Positions 1 to 64,000 of a stretch of 64,000 bases of DNA are shown piece after piece (the stretch's first letter is position 1; every line of letters starts with the position of its first letter). Made by a program: the position numbers and the translations under genes. This DNA comes from Ramlibacter sp. (GTDB lineage Bacteria; Pseudomonadota; Gammaproteobacteria; Burkholderiales; Burkholderiaceae_C), in assembly GCA_030695945.1 (NCBI GenBank), contig JAUYOG010000021.1, forward strand, positions 1 through 64,000, read 5' to 3'. The notes below the pieces were generated by a model. The model was not told the DNA's origin. It saw only the letters and a program-made list of their open reading frames with translations, and ran no database searches.

Positions 1-285
1 GAAGAGCTGTCCCGGGTGGGTTTCATCAAGACTGCCCAGCGCCTGGGCTTCAGCCTGGACGAGATCGCCGATCTCCTTAAGCTGGAGGACGGATCGAGTT
101 GCGCGCAGGCGCGGCAGAAGGCCCAAGCGAAACTCGCCGACGTCAGAGCCAAGCTGGCGGACCTGCACCGAATGGAGGATACCCTCGCGGGCTTGATCAA
201 ACTGTGCGGGACAGCGAAGGGCAAAGTTCGTTGCCCGTTGATTGCCGCATTGAGGAGGTCGCCGGCGATTCGGACACCCGTCTGA
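1..285 (+). CDS. merR: MerR mercury-responsive regulator, 3' part
   Basis: The gene runs in from beyond the left edge; the open frame begins at base 1 and stops at 285. The residues match the C-terminal two thirds of Hg(II)-responsive MerR: a QRLGFSLDEIADLLKLEDG segment, the long dimerisation helix, and a KGKVRCPLIAAL tail. The three mercury-binding cysteines of the family all have counterparts here (in SSCAQ, KLCGT and VRCPL), so the sensor looks functional. In known systems MerR represses and, with Hg(II), activates the mer operon. No other mer gene lies to its right, so any mer operon must be to the left of the window. The N-terminal winged helix is not visible. Confidence 0.9.
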   Translation, partial: EELSRVGFIKTAQRLGFSLDEIADLLKLEDGSSCAQARQKAQAKLADVRAKLADLHRMEDTLAGLIKLCGTAKGKVRCPLIAALRRSPAIRTPV

Positions 286-597
286 GCGCGCTGGCTCCAA
301 CGGTGAAGTCCGCGGTCGCGAGTAGCACGGCTGACAATTGGCGGAGAAGGCGCAACGCACGTCGGCATTTGAGAGAACAAAATCACCCCGCGAAACCACC
401 GCCGCGCTGCAGTTGATCAGCGTGCCCGCGGAGCACATCGCGATCAGCATTTGATGGCGAAGTGATCCTTCGCCGTCGCCTTCAGGTTGTTCCGCGTCGC
501 CAAAGTCACCGTAGTCCTAGTATTCGTAGTCGAAGGCAGCCCACAGGCCGGTCAGTTTGCACTTTGCTACAGTCCGCCTTGATCCAACGTCGGAGAA
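286..597. other. 312-bp stretch with no convincing gene
   Basis: Between merR and the next gene only short overlapping open frames are seen, none with a good ribosome site or recognisable protein. It may hold a decayed remnant and the promoter of the gene starting at 598. Nothing firmer can be said. Confidence 0.4.
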
Positions 598-1863
598 ATG
601 ATGCACGCCGCTGTCTCACTATTGATCGACCACTGGAAAGCAGACCCGCACGGGACATTCAACACCTGGTTCCTGTGGGAAGAACGGCTTAAGAATTTCC
701 GATCCATTCGCCGCGGCATTGGTCAGGTGGTGCGGGATATCGAGTCCGGAACCTTTGGCAACGTCTACCGCGGATCTTCCCTCGAGACCGTTGTGGGATC
801 TGTGGCCGAACAGCGGCAGATCTTCAGGGGGGCCGACCACGCATTCCTCTGGAAACCCAAGCTGCGCATCCCCGACATTTACGAGAACTTGGCCAACCAG
901 CGGGCGTTCGCGCGCCTGCTCAACGCCTGTGACTGCTGCGACACTGCATCGGAAGTGGTGGAGGCGATTCGCAAGATCGACGCCCTGGCGATCAAAGGCC
1001 TCGGCCCGGCGGTCGCCAACTTGCTCTACTTCATTCACCCCACCTTGGTTTGTCCATTCAACACGGCAATCGTCAAGGGCTTCAACGCTGTCACGGGCAG
1101 CAACGTGAAGCTGGGACGGTGGGACCACTACCTGTCCATGCGCGAAGGCATGATTCGCGTCAACGACGCGCACCGGCAAAAGCTCTCGAACGATCTTGGA
1201 GCGGTCGCCGGCCTGATGTTCGATGTGGGAAGTGGCCGCTACGCCGCCCCTCCTCGGCTCCAAGATCCCGGAGTGTTCGCGCAATGGGAGGCCGACCTGC
1301 TGCGCGTGCGCGAAGAGTCGGCCGCCGCGCAAAGGCAATGGGCGATCAATCGCAACAGCGATGTCACTCATACGGATATCCAGGGCTCATTGCGCGACTT
1401 GGGCAAGTCGCTGGGATTTGACGTCTGGATTGCCGCCAACGACCGAGGCCGTGTGTTCGGAACGGGCCTTCTGGGCGACGGCTGCCTGCAACAACTCCCG
1501 CCGGGGGTTGAACAGGGTTCGGACTCGATTCGCCTGATTGACGTGGTCTGGATGGAGCGGGAAAGCAGCCGGGTAGCCGCAGCGTTTGAGGTTGAACACT
1601 CGACCTCGATTTACTCTGGAATCGTGCGCATGCTTGATCTTGCTTTAGGAACCCAGGTAGCCGGGCAAAGCACACTCTTCCTTGTCGCTCCAGACAACCG
1701 GCGCGACGAGGTCGCGCAGCAACTCAAGAGGCCCGCGTTCTCGAGAGTGTCCGAACTGGGGATACGGTACCTCCCCTATAGCCAACTCAAGGCGCACCAA
1801 GAAGCCATTGGCAGGTTCGGCTCCAGTATCAAGCCGCTGCTCGAAATATCACAGCTGCTCTGA
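598..1863 (+). CDS. Orphan protein with HhH-like N-terminal half and nuclease-like C-terminal half
   Basis: A 421-residue protein of unknown function. Around residues 130-147 it has AIKGLGPAVANLLYFIHP, which looks like a helix-hairpin-helix of the glycosylase/DNA-binding kind. Around residues 312-345 it has IDVVW...AAFEVEHSTSIYSGIVRM. The acidic pattern (IDV, then FEVE) after a beta-strand-like stretch recalls PD-(D/E)XK nucleases, but the usual lysine is absent from the ExE position, so this is inference. There is no signal peptide or membrane segment. Two adjacent ATG codons (598 and 601) follow a GGAG; the second has the better spacing. It stands alone between merR and the copper cluster and could be a defence or repair protein. 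Confidence 0.7.
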   Translation: MMHAAVSLLIDHWKADPHGTFNTWFLWEERLKNFRSIRRGIGQVVRDIESGTFGNVYRGSSLETVVGSVAEQRQIFRGADHAFLWKPKLRIPDIYENLANQRAFARLLNACDCCDTASEVVEAIRKIDALAIKGLGPAVANLLYFIHPTLVCPFNTAIVKGFNAVTGSNVKLGRWDHYLSMREGMIRVNDAHRQKLSNDLGAVAGLMFDVGSGRYAAPPRLQDPGVFAQWEADLLRVREESAAAQRQWAINRNSDVTHTDIQGSLRDLGKSLGFDVWIAANDRGRVFGTGLLGDGCLQQLPPGVEQGSDSIRLIDVVWMERESSRVAAAFEVEHSTSIYSGIVRMLDLALGTQVAGQSTLFLVAPDNRRDEVAQQLKRPAFSRVSELGIRYLPYSQLKAHQEAIGRFGSSIKPLLEISQLL

Positions 1864-2011
1864 CCGCCAACGAGCCACCAGACACTGGCTGCCGGAAACA
1901 AATCCACCTGCCTGCCGGATCGCCGCGGACGGTCGGCAACCGGGGGCGCCTCAAGTTGAACGATCGCGCCAGGCAGCTGCACTCAGGAGACGCCTAACGG
2001 TCGCCTTCGCC

Positions 2012-2431
2012 CTATTTTTTCATCTTGTCCATCTGGTGTCCGCGCTTGGCCAGAAACTTGTCGATCTTGGCGATTTCCTTTCTTTGCGAGGAGATCACAT
2101 TTCTGGCCATGCTCTTCATCTCAGGCTCCTTGCCGGCCTTCAACTCCATCTCAGCCATGCTGATGGCACCCTGATGGTGCATTCGCATCATCATCGCGAA
2201 GTCGACATCCTGATCGCCAGACATTTGCATCGACGACATCTTGTCGTTCATGTCCTTCATCATGCCCTTCATGTCGCCCGGCGCCATGGCAGCGCCCTGC
2301 ATCGGCGCACTCGGCATGGCGGCACTGCCCGCCTTCGCCGGTTGGGCATGCGCCGCCGGTAGCGCCAGCATCATGGCCAGCACAATGGCGGCGATGCCGC
2401 GTCCGGATTTGATGGTCGGTATTGAGATCAT
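2012..2431 (-). CDS. DUF305 metal-associated secreted protein
   Basis: A 139-residue protein with an N-terminal signal peptide ending near AAHAQ and a Met/His-rich mature part. The DUF305 hallmark FAMMMRMHHQGAI is followed by an amphipathic helical tail with many lysines. DUF305 proteins are often found in copper and silver resistance loci and are thought to bind metal in the periplasm through Met and His. I chose the ATG at 2431 because AAGGA lies just upstream and the signal peptide then starts properly; a longer frame reaches 2506. It is the last gene of the leftward copper cluster, 35 bp after the Csp-like gene. Confidence 0.85.
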   Translation of the reverse strand: MISIPTIKSGRGIAAIVLAMMLALPAAHAQPAKAGSAAMPSAPMQGAAMAPGDMKGMMKDMNDKMSSMQMSGDQDVDFAMMMRMHHQGAISMAEMELKAGKEPEMKSMARNVISSQRKEIAKIDKFLAKRGHQMDKMKK

Positions 2432-2466
2432 GATAATTCCTTGTTCTGGGTAAAGGCGAAACGGGG

Positions 2467-2802
2467 TCAGGCGATCGCAGCCATCTTTCGGCACTGCTGC
2501 GCGCACTCCCTACAGGCAAGCGCGCAGTCCTGGCAATGCTGGACCTTGTGCGTGGCACACTCGTCGCCGCAGGCTTGGCAGACGTCAACGCACAGGGCGC
2601 AGATCGCTTTGGCGTGCTCGCTGCCGCGGGACATGGCCGCCGCAGCGAGCACACAGATTTCGGCGCAATCGACGTCGAATGCGATGCATCGAGCCATCGC
2701 CTTCACGTTCGGCTCCTGCAGGCAGGATGCTGCGCAGTGATTGCAGGCAACTGCGCAGGCGTTGCACGCCTCGATACAGGCGTTGAATTTTTGGTGGGGC
2801 AT
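2467..2802 (-). CDS. Four-helix-bundle copper-binding protein (Csp/DUF326 type)
   Basis: A 111-residue protein with 19 cysteines, arranged mainly as CxxC and CxxxC along predicted helices (C9, C13, C16, C20, C23, C27, C39, C46, C50, C68, C71, C75, C78, C82, C90, C93, C97, C100, C104). This is the pattern of bacterial copper storage proteins, whose four-helix bundle is lined by thiolates that bind many Cu(I) ions. No signal peptide is seen, so a cytosolic Csp3-like protein is the best guess. It lies between a small membrane protein and the DUF305 gene in the copper cluster, and would act as the copper buffer of the set. Confidence 0.9.
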   Translation of the reverse strand: MPHQKFNACIEACNACAVACNHCAASCLQEPNVKAMARCIAFDVDCAEICVLAAAAMSRGSEHAKAICALCVDVCQACGDECATHKVQHCQDCALACRECAQQCRKMAAIA

Positions 2803-2966
2803 TTTTTAAGCTCCAGAGTTCGGGTTAGCGGGCGATCGCGGCAATGGCGCGCGCCCCGTCTGATCCCGCCACCGATGTGCCGGGCTGCTGCCCCTCATCC
2901 CTGGACGCCGCTTCGCCGAAGCACGTCCCAACTCACTTGTCGGAGAACGATCCCGCGCGGCGTTGT

Positions 2967-3158
2967 TCACCGTCTTCGGGATTTCCTCGCGCGACGCGGC
3001 GGTCGTGGCCTCGGCTTCCCGATGCCCTTGCGCTTGTCGCGCCATATCAAAAAGAAGACCACTGCAAACAGCACCAGTGCGCCCACTGCGCCACCGACGA
3101 CTACGGTGCTCAGCGTCTCGTGCGAGGCGCTTTGTATCTTGAAGAGCTCGTGCGTCAC
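2967..3158 (-). CDS. Small single-span membrane protein with a basic tail
   Basis: A 63-residue protein: a short N-terminal part, one hydrophobic segment at about residues 18-38 (VVVGGAVGALVLFAVVFFLI) and a strongly basic Arg/Lys/Pro tail. No family is recognised. It sits 19 bp downstream of the CusF-like gene in the copper cluster, so it is probably co-transcribed. A protein of the same design (one span, then a K/R/P-rich tail) is encoded at 9824-10006 on the other strand. Confidence 0.5.
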   Translation of the reverse strand: MTHELFKIQSASHETLSTVVVGGAVGALVLFAVVFFLIWRDKRKGIGKPRPRPPRRARKSRRR

Positions 3159-3177
3159 GGCGTCTCGCTCGGGCTGC

Positions 3178-3507
3178 CTACTTCATGGGCTGAATCTCGC
3201 TGATCTTCAGCTTTCCGCCGTCATTCGAAGCGGCGAAACGCACCTTATCGCCGGGCGCCACCTTGTCCAGCATTGCCGCGTCGTCCACTTGGAACACCAT
3301 GGTCATGGGCGGCATGTCTAGGCTCTTGATCTCGCCGTGCTTGAGCGTGATCTTCTTGTTCTCCCTATCGACCTTGCGTACTTCGCCTTCCGCCATTTCG
3401 GTCGCTTTGACCGGTGCGGGGGCGGCCGACTGGGCAGCGCTGCCCAAGGACAGCGCCAGTGCGGCACTCAGGGCCGCGATGTTGATAAGTTGCTTGAGAA
3501 CTTTCAT
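3178..3507 (-). CDS. CusF-like periplasmic copper-binding protein
   Basis: A 109-residue protein with a signal peptide (MKVLKQLINIAALSAALALS...) and a small beta-barrel domain. The CusF signatures are visible: ITLKHGEIKSLDMPPMTMVFQV supplies the His and two Met copper ligands (H, MPPMTM) next to a conserved hydrophobic region, followed by GDKVRF. In Cus systems this protein carries Cu(I)/Ag(I) to a three-part efflux pump. No cusA or cusB is visible here, so it may serve as a scavenger or donate to a pump encoded elsewhere. A strong GGAAGG ribosome site precedes the ATG at 3507. Confidence 0.88.
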   Translation of the reverse strand: MKVLKQLINIAALSAALALSLGSAAQSAAPAPVKATEMAEGEVRKVDRENKKITLKHGEIKSLDMPPMTMVFQVDDAAMLDKVAPGDKVRFAASNDGGKLKISEIQPMK

Positions 3508-3692
3508 GACTTCCTTCCTTCGTAATGCTGAAAGACCGTGGCACGCCCGGCCTTGCCCAGCGATAGCACGTTGAACGTCAGTTCGAATGCATCCGGCTCT
3601 TCCTTGAGCAGACGACGGGTGCCGCGTACCGGCGCATGCCTCTCACCGCGTTTGACCACGGTCTCAGTGCTTGTGACCGACGCCATGTCCAT
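3504..3692 (-). CDS. Possible small basic protein between the cupredoxin and CusF genes
   Basis: A 62-residue frame fills the otherwise empty 156 bp between two copper genes. Its stop overlaps the cusF-like start in an ATGA arrangement and its start lies inside the end of the cupredoxin gene, which would suit translational coupling. The product is basic and matches nothing I know. It may be a real small protein, a remnant, or chance. Confidence 0.25.
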   Translation of the reverse strand: MDMASVTSTETVVKRGERHAPVRGTRRLLKEEPDAFELTFNVLSLGKAGRATVFQHYEGRKS

Positions 3693-4194
3693 TATTCGCC
3701 ACCATCGCAGCGACCTTGATCTTGCCGACCATGCCAGCTTGATAGTGGCCCGCGATCAGGCAGGCGAAGTCGAAGTCCCCGGCCCGGTTGAAGGTCCAGA
3801 CAAGCTCGCCCACTTTGCCGGGCGCGACGTGCGACATGTAGGGCTCGTCATGTTCCATACCTGGAAACTTCATCATCAGGGCGGCATGCTCATCGAGTGT
3901 CTTCTTGGTGCCGATCACGATCTCATGCATCATCTGACCGCTGTTCTTGACGACGAACCTGACCGTCTCGCCCTGCTTGACCTCGATCTTGTCCGGTGTG
4001 AATCGCATGTTGTCGCTCATCACGAGCTCGACGGTGCGTTTGGCGGCCTTCGCATCGCCGGCGATGCCCCAATCCTTCTGTTCCTTCGTGACCGGCCCGA
4101 CCTTCTTCTGCGGATGGGTTTCGCCTTCGTGAGCGACGGCTCCCAGCGAGGCAGAGACCATCGCTGCAGCCAGCAGTGCGTGTAAATATTTCAT
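3664..4194 (-). CDS. Secreted cupredoxin-domain copper protein
   Basis: A 176-residue protein with a signal peptide (MKYLHALLAAAMVSASLGAVAH) and a plastocyanin/azurin-like fold. Visible copper-site residues are the His in MMHEIV near residue 90 and a later Cys-His-Met set in DFACLIAGHYQAGM. The mature N-terminus (HEGETHPQ) and the C-terminus (GHGVGHKH) are rich in His and could bind extra metal. Family members are periplasmic electron carriers or copper binders in copper resistance loci. It lies 38 bp downstream of the multicopper oxidase gene, the usual pairing in betaproteobacterial copper clusters. Confidence 0.88.
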   Translation of the reverse strand: MKYLHALLAAAMVSASLGAVAHEGETHPQKKVGPVTKEQKDWGIAGDAKAAKRTVELVMSDNMRFTPDKIEVKQGETVRFVVKNSGQMMHEIVIGTKKTLDEHAALMMKFPGMEHDEPYMSHVAPGKVGELVWTFNRAGDFDFACLIAGHYQAGMVGKIKVAAMVANNGHGVGHKH

Positions 4195-4232
4195 GAATGA
4201 ATCCTTCTTGAACTTATGGCGGGATCGCCGGG

Positions 4233-5645
4233 TTAATGGCCGGTGTGGCCGCTTGGTTTACGGATCTGGACTTCGACGTCCTTCTTTGTTCTGGACTTGG
4301 CCGGCATCGAGCCCGAGCCTTCGGACTGGAAGCGGGCCGGGGCTGGGAGTTCCCCCTTGAGCTCGTACGCCACCGTGCCGGCGGGATGCTTGAACCATCC
4401 TGTGTTCTTGTAGTCGCCGGGCTTTTGATCAGCCCGAACCTTCACCACGGTGAACATGCCCCCCATCTCGACCGAGCCGAACGGGCCCTGCCCGGTCATC
4501 ATGGGCACGGTGTTGTCAGGCAGCGGCATCTCCATTTCCGCCATGTCGGCCATGCCGCGCTCGCCCATAACCATGTAGTCCGGCACCACGTTGGTGATGT
4601 CCTTGACGACCTTGCGGTGGTCGACGCCGATCATGGTCGGCACGTTGTGGCCCATTGCGTTCATCGTGTGATGGCTCTTGTGGCAGTGGAAGGCCCAGTC
4701 GCCCTCCTCGTCCGCCACGAATTCGATCTGGCGCATCTGGCCCACGGCGACATCGGTTGTCACCTCGTACCAGCGTGTGCTCTTGGGCGTCGGCCCGCCA
4801 TCCGTCCCAGTCACCAGGAACTCGTGTCCGTGCAGATGAATAGGGTGATTCGTCATCGTCAGGTTGCCCATGCGGATGCGCACTTTGTCGTTCTTGCGCA
4901 CGTTGAACGAGTCGATACCCGGGAAGATGCGGCTGTTGAAGGTCCACAAGTTGAAGTCGAGCATCGTCATGATCTTGGGCGTGTAGGCCCCCGGGTCGAT
5001 GTCGTAGGCGTTGAGCAGGAAGACGAAGTCGCGGTCGACCGGGTCGATGAGCGGATGCCTGCCTTTGGGATGTGTGACCCAAAATCCCATCATCCCCATG
5101 GCCATTTGCGTCATTTCGTCGGCGTGCGGGTGGTACATGAAGGTGCCGGGCCGGCGCGCCACGAACTCATAGACGAAGGTCTTGCCGGGCTCGATCGCCT
5201 TCTGCGTCAGGCCGCCGACACCGTCCATTCCGTTCGGCAGGCGCTGGCCATGCCAGTGAATGCTGGTGTGCTCGGGCAATTTGTTGGTAACGAAGATGCG
5301 GACACGGTCGCCTTCGACCACTTCGATGGTGGGGCCGGGCGACTGGCCGTTGTATCCCCACAGGTGTGCCTTGAAGCCAGGCGCCATCTCACGCACCACG
5401 GGTTCAGCCACCAGGTGGAATTCCTTGACCCCGTTGTTCATGCGCCAAGGCAACGTCCAGCCGTTGAGCGTGACCACGGGGTTGTACGGCCGGCCGCTGG
5501 CGGGTGCGAGCGGCGCCATGGTGTCCGGCCTGGTCTGTAGCACCGGCTCCGGCAGGGCCGCCATGGCGACCTTGCTGACCGACGCCGCGGCAACGGCGCC
5601 GGTGATCGCGCCCGCACCGGTGAGGAAGTTTCGTCTGTTTGTCAT
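4233..5645 (-). CDS. copA: Periplasmic multicopper oxidase, CopA/CueO type
   Basis: A 470-residue laccase-like oxidase that would oxidise Cu(I) to less toxic Cu(II) in the periplasm. A Tat signal (RRNFLTGAGAI at residues 4-14) fits export after folding. Type 2/3 copper ligands are seen as HWHG (130-133), HPH (172-174), NHPIHLHGH (from about 266) and the HCHxxxHxxxxM motif near 319 (HCHKSHHTMNAM), which also gives the type 1 site. The start at 5645 puts the twin-arginine motif at the N-terminus; the open frame extends to 5759 without support. It follows the TolC-like gene after 25 bp. Met-rich loops in its second half (ADMAEMEMPLPD) resemble those of CueO/CopA. The symbol is by analogy. Confidence 0.9.
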   Translation of the reverse strand: MTNRRNFLTGAGAITGAVAAASVSKVAMAALPEPVLQTRPDTMAPLAPASGRPYNPVVTLNGWTLPWRMNNGVKEFHLVAEPVVREMAPGFKAHLWGYNGQSPGPTIEVVEGDRVRIFVTNKLPEHTSIHWHGQRLPNGMDGVGGLTQKAIEPGKTFVYEFVARRPGTFMYHPHADEMTQMAMGMMGFWVTHPKGRHPLIDPVDRDFVFLLNAYDIDPGAYTPKIMTMLDFNLWTFNSRIFPGIDSFNVRKNDKVRIRMGNLTMTNHPIHLHGHEFLVTGTDGGPTPKSTRWYEVTTDVAVGQMRQIEFVADEEGDWAFHCHKSHHTMNAMGHNVPTMIGVDHRKVVKDITNVVPDYMVMGERGMADMAEMEMPLPDNTVPMMTGQGPFGSVEMGGMFTVVKVRADQKPGDYKNTGWFKHPAGTVAYELKGELPAPARFQSEGSGSMPAKSRTKKDVEVQIRKPSGHTGH

Positions 5646-5670
5646 TTGTGATTCCGTTGGTTCGCGCAAC

Positions 5671-7104
5671 TCAGTGCGCCGCGGCGTCTGCGCCACCTGT
5701 CGATACGGGCGTGCCGGGAGTGATGCCGCCAGCTGTGGCGCCGGCGATTGGCTTGCCAATGACGGAAGAAGACAGGGCCGCGTCGGCCAGCCAGAACTGC
5801 TGCTCCGAGTTGATTGCGGCCATCACGCTGGCGATCTGCACACGCGTATCCGCTAACAGCTCGAATACGCCGATCAACATGCCGTTGTAGCGCAGCACGT
5901 TCTCCTCGGCCATGGTCTTGCGCAGCGGCACGATCTCGTCGCGGTAATGGCGGGCCAGGTCGTAAGCCGTGCGATAGGCGGAGTAGCTCACCCTAAGGTG
6001 GGAGGAGGCGGCACGCACGACACCGTCGTACCTGTGAGCCGCGGCCAGGGACCGGGCGTTCAGCGAGGCGCGCTGCGCGTCGCCAAAGTCAAAGATCGGC
6101 AATGTGATCTCGAGCTCGTACCCCTTGCGGTTGCTTCGCTCACCGCTGTGGTTGTCGAACACGGTATCGCGCCGACCACCGATCTCCACGTCCACGAAGC
6201 TGGTGAGCAGATTCAACCCCTGGGCTCTGCCGGCCAGATCGACCTGTGTCCGGGCCAATTGGACATCGAGACGCTGCGCTGTGGCGGCTGCGCTCACTTC
6301 CGCCGGCGCCCGGGGCGTCTTCGGCAGGTCCGGTAGCCGGTCGGGGAGCTTCAGCTGAGCGGCTTGCGCGTCGGTCAAGCCCAATTGGCGAACCAGGTCT
6401 TCGCGCGCCGCGGTTGCCGCATGCTGGATGGAGGCGAGCTGCGCAACCGCGTCGGCATAAAACACCTGTTCTCGTGCGCGCTGCAGCTTGGTGAAATTGC
6501 CAACCTGTTGCAGCCGTTTCGCCAACTCGGCGCCGGCTTCCGCCGCCTTGCTCACTTGCTGGGCGTATTGCAGCGTCTGCCGTGCAGCGACCGCACGCAC
6601 CCAGGACTGGCGCACCTGGCTGACTCTCTCGACCACTTCGGTCGACAGCTGCAGCTGGGCCTGCTGCGCTTGGCTGCGGGCGACATTCTGGCGGGCTGGC
6701 AAAGTCAGAAGGTCGATCAATCCCACCGAAAGCAACCGGCCCAGCTCGAGTTCGTCGACGGAGCGGATGCGCTCGAAGCTGAAGATGGGATTCGCGATGC
6801 GACCGGCTTGGGCCGCGACCGCGAGATCGGCGGAGCTTTGCGCCAGCAGTTCCTGGACGGCCGGGCTGTTGGCAAGGGCCACTTGCACGGCTTCGGCTTG
6901 TCCCAGGGGCTGGGCGAGCAGACTCTCCGTCAAGGCACTGGCGGCCTGGCGTTGCGGCTCGGTCTTTCGCAGTTCCAGCTTGCCGCCGGTGAAGGACGGA
7001 TATGCCAGGTTGGTTTGCTGGGCGGCCTCGTCAATGCTTACCGCCGCGCAGCCTCCCAGCCCCAGCGCCAGCGCGGTTACACCCAGGAGATTCAATTTCT
7101 TCAT
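5671..7104 (-). CDS. TolC-family outer membrane efflux lipoprotein
   Basis: A 477-residue protein with a lipoprotein signal (GLGGC, acylation at Cys19) and two long coiled-coil repeats of the OEP/TolC family, as in CusC and CzcC. These proteins form trimeric outer-membrane channels for efflux pumps. No membrane-fusion or RND transporter gene lies in the cluster, so the channel must pair with a pump from elsewhere or do another job beside the oxidase. Its start overlaps the stop of the upstream gene by 4 bp (ATGA), and the oxidase gene follows closely, so the three are one operon. Confidence 0.88.
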   Translation of the reverse strand: MKKLNLLGVTALALGLGGCAAVSIDEAAQQTNLAYPSFTGGKLELRKTEPQRQAASALTESLLAQPLGQAEAVQVALANSPAVQELLAQSSADLAVAAQAGRIANPIFSFERIRSVDELELGRLLSVGLIDLLTLPARQNVARSQAQQAQLQLSTEVVERVSQVRQSWVRAVAARQTLQYAQQVSKAAEAGAELAKRLQQVGNFTKLQRAREQVFYADAVAQLASIQHAATAAREDLVRQLGLTDAQAAQLKLPDRLPDLPKTPRAPAEVSAAATAQRLDVQLARTQVDLAGRAQGLNLLTSFVDVEIGGRRDTVFDNHSGERSNRKGYELEITLPIFDFGDAQRASLNARSLAAAHRYDGVVRAASSHLRVSYSAYRTAYDLARHYRDEIVPLRKTMAEENVLRYNGMLIGVFELLADTRVQIASVMAAINSEQQFWLADAALSSSVIGKPIAGATAGGITPGTPVSTGGADAAAH

Positions 7105-7427
7105 TGTTTCGCCTTGGGCTGAGGAGCGTGGTGTGCCCCGTGCGGATCGGCCTCAGCCTTGTCGGGCGCCGCAGCCGCAGCCTCTTTGGCGTACGCGCGC
7201 CATCCCCCAACCTGTCGGACCGTCTCGTTGGCCTCTTTCCAAGGAGTCTGCTTTTCGTCGGAAAACGGTCGATAGCCGTCCATCGCGGAGCGGAAAGCAG
7301 CGGATGCCGATGCCTGCGGCACCGGGGCCGCCGACGGCCCCGTAGGGGAGCTGCCCTGGGCGAACAGCGTGCTTGCGGCCAATAGCGGAACCGCTGCCAG
7401 CCAGGACCTGGCCGAAATTGAATGCAT
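7101..7427 (-). CDS. Small secreted protein of copper loci, unknown function
   Basis: A 108-residue protein with a signal peptide (ending near LFAQG), a short conserved-looking core (AFRSAMDGYRPFSDEKQTPW) and a charged tail ending in His-rich PHGAHHAPQPKAKQ. I know of no function; similar proteins precede TolC/oxidase genes in betaproteobacterial copper clusters. Its stop overlaps the TolC-like start by 4 bp, implying coupled translation. The terminal histidines could bind metal. Confidence 0.7.
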   Translation of the reverse strand: MHSISARSWLAAVPLLAASTLFAQGSSPTGPSAAPVPQASASAAFRSAMDGYRPFSDEKQTPWKEANETVRQVGGWRAYAKEAAAAAPDKAEADPHGAHHAPQPKAKQ

Positions 7428-7532
7428 AAAAACCTCGTGTCTTGGGATACGACAGCCATAACCGCGCGGGCGATACGCGGCGAACAGGCAGGGGCGATGG
7501 AGGGCGCGAGCCGCGTTGCGGCTCGCGGAGGC

Positions 7533-7937
7533 CTAGGCGCGAGGCGGTTTGTCGAGGACCTGGGCCGGCCTCGAATGCATCAGCACGAACGGCTCCAACA
7601 ATGCGGTCTGTGGCGCCGAGGGAACCGCCACAAGCCGGGGCATTTCGGCAATTGCCACACTGTGGCAGCAGAAGGCGCAGACGCCGCACTTGTGGGGCAC
7701 CGGCGCCGCCGTCTGGTCAGCATCATCCCCCGTCTTCTGCTCGGCTTGCGTCGCATGGCTGTGCTCTGCCTGAGCTTGTTGCCCATCCTCGTGGTCATGC
7801 TGCACGGTCGCGGTCTGGACACCGCCCCCATGCACGCCAGGGCCGCACATCAGCGCCGACGCGGCAGCCAATCCCTGTAGCGGAATGGCGACCATGACGA
7901 GCCAGGCAAGCAGAAGGCGAAAACGACGCATAAGCAA
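7533..7937 (-). CDS. Secreted His/Cys-containing protein at the head of the copper operon
   Basis: A 134-residue protein with a signal peptide (MLMRRFRLLLAWLVMVAIPLQGLAAA), a His/Asp/Gln-rich middle (QHDHEDGQQ, EHSHATQAEQ) and a cysteine cluster KCGVCAFCCHS near residues 82-93. It looks like a metal-binding periplasmic protein, perhaps related to DUF2946-type proteins, but the family call is uncertain. It is the first gene of the leftward copper cluster; the operator-like site at 8147-8162 lies about 210 bp upstream. Confidence 0.65.
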   Translation of the reverse strand: MLMRRFRLLLAWLVMVAIPLQGLAAASALMCGPGVHGGGVQTATVQHDHEDGQQAQAEHSHATQAEQKTGDDADQTAAPVPHKCGVCAFCCHSVAIAEMPRLVAVPSAPQTALLEPFVLMHSRPAQVLDKPPRA

Positions 7938-8146
7938 ACTATTCTATCGACTGTGGCTCGGTATGTGTGTTCAGGAGATTCGCTCCCATCAGTGGTACGG
8001 ATACCACCCTGAGGGCTCGCTGTGCCCAGCTCCGACAGAGCTCCGGGACGGTCAGGAATGATCCGGACAGCCGAAAGTCTTCGCTAGAGACAACCCCTGA
8101 TCTCGCAAGCATATGAGGCGGGATATGACAGCAGCCCGACCGTAAC

Positions 8147-8162
8147 ATTACAAATTCGTAAG
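8147..8162. promoter_or_regulatory. Operator-like site upstream of the copper operon
   Basis: The 16-mer ATTACAAATTCGTAAG has near-palindromic TTAC...GTAA arms and matches the site at 9434-9451 at 13 of 16 positions. It overlaps the 3' end of the decayed ATPase gene, about 210 bp upstream of the first copper gene. It could be bound by a CopR/CusR-like response regulator, but no such regulator is in the window. Confidence 0.4.
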
Positions 8163-8562
8163 GAAATCAGTCCGCAACTGCGAAAGAAAGGCCTGCGCAC
8201 GATCCGATTTGCGGGCGCCTGGCACAAAGAAGTCCGCGACCGCCAGGTCGTCGACCACCTTGCCGGCATCCATGAAGACGACGCGGTGGCCGACGCGGCG
8301 GGCAAAGCCCATCTCATGGGTGACGCACATCATGGTCATGCCTTCGCGAGATCGGTCATGACGTCGAGCAGTTCGCCCACCATCTCAGGGTCCAGGGCGG
8401 AGGTGGGCTCATCGAAGAGCATCACGATCGGATCCATGCAGAGCGAGCGGGCAATGGCGACGCGTTGCTGCTGGCCGCCGGAAAGCTGGCCGGGATGCTT
8501 GTCCTTGTGCGCGAGCAACCCTACCCGTTCCAGGAAGTGATGGGCCTTCGCGACGGCTTCTT
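8148..8562 (-). pseudogene. Broken amino-acid ABC transporter ATPase (GlnQ-like)
   Basis: Only the 3' half of a polar amino-acid ABC ATPase remains. From the right it reads [32 protein letters not shown] (split here), with the ABC signature LSGGQQQR and Walker [15 protein letters not shown]. After LAK near 8340 a frameshift (four bases appear to be missing against the usual LAKEGMTM) moves the rest into another frame: [24 protein letters not shown]. The Walker A region is missing because the gene is cut at about 8562, exactly where the LysR remnant begins on the other strand. It is not functional. Confidence 0.8.
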
Positions 8563-9412
8563 GTCACCCAGCCGGCCATCAGCCAGTCGCTCAAGCGCCT
8601 GGAAACCGAGGCGGGTTTCGAGCTCTTCCAGCGGCTGCGGGGCAGGCTGCAGCCCACTCCCGAAGCGAAGGCGCTGCTGGTCGAGGTCGAACGCGTGTTC
8701 GTGGGGCTGGGAGAGATCGAGCACCGCATCAAGAGCCTGCGGGAGTTCGGAGTCAATCAGCTGGAGCTGGCCTGCTACCCGGCGTTCGCGCTCGGCTTCA
8801 TGCCGCGTTGCCTCAAGCAGTTGATGTCGGCCTCGGCCAAGGGGCCGCGTCCGCAGGTCTCGCTGCAAGTCCTCAGCTCCAGCGAAGTGAGGGACCGGGT
8901 GGTATCGGGCCTCGCCGATTTCGGCTTGATGGCCGATTAAGTTTCACTGGAGGGCCTGGAGCCCACCACACTTGCCAAATTTCCCGGCGTCGTCGTGATG
9001 AAGAAGGGCCATCCGCTTGCCCGGCATAAGCAGATCCGCCCGGAGCAGTTGGCGGAACTACCCTTTCTCGCACTGAATCCCGAGGATGCGCCCCGGCGGC
9101 GGCTTGAGTCGAAGCTGGCGGAGCACGGCGTCACCCTGTCGGTGTCCATCCACACCCCCTACGCGGCGAGCGTGTACGAGATGGCTTTGCACGGACTGGG
9201 CGTGGGCGTGGTGAACCCGATCACGGCGCTGGACTACGCCGATCGCGGCCTGGTGGTTCGCAGGTTGAGTGTGGACGTGACGTTAATCATGCCTGCTGGC
9301 GATACCGGCCAGTCAGGTGCTCTCAGGAACGGCCAAGAAGTTCCTGTCGATGATGCGAGCGCAGTTGCAAGCCGACGAGCAACGGTTGCGAGAGTATTTG
9401 AAGGTCGGGTAA
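8563..9412 (+). pseudogene. Broken LysR-type regulator
   Basis: The frame starts inside the DNA-binding helix ([14 protein letters not shown]) without the first 30 or so residues, joined directly to the ABC ATPase remnant. It has an in-frame TAA at 8938-8940 (after GLMAD), continues in the same frame (VSLEGLEPTTLAKFPGVVV), then needs a frameshift between about 9285 and 9340 to reach the natural-looking end LQADEQRLREYLKVG at 9412. With three separate lesions it is clearly dead. It resembles LysR regulators that sit beside amino-acid ABC transporters, which fits its neighbour. Confidence 0.8.
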
Positions 9413-9433
9413 GCCTCGAGTCCACGTTCGGCG

Positions 9434-9451
9434 GATTACAGATTTGTAATC
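9434..9451. promoter_or_regulatory. Palindromic operator-like site GATTACA-N4-TGTAATC
   Basis: Two perfect 7-nt arms (9434-9440 and 9445-9451) around GATT. It closely matches the site at 8147-8162. It lies 185 bp upstream of the small lipoprotein gene at 9637, just after the LysR remnant. The symmetry suggests a dimeric regulator, plausibly one responding to copper. Confidence 0.5.
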
Positions 9452-9636
9452 TCCCTGTAGGGTTCCCGATAGGCAGAGTGACTAGGCTACTTAGTGCGCC
9501 GGGGTGGTTGTCAGTCAACCCCCCAGCAATTTGGAATGACCCCCTCGGACAAAGTCGAACCGAAAGGTTCTTCATTAGTCCCTTTGCCACGGCGGCCTTC
9601 AACCCCGTGGCGTTTTCTAAACCGCAGGACGAGAGA

Positions 9637-9756
9637 ATGAAACGGTTCGCAGCTCTGTTGATGGTATTGGGCTCTCTCCTGCTCACCGCTTGCGCGAGTG
9701 ACGGAGCGTATAGCAATCAGGCCAGCCCACGAGGGCGCACTTCGCATCAGCACTAG
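9637..9756 (+). CDS. Tiny lipoprotein
   Basis: A 39-residue protein made of a lipoprotein signal (MKRFAALLMVLGSLLLTAC, acylation at Cys19) and a 20-residue tail rich in Ser, His and Gln. A GAGAGA sequence lies just before the ATG. Its function is unknown. It follows the palindromic site at 9434-9451 and could be part of the metal-response set. Confidence 0.5.
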   Translation: MKRFAALLMVLGSLLLTACASDGAYSNQASPRGRTSHQH

Positions 9757-9823
9757 GGCCAGTCAGGGCTGACCCGGCGCTGTCTATCAGCCGCCCGCAC
9801 GCGAGCGCCCTACAGGACTCCAG

Positions 9824-10006
9824 ATGTATTTCAGCGGCCGGTGGGTGCCGATGCACCTGATGAATACGATCTTCATCCTCTGGCTGATTGCATGCGCGCT
9901 CGTGATCGGACTCATCCTGTACCTTAACCATCGCGCCAAGAAAAATTCTGATCCCAAGCCGCCACTCGACGGGATGCGCCTCAGGCGGCGAAAGCGGAAG
10001 CGTTGA
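9824..10006 (+). CDS. Small single-span membrane protein with a basic tail
   Basis: A 60-residue protein with one hydrophobic stretch (about residues 14-33, TIFILWLIACALVIGLILYL) and a basic Arg/Lys-rich tail (MRLRRRKRKR). AGGA six bases before the ATG at 9824 supports the start; an ATG at 9851 is an alternative. Its layout is the same as that of the small protein at 2967-3158 in the copper cluster. Its function is unknown. Confidence 0.5.
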   Translation: MYFSGRWVPMHLMNTIFILWLIACALVIGLILYLNHRAKKNSDPKPPLDGMRLRRRKRKR

Positions 10007-10015
10007 GACCACATG

Positions 10016-10040
10016 CCCCGGGCGCGATGCGCGCGCGGGG
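10016..10040 (+). terminator. GC-rich hairpin after the small membrane gene
   Basis: CCCCGGGCGCG and CGCGCGCGGGG can pair around ATG, ten bases after the stop codon at 10006. It lacks a T-run, so it is only a possible terminator. Confidence 0.3.
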
Positions 10041-10463
10041 GGGTGTGCTTTCGGCTATTGCGGCCGCTTACTGTCGGCCAGATCCTTAGCGAGGCGATCA
10101 CCGGCAGTAACCCGCCGGCGAGGCCGCGACTTGCCGCCCTCCAAATGGCCAAGGGACAGGCCCGATACGCAGGCCGGCCCGTTCAAAGTTTTCAAGGACG
10201 CTGCGAGCGTTAGATGCTGCTCGTCGGGCCGGACCGCGAGGGATTCCGCCACCAGCGCCGCGCATAGTGTGACTTGTCCTGATCAACTGCAGCAGCCGCG
10301 GGCGCAATCACAGTCGGTGATCGAAGCAAGGTGCACATAACGAAAACGTAATTGTTGCGTCAGGATTCTGTCGTGCAGCACTTCCTACAGTAGGAACCGT
10401 GATGCAGGTGTTGCATCGCGAGCTCCGACGAGGGGCTCCATAGGTCTTTTATAGGAGTAAACC
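10041..10463. other. Gene-free stretch upstream of the small secreted protein
   Basis: Only short unsupported frames are seen. The last 80 bp hold a perfect palindrome (10382-10396) and a GGAG ribosome site before 10464, so this is mainly promoter DNA for the gene at 10464. Confidence 0.4.
10382..10396. promoter_or_regulatory. Perfect palindrome TTCCTAC-A-GTAGGAA
   Basis: Two 7-nt arms around a single A, 67 bp upstream of the ATG at 10464. The position suits an operator at the promoter of that gene. The cognate regulator is unknown. Confidence 0.45.
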
Positions 10464-10793
10464 ATGTCTATCCGCCAAACTGCCCTTGCCCTGATCATTG
10501 CGGCTGCGGCCGTTCCCGCATTCGCGCAGACGGGAGGCACCTGGATCAACGGCGAAATCGGCTTCGCGCCCGATCCGCCGAAGAGCCAGTTGACGCGCGA
10601 GCAGGTGAAACAGGAACTCGCCAGTTTCCTCCGCCAAGGCGGCCGGGTTTCGGCAGGCGAGATGCTGGCCTTCATCCCCGCGGGCAGCGCCGTAACCGCC
10701 GCGAGTACCGCGAGCACCGCGACGCTTGGCAACGCGCCGGCTTCCGGCCCTGCCACGATTACCGAGCCGTTCGTGAACGGCGGCCCGAACTGA
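10464..10793 (+). CDS. Small secreted protein, DUF4148-like
   Basis: A 109-residue protein with a clear signal peptide ending AFAQ and a core LTREQVKQELASFLRQGGRVSAGE that resembles the repeat of small DUF4148 exported proteins of Burkholderiales. An Ala/Ser/Thr-rich tail follows. A GGAG ribosome site precedes the ATG. The function of this family is unknown, though members are often stress-induced. The upstream palindrome suggests dedicated regulation. Confidence 0.65.
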   Translation: MSIRQTALALIIAAAAVPAFAQTGGTWINGEIGFAPDPPKSQLTREQVKQELASFLRQGGRVSAGEMLAFIPAGSAVTAASTASTATLGNAPASGPATITEPFVNGGPN

Positions 10794-10944
10794 TTCGATC
10801 GGCGTCAGGTTGTGGCCAGCTGCGGCTTTCCGAACCAGACCACCAGCGGCGACAGAACGACCCACGTTGAACTCGCGCCGCCTGGTCACGCCGTTCAAAT
10901 GCAGACCAGTCGCTCCTCGAACATTGAAGTGGCCTTGGTGTAGT

Positions 10945-11304
10945 TCACCCGTCCCTGGTATGCACGACATACAGGTACAGGAGCCCGATCGGAGCGATGA
11001 ACAGAGCGAAGAACCAGCAGAGCAACATCGTCAGAAACTTGCAGAACAGAAGCACACCCGAATTGACGTAGAAGACGTTTTCGCCAAGAAAGAACTGCAC
11101 GATACTCTCATAGACGAATCGGGCGTAGGGGTATAGGAGGGTGTTGGCGGCGACTAGGGCGCTCGTGGGCAAAAGCGGAGGTGGATACAGGTTGTCGCGC
11201 AAGCCGAAATATGTCAGGACGGGGAACATCAGCCCGAAGAAGAAGTGGCGAAAGTAGTACGCCGCCGAAAGCCCCCCAAAGGTTTTCCAGAACAGTGAGG
11301 CCAT
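10945..11304 (-). CDS. Hypothetical membrane protein
   Basis: A 119-residue protein rich in Phe, Leu and Tyr with about three hydrophobic segments (around residues 13-35, 48-60 and 83-112). No motif is recognised. AGGACCTTC lies upstream of the ATG at 11304. It reads convergently with the gene at 10464 and could belong to the island's accessory load. Confidence 0.55.
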   Translation of the reverse strand: MASLFWKTFGGLSAAYYFRHFFFGLMFPVLTYFGLRDNLYPPPLLPTSALVAANTLLYPYARFVYESIVQFFLGENVFYVNSGVLLFCKFLTMLLCWFFALFIAPIGLLYLYVVHTRDG

Positions 11305-11502
11305 TTGAAGAAGGTCCTTTCTTGAGTCATTAGCCGCGAGGAACGGTCAATAACGTTCTACAGGACACTGTCCGGACTTCAACCCCACAGAACAGAGCGC
11401 AGTGTTTACAGAGGGTCGACACCATCATGCAAGCACGATCGGGAAACAGGCAGCCGCCGACCCATGGGTCCCAAGCGTTGACGGCTGCCTGTGGCGATGC
11501 GT

Positions 11503-13053
11503 TTAAGCCGCAGAGCCGTGACCGTCCGAGGGCTTCAGCGTCTTGCCCAGGTCAAGGCGCGTGCCAGGCGTGTACATGGTTTCCAGCGCTTCGGCCGGCA
11601 CCCCGTCCTCGAGCCACAACGTCAACGTCACGCGCGTGGCCACCGCGTCCTCCAGCGCCTTCCTCACGGACGCCATGCGCTGTGTCAGGTCCCGCGAAGT
11701 CTCCGACAGGCGCACCGCCACCTGGAGGTGTTCGCCCGGGAGCATCTCCGTGCCGAACGCAGCGCGCCCGAGGATCCAGCAGTCGGTGACGCCCGCAGCT
11801 TCCAACGCACCGTCAGCAGCAGCGACTTGGGCCAGCAGCGCCCCGATCCGCTTGTGCTGGGACTTGCGCAGCTTGTTGGGGCTGCCGCCGTAGGCGCCGG
11901 TGATCGAGACACGCTCGTGACCCATCTGGCGCGAGATCTCAAGATAGGCATTGCGCACGATCACCCACTTGCTCTTGTACACCTCCGCGGGCAACAACCC
12001 CAGGACCGGCGCGGGGAGCCCGGTGAGCTCCAAGAACAGGTCAGTGGCAAACTGGTGGCGCTGGCCGTGCGGCACGATCCCCAGCCCGTTCTTGGTGAGG
12101 CCGAATTTCTCGAAGACGTACCGCTGGCGCCCCTTCATCTGCTTGAGCGTGAGCCCCGGCTCGGCCAGTTCGCCCTTCGGGTTCTTGTCGGCGATGGCGA
12201 TCGCGCGGTCCAGCACCTCGCGCTGCCAGGCGCGCTTTTCGGGATTGGAACTGAACATCACCATCCGGGTCTTGCCGCCCTTGGTGCCGCGGCTGATGAT
12301 GAGGAAATCGCCCTTGTCGGACAGGCGGGGCTGACACTGGACGCACTCGGTGCAGCGCAGGCCGTACGCGCCCATCATCTCCAGGTGCACTCCCATCACC
12401 TCAGACTCCTCCATCACCGCCTGGATGATCGCGTCGGGGTCGAAACCGAGATCCCGCCAGCCCTTGGGAAGCGTGGCGATCGCGCAGCGGCCGATAGTAC
12501 CCGCGACGACGCCCTTGCTGCGAAGGTGCTCCCTCAGCACGTCGTCCGTGGGGATCGCGGTGGGCTTCCCGATCAGGGCCAGGAAGCGCCGCAAGATGCT
12601 CAGCTGGTCAGCGATGTAGCCCTCCGACAGGGCCCTCGCCTCCCACAGCTTCACCAAAGGCGGAACGTGCTTCAGGCTCACTTCGTCGAGGTTGCGGATG
12701 GGAACGCCGGCCGCGCGCAGGTCATCGGGAAGGCAAAGCAAGACCCGGCCGAACTCGCCCAAATGCTCTTCGCCAATCCAGCGCCGCTTGCCAATGGCCG
12801 CAGGGATGGGGCAGTCAGACAGGAAGCGCGCGGCCTGACCCTGCGGATTCCCCGAGTACTGGTGGCGGATGACTGCCCACACTTTGCGGTATTTGCCGGC
12901 GTCGCGCTGCGGCCGCTGCTTGCGCGCCGCGCGGCGCTCCTCGCGCAAACGCTTGTTGACCACCTTGGCCTGCGCAAACGCGTCTTTGCCGCGGCGGCGC
13001 TGCTTTTCGTTGTCGGTGTGTTCGTGGTTGCCATTGCTATTGCTGTCACTCAT
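11503..13053 (-). CDS. Large tyrosine recombinase (integrase-domain protein)
   Basis: A 516-residue recombinase. The catalytic set is readable: Arg in AYGLRCTE, Lys in TKGGKTRM, HGQR in VPHGQRHQF, and GHERVSITGAYG with the second His and the probable nucleophilic Tyr. The N-terminal part is basic and helical, fitting a core-binding SAM-like domain. About 120 residues extend past the tyrosine, which is longer than classical phage integrases; similar long forms occur in integrative elements of betaproteobacteria. I chose the ATG at 13053 because AGGAG lies seven bases upstream; the frame extends to 13116. A 16-bp-arm hairpin lies 40 bp upstream of the start. Confidence 0.8.
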   Translation of the reverse strand: MSDSNSNGNHEHTDNEKQRRRGKDAFAQAKVVNKRLREERRAARKQRPQRDAGKYRKVWAVIRHQYSGNPQGQAARFLSDCPIPAAIGKRRWIGEEHLGEFGRVLLCLPDDLRAAGVPIRNLDEVSLKHVPPLVKLWEARALSEGYIADQLSILRRFLALIGKPTAIPTDDVLREHLRSKGVVAGTIGRCAIATLPKGWRDLGFDPDAIIQAVMEESEVMGVHLEMMGAYGLRCTECVQCQPRLSDKGDFLIISRGTKGGKTRMVMFSSNPEKRAWQREVLDRAIAIADKNPKGELAEPGLTLKQMKGRQRYVFEKFGLTKNGLGIVPHGQRHQFATDLFLELTGLPAPVLGLLPAEVYKSKWVIVRNAYLEISRQMGHERVSITGAYGGSPNKLRKSQHKRIGALLAQVAAADGALEAAGVTDCWILGRAAFGTEMLPGEHLQVAVRLSETSRDLTQRMASVRKALEDAVATRVTLTLWLEDGVPAEALETMYTPGTRLDLGKTLKPSDGHGSAA

Positions 13054-13092
13054 GGTTTCTCCTGCTGGGTTGATGAAAGGTGTTGCGTCTCG

Positions 13093-13139
13093 CCACGCAT
13101 ACGAATGCACCCGCAACGGGGCGGCATTGGTATGCGTGG
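13093..13139. repeat. Long hairpin before the large recombinase gene
   Basis: The arms CCACGCATACGAATGC (13093-13108) and GCATTGGTATGCGTGG (13124-13139) pair at 15 of 16 positions around a 15-nt loop. It ends 40 bp upstream of the recombinase start codon, so it may be an operator, an attenuator or a recombination site. Confidence 0.6.
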
Positions 13140-13889
13140 CTGCTACGAAGAACTGATGGCGAACGAGAAGTCGAGACGGGCCAAAACGTGAGCAAACTCT
13201 CCGCCAAGCGGGGGGCTAATTCCCGCTGACCCCCTCCTCTTGGCGAAGGAAGGGCTCCCCGGCGCAACTGGGCACCAGGGGGGTTGACCGCCAGCGATTC
13301 ACGCTGACAGGGCCTTGGGACGGCCAACCGCGGCGCGCTATGCGCGCGCCAGTTTCAGTCCCCTTCTCGTCCGGACTTCACGGACAAGCCGGCTCGCTCC
13401 ACATACACGGCGACTAAAAGCCCCATGGGGGCGGCCTGACACATGCGTCAGACGTCAGCCGCAATTGCGGAGTGGCTGGAACGGGGAAGATTTGCCAAAT
13501 GCACCCGAGGGCGCGCGGCCAAGCGGCTGGCCCGTAGCGGGGCTGGCAGCTGGCAGGCCGTGAAAGGCCGTGGTGAGTTTGCTATGGGCACCTCGCAATG
13601 AGGCACCAGTCCAGCCGGAATGGGCTGGCAGCATGGACACGTTGGTCCTGTTTGGCTCAGTGAGCCGATGTTTGTCGCACTAGGCGACTTGGAAAAGCTA
13701 TTCGCTTTTCGAGCTTCCACGAAGGAAGTGCACGACCGGAAATGTACCGGATGTTTTTTCGCCATGCAACAGCGGCGGGCCACCTACTTTTCAATTCAGG
13801 GCTTCACAGGAGTCGACAACTGTCCGGCAAGCCGCATCGCGCCTCAGTTTTTTCTGTCGCACTCAGGCTCGGGTTCGTCGCAGAAAGTC

Positions 13890-13924
13890 GCGATCGGGGT
13901 GTATCGTTTTCACACCGCGATCGC
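13890..13924. repeat. 13-bp inverted repeat with 9-nt loop
   Basis: GCGATCGGGGTGT (13890-13902) pairs with ACACCGCGATCGC (13912-13924) with one mismatch. It lies 297 bp upstream of the ParM-like gene and is a candidate centromere or regulatory site. Confidence 0.55.
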
Positions 13925-14045
13925 AAGCACCTCCGCGCATGCCAGTGCGTGCGCGCCAGAGCATTTGTGTGCATTGCTATCCAGGGGCGCTATGCCGCCG
14001 CGCACGGAGGCCCGTTGAGCCTTCGCGGGGTGCCTGCGGGGCTGA

Positions 14046-14075
14046 GTGCCTCCGGGACGCCTCATACGGAGGCAC
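14046..14075. repeat. Perfect 9-bp inverted repeat
   Basis: GTGCCTCCG (14046-14054) and CGGAGGCAC (14067-14075) with a 12-nt loop, about 145 bp upstream of the ParM-like start. Confidence 0.5.
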
Positions 14076-14220
14076 GCTGACGCTTCCAAGAGGCTGCATG
14101 CCTCCCACGCGCCACCATGTGAGGCATGACTGGTCTTCATCGTTTGAAAAGAATCACCGGCGTTCCGAGAATGGGCGCACCACACAAACCGTGCGGCCAC
14201 TTGTGAAATCGGAGAGTCCA

Positions 14221-15297
14221 ATGAAGCGAGATCAAAACGCGGTACGAGTCGACGCTCGAGCCGTCGACGTCGGCTATTTCAACATCAAGTACACCGTCGG
14301 GCGCCGGCAGTGCGGCAACTCGACCAGCATCGCCACAGGCTTGTTCCCTGCGCTGGCACCCAGCCTGGCCACAAACGTCATCATGGACGGCAAAACCGGA
14401 GCGGACGCGGGTGGGTGCATCGTCTGCATCGGGGGTATCAACTACTTCGTCGGCGCGCATGCCTCGCTGCACAGCGGCGGGCGTGACCCGCGCCCGATCG
14501 ATGAAGGCTATTGCCTGAGCGACAAGTACCTGGCGTTGTTGCGTGGCGCGCTGAACTACATGGCCCTGGAGGAGAAGGCGACGGAGTTGACGATCAGCCA
14601 GTTGGTGGTGGGGCTGCCGCTGCACACGTTTCCGACCCACAAGCAGGCGCTCGTTGAGCGAGTCGGGGGCGAACATGCCATCGGCCGTGACGGCGAGGTG
14701 ATTCGCCGTATCACGGTTGAACAGGTTGACGTCATCGTGCAGCCCCAAGGCGCCATGGTGCACTTCGGGGTCAACCACCGGGCCGCCGTTCAAGGCCAGC
14801 TTTCCTTGGTGGTCGATCCGGGCGGCGGCACCCTGGACTGGTTCATGAGCCGCGGTGTCGACCCGGTGTGGGCTCGCTCGGGTGCGTATCCGAAGGCCAT
14901 GCTCGCATGCGCCAACGCCGTGGCCGACTTGATCAACCCGGACTGGCGCAATCAGTTCGAAATCGTGGAGAAGATCGATGCGGCGATTCGGAGCAAGGCC
15001 GAGACCTTCCGGGTGGGCGCGCGAACTTTCGAGTTGGCGAAGTACCAGAAGGCCGTCGATGGGGTTCTGGAGGACTCCGTGAAGTGCATGATGGGGAGCA
15101 CCGGGCCCCTCGACAACCTCGACCACCTGATCGTCACCGGTGGCGGCGCGCATGTCTATGCCTCCTACATTGCCTCGCACTTCCCGGCTCTGCGCGGGGT
15201 GATCAAGCTGGACGACGATCCGGTTTATTCAAACGTGAGGGGGTTCCAGGTGGCAGCCGAAATGATGCTCGCCCAGCGTCGCCGCGCAGGCGAATAG
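14221..15297 (+). CDS. ParM/StbA-like actin-type ATPase (PRTRC system protein D-like)
   Basis: A 358-residue actin-like protein. The nucleotide-binding motifs are visible: AVDVGYFNIKYT (phosphate 1), LSLVVDPGGGTLDWF (phosphate 2) and LIVTGGGAHVYAS (adenosine). Plasmid ParM proteins form filaments that push DNA copies apart, and PRTRC protein D is the same fold in an uncharacterised plasmid cassette. None of the other PRTRC genes (ParB-like, ThiF-like) is present. GGAGAG lies upstream of the ATG. A small gene follows after 17 bp and could be its DNA-binding adaptor, with the hairpins upstream as the centromere. Confidence 0.82.
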   Translation: MKRDQNAVRVDARAVDVGYFNIKYTVGRRQCGNSTSIATGLFPALAPSLATNVIMDGKTGADAGGCIVCIGGINYFVGAHASLHSGGRDPRPIDEGYCLSDKYLALLRGALNYMALEEKATELTISQLVVGLPLHTFPTHKQALVERVGGEHAIGRDGEVIRRITVEQVDVIVQPQGAMVHFGVNHRAAVQGQLSLVVDPGGGTLDWFMSRGVDPVWARSGAYPKAMLACANAVADLINPDWRNQFEIVEKIDAAIRSKAETFRVGARTFELAKYQKAVDGVLEDSVKCMMGSTGPLDNLDHLIVTGGGAHVYASYIASHFPALRGVIKLDDDPVYSNVRGFQVAAEMMLAQRRRAGE

Positions 15298-15314
15298 CGA
15301 GCCGGAGAACTGGC

Positions 15315-15659
15315 ATGGCAAAGACACGATCGCCGATGGCGCGGAAGCAGTACCGCGTGAACGTGACGCAGGGGATGGAGGAGCTTTGGGAATGGACAGA
15401 GCAGGCGCCACCTGGTGTCAGCATCCCTGCGGAGATCGCGTTCTATGCGCGTTTGGGACGGCTGCGCTGGCTGGAGTTGACAGGTCACGCTGTCAGCGCG
15501 CCAGAATCAGCGCATGAGCTCGCTTCCACAAGGCTTCGGGAGACGGTGCGATCGCGGCGCGGTCCTACCACGCCCAGTTTGGCCGGCGATGAGGAAGCCG
15601 GGTTCGCGGTATTCGGGGGCGTCGGGATGTTTGATGGCCCGCCACCTACTTCGCCTTGA
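15315..15659 (+). CDS. Small partner of the ParM-like protein
   Basis: A 114-residue protein, 17 bp after the ParM-like gene in the same direction. The N-terminal half is basic (MAKTRSPMARKQYRVNVTQG) and might hold a ribbon-helix-helix-like DNA-binding part; the C-terminal half is low in complexity (Gly, Pro, Ser). By position it matches StbB/ParR adaptors, which link the filament to the centromere. There is no sequence family I can name. Confidence 0.6.
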   Translation: MAKTRSPMARKQYRVNVTQGMEELWEWTEQAPPGVSIPAEIAFYARLGRLRWLELTGHAVSAPESAHELASTRLRETVRSRRGPTTPSLAGDEEAGFAVFGGVGMFDGPPPTSP

Positions 15660-15698
15660 AGTCACCAGCGCCGCCAGCCGGCGCCCCGACAAACTGAA

Positions 15699-15718
15699 AG
15701 CCGGGCCCGCGCCCGGCT
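15699..15718 (+). terminator. Probable terminator of the partition pair
   Basis: AGCCGGGC-CCGC-GCCCGGCT followed by CCTTCTTG, 40 bp after the stop codon at 15659. The stem is strong, but the T-run is weak. Confidence 0.5.
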
Positions 15719-15839
15719 CCTTCTTGCGTAGCAACGCACTTTCCAGGAAGTCCACGGCATCCAGCGCATCTCTTCATGCCATGCGTTGACATTCATCACG
15801 CCTATGAGATTCTGATCCGGTACCTACGAAGGAGCAATC

Positions 15840-16184
15840 ATGAAGATCACCTTGAAAACGCTGGACGAGACGTCTACATCCCTGTTCCGCATGCGCCACT
15901 CACTGCAGATCCTGAGCGAGAGGCATTGGCTGCTCGACTCTGTTTATGGGCGCGAGCTGCTCGTGCTGAAACTTCGGCAGCTCGGGTTGGATCTTGTTAT
16001 GCCAACCTGCAGCGATGCCAGCGACTTAGAGGCACTGCTTTGCCACGTAGTCGAAGTGCTTGGCATCGGTGCATGGCCCAAGCCCAGTGGTCTGGCGCAG
16101 CGACTGCGTTATCTGCGGACCGTACTTCGAATGATGCTCGATTTACGCGACGCCCGCCAGGTTACGTGCCTTCGGGGCGACTGA
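15840..16184 (+). CDS. Hypothetical 114-residue helical protein
   Basis: Preceded by AAGGAG at good spacing. The product is Leu-rich and probably all-helical (LKLRQLGLDLVMP, LRYLRTVLRMMLDL), with no signal or membrane segment. No family is recognised. It lies between the partition pair and the AlpA-like gene and is probably an element-borne accessory gene. Confidence 0.5.
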   Translation: MKITLKTLDETSTSLFRMRHSLQILSERHWLLDSVYGRELLVLKLRQLGLDLVMPTCSDASDLEALLCHVVEVLGIGAWPKPSGLAQRLRYLRTVLRMMLDLRDARQVTCLRGD

Positions 16185-16416
16185 TCTGCATCACTTGCCC
16201 GGTCGGCCGCTATTGGGTACAGTGGATTGCCGGCTCCGATAAGGGGGCTCGCGAAGGTTTTGTACCTTCATTCAACATTGGCACTGCCCCTGCAGGCGTC
16301 CACCTTTAACAGTCCGCCCGTCGAACGGACGGCGCTTGGCGCCAGATCAGACTGTTCTCCATTTCGCAACCTCTTAGTGCGAGGTTTCCCCAACCCTCTT
16401 TGCAGGACTTCAGACC

Positions 16417-16659
16417 ATGACGACATTGACAACCGCGTTGCCTTCAAATGGCAGCAAGAATCGCAAGTACTTTCCCCCACTTACTGAGGTGACGCGGACG
16501 CACCTGACGACGCAGGAGGCCGCGTATTACCTCAATCGCGCATCACAAACGCTGCGCATCTGGGCGTGCGCCGAGAATGGCCCGATCCGGCCCGTTCGCG
16601 TTTACGGTCGCCTGGGGTGGTCCGTGACGGAGATTCGTCGCGTGCTCGGATTGGCGTGA
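16417..16659 (+). CDS. AlpA/MerR-like helix-turn-helix DNA-binding protein
   Basis: An 80-residue protein whose residues 28-75 (HLTTQEAAYYLNRASQTLRIWACAENGPI, split here) match the helix-turn-helix of excisionase/AlpA-type proteins: 'T..EAA.YLN' followed by 'RVYGRLGWSVTEIRRVLG'. In integrated elements such proteins act as excision directionality factors or activators of the integrase. Placed between partition genes and a RecE-like nuclease, it is probably the element's regulator or excisionase. Confidence 0.7.
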   Translation: MTTLTTALPSNGSKNRKYFPPLTEVTRTHLTTQEAAYYLNRASQTLRIWACAENGPIRPVRVYGRLGWSVTEIRRVLGLA

Positions 16660-16691
16660 CCCGGCACAGTGCTGAGCGCACCGCGCAGCGC

Positions 16692-16889
16692 TCAGCACGT
16701 CTTGCGCGAGCCCCTCCTCACCGATCGGCGATTTCCGCGCAAGTGCTGTTCCATCGCTCGATCTGACGTTTCCATGGCGATGCGCTTGGCCTTAACGTCT
16801 TCTCGCACAATCCGGGCTTGCCTGGCCACCCATAGCATCAGCCCGGTAGTCACGAGCGCGAGTACCGCAAGGATTTGGCCAACTGTCAT
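16692..16889 (-). CDS. Small membrane protein, unknown
   Basis: A 65-residue protein with one N-terminal transmembrane segment (VGQILAVLALVTTGLMLWVA) and a basic, charged tail. The ATG at 16889 has AGGAG at ideal spacing; the frame extends to 17015 but would overlap the promoter of the divergent RecE-like gene. Its function is unknown. Confidence 0.5.
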   Translation of the reverse strand: MTVGQILAVLALVTTGLMLWVARQARIVREDVKAKRIAMETSDRAMEQHLRGNRRSVRRGSRKTC

Positions 16890-17013
16890 CTTGTTCTCCT
16901 GCGCTGATGGGGGACCTTCAAAGGCTAGCACGGACATTGTTCGCGTCAAGCATTTCCGCACCGAGCCCTTGACTGCGGCTCGACATGTGTTTCCATAGAA
17001 GCAGGAGAAACAC

Positions 17014-17955
17014 ATGGATCAATGGATTCCACTCGACGAAGCGCTGGAGGACATCAAGGCATTCGCCCAACTTGCGTGCGCGGCGTACGAAAGTCAGCCG
17101 GGCAGCGCGAATGAAAGCGTGATGTTCCCGAAGCTGCCAGCCGACATCTATCATGCTGACCGGGACGCCCTCAGCTGTTCGATGCTCAAGCCGCTGCTGA
17201 TATCGCCCGCGCATTTGCAGGCTTCACTGGTGACCACAAGTACCTCGTCGCCGGCCAAGGATTTCGGCTCCCTTGTCCACCTTCTGCTGCTCGAACCGGA
17301 GCAGATCAACAAGGAGGTCGCGGTCTATCCGGGCATCGGCTCTTCGCGTGATCCGGAGTACAAGAAGTTCCTAGCCAACAACAGCCATCGGCTGGCGGTC
17401 GATGAGCCGACCCTGGCATCCGCGCGCCGGCTGGTGCAGAAGGTGGCAAACACCCGGTTTCGCGGTCGCCGGGTGCTCCATTTCATCGAGGAGTCGATGA
17501 CGGAGTGCAGCGTGTACTGCACGGAACCCGCCTCAGGGCTGCGGCTGCGCGTGAGGTTCGATGCCTATCACCCGGATTTCTCGTTCGACCTGAAGACCAC
17601 GCGCCATGCAACCCCGGCCGCTTTCGCCCGAGATGCAGTTGAATTCGCTTACGACCTTCAAGCCTACATGTACAGCCTGGCTCGCTGCGCGTTTGAAGGA
17701 AAGACGGAGGCCGCCCCTTTCGTCTTCATCACGGCCGAAACCTCAACACCGAACTCGGTCTGTTTGCACACCGCCGGGTCCACGTTCCTTGAAAACGGTG
17801 CGGCAAAGCTCCGAGAGTGCCTGGTCACATATCAAGCCTGCACCAACGTCGCTCATTGGCCGGATCTGAGCTGCCAGACGACACTGGAGATCAATCACTG
17901 GCAGCAGTTCGTGCCTGGCCAAGAATGGAGGGGCGGCAACGAGGTGGAGGATTAG
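17014..17955 (+). CDS. RecE/exonuclease VIII-like PD-(D/E)XK nuclease
   Basis: A 313-residue protein. It begins with the phage exonuclease VIII hallmark (DIYHADRDALSCSMLKPLLISPAHL, split here), which precedes the nuclease fold in RecE/DUF3799 proteins. The active site reads RVRFDAYHPD...FSFDLKTT (D...DxK), followed by the helix motif YDLQAYMYS. Such enzymes chew 5' ends of double-stranded DNA to allow single-strand annealing. The usual RecT-like annealing partner is not found next to it. AGGAG precedes the ATG. Its place in a mobile element suggests a role in element recombination or in counteracting host nucleases. Confidence 0.82.
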   Translation: MDQWIPLDEALEDIKAFAQLACAAYESQPGSANESVMFPKLPADIYHADRDALSCSMLKPLLISPAHLQASLVTTSTSSPAKDFGSLVHLLLLEPEQINKEVAVYPGIGSSRDPEYKKFLANNSHRLAVDEPTLASARRLVQKVANTRFRGRRVLHFIEESMTECSVYCTEPASGLRLRVRFDAYHPDFSFDLKTTRHATPAAFARDAVEFAYDLQAYMYSLARCAFEGKTEAAPFVFITAETSTPNSVCLHTAGSTFLENGAAKLRECLVTYQACTNVAHWPDLSCQTTLEINHWQQFVPGQEWRGGNEVED

Positions 17956-18436
17956 CAGGTTCCGGCACCGTCACCCGTCCCTCATCATGCTGTGCAATGG
18001 CCAGCTCATCGGTGACGGAGGCATTCATCGAACGCTGGCGCGGCGTACCGTCAGGCGCCTGTGCACCGCGCCTGGAACCAGCAAACGTGCGAGGCATGAC
18101 CGCATGGTGTGCAGAAGTGTCCGCTTCCGCCGAAAGCGCACGTAAAGAATCCAAGTAGCATTCCGCATCTGACGTGACCTGACCATGCCTGAATTTGATC
18201 TTCCCTTTGCCTGCAAATTGGCGGACCTCGCCAATCACGCAATGGACGAGGATCACTTCAAGTACGTACCCACTTTGAATCATCTCGCGGGCGATAGAGC
18301 AATAAAGAATCCAACTTCGTCTTGTTCGAATTCCACGACAGTTGCCACGCGTATCCTCCTTCTCCGTCTACTAAGCCGGTCCTGCAGCGAGCCATCACCA
18401 TCGCCGAACGAATTCCTCAAATCGGCAGTCTGGTAA
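17956..18436. other. Stretch with a possible coupled small-ORF pair on the minus strand
   Basis: No firm gene. On the minus strand a 22-codon frame starts at GTG 18348 behind a perfect AGGAGG (18355-18360, 6-nt spacing) and stops at 18280. Its TGA overlaps the ATG (18283) of a 130-codon frame ending at 17891. The arrangement is neat, but neither product resembles a known protein and the second runs into the RecE-like gene. It could be a frameshifted remnant or a real short operon. Confidence 0.3.
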
Positions 18437-18452
18437 CTGTTAAAATGTACAG
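18437..18452. promoter_or_regulatory. Canonical LexA (SOS) box
   Basis: CTGT-TAAAATGT-ACAG fits the proteobacterial LexA consensus CTGT-N8-ACAG exactly. It lies 24 bp upstream of the ATG of the truncated tcmP-like gene and would cover its promoter, implying DNA-damage induction. Confidence 0.7.
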
Positions 18453-18476
18453 TATGAGGCGTTTAGGGTAACTGCT

Positions 18477-18658
18477 ATGTCCAGTGGAACTGTCATTCCG
18501 GCCTCCTACGAGAATCGTGAGCAAGCGCTGATCAAACACCAGCTTCTGGAGCACTACCTCGAGAAGCTATTCATGATCGTTGGAATGGCTTCGCGAGCTC
18601 GACGCGACGTTGAGATGTGCTATGTCGACTGCTTTGCGGGCCCGTGGGGCGACCTGTC
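18477..18658 (+). pseudogene. tcmP: 5' fragment of a three-Cys-motif partner gene (tcmP-like)
   Basis: About 61 codons remain before the IS21-type element begins. The residues YENREQALIKHQLLEHYLEK and CYVDCFAGPWGD match the start of TcmP-family proteins, whose first Rossmann strand and glycine loop read 'YVD.FAGP'. The rest of the gene is not found intact beyond the element; a short frame ending EVLEWVK at 21203 might be its last codons. A LexA box lies upstream. The product would be non-functional. Confidence 0.7.
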
Positions 18659-18730
18659 TGTTGATTTCCATTGAATCTTGACCCCGGCTTTTCATTTAAT
18701 TCTGACCCCACCCTTGGTGGAGTAGCCGGG

Positions 18731-19546
18731 CTACTCGATTGTGGATAAGTCTAACGTCGTCGGTGTTGTTTCTCCTTTCTTGGGCCTGCCCCGTGGCTTG
18801 GCCGCGGTGGGCACTGCGGCACTGGAATTCTTGAACCTCCAGCTGTCGTTGCCCGTCTCCACGATGTGGCAGTGATGGGTGAACCGGTCCAGCAGGGCCG
18901 TGGTCATCTTGGCGTCGCCGAACACCTGGCTCCATTCGCCGAAGCTCAGGTTGGTCGTGATCGTCACGCTGGTGTGCTCGTACAGTTTCGAGAGCAGGTG
19001 AAACAGCAAGGCCCCGCCGGCCTGGCTGAAGGGTAAGTAGCCCAGCTCGTCCAGCACCACCAGGTCGGTGTACATCAGGCGGTGCGCGATCTGACCGGCC
19101 TTGCCCTGGGCTTTCTCCTGCTCCAGCGCGTTAACCAGTTCCACCGTCGAGAAGAATCGCACGCGCTTGCCGTGTCGCTGGATCGCCTCGATACCGATGG
19201 CCGTGGCCAGATGTGTCTTGCCCGTGCCTGGGCCGCCAATGAGCACTGCGTTGTGCGCCGCCTCGATGAACTTGCCGGCATGCAAGGTCCTGACCAACGC
19301 TTCATCGACATTGGCCTGCGCGAACTCGAAGCCGGCCAGGTCCCGGTGCGCCGGGAAGCGAGCCGCCCCCATCTGGTAGGCCATGGAGCGCACCGCCCGT
19401 TCGGCCGTTTCGGCCTTGAGCAGCTGGTTCAGGAACGCCTCGGGCGTGAAGTCGGTGTGCCTCGCCTGCGCGGCCACCTCCGGGTAGTTGGACGCCATGC
19501 CGTGCAGCTTCATGGCCTTCAGAGCCGAGATAATTTCGGCGCTCAT
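18731..19546 (-). CDS. istB: IS21 helper ATPase IstB
   Basis: A 271-residue AAA+ protein with Walker [12 protein letters not shown] near residues 105-115, Walker [12 protein letters not shown] and sensor region TTNLSFGEW. IstB proteins stimulate IstA transposition by binding and bending target DNA. Its ATG at 19546 overlaps the istA stop in an ATGA arrangement, the normal istAB layout. The length is normal for the family and no lesion is visible. Confidence 0.9.
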
Positions 19547-21063
19547 CGTGCGCTCTCCCCGGCCGCGCCGCGCAGGCGGTCGTAGCGCTGCACGTTGGCC
19601 AGCGGTTCCACTGCCAGCTTCAACGGCGTGCTGGCCGCCTCCAGGGAACCCACCTCGGCCGGCGCCTTTAGCCGCGCCAGCACGTTCAGCACATGCTCGC
19701 CGCTGGGTTTGCCCGCCTCCAGCGCCAATTCCGCCGCCACCAACACCGCGTCCAGCCCGTGCACCGGCACGGCCGCCAGTACCTGCGCCATGACTCGGTC
19801 GCCGCCGTCGTGGCGCAGCAAGATGGCCTGCAGCTTCTTGAGCGGCTCGGGCAGGGTCTCGAACGGCGCCCCATTGCGCAGCGCGCCGGGCTTGCGCTCG
19901 ATCAGGCTCACGTAGTGGCGCCAGTCGTAGAAGGTCTGGCTGCGCTCGAAGCTGCGTACATGCGTGGCCACGCGCGCATTCTCGGCGACGACCTCGACGC
20001 GATCCGGGTACAGCCGCAGGCTGACCACTTCGTGCGCGTGCTCGCTGGGCACGCTGTAACGGTTGCGCTGCAGGTGTACCAGGGCCGTGCTGGACACGCG
20101 CGCTGGCACCTCCACGTAGCCGTCGAACGGCTTGGGGTTGGGCATCAGGCGCAGCTGCTCGTCCTGCAGCACGTCGGCCACCTTCAGCGCGGGCCACTCG
20201 GGGTGGTTCAACTCGCTCCATGCACTGCGGCATTCTTCGGCCAGCCAGGCGTTCAGCGTTTCCATGCTGTCCCAGCGCAGCTTGACTGCCTTGTGCCAGA
20301 TGCTGCTGCGCCGATCGCGCACGTTTTTCTCCACAATGCCCTTCTCCCAGCCGCTGGCCACGTTGCAGAACTCGGGCTCGAACAGGTAGTGGCCGGTCAT
20401 CGCCTCGAAGCGCGCGTTGATGACCCGTTTTTTGCCAAGGCCAACTTTGTCGACAGCGGTTTTCATGTTGTCGTAGATGCCGCGCTGGGGCACCCCGCCA
20501 AAGGCGGCGAACGCCCTGGCATGCGCGTCGAACAGCATCTCGTGGCTTTGCGTCGGGTACGCCACCAGCCAGAACGCGCGGCTGGCGCACAGTTTCGTGT
20601 GCGCCACTTCAAGGCGCCGGCGCAGGCCGCCCACGAAGGCGTACTCGGTGCTCCAGTCGAATTGGAAGGCTTCGCCCAGCGCGAATTTCAGGGGCACGAA
20701 CGCGCCCTTGTTGGCGCTGCCGGCTTGCTCCTGGCGCCAGCGCCGGGCAAATGCCGCTACGCGCCCGTAGCCGCCCTGGTAGCCCTGCGCGGCGAGCTCT
20801 TCGTACATCAACTTGACCGTGCGCCGATCTCGTTTGCCGCGGTGCGCGTCGGCTTTGAGCCAGGTCGCCAGCTGCTCGGCGTAGCCGTCCAACTTGGTCA
20901 CCGCCACCCGCGGCGGATACCTGGGCTCGATCATCTGGCCCTTTCGCAGCCAGCGCTTGATGGTGTTGCGCGCAATCCCCGTGCGCCTCTCGATTTCCTT
21001 GATCGGCACGCCCTCGCGCAGGTGTAGCCGCCGGATCTTCGCCAGTGTTCCCACTTTGATCAC
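19543..21063 (-). CDS. istA: IS21 transposase IstA
   Basis: About 506 residues. An N-terminal helix-turn-helix ([20 protein letters not shown]) is followed by a DDE catalytic core: first Asp in QFDWSTE, second in IYDNMKTAV, and the Glu in GIVEKNVRD. The C-terminal beta-barrel region ([13 protein letters not shown]) is also present, so it appears intact. I chose the GTG at 21063; a GTG at 21054 has a better-spaced AGGAG and an ATG exists at 21108. Confidence 0.88.
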
Positions 21064-21230
21064 TCCTCGATCCCCCTGCCTAAAAGTTAAGCAGAGGACT
21101 TTATTCAAGGGGTCAAATTTCGATGAAAAATCTCAGCTCAAAGGGGTCAGATTTGCTCGGCAATCAACAGCCAGCGGAGGTGAAGTGTTGGAGTGGGTCA
21201 AATGACCCCGACTTCGTCCGCACATATGAA

Positions 21231-22166
21231 ATGCCGATGCTGATCGTGGCGAATCGCTGGAGTCGGGTGCCTCGCCCTTGTTTCCCTTGGGTGCGCACCG
21301 TCGAGCGCATTATCTGCCAGGAGCCGCTTGAAGCACTCGGCGGGCCGGAGATCCAGGTGCACTCGGATTACTCCGGCGACCACAAAGGCAGCGAATACCG
21401 CACGATCGCACTGCTTTATTCCGACGTTGTTGCATCCACGCGCTGGATCTACCATCGCGCAAGTTGGCGGAGGAAGCACCTTCCCGATGGCAGACGCATG
21501 AGCTTCAAGGGGCTCAACGACCGCAAGAAGCAGGTCGCTTTAGTGCCGTTTCTGGAAGCCGCTCACGAGATCAGCGGCCTGCTTCTCGTCGTTGCGATTA
21601 ACCGCTCCGTGACGCATCCTTGTCAAGGTGAACTCGTTCGAACGGCGATGGCGACTCGGTTCATGGCCCGCTTTGCGTGGGGCGCGGCGCAGTTCGAGCG
21701 GATGGTGCAGATAGCCCATTTGGTGGCGCTGCTGGGTGGCGGACTCGGCCTGCACGGTCAAGACCTATATTGGTTCTCGGACGAAGATGAATTGTTCGCC
21801 AATGAGCGCGCAGCCTCCGACCTAACGCAGGTTCTTGGCTTGTTCACGGGCAACTATTTCCAGCACAGGCCGGGGATACTGGGATTGGGTACGACGGCGC
21901 TCGACGAGGGAGACCGGTACGAGGAGGATTGCGCCGCAGTAGCGGATCTTTCCGCCGGTGCAATCGCGAGGGTACTGACGTGCCTGCGCCGCGACCTCGG
22001 TCGATTGCCCGCTTCGATGGCTTACGAGCACGCAATTTCATGCGGAATGAAAACCGATGTCATCACCGACTGGTTCGCCGACGAGTCGAGCCGGCTGCGC
22101 AAGGTGCTTGTGGTCTTCGAACCTGCGAACCAGAAGCAACACTGCGTCTTTAAGATGACGATGTGA
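21231..22166 (+). CDS. DUF3800-like protein next to the IS element
   Basis: About 311 residues from the ATG at 21231. The stretch IQVHSDYSGDHKGSEYRTIALLYSDV resembles the first strand of DUF3800 proteins ('.IDESG...'), an RNase H-like fold often seen in mobile and defence regions, but the match is weak. Later parts contain QDLYWFSDEDELFANE and a helical C-terminus. The frame is open into the IS end, so the true start may have been lost or changed by the insertion. It ends 17 bp inside the 3' end of the convergent tcmP gene. Confidence 0.5.
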   Translation: MPMLIVANRWSRVPRPCFPWVRTVERIICQEPLEALGGPEIQVHSDYSGDHKGSEYRTIALLYSDVVASTRWIYHRASWRRKHLPDGRRMSFKGLNDRKKQVALVPFLEAAHEISGLLLVVAINRSVTHPCQGELVRTAMATRFMARFAWGAAQFERMVQIAHLVALLGGGLGLHGQDLYWFSDEDELFANERAASDLTQVLGLFTGNYFQHRPGILGLGTTALDEGDRYEEDCAAVADLSAGAIARVLTCLRRDLGRLPASMAYEHAISCGMKTDVITDWFADESSRLRKVLVVFEPANQKQHCVFKMTM

Positions 22167-23445
22167 TCCCTGGCGACGTCCCGGGAAACGAAAACGTACG
22201 CTGCTTCGGCAGCCTGAGCACGTGCTCTCCGTTTATCGCGCTTCGTGCGGTGCTGATTTTTCCATCCTCTCGAATCACTTCCAGCTCGCCGAGGCTTGCC
22301 AGTTGGAGCACGGTAAGAGAGATCATCTGTCGAGTCGCAGGGGTTAGATTGACGCGGCTTTCGAAGAAGTCCTGAAAGCGCACACCCGCTGGGTACGTCG
22401 CGATCGCGCGCGGAATCTGAGCCAGCATTGAGTCGATGCTGCGCGTCTTGGCAACGTCGTCAAACTCAAACGCACGCTGTGGGCGATCGGCGTCGTCGAT
22501 GCGAGCCGCATACCCTGTCGCGAACATGTCCAGGCCGGCGTCGCCGTAGTGGATGAAGTGATTGTGGTGCTTCCAATGAGTCGTTGTCATGACGTCTCGT
22601 GCTTTCCAGTGGCGCGAAAGATGGACAAGCCAGAAGTCGCCATGTCCGCGCTCGGAACGAATAAAAAAGGGAGTGAAATACTCAGCCCCTGATTCGCGCG
22701 TGATTCCCTGGTAGAGACCAGACTGCAGGTATAGCCGCCACCCGGGCGTCTTTTTCATTTCATCCAGCTCGCGCGCGGTGATTGGAGCCTGAATCCCTGT
22801 CTTGCGCTGGAAGTCCGAGAGGTTCTTTTCCGAAAGAAAATTGATCAAGGCATCGACGGCGAACGTGAGGATCACCTCGGCCCGATGCAACGAGAATATC
22901 GTTTGGATGGCCGCCAGTGGAACGGAGTCATAGCCGTACTGGTCGAGGATAAAGACCGCGCGCCCTGCGCGTGGCGAGCGCCGCCTGGCCTCGGCAACGG
23001 CTGACTCGCAGTGGACGACGAAGTCCCCCTGGAGCAGCCGAATCGACCCGCCCGAAAGCTGGTTTTCATACCCTTGTTCAATGAGCACATGACGCAAGTG
23101 GTCGATGGCACTGGGGGACTCGTCAATGCAAATGAGCTCGACGTCGAAAACGATCGGCTTGCGCCGTCGCTGCTCGATCTCGATACGAAGCTGCGCCTCG
23201 CGGATCGCTTGCAGGATGACAATCGGTGAGCCTGGCGCAGCAGCGCCAGACTGGGTCGTATAGCGACCACCTCCACAAAATCCGTCAACGATGGTCAGCT
23301 GGATACGATCTTGATGCGGGCTCGAAACCAGTGTTGAGAAGTATTCGACAAGATACCCGCGCAACAACGCGTGCTTCACCTCGCTGTGACGAGCCAATGG
23401 CGGGGGGGAACTCCCCCACACCCATTCGTAGTGATTTGCCAGCAT
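22150..23445 (-). CDS. tcmP: Three-Cys-motif partner protein TcmP
   Basis: A 431-residue protein of the TcmP family, which is defined by its genetic link to a protein with a three-Cys motif, here the gene just upstream. The N-terminal half looks like a Rossmann methyltransferase fold: TIVDGFCGGGRYTTQSG (glycine loop), VELICIDESPSAIDHL (acidic end of strand 2), RLLQGDF and AVFILDQYGYD (motif IV-like). The C-terminal half is helical with unknown role. No catalytic function is established for the family. Together with the DUF5131 protein and the LexA-like repressor it forms a compact three-gene unit. Confidence 0.82.
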   Translation of the reverse strand: MLANHYEWVWGSSPPPLARHSEVKHALLRGYLVEYFSTLVSSPHQDRIQLTIVDGFCGGGRYTTQSGAAAPGSPIVILQAIREAQLRIEIEQRRRKPIVFDVELICIDESPSAIDHLRHVLIEQGYENQLSGGSIRLLQGDFVVHCESAVAEARRRSPRAGRAVFILDQYGYDSVPLAAIQTIFSLHRAEVILTFAVDALINFLSEKNLSDFQRKTGIQAPITARELDEMKKTPGWRLYLQSGLYQGITRESGAEYFTPFFIRSERGHGDFWLVHLSRHWKARDVMTTTHWKHHNHFIHYGDAGLDMFATGYAARIDDADRPQRAFEFDDVAKTRSIDSMLAQIPRAIATYPAGVRFQDFFESRVNLTPATRQMISLTVLQLASLGELEVIREDGKISTARSAINGEHVLRLPKQRTFSFPGTSPGITSSS

Positions 23446-23522
23446 TGAGCGCCGCTCGCTGCAGTGGCGAGCCCCCTGAATTCGAGACTCAATGTAACTT
23501 GAATACGGCTATCGCCGCAAGA

Positions 23523-24287
23523 CTATGCAGCAGCGGCCTCCACTTGACTGCACACAGCCGCTGGCATTTCGTCCCATGTTCGTCCATCCAGCGTGCGCCC
23601 GTTTGCGGCCTTGGCGCGACGCTTCCCATCAGCGCCCCAGCCACCCCACTGCTTAAAGAAGAACGCAACCTCCTGCTCGGCACATTGCCGCTGGACTGCT
23701 CTCGCCCATTCCATGCGCATGGGTCGCGCCTTCGGGCCGGACTCGCCACCGACAATGACCCAATGAATGCCGGTGAGATCGAGGTCACCAACGTCTTCCA
23801 ATAACGGTTCGACGGAGAGGAACCGGATTGATGCACCGACCCCGCGCAGATGGTCGATGCGAGGCACGCCGTATTTCTTGTCCTCTACGGAAACGCCCAA
23901 CCAAGCGTTGGGTGGAACGGAGCGCCCACGGAAATATCGCTCCATGCGAGCCGCGCGCTTGGTCAATATCTGATACGTGTGGCGAGGCGTCTCAGTGATG
24001 ACCTGGAATACCTTGTCTATGTAGGCGGCAGGCACCCTGTCATGGAACAAGTCCGACATCGAATTCACAAAGTAGACGGTTGGTCGCTTCCGACTCTTTG
24101 GGTCGTCCAGTCGCTGAGGCAATAGGGTCAGGGCAAAACCATTCTCGTACCCTGGCGTGCCCATCGCCTTCAGTCGACGTGACATAGTTTCCGCGTAACA
24201 GTGCTTGCAACCCGGCGAAATTTTGGTGCACCCGACCGTCGGGTTCCAGGTCTGTTCGGTCCACTCGATTCGGCTCACTGTCGTCAT
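23523..24287 (-). CDS. DUF5131 / phage Gp37-Gp68 family three-Cys-motif protein
   Basis: A 254-residue protein with the family hallmark EWTEQTWNPTVGCTKISPGC followed by KHCYAE: a C-x6-C-x2-C triad near residues 20-30 that may hold an iron-sulfur cluster. Further conserved blocks are VYFVNSMSDLFHD, YQILTKRAARM, WLGVSVEDKKYG and IHWVIVGGESGP. The domain resembles radical-SAM-type folds (spore photoproduct lyase-like), but its reaction is unknown. It overlaps the LexA-like gene by 4 bp (ATGA) and precedes tcmP by 77 bp, so the three are likely one transcript. Confidence 0.85.
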   Translation of the reverse strand: MTTVSRIEWTEQTWNPTVGCTKISPGCKHCYAETMSRRLKAMGTPGYENGFALTLLPQRLDDPKSRKRPTVYFVNSMSDLFHDRVPAAYIDKVFQVITETPRHTYQILTKRAARMERYFRGRSVPPNAWLGVSVEDKKYGVPRIDHLRGVGASIRFLSVEPLLEDVGDLDLTGIHWVIVGGESGPKARPMRMEWARAVQRQCAEQEVAFFFKQWGGWGADGKRRAKAANGRTLDGRTWDEMPAAVCSQVEAAAA

Positions 24288-24907
24288 TGCCCGGCTCCTC
24301 TCTGACGGTTTCGCTGACTGGGATAACTGCGTACGACTCCACGCACCACCCCGAGGATTTCAAGTCCTTCCACAGGCTCAATGACCGGTTCCCCGCGATT
24401 GTGCGCCACAAGAACAGGCTTACCGGCGCGATGCCGCAATTCCTTGATGGTGAAATTGCCGTCGACAAGAGCAAGCACGATGTCCCCGGGATGCGACTTC
24501 ACCCCTTGTTCTACAAAGGCGTAGTCTCCTTCGAGCACACCTACATCGCGCATTGAGTTCCCCTTGACCTTGAGCATTACGCTGCTTGAAGGCCGCGCAT
24601 CGATAAGCCCTGCAATTGTCGCGACGTCGCTCGCCGCTTCGGGCACGAGCACTTCACCCAGCCCTGCCCGCACCTTCTCGTCCGCCAGAGGCACCTCGAA
24701 AAACCTCTTGCCGGGCTTGAGCCGCCCGGCCTCTGTCTGTTCAACGTACCCCATTACACAAAGCCGTGATACCAGCCGCGTCACTGCGGCCTTGCTGGCG
24801 AAACCCAGCAAGTCCCTGATTTGCGCGAAAGTAGGCATCAACCGGTTTGCCGCATAGCAGTCCCGGAGTCGGGCTAGGTAATCGGCGTCGCAATTCGGTC
24901 TTGCCAT
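24284..24907 (-). CDS. LexA/UmuD-like self-cleaving repressor
   Basis: A 207-residue regulator. The N-terminal part is a winged helix (TFAQIRDLLGFASKAAVTRL). The C-terminal part is an S24 peptidase: the catalytic Ser in KGNSMRDVGVLEGDYAFVE, the Lys in NFTIKELRHR, and an Ala-Gly in VRAGLGEV as the probable cleavage site. It should bind the 34-bp palindrome that begins five bases before its start codon, and lose repression when RecA filaments trigger self-cleavage. It differs from housekeeping LexA in its operator and in being the first gene of the tcm operon, so it is probably a dedicated regulator. Confidence 0.87.
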   Translation of the reverse strand: MARPNCDADYLARLRDCYAANRLMPTFAQIRDLLGFASKAAVTRLVSRLCVMGYVEQTEAGRLKPGKRFFEVPLADEKVRAGLGEVLVPEAASDVATIAGLIDARPSSSVMLKVKGNSMRDVGVLEGDYAFVEQGVKSHPGDIVLALVDGNFTIKELRHRAGKPVLVAHNRGEPVIEPVEGLEILGVVRGVVRSYPSQRNRQRGAGQ

Positions 24908-24911
24908 CTAA

Positions 24912-24945
24912 GCTAGATTAGTGTACGACCGTACACTAATCTAGC
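24912..24945. promoter_or_regulatory. Perfect 34-bp palindrome at the LexA-like gene
   Basis: The arms GCTAGATTAGTGTACG (24912-24927) and CGTACACTAATCTAGC (24930-24945) are perfect inverted copies around AC. It starts five bases upstream of the start codon, so it overlaps any promoter or ribosome site; no Shine-Dalgarno is visible and the mRNA may be leaderless. It does not match the CTGT-N8-ACAG box and is probably the autoregulatory operator. Confidence 0.8.
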
Positions 24946-25183
24946 GCCGGGTGTTTCAGTGTGAAACGGCGGCATCGAAGTTCCCTTGTCTCATACGGCG
25001 ATCAAATTGCCGCAGCCACATGCGTCAAGACATGCGGCACCCCGCTGACCGCTTCCGCTCGACGGTCACCCCTGCTGACAAGCGCTGGTTCTAGGCCAAT
25101 TGACGAAACTTCCGCTCCTGGCCGGACATCAACGTCCACGACGACAATATTTGGAAATCGACTTTCAGCCCTGCCAGCAGACG

Positions 25184-26638
25184 TCAGTCACCCCGGACTA
25201 AGACTAGGGGCGCGATTCCTTGCATCTGGTCCATCGGAGAGCTGCAACGTCTCCCCTTCAGAGCCGTGTGGGCCGGAGCCGATTGCGCCCGAGCCCTTTC
25301 TCGCGCGGTCGCCCCTGCGGCTGAGTCTTCAATCGGGCTTTCCCTTTCAACGGCCTGTGTCGATGTCACCATCACCCCCGCCCTGCGCAAAATGAACTCC
25401 TCGACCTCCGCCATATACCCGCGCAACGCGTCCATCCGTCGGGGTCTGTATTTCTCAGCCAACGCGCTGGGCTGGTGACCCATGATCTGCGCAAGGGCGC
25501 CACTGGGGACCCTTGCTTCCTCCCCCAGCAACGAAAAACTGCGCCGAAGTCCATGGACGGTCATATGGTCGATTCCGGCCCGTTTCTGGACCCTGTCCAG
25601 CACGCTTCGAGGTTCCGAGATATGCCCTCGCGCTGAAGTCTCGCTCACGAAAACATAGGGATTCCCCTCAACCACCGGCAGTTCCAGCAACATCCGCCTG
25701 AAGTGCGGTGCAAGCGGAATCTTCCGCGTCTGGCCATACTTGTCCGCAATCGTCATGCAGTTCCACTGGTAGTCAACGTCCGCTCGCTTCAGGCCGGCGA
25801 GTTCCTCGCGCCGCGCGCCCGTCAAGAGCAACCCGATCAAGTAAGTGCTCCCTACCCGGCTCGAATCCGCCTTCGCTGCGGCGAACCACGCGGGCAGCTG
25901 GCTCGCCTCCAGTGCGTCGGTGCGGGAAACGCTGGGAGGCAGCAAATCGGACAGCAAGCGTGGTTTCGCGGCATCGCTGTGGACCAAATCCCTGTAATCG
26001 CGTTGCTTCGAGCACCAGGAAAGGAACCCCGAGAACATGGCCAGGCACCGGGCGGCCTGGACTTCGCCCCGGGCCGACTCCACGTGGTACCAATCCCGCA
26101 TGGCGTCCTCGTCGATATCCACCAGCCGTTTTGCCATCAACGGGTGGAGCGGGCCGGCCTTGGTCAGCCCCTTGCCGCGCTTGCGGGGCTTCCCGCCCGG
26201 GTCCGCGGCCTTTTTCAGGTCCTCGACGTAACGCGGCTTCCAGGCCGCCTTGCGGAGGGGCTTCCCCTTTTTCAGGTAGGTCGCCCAGGCCACCTCCACA
26301 ATCGTCGCCCTGCGCTCATCCTGGGCGGTTTTGGCGGCCTTGGCCGCGCGAACCTCCCGCAGGTGGGCCCGAGGGTCGATTCCACGGTCCACCTGCGTCT
26401 TCTTTTCGTTGGCCTCCTGCCGGGCGGCCTCGATCGTCCATGCCGCCACGTCGCCGATGACGGTGCGGATGGTCTTGCCATGCAGCTTTCCTTCGAACAC
26501 GAACGACTTGCTACCAGCGGCGGTGACGCGCGCCGCCAGCCAGGGGCATTTGCTGTCCCGCAGGAATTCCTGCGACTTCCCGGGCGGGCACTTCAAGTCC
26601 GCGATGCGGCCCGCCGTCAGATTTACCTTCTCCGTCAT
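25184..26638 (-). CDS. P4-type tyrosine integrase of the island
   Basis: A 484-residue integrase with an N-terminal DUF4102-type arm-binding domain (VNLTAGRIADLKCPPGKSQEF, split here) and a catalytic domain: Arg in TGARREELAG, Lys in YGQTRKIPL, HGLRRSF, GHQPSALAEKY with the nucleophile Tyr. About 75 residues extend beyond the Tyr. I chose the ATG at 26638 (AAGGGA upstream); starts at 26659 or 26704 are possible. It lies beside a tRNA-Thr 3' fragment, so it is the enzyme that inserted this island. Confidence 0.88.
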   Translation of the reverse strand: MTEKVNLTAGRIADLKCPPGKSQEFLRDSKCPWLAARVTAAGSKSFVFEGKLHGKTIRTVIGDVAAWTIEAARQEANEKKTQVDRGIDPRAHLREVRAAKAAKTAQDERRATIVEVAWATYLKKGKPLRKAAWKPRYVEDLKKAADPGGKPRKRGKGLTKAGPLHPLMAKRLVDIDEDAMRDWYHVESARGEVQAARCLAMFSGFLSWCSKQRDYRDLVHSDAAKPRLLSDLLPPSVSRTDALEASQLPAWFAAAKADSSRVGSTYLIGLLLTGARREELAGLKRADVDYQWNCMTIADKYGQTRKIPLAPHFRRMLLELPVVEGNPYVFVSETSARGHISEPRSVLDRVQKRAGIDHMTVHGLRRSFSLLGEEARVPSGALAQIMGHQPSALAEKYRPRRMDALRGYMAEVEEFILRRAGVMVTSTQAVERESPIEDSAAGATARERARAQSAPAHTALKGRRCSSPMDQMQGIAPLVLVRGD

Positions 26639-26768
26639 CTGGTTTCCCTTCGTGGCCATGTAGCCACCATGTAGCCAGATTACGGGAATCGACCCGCATT
26701 TCAATCAACGACAACGAATGGTCAAGGGTGCGTAGAGCATTGATTTCAAAGGAAAAGTGCAACTACAA

Positions 26769-26802
26769 TCAACCCCAGCAAATGCCGGCAAACAGGGGTT
26801 GA
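26769..26802. repeat. 8-bp inverted repeat abutting the attachment site
   Basis: TCAACCCC (26769-26776) and GGGGTTGA (26795-26802) are perfect inverted copies ending one base before the tRNA fragment. This is a plausible binding site for the integrase or its excision factor. Confidence 0.5.
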
Positions 26803-26803
26803 A

Positions 26804-26853
26804 CCTCATTCGTAATGAGAAGGTCGGGTGTTCGATTCATCTCTCCGGCACCA
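26804..26853 (+). other. 3' half of tRNA-Thr(CGT): island attachment site
   Basis: CCTCATTCGTAATGAGAAGG, then a T-arm around TTCGATT and an acceptor strand CTCCGGC-A-CCA, match the 3' half of a tRNA-Thr with anticodon CGT. The 5' half (a GCCGGAG acceptor strand and D-arm) is absent upstream. This is the usual scar where an island entered the 3' end of a tRNA gene: the intact copy should lie at the other end of the island, left of this window. A terminator follows directly. Confidence 0.8.
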
Positions 26854-26858
26854 TTTCC

Positions 26859-26891
26859 AAAAGCCCCCAGCTGTCATGGTTGGGGGCTTTT
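26859..26891 (+). terminator. Rho-independent terminator of the original tRNA-Thr
   Basis: AAAAGCCCCCA and TGGGGGCTTTT pair around an 11-nt loop, five bases after the tRNA CCA. The T-run follows the stem. Confidence 0.85.
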
Positions 26892-27162
26892 CCTATGTGA
26901 CTCGCATGTAACGCGGGCTGGACCGCGCGAGCCCGTGGTTGGCGCCTCCCGGGAAACACAGCGGCCCAATCCCCCTAATTAATAGCAAGGCACGCCGCGC
27001 GCCGCCGATCGGACGCGCAGCAGCTCCCCCGGGCCCCAGCATGCGGATACATCCCGCACTGCGCGTTACGGCCCGCCTGCACGACGCCCCGTAGATTGAC
27101 CTTGCCCGTGCGGCCAACGCTGCGCGAGGCGCTCTTTCCAATCACTCACGGAGAAAATCACA

Positions 27163-27954
27163 ATGGAATTTGTAGGAACCAGTGCTGGCGAAACCTTGCA
27201 GGGCACCGAACTCGATGATTCGATCGACGGAATGGCAGGCAACGACACGCTCGAGGGCCTCGGTGGCGACGACCTGCTCGATGGCGGCGATGGCGACGAC
27301 ATTCTGGACGGGGGCCCGGGCAGCGACGTGTTGACGGGCGGCCTCGGCGCCGACACCTTTCACACCGGTTTCACAGTGACGACGCCGGAAACCTCAACCT
27401 TCTCCGGCTGGCTGGCAGACCAGGGCCTGGACCCCCTGGCCGATGGTGCGGCGCAGTCGTATTTCGCGAAGCACTACACAGCCTGGCTCACTTCGCTCGT
27501 GGCGGAAAATGAATTGGGCGCCGACGTCGATGGCGACGGCGTGGTGAGCGTGGACCTCAACCAGAACGACCCTGAAGGCACACCGACGATCGAAGGCATG
27601 ACCCAGGAGGAAGCGGCCACCCTCTTCAGCGATCGCCAGAGCCTCGATGTGCAGACGGGCCGGACCACGCACGAGCGCTGGTACTCCGACACATTCACGT
27701 TCGGCGAGACGGCAGTGGCCAGCGACGCCGGCACGGACGTCATCACCGATTTCAGCGCCACGGACGGCGACACGCTGCACCTGGCCGGGCTCACCGAGGC
27801 CGACTTCGACGCGCTCTTCACGATCGCCGAGGCGGACGTCGACGCCGACACGGTGCTGGACACCGTCGTGACGCTGGATGCCGACCCGGACTGGTCGCTG
27901 ACGCTGGTGGGAACGTCGGGCTTCGACCCGGCCACGGGCATCGTGTTCGCCTGA
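27163..27954 (+). CDS. RTX-type calcium-binding secreted protein
   Basis: A 263-residue acidic protein. Residues 18-63 hold four nonapeptide-like RTX repeats (GMAGNDTLE, GLGGDDLLD, GGDGDDILD, GGPGSDVLT), which bind Ca2+ and fold outside the cell. An EF-hand-like loop DVDGDGVVSVD lies near residue 120, and a C-terminal region (DVITDFSATDGDTLHLAGL) resembles the end of serralysin-type type I secretion substrates. There is no signal peptide, as expected for type I secretion, but no transporter genes are nearby. GGAG precedes the ATG. It is the first chromosomal gene after the island. Confidence 0.8.
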   Translation: MEFVGTSAGETLQGTELDDSIDGMAGNDTLEGLGGDDLLDGGDGDDILDGGPGSDVLTGGLGADTFHTGFTVTTPETSTFSGWLADQGLDPLADGAAQSYFAKHYTAWLTSLVAENELGADVDGDGVVSVDLNQNDPEGTPTIEGMTQEEAATLFSDRQSLDVQTGRTTHERWYSDTFTFGETAVASDAGTDVITDFSATDGDTLHLAGLTEADFDALFTIAEADVDADTVLDTVVTLDADPDWSLTLVGTSGFDPATGIVFA

Positions 27955-27992
27955 CGCCCCGGGGCCCCGGCCCACGCGCTTAAACTGGCGGC

Positions 27993-28373
27993 ATGCCGAC
28001 ATCCATTGCCGCCATCTGCGCCGGGGCCTCGCTGGGCGCGCTGCTGCGCTGGGTGCTGGCAGGCCGTTTCAACCCGCTCCACCCCGCGCTGCCGCTCGGG
28101 ACCCTCGCCGCGAACCTGATCGGCGGCTACCTGATCGGGGTGGCCATCGCGGTTTTCGCCAACATGCCCGAGTTGTCGCCGCAAGCGCGCCTGTTCGTCG
28201 TTACCGGCTTCCTGGGCGGGCTCACCACGTTTTCCACCTTCTCGGCCGAGGTCGTGACCCAGTTGCAGCAAGGGCACACCGCGTGGGCGCTGGCTACGGC
28301 ATTGGCACACCTGCTCGGCTCTTTCGCGCTGACGGCCCTGGGCATCGCCACGGTGTCATGGCTGCGAACCTGA
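27993..28373 (+). CDS. crcB: Fluoride exporter CrcB/FluC
   Basis: A 126-residue protein with four transmembrane segments and the family motifs [20 protein letters not shown] and [10 protein letters not shown], which form the fluoride-lined dual-topology dimer pore. It exports F- passively. The length is normal. No fluoride riboswitch is recognisable in the 38 bp between it and the preceding gene. Confidence 0.93.
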
Positions 28374-28479
28374 TGCCACCCTAAGAAAAAAACCTAGGCC
28401 GACGCAGACGTTTCCCTTAATGCGGCTGCCGGCGCGCGCCCCAGACTTGCCTTACAACTTCTTACGGGCAGGATGCGCG

Positions 28480-28827
28480 ATGCCAAGTGTCTACGACACG
28501 CTTTACCGGTGGGCCCGGCGGACGACCACGTCGTTCGCCGAACTGCGTTTCGTGTCGTCGGAGCGCGGCGAAATGGCCCCTGAAGCCGGCGGCCTCATCT
28601 ACCGCCTCAAGCACTGGCCCGAGCTGCCCAGCCAAGTCCGCACCGCCGACGTGCTGCGAGCCCTCTCCGTCATGAGCAATCGCCCCGTGAACCGCCACTG
28701 GATCCTCGCCAATTCGAAGCTGCAGGCGCAGGACGTCGACCGCCTGTTGGCACGCCTGGTGGAGCAGGACGCCGTCGAGGTGATCGACGGCTCCAAGTTT
28801 CCATCGGCCGGCGCCTCGGGCACGTAA
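28480..28827 (+). CDS. Conserved-looking small protein of unknown function
   Basis: A 115-residue protein from the ATG at 28480 (GGCAGGA upstream; the frame itself is open from 28420). The C-terminal half (RPVNRHWILANSKLQAQDVDRLLARLVEQDAVEVIDG) looks like a small helical or winged-helix domain. There is no signal or membrane segment and no family is recognised. It reads toward the SapC gene. Confidence 0.55.
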   Translation: MPSVYDTLYRWARRTTTSFAELRFVSSERGEMAPEAGGLIYRLKHWPELPSQVRTADVLRALSVMSNRPVNRHWILANSKLQAQDVDRLLARLVEQDAVEVIDGSKFPSAGASGT

Positions 28828-28829
28828 CG

Positions 28830-29588
28830 TCAGGTCGCCTGGAGCGGCTTGGGGGCCGGCTGCATCGGCGTATTGCGCTCGGCCATCCGGTCCACCAGCT
28901 TCTTCATGTTGGGCAGCGACGCGAGGTGCAGCGAGATCAGGTGCAGCTCGCCGGAGCGGAACAGCGACAGCGCCACGGCATCGGGCAACGCCAGCAGCTT
29001 CTTCTCGTCGACCACCAGCAGGCCGCCGATGGTGAAACTGCGGCCGTCGACGAGGTCGGCCTTGGCGTTCATCTCGGCCAGCAACCCGGCCTGCTCCAGG
29101 CGCCTGCAGAACGATTCGGTGCGCCGGTATTCCTGCTGGTAGCGGTCGAGGAAATCCAGCGCGTTCTGCAGGAAGGGGGTGTTGTTGCCCTGGGCGTCGA
29201 ACAGGGGCTCGCCTTCCTTGTCGTTCAGTCCCTGGAAGGCCTCGTCGATGCACACGCCCATCGCCTGGCCCGACAGCTCCGCGAGCACGAAGGGATAGCG
29301 GCGCACGAAGGCCGGGATGTACTCGCCGGTCCACTGCTCCTTCGCGTCCACGAAGAGGTTCTCCCGGGCCCGCAGCCCGAGCATCGCCACGGGCACGATC
29401 TCCTGGCGCGACCCGCGCGTGAAGACGATCGCGTACTCCTTGCACGCGTCGGCGAATTCCATGCCTGCCAGGTACAGCGAGTTGGCCTTGCGGGCGAAGG
29501 CGAAACTGGCGCTCGGCAGGACGCGCCGCCGGCGATGCCTGTCGCGGTCCAGCAGCACCGGCTTCTCGTAGTACATGGTGTCCGACAT
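28830..29588 (-). CDS. SapC family protein
   Basis: A 252-residue protein matching the SapC family: an N-terminal block SASFAFARKANSLYLAGMEF, then IVFTRGSRQEIVPVAMLGLR, ENLFVDAKEQWTGEYIPAFV (split here) and a helical C-terminus. SapC proteins were named from surface-layer or peptide-transport loci, but their role is unsettled. The start at 29588 (MSDTMYYE) avoids running into the CorC gene upstream; 29576 is an alternative. It follows the CorC-type gene after 31 bp and may be co-transcribed. Confidence 0.82.
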   Translation of the reverse strand: MSDTMYYEKPVLLDRDRHRRRRVLPSASFAFARKANSLYLAGMEFADACKEYAIVFTRGSRQEIVPVAMLGLRARENLFVDAKEQWTGEYIPAFVRRYPFVLAELSGQAMGVCIDEAFQGLNDKEGEPLFDAQGNNTPFLQNALDFLDRYQQEYRRTESFCRRLEQAGLLAEMNAKADLVDGRSFTIGGLLVVDEKKLLALPDAVALSLFRSGELHLISLHLASLPNMKKLVDRMAERNTPMQPAPKPLQAT

Positions 29589-29619
29589 CCGTTTGCCTCC
29601 GTCTGGTTCGCGCCGCCCG

Positions 29620-30933
29620 TCACGGGGCGGCGTCGCCGGGGGGCGACCCCGGGGGCGTGCGCGCGAGGGCCAGCACCTTGTCGATGCGCTTGCCATCGAG
29701 GTCCACGACCTCGAAGCGCCAGTCGCCGCAATCTATCCGCTCGCCGGCTTCGGGCAGGTGGCCGGAGACGGACATCAACAGGCCGGCGACAGTGTTGTAG
29801 CGGCCCCTGTCCTCCTCGGGCAGCTCGCGGATTCCAAGCCGGGCCTTGAGTTCCGCCACCGGCATCAGCCCATCGAGCAGCCACGAGCCGTCCTCGCGCT
29901 GCGTCGCCCACGCATCCGCCTGGGTGCCGGGCTGCAACTCGCCGGTGATGGCCTCCAGCAAGTCGTGCGGTGTCATCAACCCCTGCACCACGCCGTATTC
30001 GTCGACGACGAAAACCATGCGGCCCGACTTGGAGCGGAACTGCTCCAGCAGCTCCATGCCCGTCAGCGTTTCCGGGACGAACAGCGCCGGCGTCGCATGG
30101 CGCTCCACGCTCTCCTCCGAGCTGACGCCCAGCGACAGGAGCCGCGCGACGCTCACCACGCCCAGCACGTCGTCCAGCGAGCCGCGGCAGACCGGGTACC
30201 AGGAGTGCGCGCCTTCCTCCCCGATCTGGCTGAGGGCGTGGGCGGCGTCAAGACGCGCGTCGAGCCACTCGATGTCCGAGCGCGGCACCATCATCGAGGT
30301 GAGGGGCCGGTCGTCGAGATGAAACACGTTCTGCACCATCTGGCGCTCGTGACGCTCGATCACGCCGGCATCCACCCCCTCTTCCAGGCTGTGTGCGATT
30401 TCTTCTTCCGTCATGCCGCGCGCGAGCGTGGTGTCGATGCGCAGAAGCAGGAGCACCCATTGCGTGGAGGCGGAGAGCAGCTTCACGAACGGCCCGGCCG
30501 CGCGCGCGAGCCAGCTCATCGGCTTGGCGAGCAGGCGGGACACCGCCTCCGGGTACAGCTGGCCGATCCGCTTGGGCACGAGTTCGCCGAAGATGATGGT
30601 GATGTAGGTGATCACGGTGACCACGATGGCCGTGGCGACGTAGCCCGAGGGCCGCACGCCCATGCCGAGCCCCTGCAGCCAGTTCGCGAGCGACTGGCTG
30701 AACGCGGCTTCGCCAACGATGCCGTTCAGGACCCCGATCGAGGTGATGCCCACCTGCACGGTGGACAGGAAGCGGGTCGGCTGCTCCATCAGCTTGAGCG
30801 CCGAGGCAGCGCCGGTGTCGCCCGATTCCGCCATCGCCGTCAGCCGCGCCTTGCGGCTCGAAGCGAGCCCCATCTCGGACATGGCAAACACGCCGTTGAG
30901 CAGCGTCAGCAGCGCGATCAGCAGGACTTCCAT
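29620..30933 (-). CDS. Hemolysin-like/CorC family membrane protein (CNNM + CBS)
   Basis: A 437-residue protein with an N-terminal CNNM transmembrane domain (MEVLLIALLTLLNGVFAMSE, then three further spans to about residue 165), a CBS pair (from RPLTSMMVPRSDIEW) and a C-terminal CorC/HlyC domain (DGSWLLDGLMPVAELKARLG...). Relatives transport or regulate Mg2+/Co2+. The frame is open far upstream; the ATG at 30933 starts the first transmembrane helix. It is divergent from apaH, with only 24 bp between the two starts. Confidence 0.9.
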   Translation of the reverse strand: MEVLLIALLTLLNGVFAMSEMGLASSRKARLTAMAESGDTGAASALKLMEQPTRFLSTVQVGITSIGVLNGIVGEAAFSQSLANWLQGLGMGVRPSGYVATAIVVTVITYITIIFGELVPKRIGQLYPEAVSRLLAKPMSWLARAAGPFVKLLSASTQWVLLLLRIDTTLARGMTEEEIAHSLEEGVDAGVIERHERQMVQNVFHLDDRPLTSMMVPRSDIEWLDARLDAAHALSQIGEEGAHSWYPVCRGSLDDVLGVVSVARLLSLGVSSEESVERHATPALFVPETLTGMELLEQFRSKSGRMVFVVDEYGVVQGLMTPHDLLEAITGELQPGTQADAWATQREDGSWLLDGLMPVAELKARLGIRELPEEDRGRYNTVAGLLMSVSGHLPEAGERIDCGDWRFEVVDLDGKRIDKVLALARTPPGSPPGDAAP

Positions 30934-30957
30934 CAAACGGGGCGAGAATTCAACACC

Positions 30958-31788
30958 ATGGCACTTTACTTGATCGGCGACGTGCAGGGCTGCGACGCCC
31001 CCCTGGGCCGCCTGCTCGAAAAGATCGATTTCTCTCCGAGCCGCGACACGTTGTACGTCCTGGGCGACCTGGTGAACCGCGGGCCGCAGTCGGGCGCCGT
31101 GCTGCGCCGCCTCATGGGGTATGGCGACTCGGCCCGGTGCCTCCTGGGCAACCATGACCTGAGCCTGCTGGCCGTCGCGCACGGCCGCCGTGCGCCGCAC
31201 CGCAACGACACCATGGACAAGGTCCTGCTCGCGCCCGACCGCGGCGAGCTGATCGAGTGGCTGCGGCAGCGCCGCATGGCGATCCGCGCGCACGGGCTGC
31301 TGATGGTGCATGGCGGCGTGCTGCCGCAATGGGACGCGGCGCAGACACTGCAGCTGGCGGCCGAAGTCGAGGACGTCCTTCGCGGGCCGGGCCTGGTCGA
31401 TTTCCTGAACGAGATGTACGGCAACCAGCCCGCTCAATGGGACGACGCCCTCAAGGGCGCCGACCGCCTGCGGGTGATCGTCAACGCACTCACGCGCCTG
31501 CGGTTCTGCACGCCCGGGGGCGAGATGGACCTGAAGGCTTCGGGCGGGCCGGCCGATGCGCCGCCGGGCTACCTGCCCTGGTTCGACGTGCCGGGGCGCA
31601 GAAGCGCGGATACGACGATCGCGTTCGGCCATTGGTCGACATTGGGATTGCTGCAGCGGCCGGACATCATCTCGCTGGACACCGGCTGCGTGTGGGGCGG
31701 ATGCCTGAGCGCACTGCGGCTCGTCGCGCCGCAAGCGTACGAGTTGATCCAGGTGGAATGCGAGCAGGCGCAGGCGCCTGGGGAATAG
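30958..31788 (+). CDS. apaH: Symmetrical diadenosine tetraphosphatase ApaH
   Basis: A 276-residue metallophosphatase that hydrolyses Ap4A to two ADP and also removes Np4 caps from RNA. Motifs: GDVQGC, VLGDLVNRGP, LLGNHD and the second-half histidines in MVHGGV and FGHWS. The length fits the family. The ATG at 30958 starts the conserved MALYLIGD segment. Confidence 0.95.
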   Translation: MALYLIGDVQGCDAPLGRLLEKIDFSPSRDTLYVLGDLVNRGPQSGAVLRRLMGYGDSARCLLGNHDLSLLAVAHGRRAPHRNDTMDKVLLAPDRGELIEWLRQRRMAIRAHGLLMVHGGVLPQWDAAQTLQLAAEVEDVLRGPGLVDFLNEMYGNQPAQWDDALKGADRLRVIVNALTRLRFCTPGGEMDLKASGGPADAPPGYLPWFDVPGRRSADTTIAFGHWSTLGLLQRPDIISLDTGCVWGGCLSALRLVAPQAYELIQVECEQAQAPGE

Positions 31789-31854
31789 AGGGTGAACAGC
31801 CTGGATTGCGGCGGATCCGGAGGATCCCCCCGGAATCGGCCCGCAATGACAATC

Positions 31855-33291
31855 TCACTCGGACTTGAACAGCGCCGCCACCTTGCGCTTGGGCTTGATG
31901 TTGTTGGACAGGCGGCTGGTGGCTGGCTTGGCGCCGGCTTCCCAGGCGGGGGCGGCGTCCGAGGCCGGCGGCTGGTAGGGCTGGTCGAAGAACGGATCCT
32001 TCGGGGCTGCGGGGGCGCGGAACTCGCGCTGCGGGCGCGGCGCGCGCTCGCGTTCTCGCGGCGCATCCAGCACGTCGCGCGGGTCGCCCACTTCGCCGGC
32101 TTCGCGCCAGGCACGGCGCCCGTCGTTGATGCGGCCGCGGGGGCGGTCCTCGTCGAATTCCAGGGCTTCGAGCTCGATCTTGCGCTTGAGCAGCTTCTCG
32201 ATGTCGCCCACCAGGCGGGCGTCGCTGCCGGACACGAACGTCACGGCCAGGCCGGACTGGCCGGCGCGGCCCGTGCGGCCGATGCGGTGCACGTAGTCTT
32301 CCGCGTTGAAAGGCACGTCGAAGTTGAACACCGCCGGCACGTCCTTGATGTCGAGGCCGCGCGCGGCGACGTCGGTGGCGACCAGCAGGTCCACCTCGCC
32401 GGCCTTGAACGCGGCCAGGGCCTTCAGGCGCTCGTCCTGGCTCTTGTCGCCGTGCAGGGCGGTGGTGTTCATGCCCTCGCGCTCGAGCGAGCGCGCCAGG
32501 CGCGCGCAACCGAGCTTGCTGTTCACGAACACGAACGCCTGCTTCAGGCCGCGCTGGCGCACGATCTGCTTGAGGGCGTGGCGTTTCTCTTCGTCGGTGA
32601 CGCTGTAGAAATGCTGTTCGACGGTGGACGCTTCCTGATTGGGGCGCGCCACTTCGATCGTCACCGGATCCTGCAGGTAGCTGTTGGCCAGCCGCTTGAT
32701 CTCGGGCGAGAACGTCGCGGAGAACAGCAGCGTGGTGCGCTGCTTGGGCAGGTACGAAAGGATGCGCTGCAGGTCGGGCAGGAAGCCGATGTCCAGCATG
32801 CGGTCGGCCTCGTCGAGCACCACGTACTCGACCTGGTTCAGCACCGCGTTCTTGGCCTCGATGTGGTCCAGCAGCCGGCCGGGCGTCGCGACGAGCACTT
32901 CCACGCCCTTCTTCAGCTCGATGGTCTGCGGCTTCATGTCGATGCCGCCGAACACCACCGCGCTGCGCATGTTCGTGTACTTGGCGTACAGCTTGATCTG
33001 CTGCGCCACCTGGTCGGCGAGCTCGCGTGTGGGCAGCAGCACGAGGGCCCGCACCGGATGCCGCGCGGGCGACGTCGAGGTGTTCTCGTGCTTCATCAAC
33101 CGCTGCAGCAGCGGCAGGGCGAAGGCGGCCGTCTTGCCGGTGCCGGTCTGGGCTGCGCCCATCACATCCTTGCCGGTCAGGACGACCGGGATGGCCTGGG
33201 CCTGGATGGGGGTCATGGACTCGTAGCCCATTTCGGCCACGGCGCGTGCCAGCGGCTCGGCCAGCGATAGTTTGGAAAAGGAGCTAGGCAT
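31855..33291 (-). CDS. rhlE: DEAD-box RNA helicase RhlE
   Basis: A 478-residue helicase with all DEAD-box motifs: Q motif (MTPIQAQAIP), AQTGTGKT, PTRELA, VLDEADRMLD, SAT, and C-terminal ARGLDIKDV and HRIGRTGRAG. The last 110 residues are basic, Arg/Pro-rich and low in complexity, as in RhlE of Burkholderiales, probably for RNA contact. RhlE acts in ribosome maturation and RNA turnover. The ATG at 33291 (MPSSFSKLSL) is chosen over the longer frame to 33366 because it matches the family N-terminus. Confidence 0.93.
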   Translation of the reverse strand: MPSSFSKLSLAEPLARAVAEMGYESMTPIQAQAIPVVLTGKDVMGAAQTGTGKTAAFALPLLQRLMKHENTSTSPARHPVRALVLLPTRELADQVAQQIKLYAKYTNMRSAVVFGGIDMKPQTIELKKGVEVLVATPGRLLDHIEAKNAVLNQVEYVVLDEADRMLDIGFLPDLQRILSYLPKQRTTLLFSATFSPEIKRLANSYLQDPVTIEVARPNQEASTVEQHFYSVTDEEKRHALKQIVRQRGLKQAFVFVNSKLGCARLARSLEREGMNTTALHGDKSQDERLKALAAFKAGEVDLLVATDVAARGLDIKDVPAVFNFDVPFNAEDYVHRIGRTGRAGQSGLAVTFVSGSDARLVGDIEKLLKRKIELEALEFDEDRPRGRINDGRRAWREAGEVGDPRDVLDAPRERERAPRPQREFRAPAAPKDPFFDQPYQPPASDAAPAWEAGAKPATSRLSNNIKPKRKVAALFKSE

Positions 33292-33394
33292 TAACCCGCT
33301 ATTGTCGCATTTACCGCGCGGCTGGGCTTGCCGGGGGCGTGCGACACCCTGAGGCACGTCAAACACGCGGCCCGAGCGAAGTGCGGACTTATTT

Positions 33395-34279
33395 CTACAG
33401 GTCGCGGCTTGCGAACGTGTCGCACCCCTTCACGCTGCCGTTCTTGAGCCCCGTGGAGAACCACCGCTGCCGCTGGGCGCTGGTGCCGTGGGTGAAGCTT
33501 TCGGGCACGATGGCCCCGCCGCCCCGCCCTTTTTGCAGGGCGTCGTCGCCGATCTTCGCGGCGGCATTCATCGCCTCTTCCACGTCGCCCTGCTCCAGGA
33601 TCTGCCGCGCGTTCTGCGCGTGGTGCGCCCAGACGCCGGCGAAGCAGTCGGCCTGCAACTCCACCCGCACGCTCATCGCGTTGCCTTCGGCCTGGCTCGC
33701 GCGCCCGCGCAATTGCTCCAGCTTGTCGGTGATGCCCAGCTGTTTTTGCACGTGGTGGCCGACTTCGTGCGCGATGACGTAGGCCTGCGCGAAGTCGCCG
33801 GGCGCGCCCAGGCGGCTCTTGAGCGTTTCATAGAAGTCCAGGTCGATGTACACCTTCTGGTCCAGCGGGCAATAAAACGGGCCCATGGCCGCCTGCCCCT
33901 GCCCGCACCCCGTGCGCACCGCACCGCGGAAGAGCACCAGCTTGGGTTTCGCGTAGGTGGCGCCACCCTTGCTGAACAGGTCGGTCCAGACATCCTCGGT
34001 GTCGGCCAGCACGGTGGAAACGAACTTCGCCATCTGGTCGTTCGCCGGGGGCGACTGCGCCGGCCCCTGCTGGACCTGCGGTGCCGGCCCGCCGCCGCCC
34101 GACAGCATCTCGAGGATGGTGAGGGGATTGATCCCGAAGATCGCGCCGCCCACGAGCGCGATGACGATCGTGCCGATGCCGATGCTGCGGCCGCCGAAGC
34201 CGAACCCGCCGCCCCCGCCCCCGCCTTCGCCCCGCCGGTCTTCGACGTTGCCCGATTCCCGATTGCCTTCCCAACGCAT
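33395..34279 (-). CDS. Neutral zinc metallopeptidase (YpfJ family)
   Basis: A 294-residue membrane-anchored protein: a Gly-rich N-terminus ([15 protein letters not shown]), one transmembrane segment ([16 protein letters not shown]) and an extracytoplasmic zinc peptidase domain with HEVGHH and a later conserved ELQADCFAG (third ligand region). Cysteines (TGCGQG, PFYCPL, KGCDTF) may form disulfides. The substrate is unknown. It sits alone, divergent from pcp. Confidence 0.9.
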
Positions 34280-34330
34280 ACTTGATCTCCCTTGTTTGAA
34301 TGCCGCCCGAGCTGCGGTTACAGTGAATCC

Positions 34331-35002
34331 ATGGTAGCCCCATCAGGCCCGGCCGTGGGCCGCTTTCCCACCGTGTTGGTAACCGGCTTCGAGCCCTTTG
34401 GCGGACAGGAGGTCAACCCCAGCTGGATGGCCGCGCAGGCCTTGCACGGGCGCACCGTGGCGGGCCACAGGCTCATCGGTGCGCAGTTGCCGACGGCTTT
34501 CGGGCGATCCCTGGAGGCGCTGCGCGACCTTCTCCATCGCCACCACCCGGCGCTGGTGGTGTGCACCGGCCAGGCCGGCAGGCGCACCGCGCTGTCGCTG
34601 GAGCGCGTCGCGATCAACGTGAACGACGCCCGCATCCCCGACAACGACGGCGCGAAGCCGGTGGATACGCCCGTCGTCGCCGGCGGCCCGGCCGCGTACT
34701 TCACCAGCATGCCGATCAAGGCGATGCTCGCCGCATTGCTCGCCGACGGGATCAACGCGGAGGTGTCGCAGACGGCGGGCACCTTCGTGTGCAACCACGT
34801 CTTCTACGGCCTGATGCACGAGCTCGAAACCCGCCACGACCTGCGCCGCACGCGCGGCGGGCTCATCCACGTGCCCTGGCTGCCCGCACAGGGCCAGCCG
34901 TCGATGCGGCTGGACGAGATCGTCACGGGCCTGCGCGTGGCGATCGGCTGCGCGCTCGTCACGGTGGAGGACATCCGCAAGGAAGCCGGGGCGTTGAACT
35001 AG
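34331..35002 (+). CDS. pcp: Pyroglutamyl-peptidase I
   Basis: A 223-residue cysteine peptidase that removes N-terminal pyroglutamate. The catalytic triad is readable: Glu in LSLERVAIN, Cys in [10 protein letters not shown] and His in [10 protein letters not shown]. The N-terminal motif VTGFEPFGG is typical. The ATG at 34331 is preferred over the upstream frame start at 34292. Confidence 0.92.
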
Positions 35003-35541
35003 CGCGCGGCTGAGACGCTGCGTGGCTGCTTCGCAGCGACACCGAATCCCTTGCGCCGGGCGAGCCCGCGACCCGCGCGAAAGAACTCGCCTACGCTCTG
35101 CTCCGGCTCAAACAACTTTCGCGAGCATGAGACGTACGCCCGGCTCGATCCGCGTGCTTCGCCCGCTCTCGTAGCCGGGCTGGGTCGCGGCGCGAATAAA
35201 GCCCAGGCGCCCGCGGTGGACGGTCTTGCGGCCCAGCGTCGCTACGAGCGCGCCGCAAGGCGCATATCGAGGGACGCGTACGTCATCTGGCTCGCAAAAC
35301 CTGTTTGAACCGCAGCGCAGCGGAGGTGAGTTGTTTTGCGCAGGACCGCAAGACCGTCCAGCGCGGGGAATCCGGCAGCCGTGCAATGCACGGCGACGGA
35401 CGCCGTAGCCATCGCGCCGCGACCCGGCCGGGCGCGCCGTTGCCGCGTACCCAAGGCGCGAACGGTATTTTCGCTGAGCTTACAAACGGCAACTGACACG
35501 TGCGCGCACATGGGAAAAGCCTCGCGGCCTAAAATCGGGCG
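35003..35541. other. 539-bp gene-free stretch carrying inverted repeats
   Basis: No frame in this stretch has a credible start or family. It is filled by overlapping long inverted repeats (see 35101-35428) and ends with the promoter region of the PHP gene, which starts at GTG 35542. Confidence 0.5.
35101..35428. repeat. Composite of long imperfect inverted repeats
   Basis: Three pairs of arms are seen: 35101-35138 with 35277-35315 (about three quarters identical), 35179-35195 with 35412-35428 (16 of 17: GCTGGGTCGCGGCGCGA on the left), and 35217-35231 with 35346-35360 (perfect: TGGACGGTCTTGCGG). A smaller pair CGCAAAAC/GTTTTGCG lies at 35293-35340. The pairs are interlaced, so the transcript could adopt competing folds. 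It may be a dispersed repeat element, a miniature transposon remnant or a structured RNA. Confidence 0.6.
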
Positions 35542-36393
35542 GTGTCCATCCTCAACGCCGACCTGCATTGCCACTCCGTGGTGTCCGACGGCACCTTGAC
35601 GCCCGAAGCGCTCGCGGCCCGAGCGGCCGCCAACGGGGTCGAGCTGTGGTCCCTCACCGACCATGACGAGATCGGCGGGCAGGAGCGCGCGGCCGCGGCA
35701 GCGCGCGCGCACGGCATGAAATACCTCACGGGCACGGAAATTTCGGTCACTTTCGCGGGCCAGACGGTCCACATCCTCGGCCTCGGCTTCGACGCCCGGG
35801 ACCCCGAGATGCTGCGCGGCCTGCTGGAGACGCGGGGCGGGCGCCAAGCCCGGGCCCGCGACATGGCGGCCGGGCTCGCGGCAGCTGGCATCCCCGGCAC
35901 TTACGAAGGCGCGCTGAAATACGTGAGCAACCCCGAGCTGATCTCGCGCACGCACTTCGCGCGCTTCCTGGTGGAATCCGGCGTGTGCCGGGATACCAAC
36001 GAGGTCTTCCGGCGCTTCCTGGTGGAAGGCAAGCCGGGTTACGTCTCGCACAGCTGGGCGTCGCTGCGGCACGCGGTGCAGTGGATCACGCGCGCGGGCG
36101 GCATGGCCGTGATCGCCCACCCGGCGCGCTACCGGTTCACCGCGAACGAGGAGTACGCGCTCTTCACCGAGTTCAAGGCGCATGGCGGCCAGGGCGTGGA
36201 AGTCGTCACCGGCAGCCACACCACCGCGGAATACGTGACATACGGCGAAGCCGCGCGCGAATACGGCCTGGCGGCCTCGCGCGGCAGCGATTTCCACTGC
36301 CCCGGAGAAAGCCACACCGACCTGGGCCAACTGCCCTTCCTGCCCGGCGAGCTGACGCCGGTGTGGGATGTGCTGGCCGACCGCATCCAGTGA
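35542..36393 (+). CDS. PHP-domain phosphoesterase (3',5'-nucleoside bisphosphate phosphatase / RNase AM type)
   Basis: A 283-residue metal enzyme with the PHP motifs: DLHCHSVVSDGT, LTDHDEIGGQ, GTEIS, VIAHPARYR and GSDFHCPGE. Relatives (YciV/TrpH) hydrolyse 3',5'-bisphosphonucleosides and trim 5' ends of rRNA. The start is GTG at 35542. Its TGA overlaps the GTG of the next gene. Confidence 0.9.
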   Translation: MSILNADLHCHSVVSDGTLTPEALAARAAANGVELWSLTDHDEIGGQERAAAAARAHGMKYLTGTEISVTFAGQTVHILGLGFDARDPEMLRGLLETRGGRQARARDMAAGLAAAGIPGTYEGALKYVSNPELISRTHFARFLVESGVCRDTNEVFRRFLVEGKPGYVSHSWASLRHAVQWITRAGGMAVIAHPARYRFTANEEYALFTEFKAHGGQGVEVVTGSHTTAEYVTYGEAAREYGLAASRGSDFHCPGESHTDLGQLPFLPGELTPVWDVLADRIQ

Positions 36394-37307
36394 GCAGCGC
36401 GCGAACGAGGCCCGTGCCGGGCCCCCGAAGCACGCTGGCCGGCATCGCGCTGGTGGTGGGCGCGGGCGCCTGCTTCTCCATGCTGGACACCACGACGAAG
36501 TTCATCAGCACCGCCGTGCCGCTGCTCATGGCGCTGTGGTTCCGCTATGCGTTCCAGGCCATCGCGACCACGGTGACGGTGTTGCCCGCGCGGGGCATGT
36601 CGGTGTGGCGCACGCTGCACCCGAAGTTCCAGGTGCTGCGCGGCGTGCTGCTGCTGGCCAGCAGCTTCTTCGCCTTCGCCAGCCTGAAGTACATGCCGGT
36701 GGGCGAGTTCACGGCGATCGTGATGATCGCGCCGCTCGCGATCACCGTGCTGGCCGTCAACGTCCTGAAGGAGAAGGTGTCGCCGATGCGCTGGGCCCTG
36801 GTGGCCGGCGGCTTTGCCGGCACCGTGGTGATCATCCGGCCCGGCGGCGAAGCCTTCCAATGGGCCAGCCTGCTGCCGCTGGGACTGGTCGGCACCAACG
36901 CGTGGTTCCAGGTGCTCACGAGCAAGCTGGCCCGCACCGAGGACCCGGTGACGATGCACCTGTACACGGGCTGGGTCGGCACGCTGATCGCGACCGTGGC
37001 CCTGCCCTTCGTCTGGGCGGATCTGCCTGAGGGGTGGCTGTGGGCCGCCCTGTGCTTCATGGGCGTGATGGCCACGGTCGGCCACTTCATGCTGATCCTG
37101 GCCTACCAGCGCGCGCCGGCCGCCACGCTCACGCCCTACCTGTACTTGCAGATCGCTTTCGCGATGCTGGGTGGCTGGATCGTGTTCTCCCACGTGCCGG
37201 ACGGCTGGTCGATGGTGGGCATGGCGATGATCGCCACCTGCGGCGCGGGCGGCGCCTGGCTCACGGTGCGCGAGAGCCGGATGGCATTGGAGCCGATAGA
37301 AGCCTGA
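36390..37307 (+). CDS. DMT-superfamily (EamA) transporter
   Basis: A 305-residue membrane protein with about ten hydrophobic segments in two EamA halves (LAGIALVVGAGACFSMLDTT at the start; LYTGWVGTLIATVALPFVWA in the second). Family members export metabolites or amino acids; the substrate cannot be read from sequence. The GTG start at 36390 overlaps the stop of the PHP gene by 4 bp, and the next gene follows after 3 bp, so all three are co-transcribed. Confidence 0.85.
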   Translation: MSSARTRPVPGPRSTLAGIALVVGAGACFSMLDTTTKFISTAVPLLMALWFRYAFQAIATTVTVLPARGMSVWRTLHPKFQVLRGVLLLASSFFAFASLKYMPVGEFTAIVMIAPLAITVLAVNVLKEKVSPMRWALVAGGFAGTVVIIRPGGEAFQWASLLPLGLVGTNAWFQVLTSKLARTEDPVTMHLYTGWVGTLIATVALPFVWADLPEGWLWAALCFMGVMATVGHFMLILAYQRAPAATLTPYLYLQIAFAMLGGWIVFSHVPDGWSMVGMAMIATCGAGGAWLTVRESRMALEPIEA

Positions 37308-37310
37308 ACC

Positions 37311-37946
37311 ATGGCCCAGTACTTCGAAGTCCACCCCGAGAACCCGCAGCCGCGGCTGCTGAAGCAGGCCGTCGCCTTGCTCGAGCGCGGCGGCATCCTC
37401 GCGGTGCCGACCGATTCCAGCTATGCGCTGGCCTGCCATCTGGACGACAAGGGCGCCGTCGACCGGCTGCGCCAGATCCGCGGCGTCGACGAGAAGCACC
37501 ACCTCACCCTGCTGTGCCGCGACCTGAGCGAACTGGCGAACTATGCGCGGGTGGACAACCGGCAGTACCGCCTGCTGAAGTCCGCCACGCCCGGCGCGTA
37601 CACCTTCATCCTCGAAGCGACCCGGGAGGTGCCGCGGCGCGTGAGCCACCCGCAGCGCAAGACCATCGGCCTGCGCGTGCCGGACCACAAGGCACTGCAG
37701 GAGTTGCTGGCGCTGCACGGCGCACCGCTGCTCGCCACCACGCTGATCCCGCCGCACGAGGCGCACCCCATGAACGACGCGCAGGAAATCCGCGACCGCT
37801 TCGAAAAGGTGATCGCCGGGGTCATCGACGCCGGGGCGTGCCCTTCGGAGCCCACCAGCGTGATCGACCTCACGCCGATGGGGACCGGCGGGGAAGCCGT
37901 CGTCGTGCGCGCGGGGCGGGGGGACATCGCGGCGCTGGGGCTGTAG
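37311..37946 (+). CDS. YciO/Sua5 family threonylcarbamoyl-AMP synthase-like protein
   Basis: A 211-residue YrdC-fold protein: ILAVPTDSSYALACHLDDKGA, RLRQIRGVDEKHHLTLLCRD, then ATPGAYTFILEATREVPRR and IGLRVPDHKALQELL. It resembles YciO more than the main TsaC/Sua5. YrdC-fold enzymes make threonylcarbamoyl-adenylate for t6A tRNA modification, though YciO activity is weak. Its 3' end overlaps the convergent ArsR gene by 77 bp. Confidence 0.88.
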   Translation: MAQYFEVHPENPQPRLLKQAVALLERGGILAVPTDSSYALACHLDDKGAVDRLRQIRGVDEKHHLTLLCRDLSELANYARVDNRQYRLLKSATPGAYTFILEATREVPRRVSHPQRKTIGLRVPDHKALQELLALHGAPLLATTLIPPHEAHPMNDAQEIRDRFEKVIAGVIDAGACPSEPTSVIDLTPMGTGGEAVVVRAGRGDIAALGL

Positions 37947-38253
37947 CCCCCCGGCCGCAAAACTGCACGTAGAGCGCATCCATGATGGCCAGCGCGCGCC
38001 TGCTTTTCAGCCGGTAGTACACCTTCCTGCCTTCGCGGCGGGTCTCCACCATGCCGTGCCGGCGCAGGACGCCGAGTTGTTGCGACAGGGTCGGCTGCCG
38101 GATATCGAGCGAGCGCTCCAGATCGCCGACGCTGAGCTCGCCGATGGCGATCCGACACAGGAGCATGAGCCGGTCCTCGTGCGCGAGCGCGCCCAGCAAA
38201 CCGCACGCCTCCTTGGCCGAAGCGCGCAGTTTGCGCATGTCTGACGGATTCAT
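37870..38253 (-). CDS. ArsR-family repressor resembling persulfide sensors BigR/SqrR
   Basis: A 127-residue winged-helix regulator (LSVGDLERSLDIRQPTLSQQ as the recognition region, then EGRKVYYRL). Cys33 (MLLCRI) and Cys99 (VQFCG) are 66 residues apart, the same spacing as the sensing pair of SqrR (41/107) and BigR (42/108), which form a sulfur-bridged link with persulfides and release DNA. It is the last gene of the octaheme cytochrome operon, 61 bp after the cytochrome b gene. The low-complexity tail (about 25 residues) is read through the 3' end of the YciO gene. The ATG at 38253 is chosen over the frame start at 38328. Confidence 0.82.
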   Translation of the reverse strand: MNPSDMRKLRASAKEACGLLGALAHEDRLMLLCRIAIGELSVGDLERSLDIRQPTLSQQLGVLRRHGMVETRREGRKVYYRLKSRRALAIMDALYVQFCGRGATAPAPRCPPAPRARRRLPRRSPSA

Positions 38254-38314
38254 CGATGTTGTCTCCTCGCCCGCGCAACGCCGGCGCGGGCTTGCATTCC
38301 ACTGACCCGCCGTT

Positions 38315-38914
38315 CTATTTCGCGTCACCCTCCTGCCAGCCGGTGATCATTGCCTTGATGTGAGCGAACGGCGTATGGCCGGTCGTGGCCAGGTACACAT
38401 GCGAGATCACGAAGCCCAGCATCATGAAAGCGGCCGCCGTATGCGCCAGGGCGATCGGCCGCAGGCCCACGTCCAGCAGCCCGGCCCTGACGAGATCGGC
38501 GTAGTAGAGATACAGCAAGCCGCTCGCCCACAGCAGCGGATTGATCATCAGCTTGACGAGCAGGTAGGCGACGCGTTGCAGCGGGTTGTGCTTCGCGAGC
38601 GCGGTGACCTGGTGCGGGTGCGGCTCGCCGGCGAAGATCCCCACCGAATAGTGCCGCGCCACCGCCATGAGGTTGTCCGTGGTCGGGATGTATTGCCGCC
38701 ATTCATCGGTGGTGAAGTGCCAGAAGATCGCAAACACCCACAGCCCGATCAGCGTCCAGGCAGCCGTCGTGTGCAAGCTGCCAGCGCGCTCCCAGCCGAA
38801 CAGCCGGTACGTGCCGTGGATCTCGAAGCCGGTCACGAGCATGAACAGCACCAGCGCGGCCTGGCTCCAGTGCCAGAAGCGTTCGAAGCGCTTGAAGAGG
38901 TAGATGCGTGTCAT
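38315..38914 (-). CDS. Di-heme cytochrome b (b561/thiosulfate reductase subunit type)
   Basis: A 199-residue membrane protein with four or five transmembrane helices and heme-ligand histidines (RFWHWSQAAL, GSLHTTAAW, IFWHFTTDEW, VISHVYLAT). It should link the quinone pool to the periplasmic octaheme cytochrome encoded just upstream, whose stop overlaps this start by 4 bp. The N-terminus (MTRIYLFKRFERFWHWSQA) is typical of the family. Confidence 0.85.
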   Translation of the reverse strand: MTRIYLFKRFERFWHWSQAALVLFMLVTGFEIHGTYRLFGWERAGSLHTTAAWTLIGLWVFAIFWHFTTDEWRQYIPTTDNLMAVARHYSVGIFAGEPHPHQVTALAKHNPLQRVAYLLVKLMINPLLWASGLLYLYYADLVRAGLLDVGLRPIALAHTAAAFMMLGFVISHVYLATTGHTPFAHIKAMITGWQEGDAK

Positions 38915-40527
38915 GGGTTCCTCCGTGAATCCTTGCGCGACTTGAGGACGCGACCCGTGCCGTGGGCCGTCACGCCCAGAAGGGCCAGCCCCGCGAATAT
39001 CCATCCTGGAATGTCGAGCCACAGGGCGTGGTCGCCGCCGCGGCCGGGCATGTATACGCCCGCCACCCGCTCGAGCCGGCCGTCCGAGGCATGGCAGGCG
39101 GGGCATTGCAGCGCGTCCCTCGCGGGCGCGACCATGTGCGTGATCGGCCACGTGCTCTCGGTCGGGATGAAGGCCACCTGCCCCGAGAACGGCCGCTTGA
39201 CGTCCGCCATGCCGGCGGCAACCGCCTTCTCCCAATTGAGGTTGGTCCAGTACGCGGTGTCGTCCTTGCCCGCCAGGTGCGCCACGACCAGCGACTTGTT
39301 GACAGGGTCGTACACCTGCTTGCCGCGGAACACCTTGACCGGCCAGATCATCGACTTGCCGTCGCCGGGGCTCCCCTCGAAACGGTTGATCTGGACCGGG
39401 CGGCCGTTGTCGACGATCTCGTCGCCCGGCAGCTTGTATTTCACGGTGCCGTTGAACCAGATGTACTCGGGCACCACCTTCTCGGCCATCACGAAGTCGC
39501 CCTTCATCCCGTTGTAGACGACCTGCCCGTCGTCGTCCTTGCGGACCAGCGGCTTGCCGTCGGGACCCCGCTTGCCGGCCGTGGACCAGTCCCACGACAT
39601 CTTGGTGGGCACGCCACCGCGCGCATAACTGGGGATATGGCAGGTCTGGCACGCCACCTTCGCCGTGTGGTCATTGAGCTTGGCCGTCTTCTTGTGGGGC
39701 GCCTGGTCATGGCACGCCTGGCAAGTCGTCGGGTTCGTCGTCTCGGCCTTTCCGCGCTGGTGCGCCGCGCCCTTGTCCTGGGCGGTCGGCGCGTAGCGGC
39801 TGCCCGGAACCTGGTGCCCGTCGGTCTTGTGGCAGGTGGCGCAGGAGAAGTTGTTGCCGTCGGGGCTCATGTGGACGTCGAGCGCCTTCTCCGGCGATTC
39901 GAGGGAGCTGTCGAGGTCGCCATGCTTGACGCCGTCGCCCCCGCCGCCCTGGAAGTGGCACGCACCGCAGGTCGCGCGGCTGGTCTTGCCCACGCGCTGG
40001 GCGATGGCCTTGAGGTCGATCCCCTTGACGATCTTGCCCGAGCCCGGGGGCATCTCGATGTCCCTGGCCACCACGTTACCGGCGAGGCCGGCCTCCTTTT
40101 TGTACTTGCCGGTGGTGTCGTGGCAGACGATGCAGTCCACGTTCTCCTCCGACGCGAAGTCGAAGCCTTCGGTCTTCATGCCGTAGCCGACGTGGCAGGT
40201 TGCGCAGGAGTCGTAGTTCGACGCGGCCGAGGTGCAGAAGTTGTTGACCACATGCCGCTTGCCGAGGGTCTGGCCGGTGGCCGGGTTCACGTACTCCCAC
40301 TTCCAGTGCTGGGTCTTGTGGACCTGCTTGGCCGCTTCGGTGTGGCAGGTCAGGCAGGCCCGCGTCACCTCGGGGCCCGAGCCGAAATTCACCTGCAGTT
40401 CGGCAAACTTGCCGTGGTCGGCCGTGCCGGCGCCGGGTTTGATCGCCCCGATGGCCGCCGTGGGCAGACCCAGCGCGAAAGCCAGCGCGAGCGCGACGAG
40501 CGCGCGTGTTTCCGGAAGAATGGTCAT
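38911..40527 (-). CDS. Octaheme c-type cytochrome, tetrathionate reductase (OTR) family
   Basis: A 538-residue exported protein with eight CxxCH heme sites: CLTCH, CATCH, CIVCH, CGACH, CATCH, CQACH, CQTCH and CPACH. The signal peptide is MTILPETRALVALALAFALG..., and a C-terminal hydrophobic anchor (IPGWIFAGLALLGVTAHG) precedes a basic tail. OTR of Shewanella reduces tetrathionate, hydroxylamine and nitrite in vitro; the true substrate here is unknown. It is co-transcribed with a periplasmic protein, an outer-membrane protein and a cytochrome b. The hemes would be attached by the Ccm proteins at the end of this window. Confidence 0.9.
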   Translation of the reverse strand: MTILPETRALVALALAFALGLPTAAIGAIKPGAGTADHGKFAELQVNFGSGPEVTRACLTCHTEAAKQVHKTQHWKWEYVNPATGQTLGKRHVVNNFCTSAASNYDSCATCHVGYGMKTEGFDFASEENVDCIVCHDTTGKYKKEAGLAGNVVARDIEMPPGSGKIVKGIDLKAIAQRVGKTSRATCGACHFQGGGGDGVKHGDLDSSLESPEKALDVHMSPDGNNFSCATCHKTDGHQVPGSRYAPTAQDKGAAHQRGKAETTNPTTCQACHDQAPHKKTAKLNDHTAKVACQTCHIPSYARGGVPTKMSWDWSTAGKRGPDGKPLVRKDDDGQVVYNGMKGDFVMAEKVVPEYIWFNGTVKYKLPGDEIVDNGRPVQINRFEGSPGDGKSMIWPVKVFRGKQVYDPVNKSLVVAHLAGKDDTAYWTNLNWEKAVAAGMADVKRPFSGQVAFIPTESTWPITHMVAPARDALQCPACHASDGRLERVAGVYMPGRGGDHALWLDIPGWIFAGLALLGVTAHGTGRVLKSRKDSRRNP

Positions 40528-40533
40528 GGCGTC

Positions 40534-40851
40534 TCAGCAGCCTGCCGTCTTCTTGAACGTGCGGCTCTCGTTCCTCTCGCCCTTCTCGAACCGGGACCGG
40601 ATCTCGTCGCCCACCTGGATGCGCTTGTCCTTGAACTTCTCCAGCGTCAGGTCGTCGGTGATGTGGATGGTCACGAGCGCGCCGCCCTTGTTGTCCTTGA
40701 GGATTGCGTCCGCGGACTTGCCGTCCTTGGCCAGCTCGATCTTGGTCACCGGGCCGACGACGGTCACCGGGTCGGCGAGCGAGGGCGCGGAGAACGCGAA
40801 CAATGCGGCGGTGGCGGCGGCAGCCGCGAATGCGTGCAATAGGGATTTCAT
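40534..40851 (-). CDS. Small periplasmic protein of the octaheme operon
   Basis: A 105-residue protein with a signal peptide (ending APSLADP) and a compact beta-rich domain (VTVVGPVTKIELAKDGKSAD, LVTIHITDDLTLEKFKDKRI), possibly an OB-like fold, ending in a single Cys. No function is known. It lies 6 bp upstream of the octaheme gene, so tight co-expression is expected. Confidence 0.65.
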   Translation of the reverse strand: MKSLLHAFAAAAATAALFAFSAPSLADPVTVVGPVTKIELAKDGKSADAILKDNKGGALVTIHITDDLTLEKFKDKRIQVGDEIRSRFEKGERNESRTFKKTAGC

Positions 40852-40873
40852 AACTTACCTCCTGTGATCGGAA

Positions 40874-42694
40874 TCAGAACTTCACTTCGAACGTCGCGTA
40901 CAGGTCGTAGGCCTTGGACAGCGGCGTGAGCGTCATCATTTGCCCCTGGACATCGGAAATCTTCACCGGCGCGCCGACCCAGTTGTTGCTGCCGGTGTAG
41001 TTGAAGTCGTAGTACCGGGCGCCGAGCTTGAAGAAGGCCTTGCCCTTCGGCGACGCAATCGGTGTGTTGCCGACCTCCTGGATGACATAGGCCTCGTATA
41101 CGTTGCCGCGGACGCCCGCCTTCGAGGTCCACATGTCCTCGGCGGCCGGCGCGAACGTGATCCAGTTCTTCGAGCCATGGTTGAACTCGAACCCGAGCCT
41201 GGTTCTCGAGGGCAGGTCGTAGCGAAGCCCCACGGCGACCGCGGTGCCGGTCTTCCTGCTGGGCGCCTCCGGCTGGAAGAACGCGCCGGTCAGCAAGCCC
41301 TGGAAGCCGAACTGCGAGGAAACGTTCTGGTTCGGGTGGGTGACGCTCACGCCAGCGTCGGCGAATACGTTGAGGTTGCCCGGGCCGACGCCCTTGAACA
41401 TCTTCATCACGCCGGCCCCGTACCAGTCGATGTCGCCCAGGTTGGTCTTCGGCGAGGTGTTGCCGAAGTAGGTGTTGCTCATCGCCGGCGCGTCGAAGAT
41501 GTTCATGCCGCGATTCCACTGCAGCCAGACGCGCAGCTGGTCGGTGTCGATGGGCACCACCGAGAGGCCGAGCATGTCGGTATCGGAGATGGCGTTGCCG
41601 GGTGTGTTGCGGAAACCGCTCTCGAAGCCGCGGCCGTAACAGAGTTTGGCGAACGCGCCCGGCAGCCCGTCGATATCCGGCGCATAACCGAGCGTCATGC
41701 CGTCGAAGGCGTAGTCGATCAGCAGCGAGGGCACGCCGCCGGTGCCGGGCGAGGGGTTGTTGGCCCGCAGATGGCTGGACGCCCCGCCTGTGGTCGGGCG
41801 CCGGCCGACAGAGAACCACATGTCGCGGTCGGCGATGTTGCTCCAGGTGCCGTAGGCGCGATCGACCGCCGCATAGCTGTTGGACTGCACGTGACCGAGC
41901 GTTCCGTCGAAGACGCCGACGCGGTCGGCGAAGAAGGGCGCCGCGCCGGCGTTGGTGATGGCCGATGCGTCCTGGCCGCCGAAGGTCTTTTCCATCAGGA
42001 GGCGCCCGGTGAAGGAGACATCCCGCATGACCTTGGCGTTAGCGTCGATGCCCGCGCTGACAGTGTGGATCGAGCTGTTCCTGGGCGTGTACGAGGGAAC
42101 CGGGACCGCGAAGCCTCCGAGTCCCTGCACGAGGCCCTGGTTCTGCGGCTGCGACAGGAAGGCGCGGGCCTGCTCGATGGTCTTCACGCCGCCCATGGCC
42201 TGCGAGAACTGGGCCAGCGCGCTCAACGCGCCCGCAGTGGACATCGCGCCCGCCTCGGCAGCGCCGAAGAACGACGACGACCCCGCCGCGGTGGACGGGT
42301 TGGCGAAGAAGTCGCCCTGCAGTTTCTGCTGTGCGTTCTGGAATGTCGCGTTGACGTCGGTGAAGGCCCGGGTCTCGCCGCGCAGCGAATCGAGGCGGTA
42401 ACGGAAGTCGCCGCCGACCGTCAGCCATTTGCCGAGCGACTTGTCCTCCAGGCGCTTGACCTCGTTCCTGAGGTCGTCCACCCCAGCCGCGGCCGTCTGG
42501 CCCTTGACCTCCTCCACGGCCTTCGTCGCCTTCCGGTCGTTGGCCTGGACCTGGTCCTTCAGCTGCTGGAGCTCGCGCGAGAGCGACTCGATTCTGCGGA
42601 CCAGTTCCTCGTCGGCCGCGGTGGCGGCCTGCGGGATGCCCATGCCCATGATCAGGGCGGCCAGCATCGTCTTCGATAGGGACGGGATCATCAT
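40874..42694 (-). CDS. DUF3373 outer-membrane beta-barrel protein
   Basis: A 606-residue protein: a signal peptide, a coiled coil at about residues 28-75 (EELVRRIESLSRELQQLKDQ), then a long beta-rich region (LTVGGDFRYRLDSLRGE to the terminal ATFEVKF, which ends in Phe like outer-membrane barrels). DUF3373 proteins accompany multiheme cytochromes and are thought to act as porins, perhaps helping electrons or substrates across the outer membrane. It is the first gene of the operon; the ATG at 42694 has GGAG upstream. Confidence 0.82.
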   Translation of the reverse strand: MMIPSLSKTMLAALIMGMGIPQAATAADEELVRRIESLSRELQQLKDQVQANDRKATKAVEEVKGQTAAAGVDDLRNEVKRLEDKSLGKWLTVGGDFRYRLDSLRGETRAFTDVNATFQNAQQKLQGDFFANPSTAAGSSSFFGAAEAGAMSTAGALSALAQFSQAMGGVKTIEQARAFLSQPQNQGLVQGLGGFAVPVPSYTPRNSSIHTVSAGIDANAKVMRDVSFTGRLLMEKTFGGQDASAITNAGAAPFFADRVGVFDGTLGHVQSNSYAAVDRAYGTWSNIADRDMWFSVGRRPTTGGASSHLRANNPSPGTGGVPSLLIDYAFDGMTLGYAPDIDGLPGAFAKLCYGRGFESGFRNTPGNAISDTDMLGLSVVPIDTDQLRVWLQWNRGMNIFDAPAMSNTYFGNTSPKTNLGDIDWYGAGVMKMFKGVGPGNLNVFADAGVSVTHPNQNVSSQFGFQGLLTGAFFQPEAPSRKTGTAVAVGLRYDLPSRTRLGFEFNHGSKNWITFAPAAEDMWTSKAGVRGNVYEAYVIQEVGNTPIASPKGKAFFKLGARYYDFNYTGSNNWVGAPVKISDVQGQMMTLTPLSKAYDLYATFEVKF

Positions 42695-42720
42695 TTCTCC
42701 TGGTGGGTCGACGTTATCGT

Positions 42721-42756
42721 CAAAAACATAATATTGTTGAATATATTGAATATGGC
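42721..42756. promoter_or_regulatory. AT-rich promoter region of the octaheme operon with 9-bp direct repeats
   Basis: A strikingly AT-rich patch in GC-rich surroundings, between divergent genes. It holds ATATTG (42731-42736) and two copies of TTGAATAT at 42737-42744 and 42746-42753. It is a candidate operator for the ArsR-type regulator at 37870-38253 and holds the promoter for the leftward operon. Confidence 0.45.
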
Positions 42757-42831
42757 CGGCCGCCCGAATCCGACCTTGATGCAGATCAACGGTTGGTCCG
42801 GGCGGCTGTCGCGGTCTGAGACAATCGCCCG

Positions 42832-43500
42832 GTGAACCTACCGAACCTCATTCAGACCGTCCTGATCTACGCGCTGCCGGTGCTCTTCGCGATCACCATC
42901 CACGAGGCGGCGCATGGCTACGTGGCGCGCTACCTCGGCGACAACACCGCCTATGTCATGGGCCGCGTGACGCTGAACCCGCTCAAGCACATCGACCCGG
43001 TGGGCACCATCCTGATGCCGCTGATGCTGTACTTCGCGACTTCAGGGGCGTTCCTGTTCGGCTATGCCAAGCCGGTGCCCGTGAATTTCGGCCACCTGCG
43101 CCGGCCCAAGCGCGACATGATCTGGGTCGCGCTCGCGGGGCCGGCCTCGAACTTCATCCAGGCCATCCTGTGGGCCATCGCCTTCATCGTGCTGGTGGGT
43201 GCGGACGTCAACGAGCGCTTCTTCCTCGAGATGTGCAAAGCCGGCGTCCTCGTCAACCTCGTCATGTGGGCGTTCAACCTGTTCCCCCTGCCGCCGCTGG
43301 ACGGCGGCCGCATCCTGGTGGGCCTGCTGCCGCACCGCCAGGCCTACGCCGTGAGCCGAATCGAGCCCTGGGGCTTCTTCATCGTGCTCGGCCTGGTGCT
43401 GCTCGGCGTGGTTGGCACGTACTGGCTGCGCCCGCTCATCGCCGTGGGGTACACCTCGATCGACTTCCTGCTGACGCCCCTTTCCGCCCTCTTTCGCTGA
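42832..43500 (+). CDS. Site-2 protease family membrane peptidase (M50)
   Basis: A 222-residue membrane protein with the zinc motif HEAAH in the second helix region (ITIHEAAHGYVAR) and the third ligand motif LPPLDGGRIL. About six transmembrane segments are seen. These proteases cut within membranes; the target is unknown. The start is GTG at 42832. trpS follows after 9 bp, a pairing common in Burkholderiales. Confidence 0.9.
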   Translation: MNLPNLIQTVLIYALPVLFAITIHEAAHGYVARYLGDNTAYVMGRVTLNPLKHIDPVGTILMPLMLYFATSGAFLFGYAKPVPVNFGHLRRPKRDMIWVALAGPASNFIQAILWAIAFIVLVGADVNERFFLEMCKAGVLVNLVMWAFNLFPLPPLDGGRILVGLLPHRQAYAVSRIEPWGFFIVLGLVLLGVVGTYWLRPLIAVGYTSIDFLLTPLSALFR

Positions 43501-43509
43501 CCCAACGCC

Positions 43510-44805
43510 ATGAGCCCGACCCGTCCCGTCCGCTTCCTCACCGGCATCACCACCACCGGCACGCCGCACCTGGGCAACTACGTCGGCGCGCTGCGCCCCG
43601 CCGTCCAGGCGAGCCGGCGCCCCGGCACCGAGAACTTCTATTTCCTCGCCGACTACCACGCGCTGATCAAGTGCGACGAGCCGGCGCGCATGCAGCGCTC
43701 CACGCTGGAGATCGCGGCCTGCTGGCTCGCGATCGGGCTGGATCCCGAATCCGTCTTCTTCTACCGCCAGTCGGACATCCCCGAGATCACGGAACTCACG
43801 TGGCTGCTCACGTGCGTCACGGGCAAGGGCGTGCTCAATCGGGCGCATGCCTACAAGGCCTCGGTGGACAAGAACGTCGCCGCCGGAGCCGATCCGGATT
43901 CGGACGTGACCGCGGGCCTGTTCATGTACCCGGTGCTGATGGCCGCCGACATCCTCATGTTCAAGGCGCACAAGATCCCGGTGGGGCGAGACCAGGTCCA
44001 GCACATCGAAATGGCGCGCGACATCGCGCAGAGCTTCAACCACCTGTACGGCGAGCACTTCGTGTTGCCGGAAGCGGCCATCGACGACACCGTGGCGCTG
44101 CTGCCCGGCACCGACGGTCGCAAGATGAGCAAGAGCTACGACAACGCGATCCCCCTGTTCGCGCCGCCGGCCGAGCTGCGCAAGCAGATCGCCGGCATCG
44201 TGACGGACTCGCGCGTGCCGGGAGAGCCCAAGGAAGTCGAAGGCTCCGCCCTGTTCCAGATTTTCGAGGCGTTCGCCTCACCCGAGGAGACGCACCAGTT
44301 GCGCCGGGCCTATGCCGACGGCATCGCCTGGAGCGACGCCAAGCAGATGCTGTTCGAGCGCATCGACGGCGAGATCGCTCCCATGCGCGAGCGCTACGAC
44401 GCGCTGGTGGGCAACCCCGCGCAGCTGGAGAAAGTGCTGCGTGGCGGCGCCGACAAGGTGCGCGCCCTGGCGACGCCCTTCATGGCCGAGCTGCGCAGCG
44501 CCGTGGGCCTGCGCAACCTGGCCGCAGGGACCGCCCCCGCGCGCAAGGCCAAGCCGGCCAAGGCAGCGCTGCCGTCGTTCAAGCAGTATCGCGAGGCCGA
44601 CGGGCTGCACTACTTCAAGCTGGTGGATTCCGGCGGCGCCTTGCTGGCGCAGAGCACCGGTTTCGGCACGCCCCAGGAAGCCGGCCGGATGGTCGCCCAG
44701 CTCAAGCAGGGCCGGCTCGACGGTGCGCAGGCCGCCTTGCAACTGGCTGACGGCGTGAGCCGGGCCGACGTCGCGGCGGCGCTGGCCACCCTGGCGCAGG
44801 GCTGA
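43510..44805 (+). CDS. trpS: Tryptophan-tRNA ligase
   Basis: A 431-residue class I synthetase with the HIGH-type TPHLGNYVG motif and KMSKS (GRKMSKSYDN). At 431 residues it is about 100 longer than E. coli TrpS; the extra part after residue 350 includes a compact C-terminal region (YREADGLHYFKLVDSGGALL, then GTPQEAGRMVAQLKQG) that is not part of the catalytic fold. This long form occurs in related betaproteobacteria. Confidence 0.95.
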   Translation: MSPTRPVRFLTGITTTGTPHLGNYVGALRPAVQASRRPGTENFYFLADYHALIKCDEPARMQRSTLEIAACWLAIGLDPESVFFYRQSDIPEITELTWLLTCVTGKGVLNRAHAYKASVDKNVAAGADPDSDVTAGLFMYPVLMAADILMFKAHKIPVGRDQVQHIEMARDIAQSFNHLYGEHFVLPEAAIDDTVALLPGTDGRKMSKSYDNAIPLFAPPAELRKQIAGIVTDSRVPGEPKEVEGSALFQIFEAFASPEETHQLRRAYADGIAWSDAKQMLFERIDGEIAPMRERYDALVGNPAQLEKVLRGGADKVRALATPFMAELRSAVGLRNLAAGTAPARKAKPAKAALPSFKQYREADGLHYFKLVDSGGALLAQSTGFGTPQEAGRMVAQLKQGRLDGAQAALQLADGVSRADVAAALATLAQG

Positions 44806-44882
44806 CAGCGGGCGGTCGGTGATGGCATGCTAATGACATCCCTCAACCCCAGCGCCCCCAATCGGAGTTATCCTTAGTTCCT

Positions 44883-45509
44883 ATGTCCGTCGATCCCACC
44901 AAACCCCCCAAGCCCATGAGCCTGTACGTCATCGACGACCATCCGTTGATGCGCGAGGCCGTCGTCATGCTGCTGCGCCGCCTGCGCCCGGGCGCGAACG
45001 TTGTCGAGCTCGACCGCATCGGCGGCGTCGAGGCCGCCGTCAAGCAGCATGGCGCCCCCGACCTGATCTGCCTGGACCTGAAGCTGCCCGACACCACCGG
45101 CACTTCCGGCATCCATGAGCTGAAGAACCGCTTTCCCGAAACCCCTCTGGCCGTGCTGTCGGCGTCGCCCGCGGCGGACGCCGAGGAAGGCTGCATCGAG
45201 GCCGGCGCCGACATCTACATCGAGAAGTCCTCGGGCGCGCAGGAGATCGGCAACGCGTTGCGTGCGCTGCTCAATGCCGACGGCGGCTTCGAGGAACTCT
45301 CGCCCACCGACAGCAAGCTCTCGAAGCGCCAGAAGCAGCTGATCGTGATGCTGGACCGCGGCCTGTCCAACCGCGAGATCGCCGACGAACTCGGCATCAG
45401 CGAGCACACCGTCAAGGTGCACCTGTGGCGGCTGTTCCGGCGCCTGGGCGTCAAGAGCCGCACGCAGACCATCCACTACGCGCGCACTCACGGGATGCTG
45501 GCGAGCTGA
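44883..45509 (+). CDS. NarL/LuxR-type response regulator
   Basis: A 208-residue regulator: receiver (YVIDDHPLMRE, phospho-acceptor Asp in LICLDLKLPD, Lys in IYIEKSS) and C-terminal LuxR helix-turn-helix (LSNREIADELGISEHTVKVH). It converges on the histidine kinase gene, with which it shares 22 bp at the 3' ends; the two are probably a pair. Its targets are unknown. Confidence 0.9.
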   Translation: MSVDPTKPPKPMSLYVIDDHPLMREAVVMLLRRLRPGANVVELDRIGGVEAAVKQHGAPDLICLDLKLPDTTGTSGIHELKNRFPETPLAVLSASPAADAEEGCIEAGADIYIEKSSGAQEIGNALRALLNADGGFEELSPTDSKLSKRQKQLIVMLDRGLSNREIADELGISEHTVKVHLWRLFRRLGVKSRTQTIHYARTHGMLAS

Positions 45510-46903
45510 GTCGCGGCCGTGGCCGCGCGGTCGGCCGCGTCCTGCGCATCGGTGGGCTTGAGCATCAGCCGGAACACCGTGCCGCGCCCCGGGCGCGAAG
45601 CCAGGCTCAACGGGTGTCCCAGGATGCCCGCCAGCCTCGAGACGATGTACAGCCCCAGCCCGAAGCCATCCTCCGTGCCCGCGTGGCTGGGCACCTTGTA
45701 GAACTCCCGGAAGATCTCGCGCTGGTGCACCGGCGCGATGCCCACGCCCGTGTCCCAGATTTCGATCCGGCGGCCCGTCGCCGTGGCGCGGGACGCGACG
45801 AGCAGCCCGCCGCGCTGCGTGTATTTCACGGCGTTGGACACCAGGTTGCCGACGATGCGGCGCAGCAGGATCGGGTCGGACAGCACGGTTCCCGGCGTGA
45901 CGTGCACCCGGAACTCCAGGCCCTTGGCCTGCGCGAGCGGCCGGTACTGCAGCTCCAGGTCGTGCAGCAGCTTGCCCAGGTCGACCGGCTCGATGTTCAG
46001 CTTGATCTTGCCCGAGTCGAGGCGCACCAGGTCGAATAGCGAGTCGAACAGCGCGTTCACGGCCTTGGTCGACTCGACGATCTTCGGCGCGATCTCGTGC
46101 ACCAGCTCGGGCTCGCTGCCCAGCCAGTCGGCATACAGGCTGAGCGCGTGCACCGGCTGGCGAATGTCATGGGCGGCGCTCGCGAGGAAGCGGTTCTTGA
46201 TTTCCACCGCGTCGAGCGCGGCCTGGGTCTGGCGGGTGAGGGATTCGATGAGCTGGTTGTTGCGGTACTGCAGCTCGAAGTTCCTGCGGTGCGTCACGTG
46301 CAGGCGCAGGCCGGCCTGGCGGAGCACCTGCCAGAAGATCACCAGCAGCGTGATGACCCAGTAGTGGTAGTACGGGCCCATGAACTGGAGCTCGACCGCC
46401 ACGCGCCACGCCATCACCGCCAACGCGGTGACGGCCAGCGTGTCCAGGTAGGCTCGCAATGTCGCCAGGTGGCTCGACAGGCTGTTGATCGAGAACATCG
46501 CCAGGCCCGCCATGATCAGCCAGCAGATGAACTGGTCGGCAAGCGACGTCCGGTCGAAGTAGAGCAGCGTAGTGAGCCCCCAGACGAAAGCGCTCACCGG
46601 CCACAGCATGCGGTAGCTGCCGAAGAACTTGAGGTGCTCGGCCGCGCCCTGCGCCATGATGTCCGCCACGTACTTGCGGATGACGGCGAAACGCGCGCCC
46701 GCCACCAGCAGCGCCGCCGCCGCCCACAGCGCGAGCGCGCCGATCGTGGCGTTGTCCCAGAGCACGCCCAGGAAGATGGGGATGAGCAGCAGGCCGACCA
46801 GCTGCGTGGTGCGGGCTGTTCGCATCAGGCTGCGCACCAGCTCCGCCTCGACCCACTGGGCTTCGGCGGGCGTGGCAACCGAGGGTGCGACGTCGGGCTT
46901 CAT
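45488..46903 (-). CDS. Membrane sensor histidine kinase
   Basis: A 471-residue kinase with six hydrophobic segments in the first 190 residues and no obvious extracytoplasmic sensor, then a linker, the HisKA box (ASAAHDIRQPVHALSLYADW, His near residue 243) and a HATPase_c domain with N (IVGNLVSNAVKYT), G1 (DTGVGIAP) and G2 (GFGLGLYIV) boxes. No receiver is attached. It overlaps the convergent LuxR-type regulator, and a lone receiver gene lies 34 bp upstream on the same strand, so it could phosphorylate either. Confidence 0.9.
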   Translation of the reverse strand: MKPDVAPSVATPAEAQWVEAELVRSLMRTARTTQLVGLLLIPIFLGVLWDNATIGALALWAAAALLVAGARFAVIRKYVADIMAQGAAEHLKFFGSYRMLWPVSAFVWGLTTLLYFDRTSLADQFICWLIMAGLAMFSINSLSSHLATLRAYLDTLAVTALAVMAWRVAVELQFMGPYYHYWVITLLVIFWQVLRQAGLRLHVTHRRNFELQYRNNQLIESLTRQTQAALDAVEIKNRFLASAAHDIRQPVHALSLYADWLGSEPELVHEIAPKIVESTKAVNALFDSLFDLVRLDSGKIKLNIEPVDLGKLLHDLELQYRPLAQAKGLEFRVHVTPGTVLSDPILLRRIVGNLVSNAVKYTQRGGLLVASRATATGRRIEIWDTGVGIAPVHQREIFREFYKVPSHAGTEDGFGLGLYIVSRLAGILGHPLSLASRPGRGTVFRLMLKPTDAQDAADRAATAATQLASIP

Positions 46904-46937
46904 GGCCCGAGTCTAGGGCAGAAAAAAACCGCGGTCC

Positions 46938-47306
46938 TCAGGCGAGGGCCGAACAGTACTCGATGAAGCGCCCCATGTCGTGCGCCTTGTGGAACACGGC
47001 GTCGGCGCCGAGCGCCAGGCAGTGCTTGTGGATCGCGGGCGAGACGTAGTTGCTCAGGACCACTGCCTTGCCGCCGGCGCACCAGGCGCGGCATTTCGGC
47101 AGGACGCCCATCCCGGTGCCGGCATCCAGGATCAGATCGATCACCGCGAGGTCCCAGCCCTGCGGGTTCTCCTCGAGCCAGAGATTCGCCTCCGCCTCGG
47201 TGGTCACCGTCGTCACCGGCTTCAGGTCGCCGATGCTGCCCAGCAAGTCCGCGACGATGCCGTGGACCCGCCGGTCGTCTTCCACCAACAGCACGCGAAT
47301 AGTCAC
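46938..47306 (-). CDS. Single-domain response regulator
   Basis: A 122-residue receiver without an output domain: VLLVEDDRRVH, the phosphorylation Asp in LAVIDLILDAG, and a Lys in FHKAHD. The GTG at 47306 gives a normal receiver length; the frame extends to 47468 with no receiver homology. It is 34 bp before the kinase gene and may act as a phosphate sink or work by protein contact. Confidence 0.78.
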   Translation of the reverse strand: MTIRVLLVEDDRRVHGIVADLLGSIGDLKPVTTVTTEAEANLWLEENPQGWDLAVIDLILDAGTGMGVLPKCRAWCAGGKAVVLSNYVSPAIHKHCLALGADAVFHKAHDMGRFIEYCSALA

Positions 47307-47545
47307 ATCGATCCTGACCGCGGTCCATGACGGGCAATACAAAAGAAAACCGGCTCGCTTGGGGCGCAAGCCGGCCACCATACTTTCGATCGCGTTCCGT
47401 CGCTCGAATTCCTGTCGGATCGCAGCTGTGCATTGTTGACGGTTTGGGCCCACAGGTCTGCCAGACATGTCCTACATCCAGCGCGACATTAATGTCGTAA
47501 GTTCTGGGGTCCTGCTCGTCATCAATCGGCTGCCAGAACATCATC

Positions 47546-48592
47546 ATGTCCGTGCTGCAAAGTTGGATGGATCAGCTCCAAGACCGGGCTGTGGCACGCC
47601 TGATGCAAGGCGCAGGCCACTTGGGCTTCTTCGGTTATCGCTTTCCAGCCGACCGCTTCACCTGGACACCGGGACTGTGCCGTTTGTTCGGGCTCGAGGC
47701 CGCGCCGGGCGGCGGTATCGCGCAGTGGTACACCAGGATCCGCGAGGCCGACCGGGCCCGCATCCAGCGCGAATTGAGAACCGCTTGCGCCCTGCAGCGC
47801 CCGCATGCCACGCTGGACTTCGGCATTGCGCTTCCGGACGGGCTGGAGCGCGTCCTGTCCAGCCACGTCGCGCTGAGTTACTCCGCGGATGGGCGACCCT
47901 GGCGGATGTCGGGGGTTACTGTCGATGCGACGCACCGGCGGGCCGACGACGTCCGACGTGCCAAGGATGAGCTGCTTACCGCGCTCGGCCACCGCATGCG
48001 CACGCCCCTTGGCGCACTGTCGTCTGCCGCCGAGGTGCTGCAAGTGGTCGAACCCGGCTCGGCCGATGCAGAGGAAGCCCGGGCGGTCATCGAGCGGCAG
48101 ACCTTGCGGCTCGCCCAGATCCTCAACGAACTGTCGCCGCGCGGCGAACCCACCCCGGCAACGGATTTGCGGCCACTGGCAGCCGGCGACACGGTGCCCC
48201 CATCCCGTCCGCGCAAGGTACTGGTCGTCGAAGACAACTGCGACGCCTTGGCGTCGCTGCGGTGGAAGCTGGAGGAGGATGGCCACGAGGTCAGCACCGC
48301 GGCCGACGGCTTCGAGGGGCTGTGCCGCCTGCGGATCCTCAGGCCCGAGGTGTCGATCGTGGACATCGGCGTGCCGCGCCTGACCGGCCTGGATCTGGCG
48401 CGCCATGCGCGCGCCTCGGGTTACGCCGGCCGGATGATCGCACTGTCGGGCGTCAGCGCCGGGCACGACTTCCAGCACGCGAGGACGGCGGGCTTCGACG
48501 CCTGCCTCGTCAAACCGGTGGAACGCAGCCAGCTGCGGTCCAGCCTGGCGGCCGACCGGGCCCCGTCCGTCACGCCATGGCCCACGCACTGA
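47546..48592 (+). CDS. PAS-HisKA-receiver protein lacking an ATPase domain
   Basis: A 348-residue protein. Residues 20-130 look like a PAS sensor (GFFGYRFPADRFTWTPGLCR). A HisKA helix pair follows with LLTALGHRMRTPLGALSSA (His near 148), then a short Pro-rich linker and a C-terminal receiver (KVLVVEDNCDALASLRWKLE, Asp in SIVDIGVPRL, Lys in CLVKPVE). The HATPase_c domain that would normally sit between HisKA and receiver is absent, so it cannot autophosphorylate; it probably acts as a phosphorelay scaffold. It overlaps the NtrC-type gene by 16 bp. Confidence 0.82.
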   Translation: MSVLQSWMDQLQDRAVARLMQGAGHLGFFGYRFPADRFTWTPGLCRLFGLEAAPGGGIAQWYTRIREADRARIQRELRTACALQRPHATLDFGIALPDGLERVLSSHVALSYSADGRPWRMSGVTVDATHRRADDVRRAKDELLTALGHRMRTPLGALSSAAEVLQVVEPGSADAEEARAVIERQTLRLAQILNELSPRGEPTPATDLRPLAAGDTVPPSRPRKVLVVEDNCDALASLRWKLEEDGHEVSTAADGFEGLCRLRILRPEVSIVDIGVPRLTGLDLARHARASGYAGRMIALSGVSAGHDFQHARTAGFDACLVKPVERSQLRSSLAADRAPSVTPWPTH

Positions 48593-49923
48593 TCGTTGAA
48601 GACGACACCGACTCGGCCAGAATGATGGCCGCGCTGGTCGCCAACCAGGGCTTCTCCGCGGCGACCGCACCGACCCTGCGTGAAGCGCGGCAGCAGTTGA
48701 TGCTGCGCCCGCCCGACCTGCTCCTGCTGGACCTTCAATTGCCGGATGGCAGCGGCATGACCCTGCTGGATGAGCAGGAGCTGATCGGCGGCTCCGAGGT
48801 CGTCCTCATGACGGGCCACGCCACGCTGGACACATCGATCCAGGGTTTGCGCTACGGTGTGGCGGACTACCTGATCAAGCCCGTGAGCGCCCGCCAGCTG
48901 CAAAGCATCCTGTCACGGGTGAGCCGGGCCGATGTGCTGCGGGCGGAGTTCGACACCCTCACCGATGACCTGAAGCGCAGCGGGCGCTTCGGCCGCCTGG
49001 TCGGCAAGTCCGAATCCATGACCAAGGTGTATGAACAGATCGGGCGCGTGGCCGGCACTTCGGTGACGGTGATGGTCACCGGCGAGAGCGGCTCGGGCAA
49101 GGAAATGGCCGCGCGCACCGTGCACGACATGAGCCGCCGGCGAGCGCGCCCTTTCCTGGCGGTGAACTGCGGCGCGATCTCTCCCAACCTCATGGAAAGC
49201 GAGATCTTCGGCCACGAGAAGGGCAGCTTCACCGGCGCCGAGCGGCAGCACCAGGGCTTCTTCGAGCGCGCCCATGGCGGCACCCTGTTCCTGGACGAGA
49301 TCACCGAGATGCCCCGGGCGCTGCAGGTGAAGCTGCTGCGTGTGCTGGAAACCGGGACTTTCATGCGGGTGGGTTCGACCACGGCGCAGGAGACGGACGT
49401 GCGCGTGATCGCGGCCAGCAACCGCGACCCGCTGCGGGCGATGGCGGAAGGCGAGCTGCGGGAGGACCTTTACTACCGGCTCAACGTCTTCCCTCTGCAC
49501 CTGCCGCCGCTGCGCGAGCGCCTGCAGGACATCCCGTTGCTGGCATCGCATTTCCTGCAGGAGATCGGCCAGCGCGAAGGCGCGTTCAAGCGCCTCACCC
49601 CCGCGGCGCTGCAGGGCCTGGCGCGCTACCGCTGGCCGGGCAACGTGCGCGAACTGCGCAATGCCTTGCAGCGCGCGTACGTGATGACGCCGGGCCCGGA
49701 AATCGGCGAGCAGTGGCTGCCGCACGATGTGCCCTTGGTGCCTGCGGCGCACGCGGCGAACGGCAGCTTGCATGTTCCGGTCGGCACGCCGCTGGCGGAA
49801 GTCGAACGCCAGGTGATCCTCGCCACGCTGGAACACTATGGCCACCAGAAGGAGCGCACCGCCGCGGCGCTCGGCGTGAGCCTCAAGACGCTGTACAACC
49901 GCCTGAAGGAATACGGGCTCTGA
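48577..49923 (+). CDS. NtrC-family sigma-54-dependent response regulator
   Basis: A 448-residue activator: receiver (LIVEDDTDSARMM, Asp in LLLLDLQLPD, Lys in YLIKPVS), AAA+ domain with Walker A GESGSGKE, a GSFTGA loop (GAFTGA in most family members), Walker B GGTLFLDEI and the R-finger region, and a Fis-type helix-turn-helix at the C-terminus (RTAAALGVSLKTLYNRLKEY). It would open promoters held by sigma-54 RNA polymerase. The ATG at 48577 overlaps the upstream phosphorelay gene. A sigma-54 promoter lies 82 bp after its stop. Confidence 0.92.
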   Translation: MAHALIVEDDTDSARMMAALVANQGFSAATAPTLREARQQLMLRPPDLLLLDLQLPDGSGMTLLDEQELIGGSEVVLMTGHATLDTSIQGLRYGVADYLIKPVSARQLQSILSRVSRADVLRAEFDTLTDDLKRSGRFGRLVGKSESMTKVYEQIGRVAGTSVTVMVTGESGSGKEMAARTVHDMSRRRARPFLAVNCGAISPNLMESEIFGHEKGSFTGAERQHQGFFERAHGGTLFLDEITEMPRALQVKLLRVLETGTFMRVGSTTAQETDVRVIAASNRDPLRAMAEGELREDLYYRLNVFPLHLPPLRERLQDIPLLASHFLQEIGQREGAFKRLTPAALQGLARYRWPGNVRELRNALQRAYVMTPGPEIGEQWLPHDVPLVPAAHAANGSLHVPVGTPLAEVERQVILATLEHYGHQKERTAAALGVSLKTLYNRLKEYGL

Positions 49924-50004
49924 CTTGCCCGGCCTTGCCGCAAGATTTACCGCCGAGCAGGCTGGTGCGGTGCACCAAGCGTTGAAAAACAAGGAGATAC
50001 GGCC

Positions 50005-50019
50005 GGGCACGAAGCTTGC
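50005..50019 (+). promoter_or_regulatory. Sigma-54 (-24/-12) promoter
   Basis: GGGCACG-AAGC-TTGC matches the consensus TGGCACG-N4-TTGC at all but the first base; the GG and GC pairs are ten bases apart as required. The expected transcript starts near 50031, about 32 bases before the KGG-type gene. Confidence 0.65.
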
Positions 50020-50062
50020 CAGTGGGTTGTCCCTCCCAACCCTCTATCGAAAGGATAGAACC

Positions 50063-50284
50063 ATGTCTCTCCAGGAATTCTCCAGCCAGGGCAAGGACAC
50101 CTCCAGCACGCCGCGCCGCAGCCCCCGCGGTTTCGCCGCCATGGACCCGCAGCGCCAGCGCGAGATCGCCAGCCTGGGCGGCCGGGCGGCGCACCAGAGC
50201 GGCCACGCGCACGAGTTCACCAGCGAAGAGGCGCGGGTCGCGGGGCGCAAGCGCCACGCCCGCAGCGAAGGCGGCACCCGCTGA
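50063..50284 (+). CDS. KGG-type small stress protein
   Basis: A 73-residue hydrophilic protein. The core GFAAMDPQRQREIASLGGRA and HEFTSEEARVAGRKRHA holds two tandem copies of the KGG/GsiB-like motif (M.pe.q.eiaskGG.a). Proteins of this kind (YciG, GsiB) are induced by general stress and starvation. AAAGGA precedes the ATG. With a sigma-54 promoter upstream and an NtrC-type gene next to it, it is the likely target of that regulator. Confidence 0.78.
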   Translation: MSLQEFSSQGKDTSSTPRRSPRGFAAMDPQRQREIASLGGRAAHQSGHAHEFTSEEARVAGRKRHARSEGGTR

Positions 50285-50410
50285 CACCCTGTGCGCCGGG
50301 GGCGGGCTCGCTGTAGGAAACGGCGTGCCACCCCTGGTCCCGGGCACTGACAGGGCCCACGCGCGGCATGCCCTAGGATGGGCCCAAGTCTTCCTCAAAA
50401 GGAGCCGCCC

Positions 50411-50461
50411 ATGAATCTCGCACAGGCCGCGACGCCGGCCCCCACCAGGGAACCGCTATGA
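50411..50461 (+). CDS. Possible 16-codon leader peptide
   Basis: A frame of 16 codons (MNLAQAATPAPTREPL) has AAAAGGAG at good spacing, and its TGA overlaps the ATG at 50458 of the next gene (ATGA). It may serve to couple translation of that gene. It could be chance. Confidence 0.35.
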   Translation: MNLAQAATPAPTREPL

Positions 50462-50784
50462 ACGCGGCCCTCCTCGACGCCGATGCCGACGCGAACGCCC
50501 TGAAGCTCTCGCGGGCTTGCGCTGCCCTCTGGACGGCGACGCTGGCCCTGATGACGGCCTTCATGCAGAACCCGGCCCCGGCACACCGCCTGCTGATCGC
50601 GCGCAAGATCGCCAAGAACCTGAAGGTGCTGCACGAGCAGGATTGCTTCACGCTGGAATGCCGGATGATCTTCTCCAACCTCGCCCAGCGGTGGACGGCC
50701 AACGCTGACCTGCTGGCCCGGCAGGAGGATCAGTCTCGCGGCGGCTTCGGCCTGCTGACACCGGCCCTTGCCAAGACACGCTGA
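50458..50784 (+). CDS. Hypothetical 108-residue protein
   Basis: A mostly helical protein (LSRACAALWTATLALMTAFM, LLIARKIAKNLKVLHEQDCF) with no signal peptide and no recognised family. Its start overlaps the stop of the short leader frame. It may belong to the same stress-related block as the KGG-type gene. Confidence 0.6.
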   Translation: MNAALLDADADANALKLSRACAALWTATLALMTAFMQNPAPAHRLLIARKIAKNLKVLHEQDCFTLECRMIFSNLAQRWTANADLLARQEDQSRGGFGLLTPALAKTR

Positions 50785-50883
50785 GCTGGGCGTGCGCCGC
50801 TGCCTACATGGCACACGGCGGGTGTCCGACGCCGGCAGGCCGGGCGTTTCGCGCACACTCTCCACACCCCTTTCTCTGCACCC

Positions 50884-51381
50884 TTGTCGAACACCGCTTA
50901 CTACCTGGCCTGGCTGGCGGCGGGCCTGGCGCTCATCGCCGTCGCCAGTGCCGCGATCACGCGGCACCTGCGCCTGCGCGTGCTGCGCCGGGTGAAAGCC
51001 GCGCAGTTGCTGGAGGCGCTGGCGAGTTATACGGGGTGGATCGCGGCGCAGCGGCGCGCGGGGTTCTTCCAGGGCGAGGCGCACGAAGGCGATTCGCCGC
51101 TGCAGGTCGTGCGCACCATCCAGCGCGACTCGTTTCCCGAGCTGTCCGAAGAAGTCGCGCAGTTGCTGGAGGTGCATGCGCACCTGATCGATTTCCTGTG
51201 GACCCAGCAGATGCTGCGCCTGAAGGACGCCGAGGTCTGGTTCGACTCGGACCATGACGCGCGCTTCATGCAGCTGTGGCGCGAGCACCGCGCCGCGACA
51301 CAGGGAACGGCGGAAAAACTGAGGGCGATCGCCGGCGGCGACGAGCCGGCGATCGAAAGCAAAGCGACGTTCCCAGCCTGA
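50884..51381 (+). CDS. Hypothetical membrane-anchored protein
   Basis: 165 residues from a TTG start at 50884 (no ATG is available in frame). One N-terminal transmembrane segment (YYLAWLAAGLALIAVASAAI) is followed by a charged helical domain (LASYTGWIAAQRRAGFFQGE, FLWTQQMLRLKDAEVWFDSD). The family is unknown. Confidence 0.6.
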   Translation: MSNTAYYLAWLAAGLALIAVASAAITRHLRLRVLRRVKAAQLLEALASYTGWIAAQRRAGFFQGEAHEGDSPLQVVRTIQRDSFPELSEEVAQLLEVHAHLIDFLWTQQMLRLKDAEVWFDSDHDARFMQLWREHRAATQGTAEKLRAIAGGDEPAIESKATFPA

Positions 51382-51399
51382 CGGCTGCCGCGCTGGGCT

Positions 51400-51609
51400 T
51401 CAGGGAACGGGCTTGCCGGCGGGTGCCGCGAGCGGCCCCTCGGACCTCGGCGCTTCGCGCGCCTGCGCATCGTCGAGCCCCTCCTCGAGGGCCGGCAACT
51501 CGGGGCGCGAAATCTGCTCGTTCAATCGCGGGATGACGCTGGCCGCGCCGTGACCGGTTCGCGGCTGCGCATTGTCCCGGTCGCTCCCGGAGAGGTTGTT
51601 CACTGACAT
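51400..51609 (-). CDS. Possible small hydrophilic protein
   Basis: A 69-residue frame with an acidic, Pro- and Ala-rich composition and no known family. AGGATG lies 10-15 bp upstream of the ATG at 51609. It reads toward the preceding gene and may be real or a chance frame. Confidence 0.35.
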   Translation of the reverse strand: MSVNNLSGSDRDNAQPRTGHGAASVIPRLNEQISRPELPALEEGLDDAQAREAPRSEGPLAAPAGKPVP

Positions 51610-51711
51610 GACGTGCACATCCTACGAATGGCAACAGCCCAGCCGTAGGCAGCCGAATTCGCACGTCCCTGTCGTCCGGCTCCTACAACGCGTGTCTTTG
51701 CGCGCCCCATG

Positions 51712-51748
51712 AAAAAAGCCGGCCGCTACATTGTTCATAGCGGCCGGC
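51712..51748 (-). terminator. Terminator of tRNA-Ser
   Basis: On the minus strand, GCCGGCCGCTA and TAGCGGCCGGC pair perfectly around a 9-nt loop and are followed by TTTTTT. It lies 10 bp beyond the tRNA 3' end. Confidence 0.85.
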
Positions 51749-51757
51749 CCTCGTGGC

Positions 51758-51848
51758 TGGCGGAGCAGGTGGGATTCGAACCCACGGTACGGTATAACCG
51801 TACACCGGATTTCGAGTCCGGCGCATTCGACCACTCTGCCACCGCTCC
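51758..51848 (-). tRNA. tRNA-Ser(CGA)
   Basis: A 91-nt class II tRNA with encoded CCA. On the minus strand it begins GGAGCGGTGGCAGAGTGGTC; the anticodon loop CTCGAAA (anticodon CGA, reading UCG) sits in a CCGGA/TCCGG stem, the long variable arm is GTACGGTTATACCGTAC, and the T-loop is TTCGAAT. It directly follows serS, the gene of the enzyme that charges it. Confidence 0.95.
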
Positions 51849-51890
51849 TGATTCGGTTTCGCGTGGTGCGAAGCCCGTGATTCTAACCGA

Positions 51891-53210
<1,320 letters not shown>

Positions 53211-53235
53211 TTAGTGGCGACGCCAGCCACGGCCG

Positions 53236-54171
53236 TCAGGCGAGCGTCGCAGGGTCGAGGTTCGCGCCGCAGATGACCAGGCAGACCTTCTCGTCGGCAC
53301 GGGGGTGGTAAACGCCGGTCTGCAGCGCGGCGAGGCCCAGGGCCGCCGCCGGTTCCACCGCGATCTTCATCTGCTTCCACAGCCACAGCTGCGCGTCGCG
53401 GATCGCCAAATCGGGCAGCACAAGCGAATTCGCAACATGTCGCTGCGTGATGTCCCACGCGATCGCGCCGATGCGTCTGGCGCCCAGCGAGTCGGCGGCC
53501 ACGCCGCTCACGGCCACATCCACGGGCTCACCGGCCTGGCGCGCCGAGTGCAGCGTGGGCGCGAGTTCGGGCTCGAGGGCCACGACGCGCGCTCGCTCCT
53601 CGAACCAGGCGGCGATGCCGGCGATCAGGCCGCCACCGCCGACGCTCACGAGCACGCTGTCCGGCGCGCCTGAGCCCTGCTCCTCGATCTCGCGAGCGAG
53701 CGTGCCTGCGCCCGCGACCACTTCGGGCTGGTCGTACGCATGCGTGAGCAACGCGCCCGTCTGTGCCTGGCGAGCCAGACACGCCTCCAGCGCTTCGGCA
53801 TAGACGGCCCCGGTGACGACCACTTCCGCCCCCAGCTCGCGCAACTTCGCCTGCTTCATGGGGCTGCTGACGGTGGGCACGAACACTTCGCACTTCACGC
53901 CCAGCGCCTTCGCCGCGGCAGCCGTGGCGATGCCGGCATTGCCCCCGGAAGCGACGGTCACGCCGCTGGGCGGAATGGAGTTGGCGAGCAGCCGGTTGAG
54001 CATGCCTCGCGCCTTGAAGCTGCCGCCCACCTGGAACTGTTCGAGCTTGAGCCACACCTCGGCGCATTCGACGCCAAAGGTGGCACCCGGCAGTTTCCAC
54101 AACGGCGTGCGGCGGATGAACTCGCGCGCTTCGAACCGGCCAGCGGCCGCGGCGATCTCGTCGCGGTTCAC
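53236..54171 (-). CDS. PLP-dependent serine/threonine dehydratase-like enzyme
   Basis: A 311-residue fold-type II PLP enzyme: the Schiff-base lysine in [10 protein letters not shown], the substrate loop ASGGNAGIA and the glycine-rich phosphate site [11 protein letters not shown]. These enzymes deaminate serine or threonine, or racemise serine; the exact substrate is not fixed by sequence. The start is GTG at 54171, overlapping the ispH stop by 4 bp. Longer frames upstream are shadows of ispH. Confidence 0.85.
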
Positions 54172-55124
54172 AGCTTGAGTCCCTTGGGCAGCGGAAACTT
54201 CACCGTCTCCTCGATCCCGACCATCCTGCGCACCGACACGGCGCCCATGGCCTTGATGCGCTCGATCACCTGCATGACCAGCACCTCGGGCGCCGACGCG
54301 CCCGCCGTCAGGCCGACACGCGACTTGCCGGCGAGCCACTCGGGCCGCAGCTCCTCGGCGCTGTCCACCATGTAGCTGTCCACGCCCAGCTTGCGGGCCA
54401 GTTCGGCCAGGCGGTTGCTGTTGGAGCTGGTGGGGCTGCCCACCACGACCAGCAGCTCGACCTGCGGCGAGATCAGCTTGACGGCGTCCTGCCGGTTCTG
54501 CGTGGCGTAGCAGATGTCCTGCTGCTTGGGCTCGCGGATGTTCGGGAACCGCTCGCGCACCGCCGCCTTGATCCCGGCGGCGTCGTCCACCGACAAGGTG
54601 GTCTGCGTGACGACCGCGAGCTTGTCCGTCTGCGCGGGCCGCACGCCGGCCACGTCCTCCACCGTCTCGACGAGATGGATGCCGTGGTCGAGCTGCCCCA
54701 TCGTGCCCTCGACTTCCGGGTGGCCCTTGTGGCCGATCATGATGAACTCGTAGCCTTCCCTGGCCAGCTTGGCCACCTCGACGTGCACCTTGGTGACCAG
54801 CGGGCAGGTAGCGTCGAACACGTCGAAGCCGCGCGCGTGCGCCTCGGCCTGCACGGCCTTGCTCACGCCGTGCGCCGAGAACACCAGGGTCGAGCCGGGC
54901 GGCACTTCGGCCAGGTCCTCGATGAAGATCGCGCCCTTGGCCTTCAGGTCGTTCACCACATAAGTGTTGTGCACGATCTCGTGGCGCACGTAGATCGGCG
55001 CGCCGAACTTCTTCAGCGCGCGCTCGACGATCTCGATCGCGCGGTCCACGCCGGCGCAGAAGCCCCGCGGCTCGGCCAGGACGATCTCCAGGTTCGCTTC
55101 GGGTTTGCCGTCCGTGAGCGTCAT
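54168..55124 (-). CDS. ispH: 4-hydroxy-3-methylbut-2-enyl diphosphate reductase
   Basis: A 318-residue iron-sulfur enzyme for the last step of the MEP isoprenoid pathway. Cluster cysteines are readable in [22 protein letters not shown] and [12 protein letters not shown], and the substrate motif [10 protein letters not shown] is present. The ATG at 55124 overlaps the FKBP gene's stop by 4 bp. The length is normal. Confidence 0.95.
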
Positions 55125-55597
55125 ATCACCCCGATCAAGCGCACTTCGAAAGTCACCGGCCGGCCGGCCAGCGGATGGTTGAAGTCGAACAGCACGGCGT
55201 CGGCCTTGCCATCGCCATCCGCGTCCTTGCCCACCTGCTGCACCGAGCCCGCGTACTGGCCCATCCCGTCGGGGGTGGGGAACTGGACGACGTCGCCGAC
55301 CTCGTACTTCTCGTTGGGGTCGCCCATTTCGTTGAGCAGCTTGCGCGCCACCCACTGGACCATGTCGGGATTGCGGTCGCCGAAGGCCTCGCCCGCGGGG
55401 AGCTCGAAAGTCGCGTGCGCGCCCTCCTCCAGCCCGATCAGGCGCTGCTCGACCGCCGGCGACAGCTCGCCCGTCCCCAGCGTCAGTGTGGCGGGTTTGT
55501 CGCGGAAGGTATTGATGATGTCGCCGTCCGGCCCCGAAAGGCGGTAGTGCAACGTAAGGAAAGAGCCCGCGTGGACGCGGTGCGGCGTGTTGGCCAT
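55121..55597 (-). CDS. FKBP-type peptidyl-prolyl isomerase (SlpA-like)
   Basis: A 158-residue protein with the FKBP start ([20 protein letters not shown]), the insert-in-flap region ([20 protein letters not shown]) and the end [15 protein letters not shown], as in SlpA/SlyD. An unusual acidic insertion [15 protein letters not shown] looks like a calcium-binding or EF-hand-like loop. It precedes ispH with a 4-bp overlap, a conserved pairing. Confidence 0.92.
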
Positions 55598-55651
55598 GGA
55601 AGTCCCGATAAACTGGCTCCATTGTAGAAACCCTTCCCCGCCGCCTCCAAC

Positions 55652-56368
55652 ATGCCCATCAAAACCCTTCCCGCCGACGCCCGGCCGCGCGAGAAGCTGC
55701 TGGCCCGTGGCGCCACGGCGCTCAGCGACACTGAACTGATCGCGCTGCTACTGCGCACCGGCACGGCGGGGCGCGGCGTGCTGCAGATGGCCCATGAGCT
55801 GCTCGCCGAGCCGGCCCGGGACGTGGAGACCGGCCGCTGGACGGGCGGCTTCGGCGGCATCTCGGGCCTGCTGAACGCCGGGCTGGACGACCTCAAACGC
55901 ATCAAGGGCCTGGGCGGACCGGCCAAGCGGGCCGAGCTGGCGGCCGTGCTGGAGCTCGCACGCCGGGCGCTGGCCCAGCAGCTGAAGGAGCGCGAGGTCT
56001 TCAGCTCGCCCGGCGCCGTCAAGCAATACCTGCAGCTGCACCTGGCGGCCAGGGGCCATGAAGTCTTTGCCGTGCTGTTCCTCGATGCGCAGAACCGCCT
56101 CGTGGCCATGGAGGAGCTGTTTCGCGGCACGCTGACCCAGACCAGCGTCTATCCGCGCGAAGTGGTCACGCGCGCGTTGCAGCACCAGGCCGCGTCAGTC
56201 GTGCTGGCCCACAACCACCCCAGCGGCACGGTGCGGCCCTCGCGCGCCGACGAGGCGCTGACGCAGACGCTCAAGGCCGCCCTGGCGCTGGTGGACGTGC
56301 GCGTGCTGGACCATGTGATCGTGGCGCAGGGCGATGCCCTCTCGATGGCGGAGAAAGGCCTGCTGTAA
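55652..56368 (+). CDS. radC: RadC/JAB-domain protein
   Basis: A 238-residue protein: an N-terminal helix-hairpin-helix-like part ([20 protein letters not shown]) and a C-terminal JAB/MPN+ metal site ([19 protein letters not shown] with the [14 protein letters not shown] strand). The name comes from old repair genetics; no clear function is known. It is divergent from the FKBP gene. Confidence 0.92.
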
Positions 56369-56378
56369 CGGGGCCCCC

Positions 56379-57032
56379 ATGAAATCGAAGTCGTTCAAGG
56401 ACCTCCAGCACATCCAGCAGAAGCTGGCCGAGCAGCAGCAGCTGGCGGCCACGCAGGAGGCCGCGCGGCGCGATGCCGAGCGGCTCGCGCGCGCCGAGCG
56501 CGAGCTGTTCGTGCGCGCCGCCGGCCAAGTGAAGCCGATGCGCCCGCACAGCCGCGTGCACCTGGCGCCCGAGCAGCCGCCACCCATCGCGGCGCAGCAG
56601 CAACTGGACGACCAGCGCGTGCTGCGCGAAGCGATCAGCGACGAGTTCGACGCCGCCACGCTGCTGGACGTGGACGACGCGCTGAGTTTCCGCAGGCCCG
56701 GCATCGGCACCGACGTGACGCGCAAGCTGCGCAAGGGCGACTGGAGCATCCAGGGCGAGATCGACCTGCACGGCCTGCGGCGCGAGGAAGCACGCGAGGC
56801 GTTGGCCGGCTTCGTCCGCGAAGCGCACAAGCGCGGCTGGCGGTGCGTGCGCATCGTGCACGGCAAGGGCCTCGGCTCACCGGGCAAGACACCGGTGCTG
56901 AAAGGCCGCGTCCAGAGCTGGCTGGTCCAGAAAAGCGAGGTGCTCGCGTTCGTGCAGGCACGCGGCGACGAGGGCGGCGCCGGCGCGCTGGTGGTGCTGC
57001 TCAAGCCCGGGCTGGCGGCGCCGGTCAGGTAG
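56379..57032 (+). CDS. Smr-domain protein (MutS2-like C-terminal domain)
   Basis: A 217-residue protein with a charged coiled-coil N-terminus (residues 1-50) and a C-terminal Smr domain (GEIDLHGLRREEAREALAGF, then CVRIVHGKGLGSPG). Smr domains nick DNA or cut RNA; stand-alone forms such as SmrB/YdaL act on stalled ribosomes or nucleic acids. It follows radC after 10 bp. Confidence 0.88.
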   Translation: MKSKSFKDLQHIQQKLAEQQQLAATQEAARRDAERLARAERELFVRAAGQVKPMRPHSRVHLAPEQPPPIAAQQQLDDQRVLREAISDEFDAATLLDVDDALSFRRPGIGTDVTRKLRKGDWSIQGEIDLHGLRREEAREALAGFVREAHKRGWRCVRIVHGKGLGSPGKTPVLKGRVQSWLVQKSEVLAFVQARGDEGGAGALVVLLKPGLAAPVR

Positions 57033-57078
57033 GTCGCGCACCCCGCGGCGGAGGTGTCGCACGCTCGCGCGTGCCGCC

Positions 57079-58323
57079 CTAGTTGCGCATCTGCGCCACG
57101 CGCAGCGTCACGCCGGCGGAGCCCACCTTCACCGTCTGCGCTGCGGACAGGAGGTCGGAGGCTTCTGCCTTCGCCATGCCGGTCTTCGACACGCGCGCTT
57201 CGATTTCCACTTCCTTGGCCGTGGAAATCAGCGCCTGCGGGTTCATCGCCATCGAGTCGTCGAGCGTGAACTTCATCGGCAGCTCGGCTGCCGATGCGCG
57301 CAGCACCGCCAGCGGCACGCGGGTGCCGGGCAGCCGCGCGATCACCATGACGATGTCGCTGGGCGTGGTCTTGGCTTTCATGCCGGGCGCCAGTTCCACG
57401 GTGCCGCTGACACCGGCCCCGGCCGCGCCGGCCGCCGCGGTCTTCGCGGGAGTCGGCGCAGCGGGCGCGGCGGGCGACGCAGCGGCCAGCGGCGCGCCCT
57501 TGCCGGCGCGCGCACGCACTTCGTCCATCGCGCCGCGCAGCATCTTTTCGTCTTCCGATCCGGGCGGCAACAGCGGCAGCAGGCGGCCCCAGGTCGCGAG
57601 CGCGCCGTTGTAGTCGTCGCGGCTCAACGCCTCGGTGCCGGAGAGCCACAGCGCCATCGGGTTTTGCGGGTCGGCCTTGAGCGCCTTGGCGATCAGCTGC
57701 GCCGGCTTGCCCTTGAAGCTGCCGCCGGCGTTGGACGCGGCCACGTCGGCGAAGTTGGCCAGCGCCTGCGCGTCGTTATCGATGAAGGCACCGGCGTGCT
57801 CGAAGGCCAGCTCGGCCTCCTGGCTGCGCCCCAGCGCCTTGTAGGAGCGGGCCAGCATCGCCCAGCCCTGCAGGTTGTCGGGCTCCTTTTCCAGCTTGCG
57901 CGCCAGCGCCTCGACCATGACGACGAGGTCTTGCTGGCCCGCGTGGGCACCGCCCGCCGCGCCCGTCATGCTGGCCGGATTGCCGATCAGCAGGTACATG
58001 CCCAGGGCCACCGCAGGCACCGTGAGGCCGACGGCCAGCATCGTCCGGCGCGGCGCATGCAATGTCGGGGCGGCGTCGGCCTCGCTGGTGTCCTGCAACA
58101 CCCGGCGCTGCAGCTCGGCCCGGGCCTGCCCGTAGTCCTCGACGCCCAGGCTGCCGTCGGCCAGGTCCTGCTCGAGCTTGGCGAGCTGCTCGCGCAGGAT
58201 CGCCGTGTTCAGCTGGCGTTGCGAGGCCGTGGCCGCGGCGCCCTGGCGCAGGTAGAAGGGGCGCAGCAGCAGCGCCAGCGTCAACGCCAGCGTCAGGAGC
58301 GCGCCCACCACGAATCCGGTCAT
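57079..58323 (-). CDS. ccmI: Cytochrome c maturation protein CcmI
   Basis: A 414-residue protein: an N-terminal membrane span, a cytoplasmic loop (LREQLAKLEQDLADGSLGVE), a second span near residue 95-115, a periplasmic TPR region (GWAMLARSYKALGRSQEAEL) and a C-terminal domain. CcmI holds apocytochromes for heme attachment. It is the last gene of the ccm operon and overlaps ccmH by 4 bp. Confidence 0.9.
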   Translation of the reverse strand: MTGFVVGALLTLALTLALLLRPFYLRQGAAATASQRQLNTAILREQLAKLEQDLADGSLGVEDYGQARAELQRRVLQDTSEADAAPTLHAPRRTMLAVGLTVPAVALGMYLLIGNPASMTGAAGGAHAGQQDLVVMVEALARKLEKEPDNLQGWAMLARSYKALGRSQEAELAFEHAGAFIDNDAQALANFADVAASNAGGSFKGKPAQLIAKALKADPQNPMALWLSGTEALSRDDYNGALATWGRLLPLLPPGSEDEKMLRGAMDEVRARAGKGAPLAAASPAAPAAPTPAKTAAAGAAGAGVSGTVELAPGMKAKTTPSDIVMVIARLPGTRVPLAVLRASAAELPMKFTLDDSMAMNPQALISTAKEVEIEARVSKTGMAKAEASDLLSAAQTVKVGSAGVTLRVAQMRN

Positions 58324-58781
58324 GTCTCACCCTCCTTCAGCAACGCCGCGGCGCGGCTGCTCTCGTCATCCGTCAAAACCTCATCGCCGACCGCGCGGTT
58401 GCGGCGGCGCAGGTACACCAGGAGCACGACGACGGCCGTGATCATCAGCAGGAACGGCCCGGCCCACAGCAGCCACGTCGTCGGCTTGACCGGCGGGCGG
58501 TACAGCACGAAGTCGCCGTAACGCTCGACCATGAACTCGCGGATCTGCTGGTCGCTCTTGCCCGCCTTGATCAGCGTGCGCAATTCGCGGCGCAGGTCGT
58601 TCGCGAGGTCGGAGCGCGAGCCGGCCAGCGATTCGTTCTGGCAGACCAGGCAACGCATCTCCTCGGAGATGGCGATCAGGCGCGCCTCCACAACCGGATC
58701 TTCGGCGAGCGGCGCGGCGTCCTTCGCGAAGCCGGTGGCCATCGCGAGCGCGAGCAGCAGCAATGCGGCAAGGCGTTTCAT
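58320..58781 (-). CDS. ccmH: Cytochrome c maturation protein CcmH
   Basis: A 153-residue protein with a signal sequence, the thiol motif MRCLVCQNESLAGS (CxxC) that reduces apocytochrome heme sites, a three-helix periplasmic domain and a C-terminal membrane anchor. This is the short CcmH form; the TPR part is the separate CcmI. The ATG at 58781 begins the signal sequence. Confidence 0.93.
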   Translation of the reverse strand: MKRLAALLLLALAMATGFAKDAAPLAEDPVVEARLIAISEEMRCLVCQNESLAGSRSDLANDLRRELRTLIKAGKSDQQIREFMVERYGDFVLYRPPVKPTTWLLWAGPFLLMITAVVVLLVYLRRRNRAVGDEVLTDDESSRAAALLKEGET

Positions 58782-59311
58782 GATTCCTTCTTCAGCTGTT
58801 CGATGAGCGGCAGGATGGTCTTCTCCAGCGCCTCGGGGGTGACGGGCCCGATCTGCTTGTGCCGGATCACGCCCTTCTTGTCGATGACGAACGTCTCGGG
58901 CACGCCGTACACGCCGTAGTCGATGCCCACACGCCCGTCGGTATCCACCGCCGAGAGCTGGTAGGGGTCGCCGTTCTGGCTGAGGAATTTCAGCGCCGCG
59001 GGCCGCTGGTCCTTGTAATCGAGTCCGATCACGGGCACGACCTTCGCGCGGTTCATGTCGATCAGCACGGGATGCTCCACCTTGCAGGCAACGCACCACG
59101 AAGCCCAGACGTTGAGCATCCAGACCTGGCCCTTCATGTCGGAGGGCGAGAAGGTCTTGTCGGCTTCGATCAGCTGCGCGGTCTTGAACTCGGGCGCGGG
59201 CTTTTGCACCAGCGGCGAGGGCACCTCGCGCGGGTCGCGGTTCAGCCCGATCGCGAGAAAGATCACCAGCACGAAGAAGAGCGCCAGCGGGACCAGGAAC
59301 CTCGCCTTCAT
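58778..59311 (-). CDS. ccmG: Thiol:disulfide interchange protein CcmG/DsbE
   Basis: A 177-residue membrane-anchored thioredoxin-like protein with active site NVWASWCVACKVEHP and the cis-Pro region YGVPETFVID. It keeps cytochrome c heme-binding cysteines reduced. It overlaps both ccmF and ccmH by 4 bp. Confidence 0.95.
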   Translation of the reverse strand: MKARFLVPLALFFVLVIFLAIGLNRDPREVPSPLVQKPAPEFKTAQLIEADKTFSPSDMKGQVWMLNVWASWCVACKVEHPVLIDMNRAKVVPVIGLDYKDQRPAALKFLSQNGDPYQLSAVDTDGRVGIDYGVYGVPETFVIDKKGVIRHKQIGPVTPEALEKTILPLIEQLKKES

Positions 59312-61260
59312 GCCCGGGCCTCCTTCAGCGGCGCGCCGTGCGCCATCTCCCGTGCCTTCACGCGCAGCCGATAGCGCTTGTCCGCGACGGCCAGCAGCCC
59401 GCCCAGGGCCATCAGCACGCAGCCGCCCCAGATCCAGTCGACGAAGGGCTTGAAGTAGACGCGGATCGCCCAGGCCTTGCCCTCCAGCGGCTCCCCGAGC
59501 GAGACATACACGTCGCGCGTGAAGCCGGTGTCGATGGCCGCTTCCGTCATGGGCATCGTCGAGGAAACATAGGTGCGTTTCTCGGGGAAGAGCGAACGCT
59601 GTACCTTGCCGCCCTGGCTCACCTCGAACTCGCCGCGCGCGGCGGTATAGTTCGGCCCTTTCACGGTGCGCACGCCCATGAACTTGAACTGGTAGCCGCC
59701 GACGGTGGTCGTATCGCCGGGCTCCATGCGCACGTCTTTTTCTTCCTGGAAGCCGCCGACCAGCGTCACGCCGATCACGAACACCGCGATACCCAGGTGC
59801 CCGAGGTGCATGCCCCAGTACGACAGCGGCGGATTGCCCGATTTCAGGCGCGTGACGATCTGCTGGATCATCGAGGCCGCCACCCACAGCGCCAGCATCG
59901 AGCCCAGGCCGGTCAGCATCGTCCAGCCGCCCATCAGCATCGGGATGGCGATTCCGCCGACCAGGGCTGCGGCCGCGGGGATCCACAGGCGTGCGGTGAT
60001 GTCGCGCACCTGGGCGTTCTTCCAGCGGGCGAGCGGCGCGACGGCCATCAGGAACAGCACGGGCGCCATCACCGGCACGAAGACGGAGTTGAAGTAAGGC
60101 GGCCCGACAGAGATCTTGCCGAGCCCCAGCGCATCGATCAGCAGGGGGTACAGCGTACCCAGAAGCACCGAGCCGGCCGCCACGACCAGCAGCACGTTAC
60201 CGGTGAGCAGCAGCGTCTCGCGCGACATCAGCCCGAAGCTGCCGCCCAGGGCGACCTTGGGCGCGCGCCAGGCGAACAGCGCGAGCGAGGAGCCAATCAC
60301 CAGGGCCAGCAGCACGAGGATGAAGATGCCGCGGCGCGGGTCGGTCGCGAAGGCATGCACGGACGTGAGCACGCCCGAGCGCACCAGGAAAGTCCCCAGC
60401 AGCGAGAGCGAGAAGGCGCCGATCGCCAGCAGCACCGTCCAGCTCTTGAAGCTGCCGCGCTTTTCGGTGACGGCCAGGGAGTGCAGGAGCGCGGTGCCGA
60501 TCAGCCAGGGCATGAACGATGCGTTCTCGACCGGGTCCCAGAACCACCAGCCGCCCCAGCCCAGCTCGTAATACGCCCACCAGGAGCCGAGCCCGATGCC
60601 CAGCGTGAGGAAGATCCAGGCCGTCGTGGTCCACGGCCGCGACCAGCGGGCCCACGCGGCGTCCAGCCGGCCCGAGAGCAGCGCCGCGATGGCGAAGGCA
60701 AATGCGACGGAGAAGCCGACGTAGCCCATGTACAGCAGCGGCGGGTGGAAGATCAGCCCCGGGTCCTGCAGCAGCGGGTTCAGGTCGCGCCCTTCCTCGG
60801 CCGCGGGAAGCAGGCGGTCGAACGGGTTGGAGGTGAGCAGCACGAACAGCAGGAGGCCGGTGGCAACCAGACCCAGCACCCCGAGCACCCGCGCGACCAT
60901 CGTTTCGTCCAGCGAGCGCGACAGCTGCGCGACGGCCACCGTCCAGCCGGCCAGCATGAAGACCCACAGCAGCAGCGAGCCTTCATGCCCGCCCCACACC
61001 GCGGCCAGCCGGTAGGGCGTGGGCAGCAGCGAGTTGGAATGCCCGGCGACGTAGGCCACCGAGAAGTCGTTGACGTAGAAGCTCCACGTGAGCGCCGCGA
61101 ACGAGGCCGCGACCAGCAGGAAGAACGCTTGAGCGGCCGGGCGCGCGAGCACCAGCCATTCGCGCCGGCCCTGGTGCGCACCCATCAGCGGCAAGGTGCC
61201 CAGCACGGCCGCCACGCACAGCGACAGGATGAGGGCGAAGTGCCCGAGTTCGGCGATCAT
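59308..61260 (-). CDS. ccmF: Heme lyase CcmF
   Basis: A 650-residue protein with about 15 transmembrane helices and the WWD heme-handling motif [19 protein letters not shown]. It joins heme from CcmE to apocytochrome c with CcmH and CcmI. The length is normal; it overlaps ccmE and ccmG by 4 bp. Confidence 0.95.
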
Positions 61261-61706
61261 GGCTTGGCGGCTTTCTGGGCTTCCTGAGCCCGTTGGGCCT
61301 GGTCCACCGAGTGCTGCGCGGCGGGGGGCATGTAGTTCTCATCGTGCTTGGCCAGCACTTCGGAGGCGGCGAAGTTGCCGTCCGGGCCCAGTTTGCCCTG
61401 GACCACGGCACCTTTGCCCTCCTTGAACAGGTCGGGGAGGATGCCCGTGTAGGCGACGGGGATTTCCTTCACGGTGTCGGTCACGACGAAGTGCACCGTG
61501 AGGTTGTCGCGGCGCACGGAGCCTTCCTTGACCATCCCGCCGATGCGGAAGGCCTGGCCCTTGGGCGACTTGCCGGCCGCGACCTCGCTGGGCGTCACGT
61601 ACAGCGCGATGTTGCTGTTGAGCGCATTCAACACCAGTGCGGAGGCGATGCCGACGGCGATCACGCCGCCGGCGACGATCGCGCCGCGCTTCTTCCAGTT
61701 CTTCAT
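61257..61706 (-). CDS. ccmE: Heme chaperone CcmE
   Basis: A 149-residue protein with an N-terminal membrane anchor, a small beta-barrel domain, and the covalent heme-binding His in [13 protein letters not shown]. It carries heme from CcmC to CcmF. The ATG at 61706 is chosen for the short N-terminal anchor ([14 protein letters not shown]). Confidence 0.94.
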
Positions 61707-61891
61707 GAAGACTCCTTGTCCATCCGGTCGGCGATCGCGTGGCGGCGCAGGCTGTGCAGGATCGCGCGCTGTCGCCGCCCCAGCAGGATCGGCTCGAGCA
61801 CCATTGCCGCGGCGCACACGCCGAAGCTGCCCCATACGTAGAGCGCATACCCGCCCATCGCGAAAAATTCAGTCGCCGATCCCCAAATCAT
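61703..61891 (-). CDS. ccmD: Heme exporter protein CcmD
   Basis: A 62-residue single-span protein ([20 protein letters not shown]) with a basic tail [20 protein letters not shown]. CcmD helps release holo-CcmE from the CcmABC complex. It overlaps ccmE by 4 bp, and 55 bp separate it from ccmC. Confidence 0.9.
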
Positions 61892-61946
61892 TCGAAAACC
61901 TCCGCGCTACGCGCTGCGTTATTCGCCTTGGGAGCGGCCCGGCGGC

Positions 61947-62696
61947 TCATGTTCCCACCTCCGCGAGCTTGCGGGCCCACTCCGTATGTGACTCCCGCTC
62001 CAGGATGATGGTTCGCACCCGCTTGAGCGTCATGGCGACCGAGTACATCCAGAAGCACAGCGCCATCAGCAGCATGCCCCACAACATCGTTTGCGCCATC
62101 GAGGGCGCCTTGGTCAGGGAAACGCTCGATCCCTGGTGGAGGGTGTTCCACCACTTGACCGAGAAATAGATGATCGGCACGTTCACCACACCCACCAGCG
62201 CCAGGATCGCCCCGGCCTTGTCGGCGCGGCGCGGGTCATCGATGGCGGCCTGTAGCGCGATGAAGCCTAGATACAGGAAGAACAGGATTAGTTCCGAGGT
62301 AAGGCGGGCGTCCCACACCCACCAGGTGCCCCACATCGGTTTGCCCCAGAAGGCGCCCGTCCACAGCGACAGGAAGGCCATCAGCGCCCCCGTGGGCGCC
62401 AGGGCCTGGGCCATCATGCCCGACAGGCGGGTGTTGAGCGCCAGGCCGATGCCGGCCCAGGTGGCCATCACCAGATAGATGAACATCGACATCCAGGACG
62501 CGGGCACGTGCACGAAGATGATGCGGTAGCCCTCGCCCTGGGTGGCGTCGGTGGGCGCGACGAAGAAGCTGATCCACAGCCCGGCCGCGCCGAACAGGAC
62601 GGCCAGCGCCCAGAACCACGGCTGCATCTTCCCGGCCACGGGGTAGAAACTGGCAGGACTGGCCAGCTTGAACCAGTTGACGACGCGATTGCTCAT
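61947..62696 (-). CDS. ccmC: Heme transporter protein CcmC
   Basis: A 249-residue membrane protein with six transmembrane segments and the WWD motif WGTWWVWDARLTSE, which presents heme to CcmE. It lies 10 bp after ccmB. Confidence 0.95.
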   Translation of the reverse strand: MSNRVVNWFKLASPASFYPVAGKMQPWFWALAVLFGAAGLWISFFVAPTDATQGEGYRIIFVHVPASWMSMFIYLVMATWAGIGLALNTRLSGMMAQALAPTGALMAFLSLWTGAFWGKPMWGTWWVWDARLTSELILFFLYLGFIALQAAIDDPRRADKAGAILALVGVVNVPIIYFSVKWWNTLHQGSSVSLTKAPSMAQTMLWGMLLMALCFWMYSVAMTLKRVRTIILERESHTEWARKLAEVGT

Positions 62697-62706
62697 AGGG
62701 ATTGGC

Positions 62707-63372
62707 TCATTCCAGTGCGATCCTCAGGGCGGCCGTGGTCGCCCACGGCGCGAAAAACACGGCCAACGCCAGCAGCGCGGCCAACAGGGACAGGTGGCCG
62801 CCGGCGCCCTGGCCCGAAATATGGGCCTGGACGGCCCCGGCGCCGAAGATCAGCGTGGGAATGTACAGCGGCAGCACCAGCAGGGACAGCAGGACGCCGC
62901 CGCCGCGAACGCCCAGCGTCAGCGCGGCGCCGATGGAACCCACCAGCGACAGCACCGGCGTGCCCAGCAGCAGCCCGAGGATCAGGACGCCGAGCGCCTC
63001 GGCATCCAGGTCGAACTGCAGGCCCAGCAACGGCGCCAGGACCACCAGGGGCAGCCCCGACAGCAGCCAGTGCGCGGCGTTCTTGCCCGCCACCAGCAGC
63101 CCGAGCGGCGTCGGCGACAGCACCATCTGCTCCAGGGTGCCGTCCGCGTGGTCGGCCGCGAACATGCGCTGCAGCCCCAGCATGGTGGCGAGCAGCGCTC
63201 CCACCCACAACACGCCGGGCGCGATCTTGCGCAGCAGCGCCGGCTCGGGGCCGATGCCCAGGGGGAACAGGCTCGTCACGATCACGAAGAAGAACAGCGC
63301 CGTCAGGACCTCCGTCTTGCGGCGCATGGCGAGGAGCAGGTCACGGCGCATCACGGCCAGCATCGCCTTCAC
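62707..63372 (-). CDS. ccmB: Heme exporter permease CcmB
   Basis: A 221-residue membrane protein with six hydrophobic segments, starting at a GTG (63372) that overlaps the ccmA stop by 4 bp. With CcmA it forms the ABC unit that drives release of heme-loaded CcmE. The N-terminal part MLAVMRRDLLLAMRRKTEVL is typical. Confidence 0.92.
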   Translation of the reverse strand: MKAMLAVMRRDLLLAMRRKTEVLTALFFFVIVTSLFPLGIGPEPALLRKIAPGVLWVGALLATMLGLQRMFAADHADGTLEQMVLSPTPLGLLVAGKNAAHWLLSGLPLVVLAPLLGLQFDLDAEALGVLILGLLLGTPVLSLVGSIGAALTLGVRGGGVLLSLLVLPLYIPTLIFGAGAVQAHISGQGAGGHLSLLAALLALAVFFAPWATTAALRIALE

Positions 63373-63974
63373 AGGTCGAGCTCCTGGCCGCCACCGATGG
63401 GGATCTGCTGGTGGCTGGTCACGATGGCCATGCCGCCGTCCTCCACGTGCTCGCCGATCAGGTCGCCCAGCATCTGGACGGCCTTGGCGTCCAGCGCAGT
63501 GAACGGCTCGTCCAGGATCCACAACCGGGCCTTGCGGGCGACCAGCCGCGCCAGCAGCACCCGCCGCTTCTGGCCGGCCGACAGGAAGCGCACCGGCAGG
63601 TCCTCCCGCCCCTGCAGCCCGAAGCGCTTGAGCGCCTCCACGGCCTCGGCGCGCGTCAGTTCCACGCCATCGAGCTCGGATGCAAGCTGAAGGTTCTCAA
63701 TCGCGGTCAATTCTTCCTTCACCGCGGCGTGGTGACCCAAATAGAGCAGGTCGGAGCGGAAGGCCTGGGCGTCCCGGCCGACGGGCTCGCCGTCCCAGCG
63801 GATTTCGCCGTGGGCCGGCTGGGACAGGCCGGCCAGCAGGCGCAGCAGGCTGGTCTTGCCGCAGCCATTGGCGCCCCGGACGTGCAGCCACTGGCCCGGC
63901 TCGACGGCGAACTGGACACCGGAAAACAGCGAGCGATCGCCTCGAACGCAGGATAAATCGGAAACACGCAACAT
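63369..63974 (-). CDS. ccmA: Heme exporter ATPase CcmA
   Basis: A 201-residue ABC ATPase: Walker A GANGCGKTSLL, signature LSAGQKRRV, Walker B LWILDEPFTAL, H-loop VTSHQQ. It is the first gene of the ccm operon. I chose the ATG at 63974 (MLRVSDLS) to match the family start; a GTG at 63995 in frame is possible. The promoter lies beyond the right edge. Confidence 0.92.
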   Translation of the reverse strand: MLRVSDLSCVRGDRSLFSGVQFAVEPGQWLHVRGANGCGKTSLLRLLAGLSQPAHGEIRWDGEPVGRDAQAFRSDLLYLGHHAAVKEELTAIENLQLASELDGVELTRAEAVEALKRFGLQGREDLPVRFLSAGQKRRVLLARLVARKARLWILDEPFTALDAKAVQMLGDLIGEHVEDGGMAIVTSHQQIPIGGGQELDL

Positions 63975-64000
63975 TGGGGGGATTGTCCGGGACACGGCCG

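Follow-up and report, generated by a model that had tools for sequence, protein, structure and literature searches.

One described counterpart of the locus considered here may lie in Mycobacterium tuberculosis, where Rv2734 and Rv2735c, which we take to be DUF5131 and TcmP genes, would form a damage-responsive pair like the one proposed below; the TcmP domain is present in BCG_2748c, presumably the equivalent of Rv2735c. According to the passages available from the literature, Rv2734, Rv2735c, recX and recA make up one cluster of mitomycin C-responsive genes (PMC5057432), and recA, recX and Rv2735c are co-transcribed (PMC3062782). Unlike the module in our window, this cluster is partly co-transcribed with recA, and those passages report no repressor gene of its own. 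Both enzymes are also already known as phage-defence candidates in PADLOC, where the same two families are adjacent in PDC-M30 and PDC-M41 (M30A and M41A being TcmP, M30B and M41B being DUF5131). The placement of a second LexA-like repressor before damage genes is familiar from the lexA2-imuA-imuB-dnaE2 cassettes, and Pseudomonas LexA2 has a GTAC-N4-GTGC-like operator; the cargo of those cassettes is polymerases, whereas that of the present module is a radical-SAM-like enzyme and a methyltransferase.

The window, that is, the whole stretch of 64,000 nucleotides that was analysed (Ramlibacter sp., contig JAUYOG010000021.1), contains what we propose, with confidence evenly divided for and against, to be a mobile two-enzyme module that DNA damage switches on and that would serve to repair or modify nucleic acid. 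Repeated LexA-type control of such enzymes strongly hints at the timing of their action. If repair is its role, a mobile radical SAM pathway would have been added to the SOS response; if defence is, the module would represent a damage-gated defence with new chemistry.

The operon, its repressor and its putative operator

The relevant features of the window are as follows.

18477-18674, plus strand: N-terminal remnant of a second TcmP that differs from the module's own; it ends beside an IS21 element (18731-21108)
22150-23445, minus strand: TcmP (TIGR04474) gene, class-I methyltransferase-like, 431 aa; 210.4 bits against a subfamily cut-off of 53
23523-24287, minus strand: DUF5131 (PF07505) gene, radical-SAM-like, 254 aa; 366.8 bits against a gathering score of 28.9
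24284-24907, minus strand: LexA-like repressor gene, 207 aa; Peptidase_S24, 67.5 bits; predicted to be self-cleaving
24912-24945, no strand: near-perfect palindrome with an 18-bp operator core (24920-24937) kept in nine triplets
24915-24943, minus strand: putative promoter TAGATT / TAATCT, both elements weak, with the operator inside the 17-nt spacer, as read from the sequence
24965-24938: alternative putative promoter TTCACA-16-TAGATT
25184-26704, minus strand: tyrosine integrase, upstream of the operon, a neighbour outside the module

Three minus-strand ORFs with their family matches confirm that the repressor, DUF5131 and TcmP genes are co-directional and that 4 bp are common to the end of the repressor gene and the start of the DUF5131 gene; the cysteine motif ascribed to DUF5131 was likewise recovered (C20-x6-C27-x2-C30). 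PADLOC profiles matched just the two enzymes (M30B at 371 bits and M30A at 76.5 bits, which are profile scores and not PADLOC system thresholds), and no PADLOC model matched the LexA-like repressor. The integrase was rejected as a fixed partner of the module, as a comparison of ORFs gave it no relative at a cut-off of E<=1e-8, and the ORF at 21123-22166, considered as the missing half of the second TcmP, was tested and ruled out.

The repressor scores 76.9 bits against TIGR00498, under the equivalog cut-off of 110.95, and is therefore called LexA-like rather than LexA. It has a predicted cleavage site at A81-G82 and a predicted Ser118/Lys155 dyad; the A-G, G-x-S-M and T-x-K signatures are kept in all 14 aligned rows, host LexA among them, and the alignment shows cleavage site and dyad intact in nine of nine triplets. 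As to a winged helix-turn-helix at the N-terminus, the one match, to MarR_2, falls under threshold (20.5 against 27 bits), and this part can be aligned with host LexA. The host LexA gene is preceded by CTGTTTAAAAATACAG, an ordinary CTGT-N8-ACAG box that differs from the module operator, and the two regulators therefore look like separate systems. No close relatives of the repressor were found in viral contigs, and 9 of the 12 loci fetched for its best in-family homologues contain no DUF5131 within the 1.5 kb viewed.

A perfect 34-bp palindrome had been described five bases before the repressor's start codon. It does start at the fifth base before that codon, but it is not perfect, reading as its own reverse complement at 32/34 positions with 2 mismatches (one unpaired centre pair). 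None of 100 shuffles matched it, and the pattern TTAGTGTAC-N2..6-GTACACTAA has a single site, the palindrome itself, in the whole assembly (3.75 Mb, 79% complete). Judged by sequence comparison, the palindrome is more than a product of chance, because its core recurs before the repressor gene in all nine triplets: the putative operator, AGT-N3-C-N4-G-N3-ACT, lies 6-12 nt 5' of the start codon in each (seven exact, two with one mismatch), and a loose form of the pattern occurs just 11 further times in 1.756 Mb (167 loci). The position of the operator within the promoter spacer is clearer in L014, L015 and L043. The self-regulation put forward in the original prediction thus gains support from a conserved putative operator at the repressor's own promoter.

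In total we read nine LexA-like/DUF5131/TcmP triplets, the window's own included, and the eight others exclude the possibility, raised beforehand, that the triplet is unique to this strain. Left out of the count were L040/L043, where other genes separate the repressor from DUF5131; L019 (repressor, TcmP, DUF5131, TcmP), where such an operator was not seen before the repressor; and five loci with S24 genes by TcmP, four of them with S24 genes that look CI-like (L098, L166, L171, L172) and one with an S24 gene cut by the contig end (L035). Two triplets, L001 and L013, have a truncated TcmP, which therefore may be dispensable in the module. DUF5131 relatives match 402 plasmid and 161 phage records, and in three Pseudomonas plasmids that were read the enzyme pair lies directly after a site-specific integrase gene.

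Predicted folds of DUF5131 and TcmP

The model of DUF5131 (pLDDT 91.9) predicts a fold like that of spore photoproduct lyase, and we read the protein as a probable radical SAM enzyme of the SplB kind whose cluster loop is altered. Spore photoproduct lyase accounts for each of the six best PDB structural matches to this model (E from 5.2e-4 to 1.8e-3, prob 1.00), although the match is modest (TM 0.46-0.47, 14% identity) and the likeness is one of model and motif, not of activity. All 64 DUF5131 rows carry C20, C27 and C30, N-P-x-x-G-C-x6-C-x2-C is found in 63 of these, and in the window the motif continues as C20-x6-C27-x2-C30-Y-A. The canonical CX3CX2C radical SAM motif is not present in DUF5131, and no Pfam Radical_SAM match to the protein was reported. 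SplB-like proteins (NF033668), which we take to be COG1533, resemble DUF5131 in predicted fold and in a common N-P-x-x-G-C...C-x-x-C-Y-A motif, yet have three residues between the first two cysteines where DUF5131 has six. Aligned by hhalign, DUF5131 and the SplB-like profile gave an E of 1.3e-4 and a probability of 53% over 89 columns. SOS regulation of SplB-like radical SAM proteins is described for several species in the passages available (PMC8565304). DUF5131 also has significant profile similarity to TIGR04471, radical SAM mobile pair protein A, at 89.8 bits, far under the equivalog cut-off of 355 bits. The earlier suggestion of an iron-sulfur enzyme acting on nucleic acid is consistent with this spore photoproduct lyase-like predicted fold.

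For TcmP, the model (pLDDT 88.7) predicts an RlmJ/Trm1-like class-I methyltransferase fold, in keeping with the possible methyltransferase envisaged at the outset. Foldseek returned 265 matches at E<=0.001, RlmJ/Trm1 and others, of which the top three are RlmJ (23S rRNA; E 3.1e-8), Trm1 (tRNA; E 1.8e-7) and RlmJ again, with a TM of 0.35 by query length for these best matches. The glycine-rich motif I (D54-GFCGGGRY) is a SAM-binding motif of the same general type as in these RNA methyltransferases, and motif IV is mostly D-Q/P-x-G, that of Trm1 being DPFG; unlike RlmJ and Trm1, the TcmP of the window has an additional GMT-like winged helix in its C-terminal part. That the nearest structures of TcmP modify RNA counts against a module acting on damaged DNA. 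By sequence, neither enzyme had a credible match in the PDB.

LexA-type control beyond the triplets

DUF5131/TcmP loci were also surveyed for other signs of LexA-type control, and some units that lack this repressor have a canonical host SOS box upstream. Across 167 loci, CTGT-N8-ACAG occurs 8 times in 60.6 kb of upstream windows and 12 times in 1,695 kb elsewhere. Counted by window, the host SOS box is found 8 times in 202 target windows (0.56 expected) and 4 times in 1,596 windows before other ORFs (Fisher test on bases, p=1.5e-5), and two of these four non-target boxes sit directly before DUF5131 (L133, L144). L046 and L059 share an identical box, which probably reflects a single event. A second locus set gave 3 boxes in 64 windows (0.29 expected) and 2 elsewhere in 181 kb; two of its loci duplicate the first set (L186 in L068, L272 in L045) and both lack an SOS box, and L200 and L201, which have no usable DUF5131, were excluded from the counts. 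Furthermore, a second class of LexA-like gene, divergent instead of co-directional and with CGAAC-N4-GTTCG as its putative operator, was found at five separate loci (L068, which is L186, and L260, L261, L264 and L271).

With host SOS boxes or a divergent LexA-like gene at non-triplet units, DNA-damage control of DUF5131/TcmP units thus appears to have more than one origin. On a DUF5131 tree of 142 rows, the control labels need 14 changes, 8 of them for host boxes; well-supported branches by themselves force just 2 host-box changes and 1 change in the triplet class (proteins under 200 residues were omitted, the search was quick and used no mixture model, and L196 and L197 carry a long-branch warning). 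The damage control of the original prediction is accordingly supported at the level of sequence, by the retained LexA cleavage site and Ser/Lys dyad and by host SOS boxes before some non-triplet relatives; the published mitomycin response of Rv2734 and Rv2735c adds to this if they are the DUF5131 and TcmP genes. Most relatives carry no LexA-type sign (116 of the 142 tree rows are labelled 'none'; boxes lie in 8/202 and 3/64 windows), an observation that speaks against a damage module. The gram-positive LexA box yielded one exact GAAC-N4-GTTC (L252, -41) in 24 windows of 12 actinobacterial loci (11 plasmid, 1 phage), which we take as negative. An upstream excess of GTTC-N7-GTTC and GAAC-N7-GAAC (3 and 6, with 0.50 and 1.21 expected) was set aside because several matches resemble, by eye, the conserved DUF5131 coding stretch for T-W-N-P.

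Possible repair, defence and other roles for the enzyme pair

In the mechanism that we propose, the LexA-like protein would bind the palindrome across its own promoter and hold the operon off; upon DNA damage, RecA filaments would induce the protein to cut itself at A81-G82, allowing expression of the operon. The SplB-like DUF5131 and the RlmJ/Trm1-like TcmP would then act jointly on a shared nucleic-acid substrate, most likely repairing or chemically processing damaged bases, with DNA favoured over RNA and repair as the benefit. A more specific version, offered tentatively and with more doubt than conviction, is a mobile second SplB-like lesion-repair pathway, in which a stretched-loop radical SAM enzyme and a methyltransferase would take two steps to reverse a DNA lesion or to mark it, SOS control having been gained several times (co-directional LexA, divergent LexA, host SOS boxes). 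The literature passages and listings available gave no function for either DUF5131 or TcmP.

Antiphage defence is the main rival, although we consider it rather unlikely: infection would be signalled by SOS induction or by a phage that interferes with the repressor, and the enzyme pair would modify phage nucleic acid or host RNA and so stop the phage. Both enzymes match PADLOC candidates (PDC-M30A/B and PDC-M41A/B), and restriction-modification, MADS (mad2, mad5) and PD-Lambda-5_A matches were obtained among the ORFs that flank genome loci (the nearest two on either side), in a scan that covered 249/280 adjoining ORFs (133/139 upstream, 116/141 downstream). A DISARM gene is close by in pNOCA01, as are DUF262 and an EcoRI-type methylase in pYYL1.1, and in Gordonia phage Angelique the enzyme pair adjoins the immunity repressor. 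In an expression-change table for S. meliloti, the TcmP gene SMa2243 stands beside the phage-defence gene hna (SMa2245) (PMC12445080). These neighbours are raw occurrences without a base rate, and we do not claim enrichment in defence islands. Damage as such is suggested by the SOS boxes that precede part of the non-triplet copies and by the described co-transcription of Rv2735c (if a TcmP) with recA-recX, and the available literature passages contained no phage test of the enzyme pair. We regard as unlikely a module that is induced together with DNA damage and modifies or repairs RNA, with tRNA or rRNA as its target; this reading draws on the three best structural matches of TcmP and on the resemblance of its motif IV to that of Trm1, but methyltransferase folds do not decide the substrate and the nearest fold to DUF5131 is that of a DNA-lesion enzyme.

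The mobility of these genes could also be taken to point to self-protection: during mobilisation after damage, the two enzymes would modify the DNA of the element that carries them, which would thereby evade restriction. This is improbable in our estimation. The 402 plasmid and 161 phage records, the integrases among the nearest ORFs of some loci (10/249 proteins scanned) and the integrase-adjacent pairs of the three Pseudomonas plasmids fit such self-protection, which copies with a host SOS box in genome contigs (e.g., L046, L070, L091) and the M. tuberculosis recA-recX neighbour would not need. Least probable of all, in our view, is a LexA-like gene that does not respond to damage, being no more than an autoregulator or a repressor of the immunity type that owes its place to hitch-hiking. 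The TIGR00498 score is below cut-off, LexA-type cleavage is here a prediction, and some neighbouring S24 genes of viral contigs resemble CI; against this reading stand the intact cleavage site and dyad of all nine triplets, and the host SOS boxes that independently precede relatives.

The gene triplet and its recurrence

Three genes make up the module, all running in one direction as originally predicted (annotations from Pfam/NCBIfam):

24907..24284, minus strand: S24 protein (Peptidase_S24), 207 aa
24287..23523, minus strand: DUF5131 protein, 254 aa
23445..22150, minus strand: three-Cys-motif partner TcmP, 431 aa

The S24 repressor scores 76.9 bits against the LexA equivalog model and does not reach the cut-off of 110.95; it is distinct from the host LexA, which attains a full score (223.7 bits), is encoded elsewhere in the assembly and has an ordinary CTGTTTAAAAATACAG box before its gene. 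The DUF5131 gene is the sole match to PF07505 in this assembly (79% complete), and both enzymes match the PADLOC phage-defence candidates PDC-M30/M41.

The original prediction had proposed a search for further triplets, and nine were found, the window included. A Comamonas plasmid (L001), recovered by tblastn, shares the window's gene order and overlap, with identities of 38% in the repressor (over 195 residues), 82% in DUF5131 and 39% in TcmP, the last being truncated and adjoining an IS3 element. Genome contigs, scanned with a six-protein alignment (best 80 of at least 557 relatives) and called with home-made profiles, yielded triplets in Paraburkholderia (L013, its TcmP truncated), Achromobacter (L014), Comamonadaceae (L015) and Uliginosibacterium (L020). 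Querying 200 genomes from the window's family with the repressor supplied L203, L204 and L205, in which the fetched stretch stops within TcmP. The 4-bp overlap of repressor and DUF5131 genes recurs in L001, L013, L014, L015, L203 and L205, and not in L020. For nine of the 12 best repressor-homologue loci (L203-L214), the 1.5 kb examined to either side holds no DUF5131; the repressor family is therefore not restricted to DUF5131/TcmP cargo. Among these relatives away from DUF5131 (L206-L214), L209 and L210 have, instead of the triplet operator, sites resembling GAACATTC/GAACTTTC ahead of the start.

Operator and repressor

Regulation of the module is well supported by sequence. An 18-bp operator, AGT-N3-C-N4-G-N3-ACT, lies 6-12 nt before the repressor start codon in 9/9 triplets (seven exact, two with one mismatch), and of 16 occurrences of its loose pattern in 167 loci (1.756 Mb, window excluded), five belong to triplets (L001, L013, L014, L015, L020). 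The palindrome at 24912-24945, originally described as a perfect 34 bp, is self-complementary at 32 of 34 positions; its core is found once in the 79%-complete assembly. Since the operator occupies a promoter-like spacer in several loci (TTGATT-17-TAAAAT in L014, TTGATT-17-TAATAT in L015), repression is likely to proceed by occlusion, with a leader that would be very short or absent. In the window itself the flanking hexamers are weak (TAGATT/TAATCT), and a promoter scan favours TTCACA-16-TAGATT. LexA-like genes of two other loci have operators within TTGACA/TATAAT promoters, namely CGAACGAACGTTCG in an 18-nt spacer (L040:1778) and the related GTGAACGATCGTTCAC in a 17-nt spacer (L043); at both, one to two other genes separate DUF5131 from the LexA-like gene.

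Fourteen proteins were aligned: host LexA, the repressors of the nine triplets and four more. All 14 rows retain the Ala-Gly cleavage site along with the serine of G-x-S-M and the lysine of T-x-K (A81-G82, S118 and K155 in the window repressor), and the triplet repressors are therefore predicted to cleave themselves in damaged cells. Of the self-regulated, DNA-damage- or phage-triggered unit first proposed, the regulation is supported by sequence, and self-cleavage stands as a prediction. Most likely, DNA damage would give rise to a RecA filament, the filament would bring about repressor cleavage, and the radical SAM enzyme and methyltransferase so expressed would act on nucleic acid.

Possible damage control among relatives

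A damage-related role of the cargo predicts that some relatives lacking this repressor are controlled by host LexA. Perfect CTGT-N8-ACAG host SOS boxes were counted in a first set of 167 loci, drawn from plasmids (7), genomes (80) and viral contigs (80): there are 8 in 60,582 bp upstream of DUF5131/TcmP units (L046, L048, L049, L050, L059, L070, L072, L091), with 0.43 expected from the 12 in the remaining 1,695,360 bp. Against windows before other ORFs the count is 8 in 202 versus 4 in 1,596 (expected 0.56; Fisher on bases p=1.5e-5), and two of those four (L133, L144) directly precede DUF5131; the reversed pattern occurs 0 times in target windows versus 3 before other ORFs. The L046 and L059 boxes are identical and probably not independent. 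Searches of 369 and 399 genomes supplied a second set (56/58 loci usable), in which 64 windows hold 3 boxes (L175, L275, L279; random-composition expectation 0.29), with 2 in the 180,585 bp outside; this set repeats two boxless first-set loci (L186 in L068, L272 in L045).

A second LexA-like class is formed by a related repressor that is divergent from TcmP or DUF5131 in L068, L260, L261, L264 and L271, directly preceded in each by CGAAC-N4-GTTCG, the Gram-positive LexA box. Of 12 such sites in 2.2 Mb of loci, 8 lie at LexA-like genes by DUF5131 and 4 elsewhere; the 8 are six separate sites (L068, equal to L186 and L241; L260; L261; L264; L271; L040), L068 and L186 being identical across their overlap. 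On a quick DUF5131 tree (142 rows, 140 different), control labels need 14 changes versus a shuffled mean of 25.4 (host boxes 8, the two LexA classes 3 and 3), with well-supported branches alone forcing 2, 1 and 2, respectively. These label changes suggest repeated gain or loss of damage control, and the triplet class may have a single origin. Against damage control, all three signs are missing from 116/142 rows, and a search of 24 windows at 12 actinobacterial loci turned up a single exact Gram-positive core. In genome loci, helix-turn-helix proteins are the commonest domain before DUF5131 units (HTH_3 in 10/133 upstream ORFs), and non-LexA regulators may serve other branches.

In M. tuberculosis, Rv2735c is presumably TcmP and Rv2734 presumably DUF5131. 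Excerpts of published work on M. tuberculosis describe at least partial co-transcription of recA, recX and Rv2735c (PMC3062782) and place Rv2734, Rv2735c, recX and recA in a cluster differentially expressed under mitomycin C (PMC5057432); another excerpt assigns a three-Cys-motif partner domain to BCG_2748c (PMC7387457). Excerpts likewise describe SOS regulation of SplB-like (spore photoproduct lyase-like) radical SAM proteins in several species (PMC8565304) and assign to the LexA regulon of S. venezuelae a radical SAM protein compared with enzymes that repair thymine cross-links (PMC9380542). M. tuberculosis expression data aside, the excerpts of open-licence PMC full texts describe no LexA control of DUF5131/TcmP.

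Predicted enzymes and their surroundings

By prediction, the enzymes are a radical SAM protein and a methyltransferase, whose benefit may lie in repair, defence or RNA modification. Searched against the PDB, the DUF5131 model (64 rows, mean pLDDT 91.9) has spore photoproduct lyase in ranks one to six (E 5.2e-4 at best, probability 1.00; TM 0.46-0.47; 14-15% identity); lipoyl synthase comes next and viperin 27th (E 0.08, TM 0.48). The three cysteines are invariant in the 64 rows, and N-P-x-x-G-C-x6-C-x-x-C-Y-A is present in 63, whereas eleven SplB-like proteins from the same and related genomes (a twelfth locus was missed by the script) have N-P-x-x-G-C-x3-C-x-x-C-Y/F-A. This motif and two later ones align between DUF5131 and the SplB-like profile (E 1.3e-4, probability 53%). 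These structural matches, the shared motif and the profile alignment suggest a derived form of SplB-like radical SAM protein, although DUF5131 departs from the canonical radical SAM cluster motif. For the TcmP model (54 rows, pLDDT 88.7), RlmJ takes first and third place (3.1e-8 for the first) and Trm1 second (1.8e-7), with TM values of 0.33-0.36 normalised by query length; motif I is D54-GFCGGGRY, motif IV is mostly D-Q/P-x-G, and 41/54 rows carry the Pfam GMT-like winged helix (E<=0.01).

DUF5131 relatives occur in 402 plasmid and 161 phage records. In three Pseudomonas plasmids (L002, L003, L004; pCAR1 included), the DUF5131-TcmP pair follows a site-specific integrase gene at a distance of 29 bp; the integrase gene in turn diverges from one for a DNA-binding protein. 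This is the arrangement of tnpS/tnpT in Tn4651-family transposons, and the pair may be cargo there. Convergent DUF5131 and TcmP genes prevail in the actinobacterial plasmids read, and the two converge also in Gordonia phage Angelique (L254), where they adjoin the immunity repressor and have an integrase nearby, an arrangement like that of cargo expressed from prophages. The two nearest ORFs per side at 80 genome loci (249/280 scanned) include 10 integrases and several restriction-modification proteins, as raw counts. In S. meliloti, a published table places a TcmP gene beside the phage-defence gene hna (PMC12445080).

Five loci (L019, L028, L032, L072, L091) pair one DUF5131 with two TcmP genes, at times flanking it; the upstream TcmP of L028 is split. 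A second TcmP, different from the first, survives in the window as an N-terminal fragment (18477-18674; <=63% identical to TcmPs such as that of L047), which breaks off next to an IS21 element (18731-21108). The ORF past this element (21123-22166) was considered as the missing half and rejected, as it is not TcmP; over 58 residues it resembles an ORF near the L204 triplet. By eye, 27163-28373 encodes a protein with RTX-like, glycine/aspartate-rich repeats, followed by a small, CrcB-like membrane protein.
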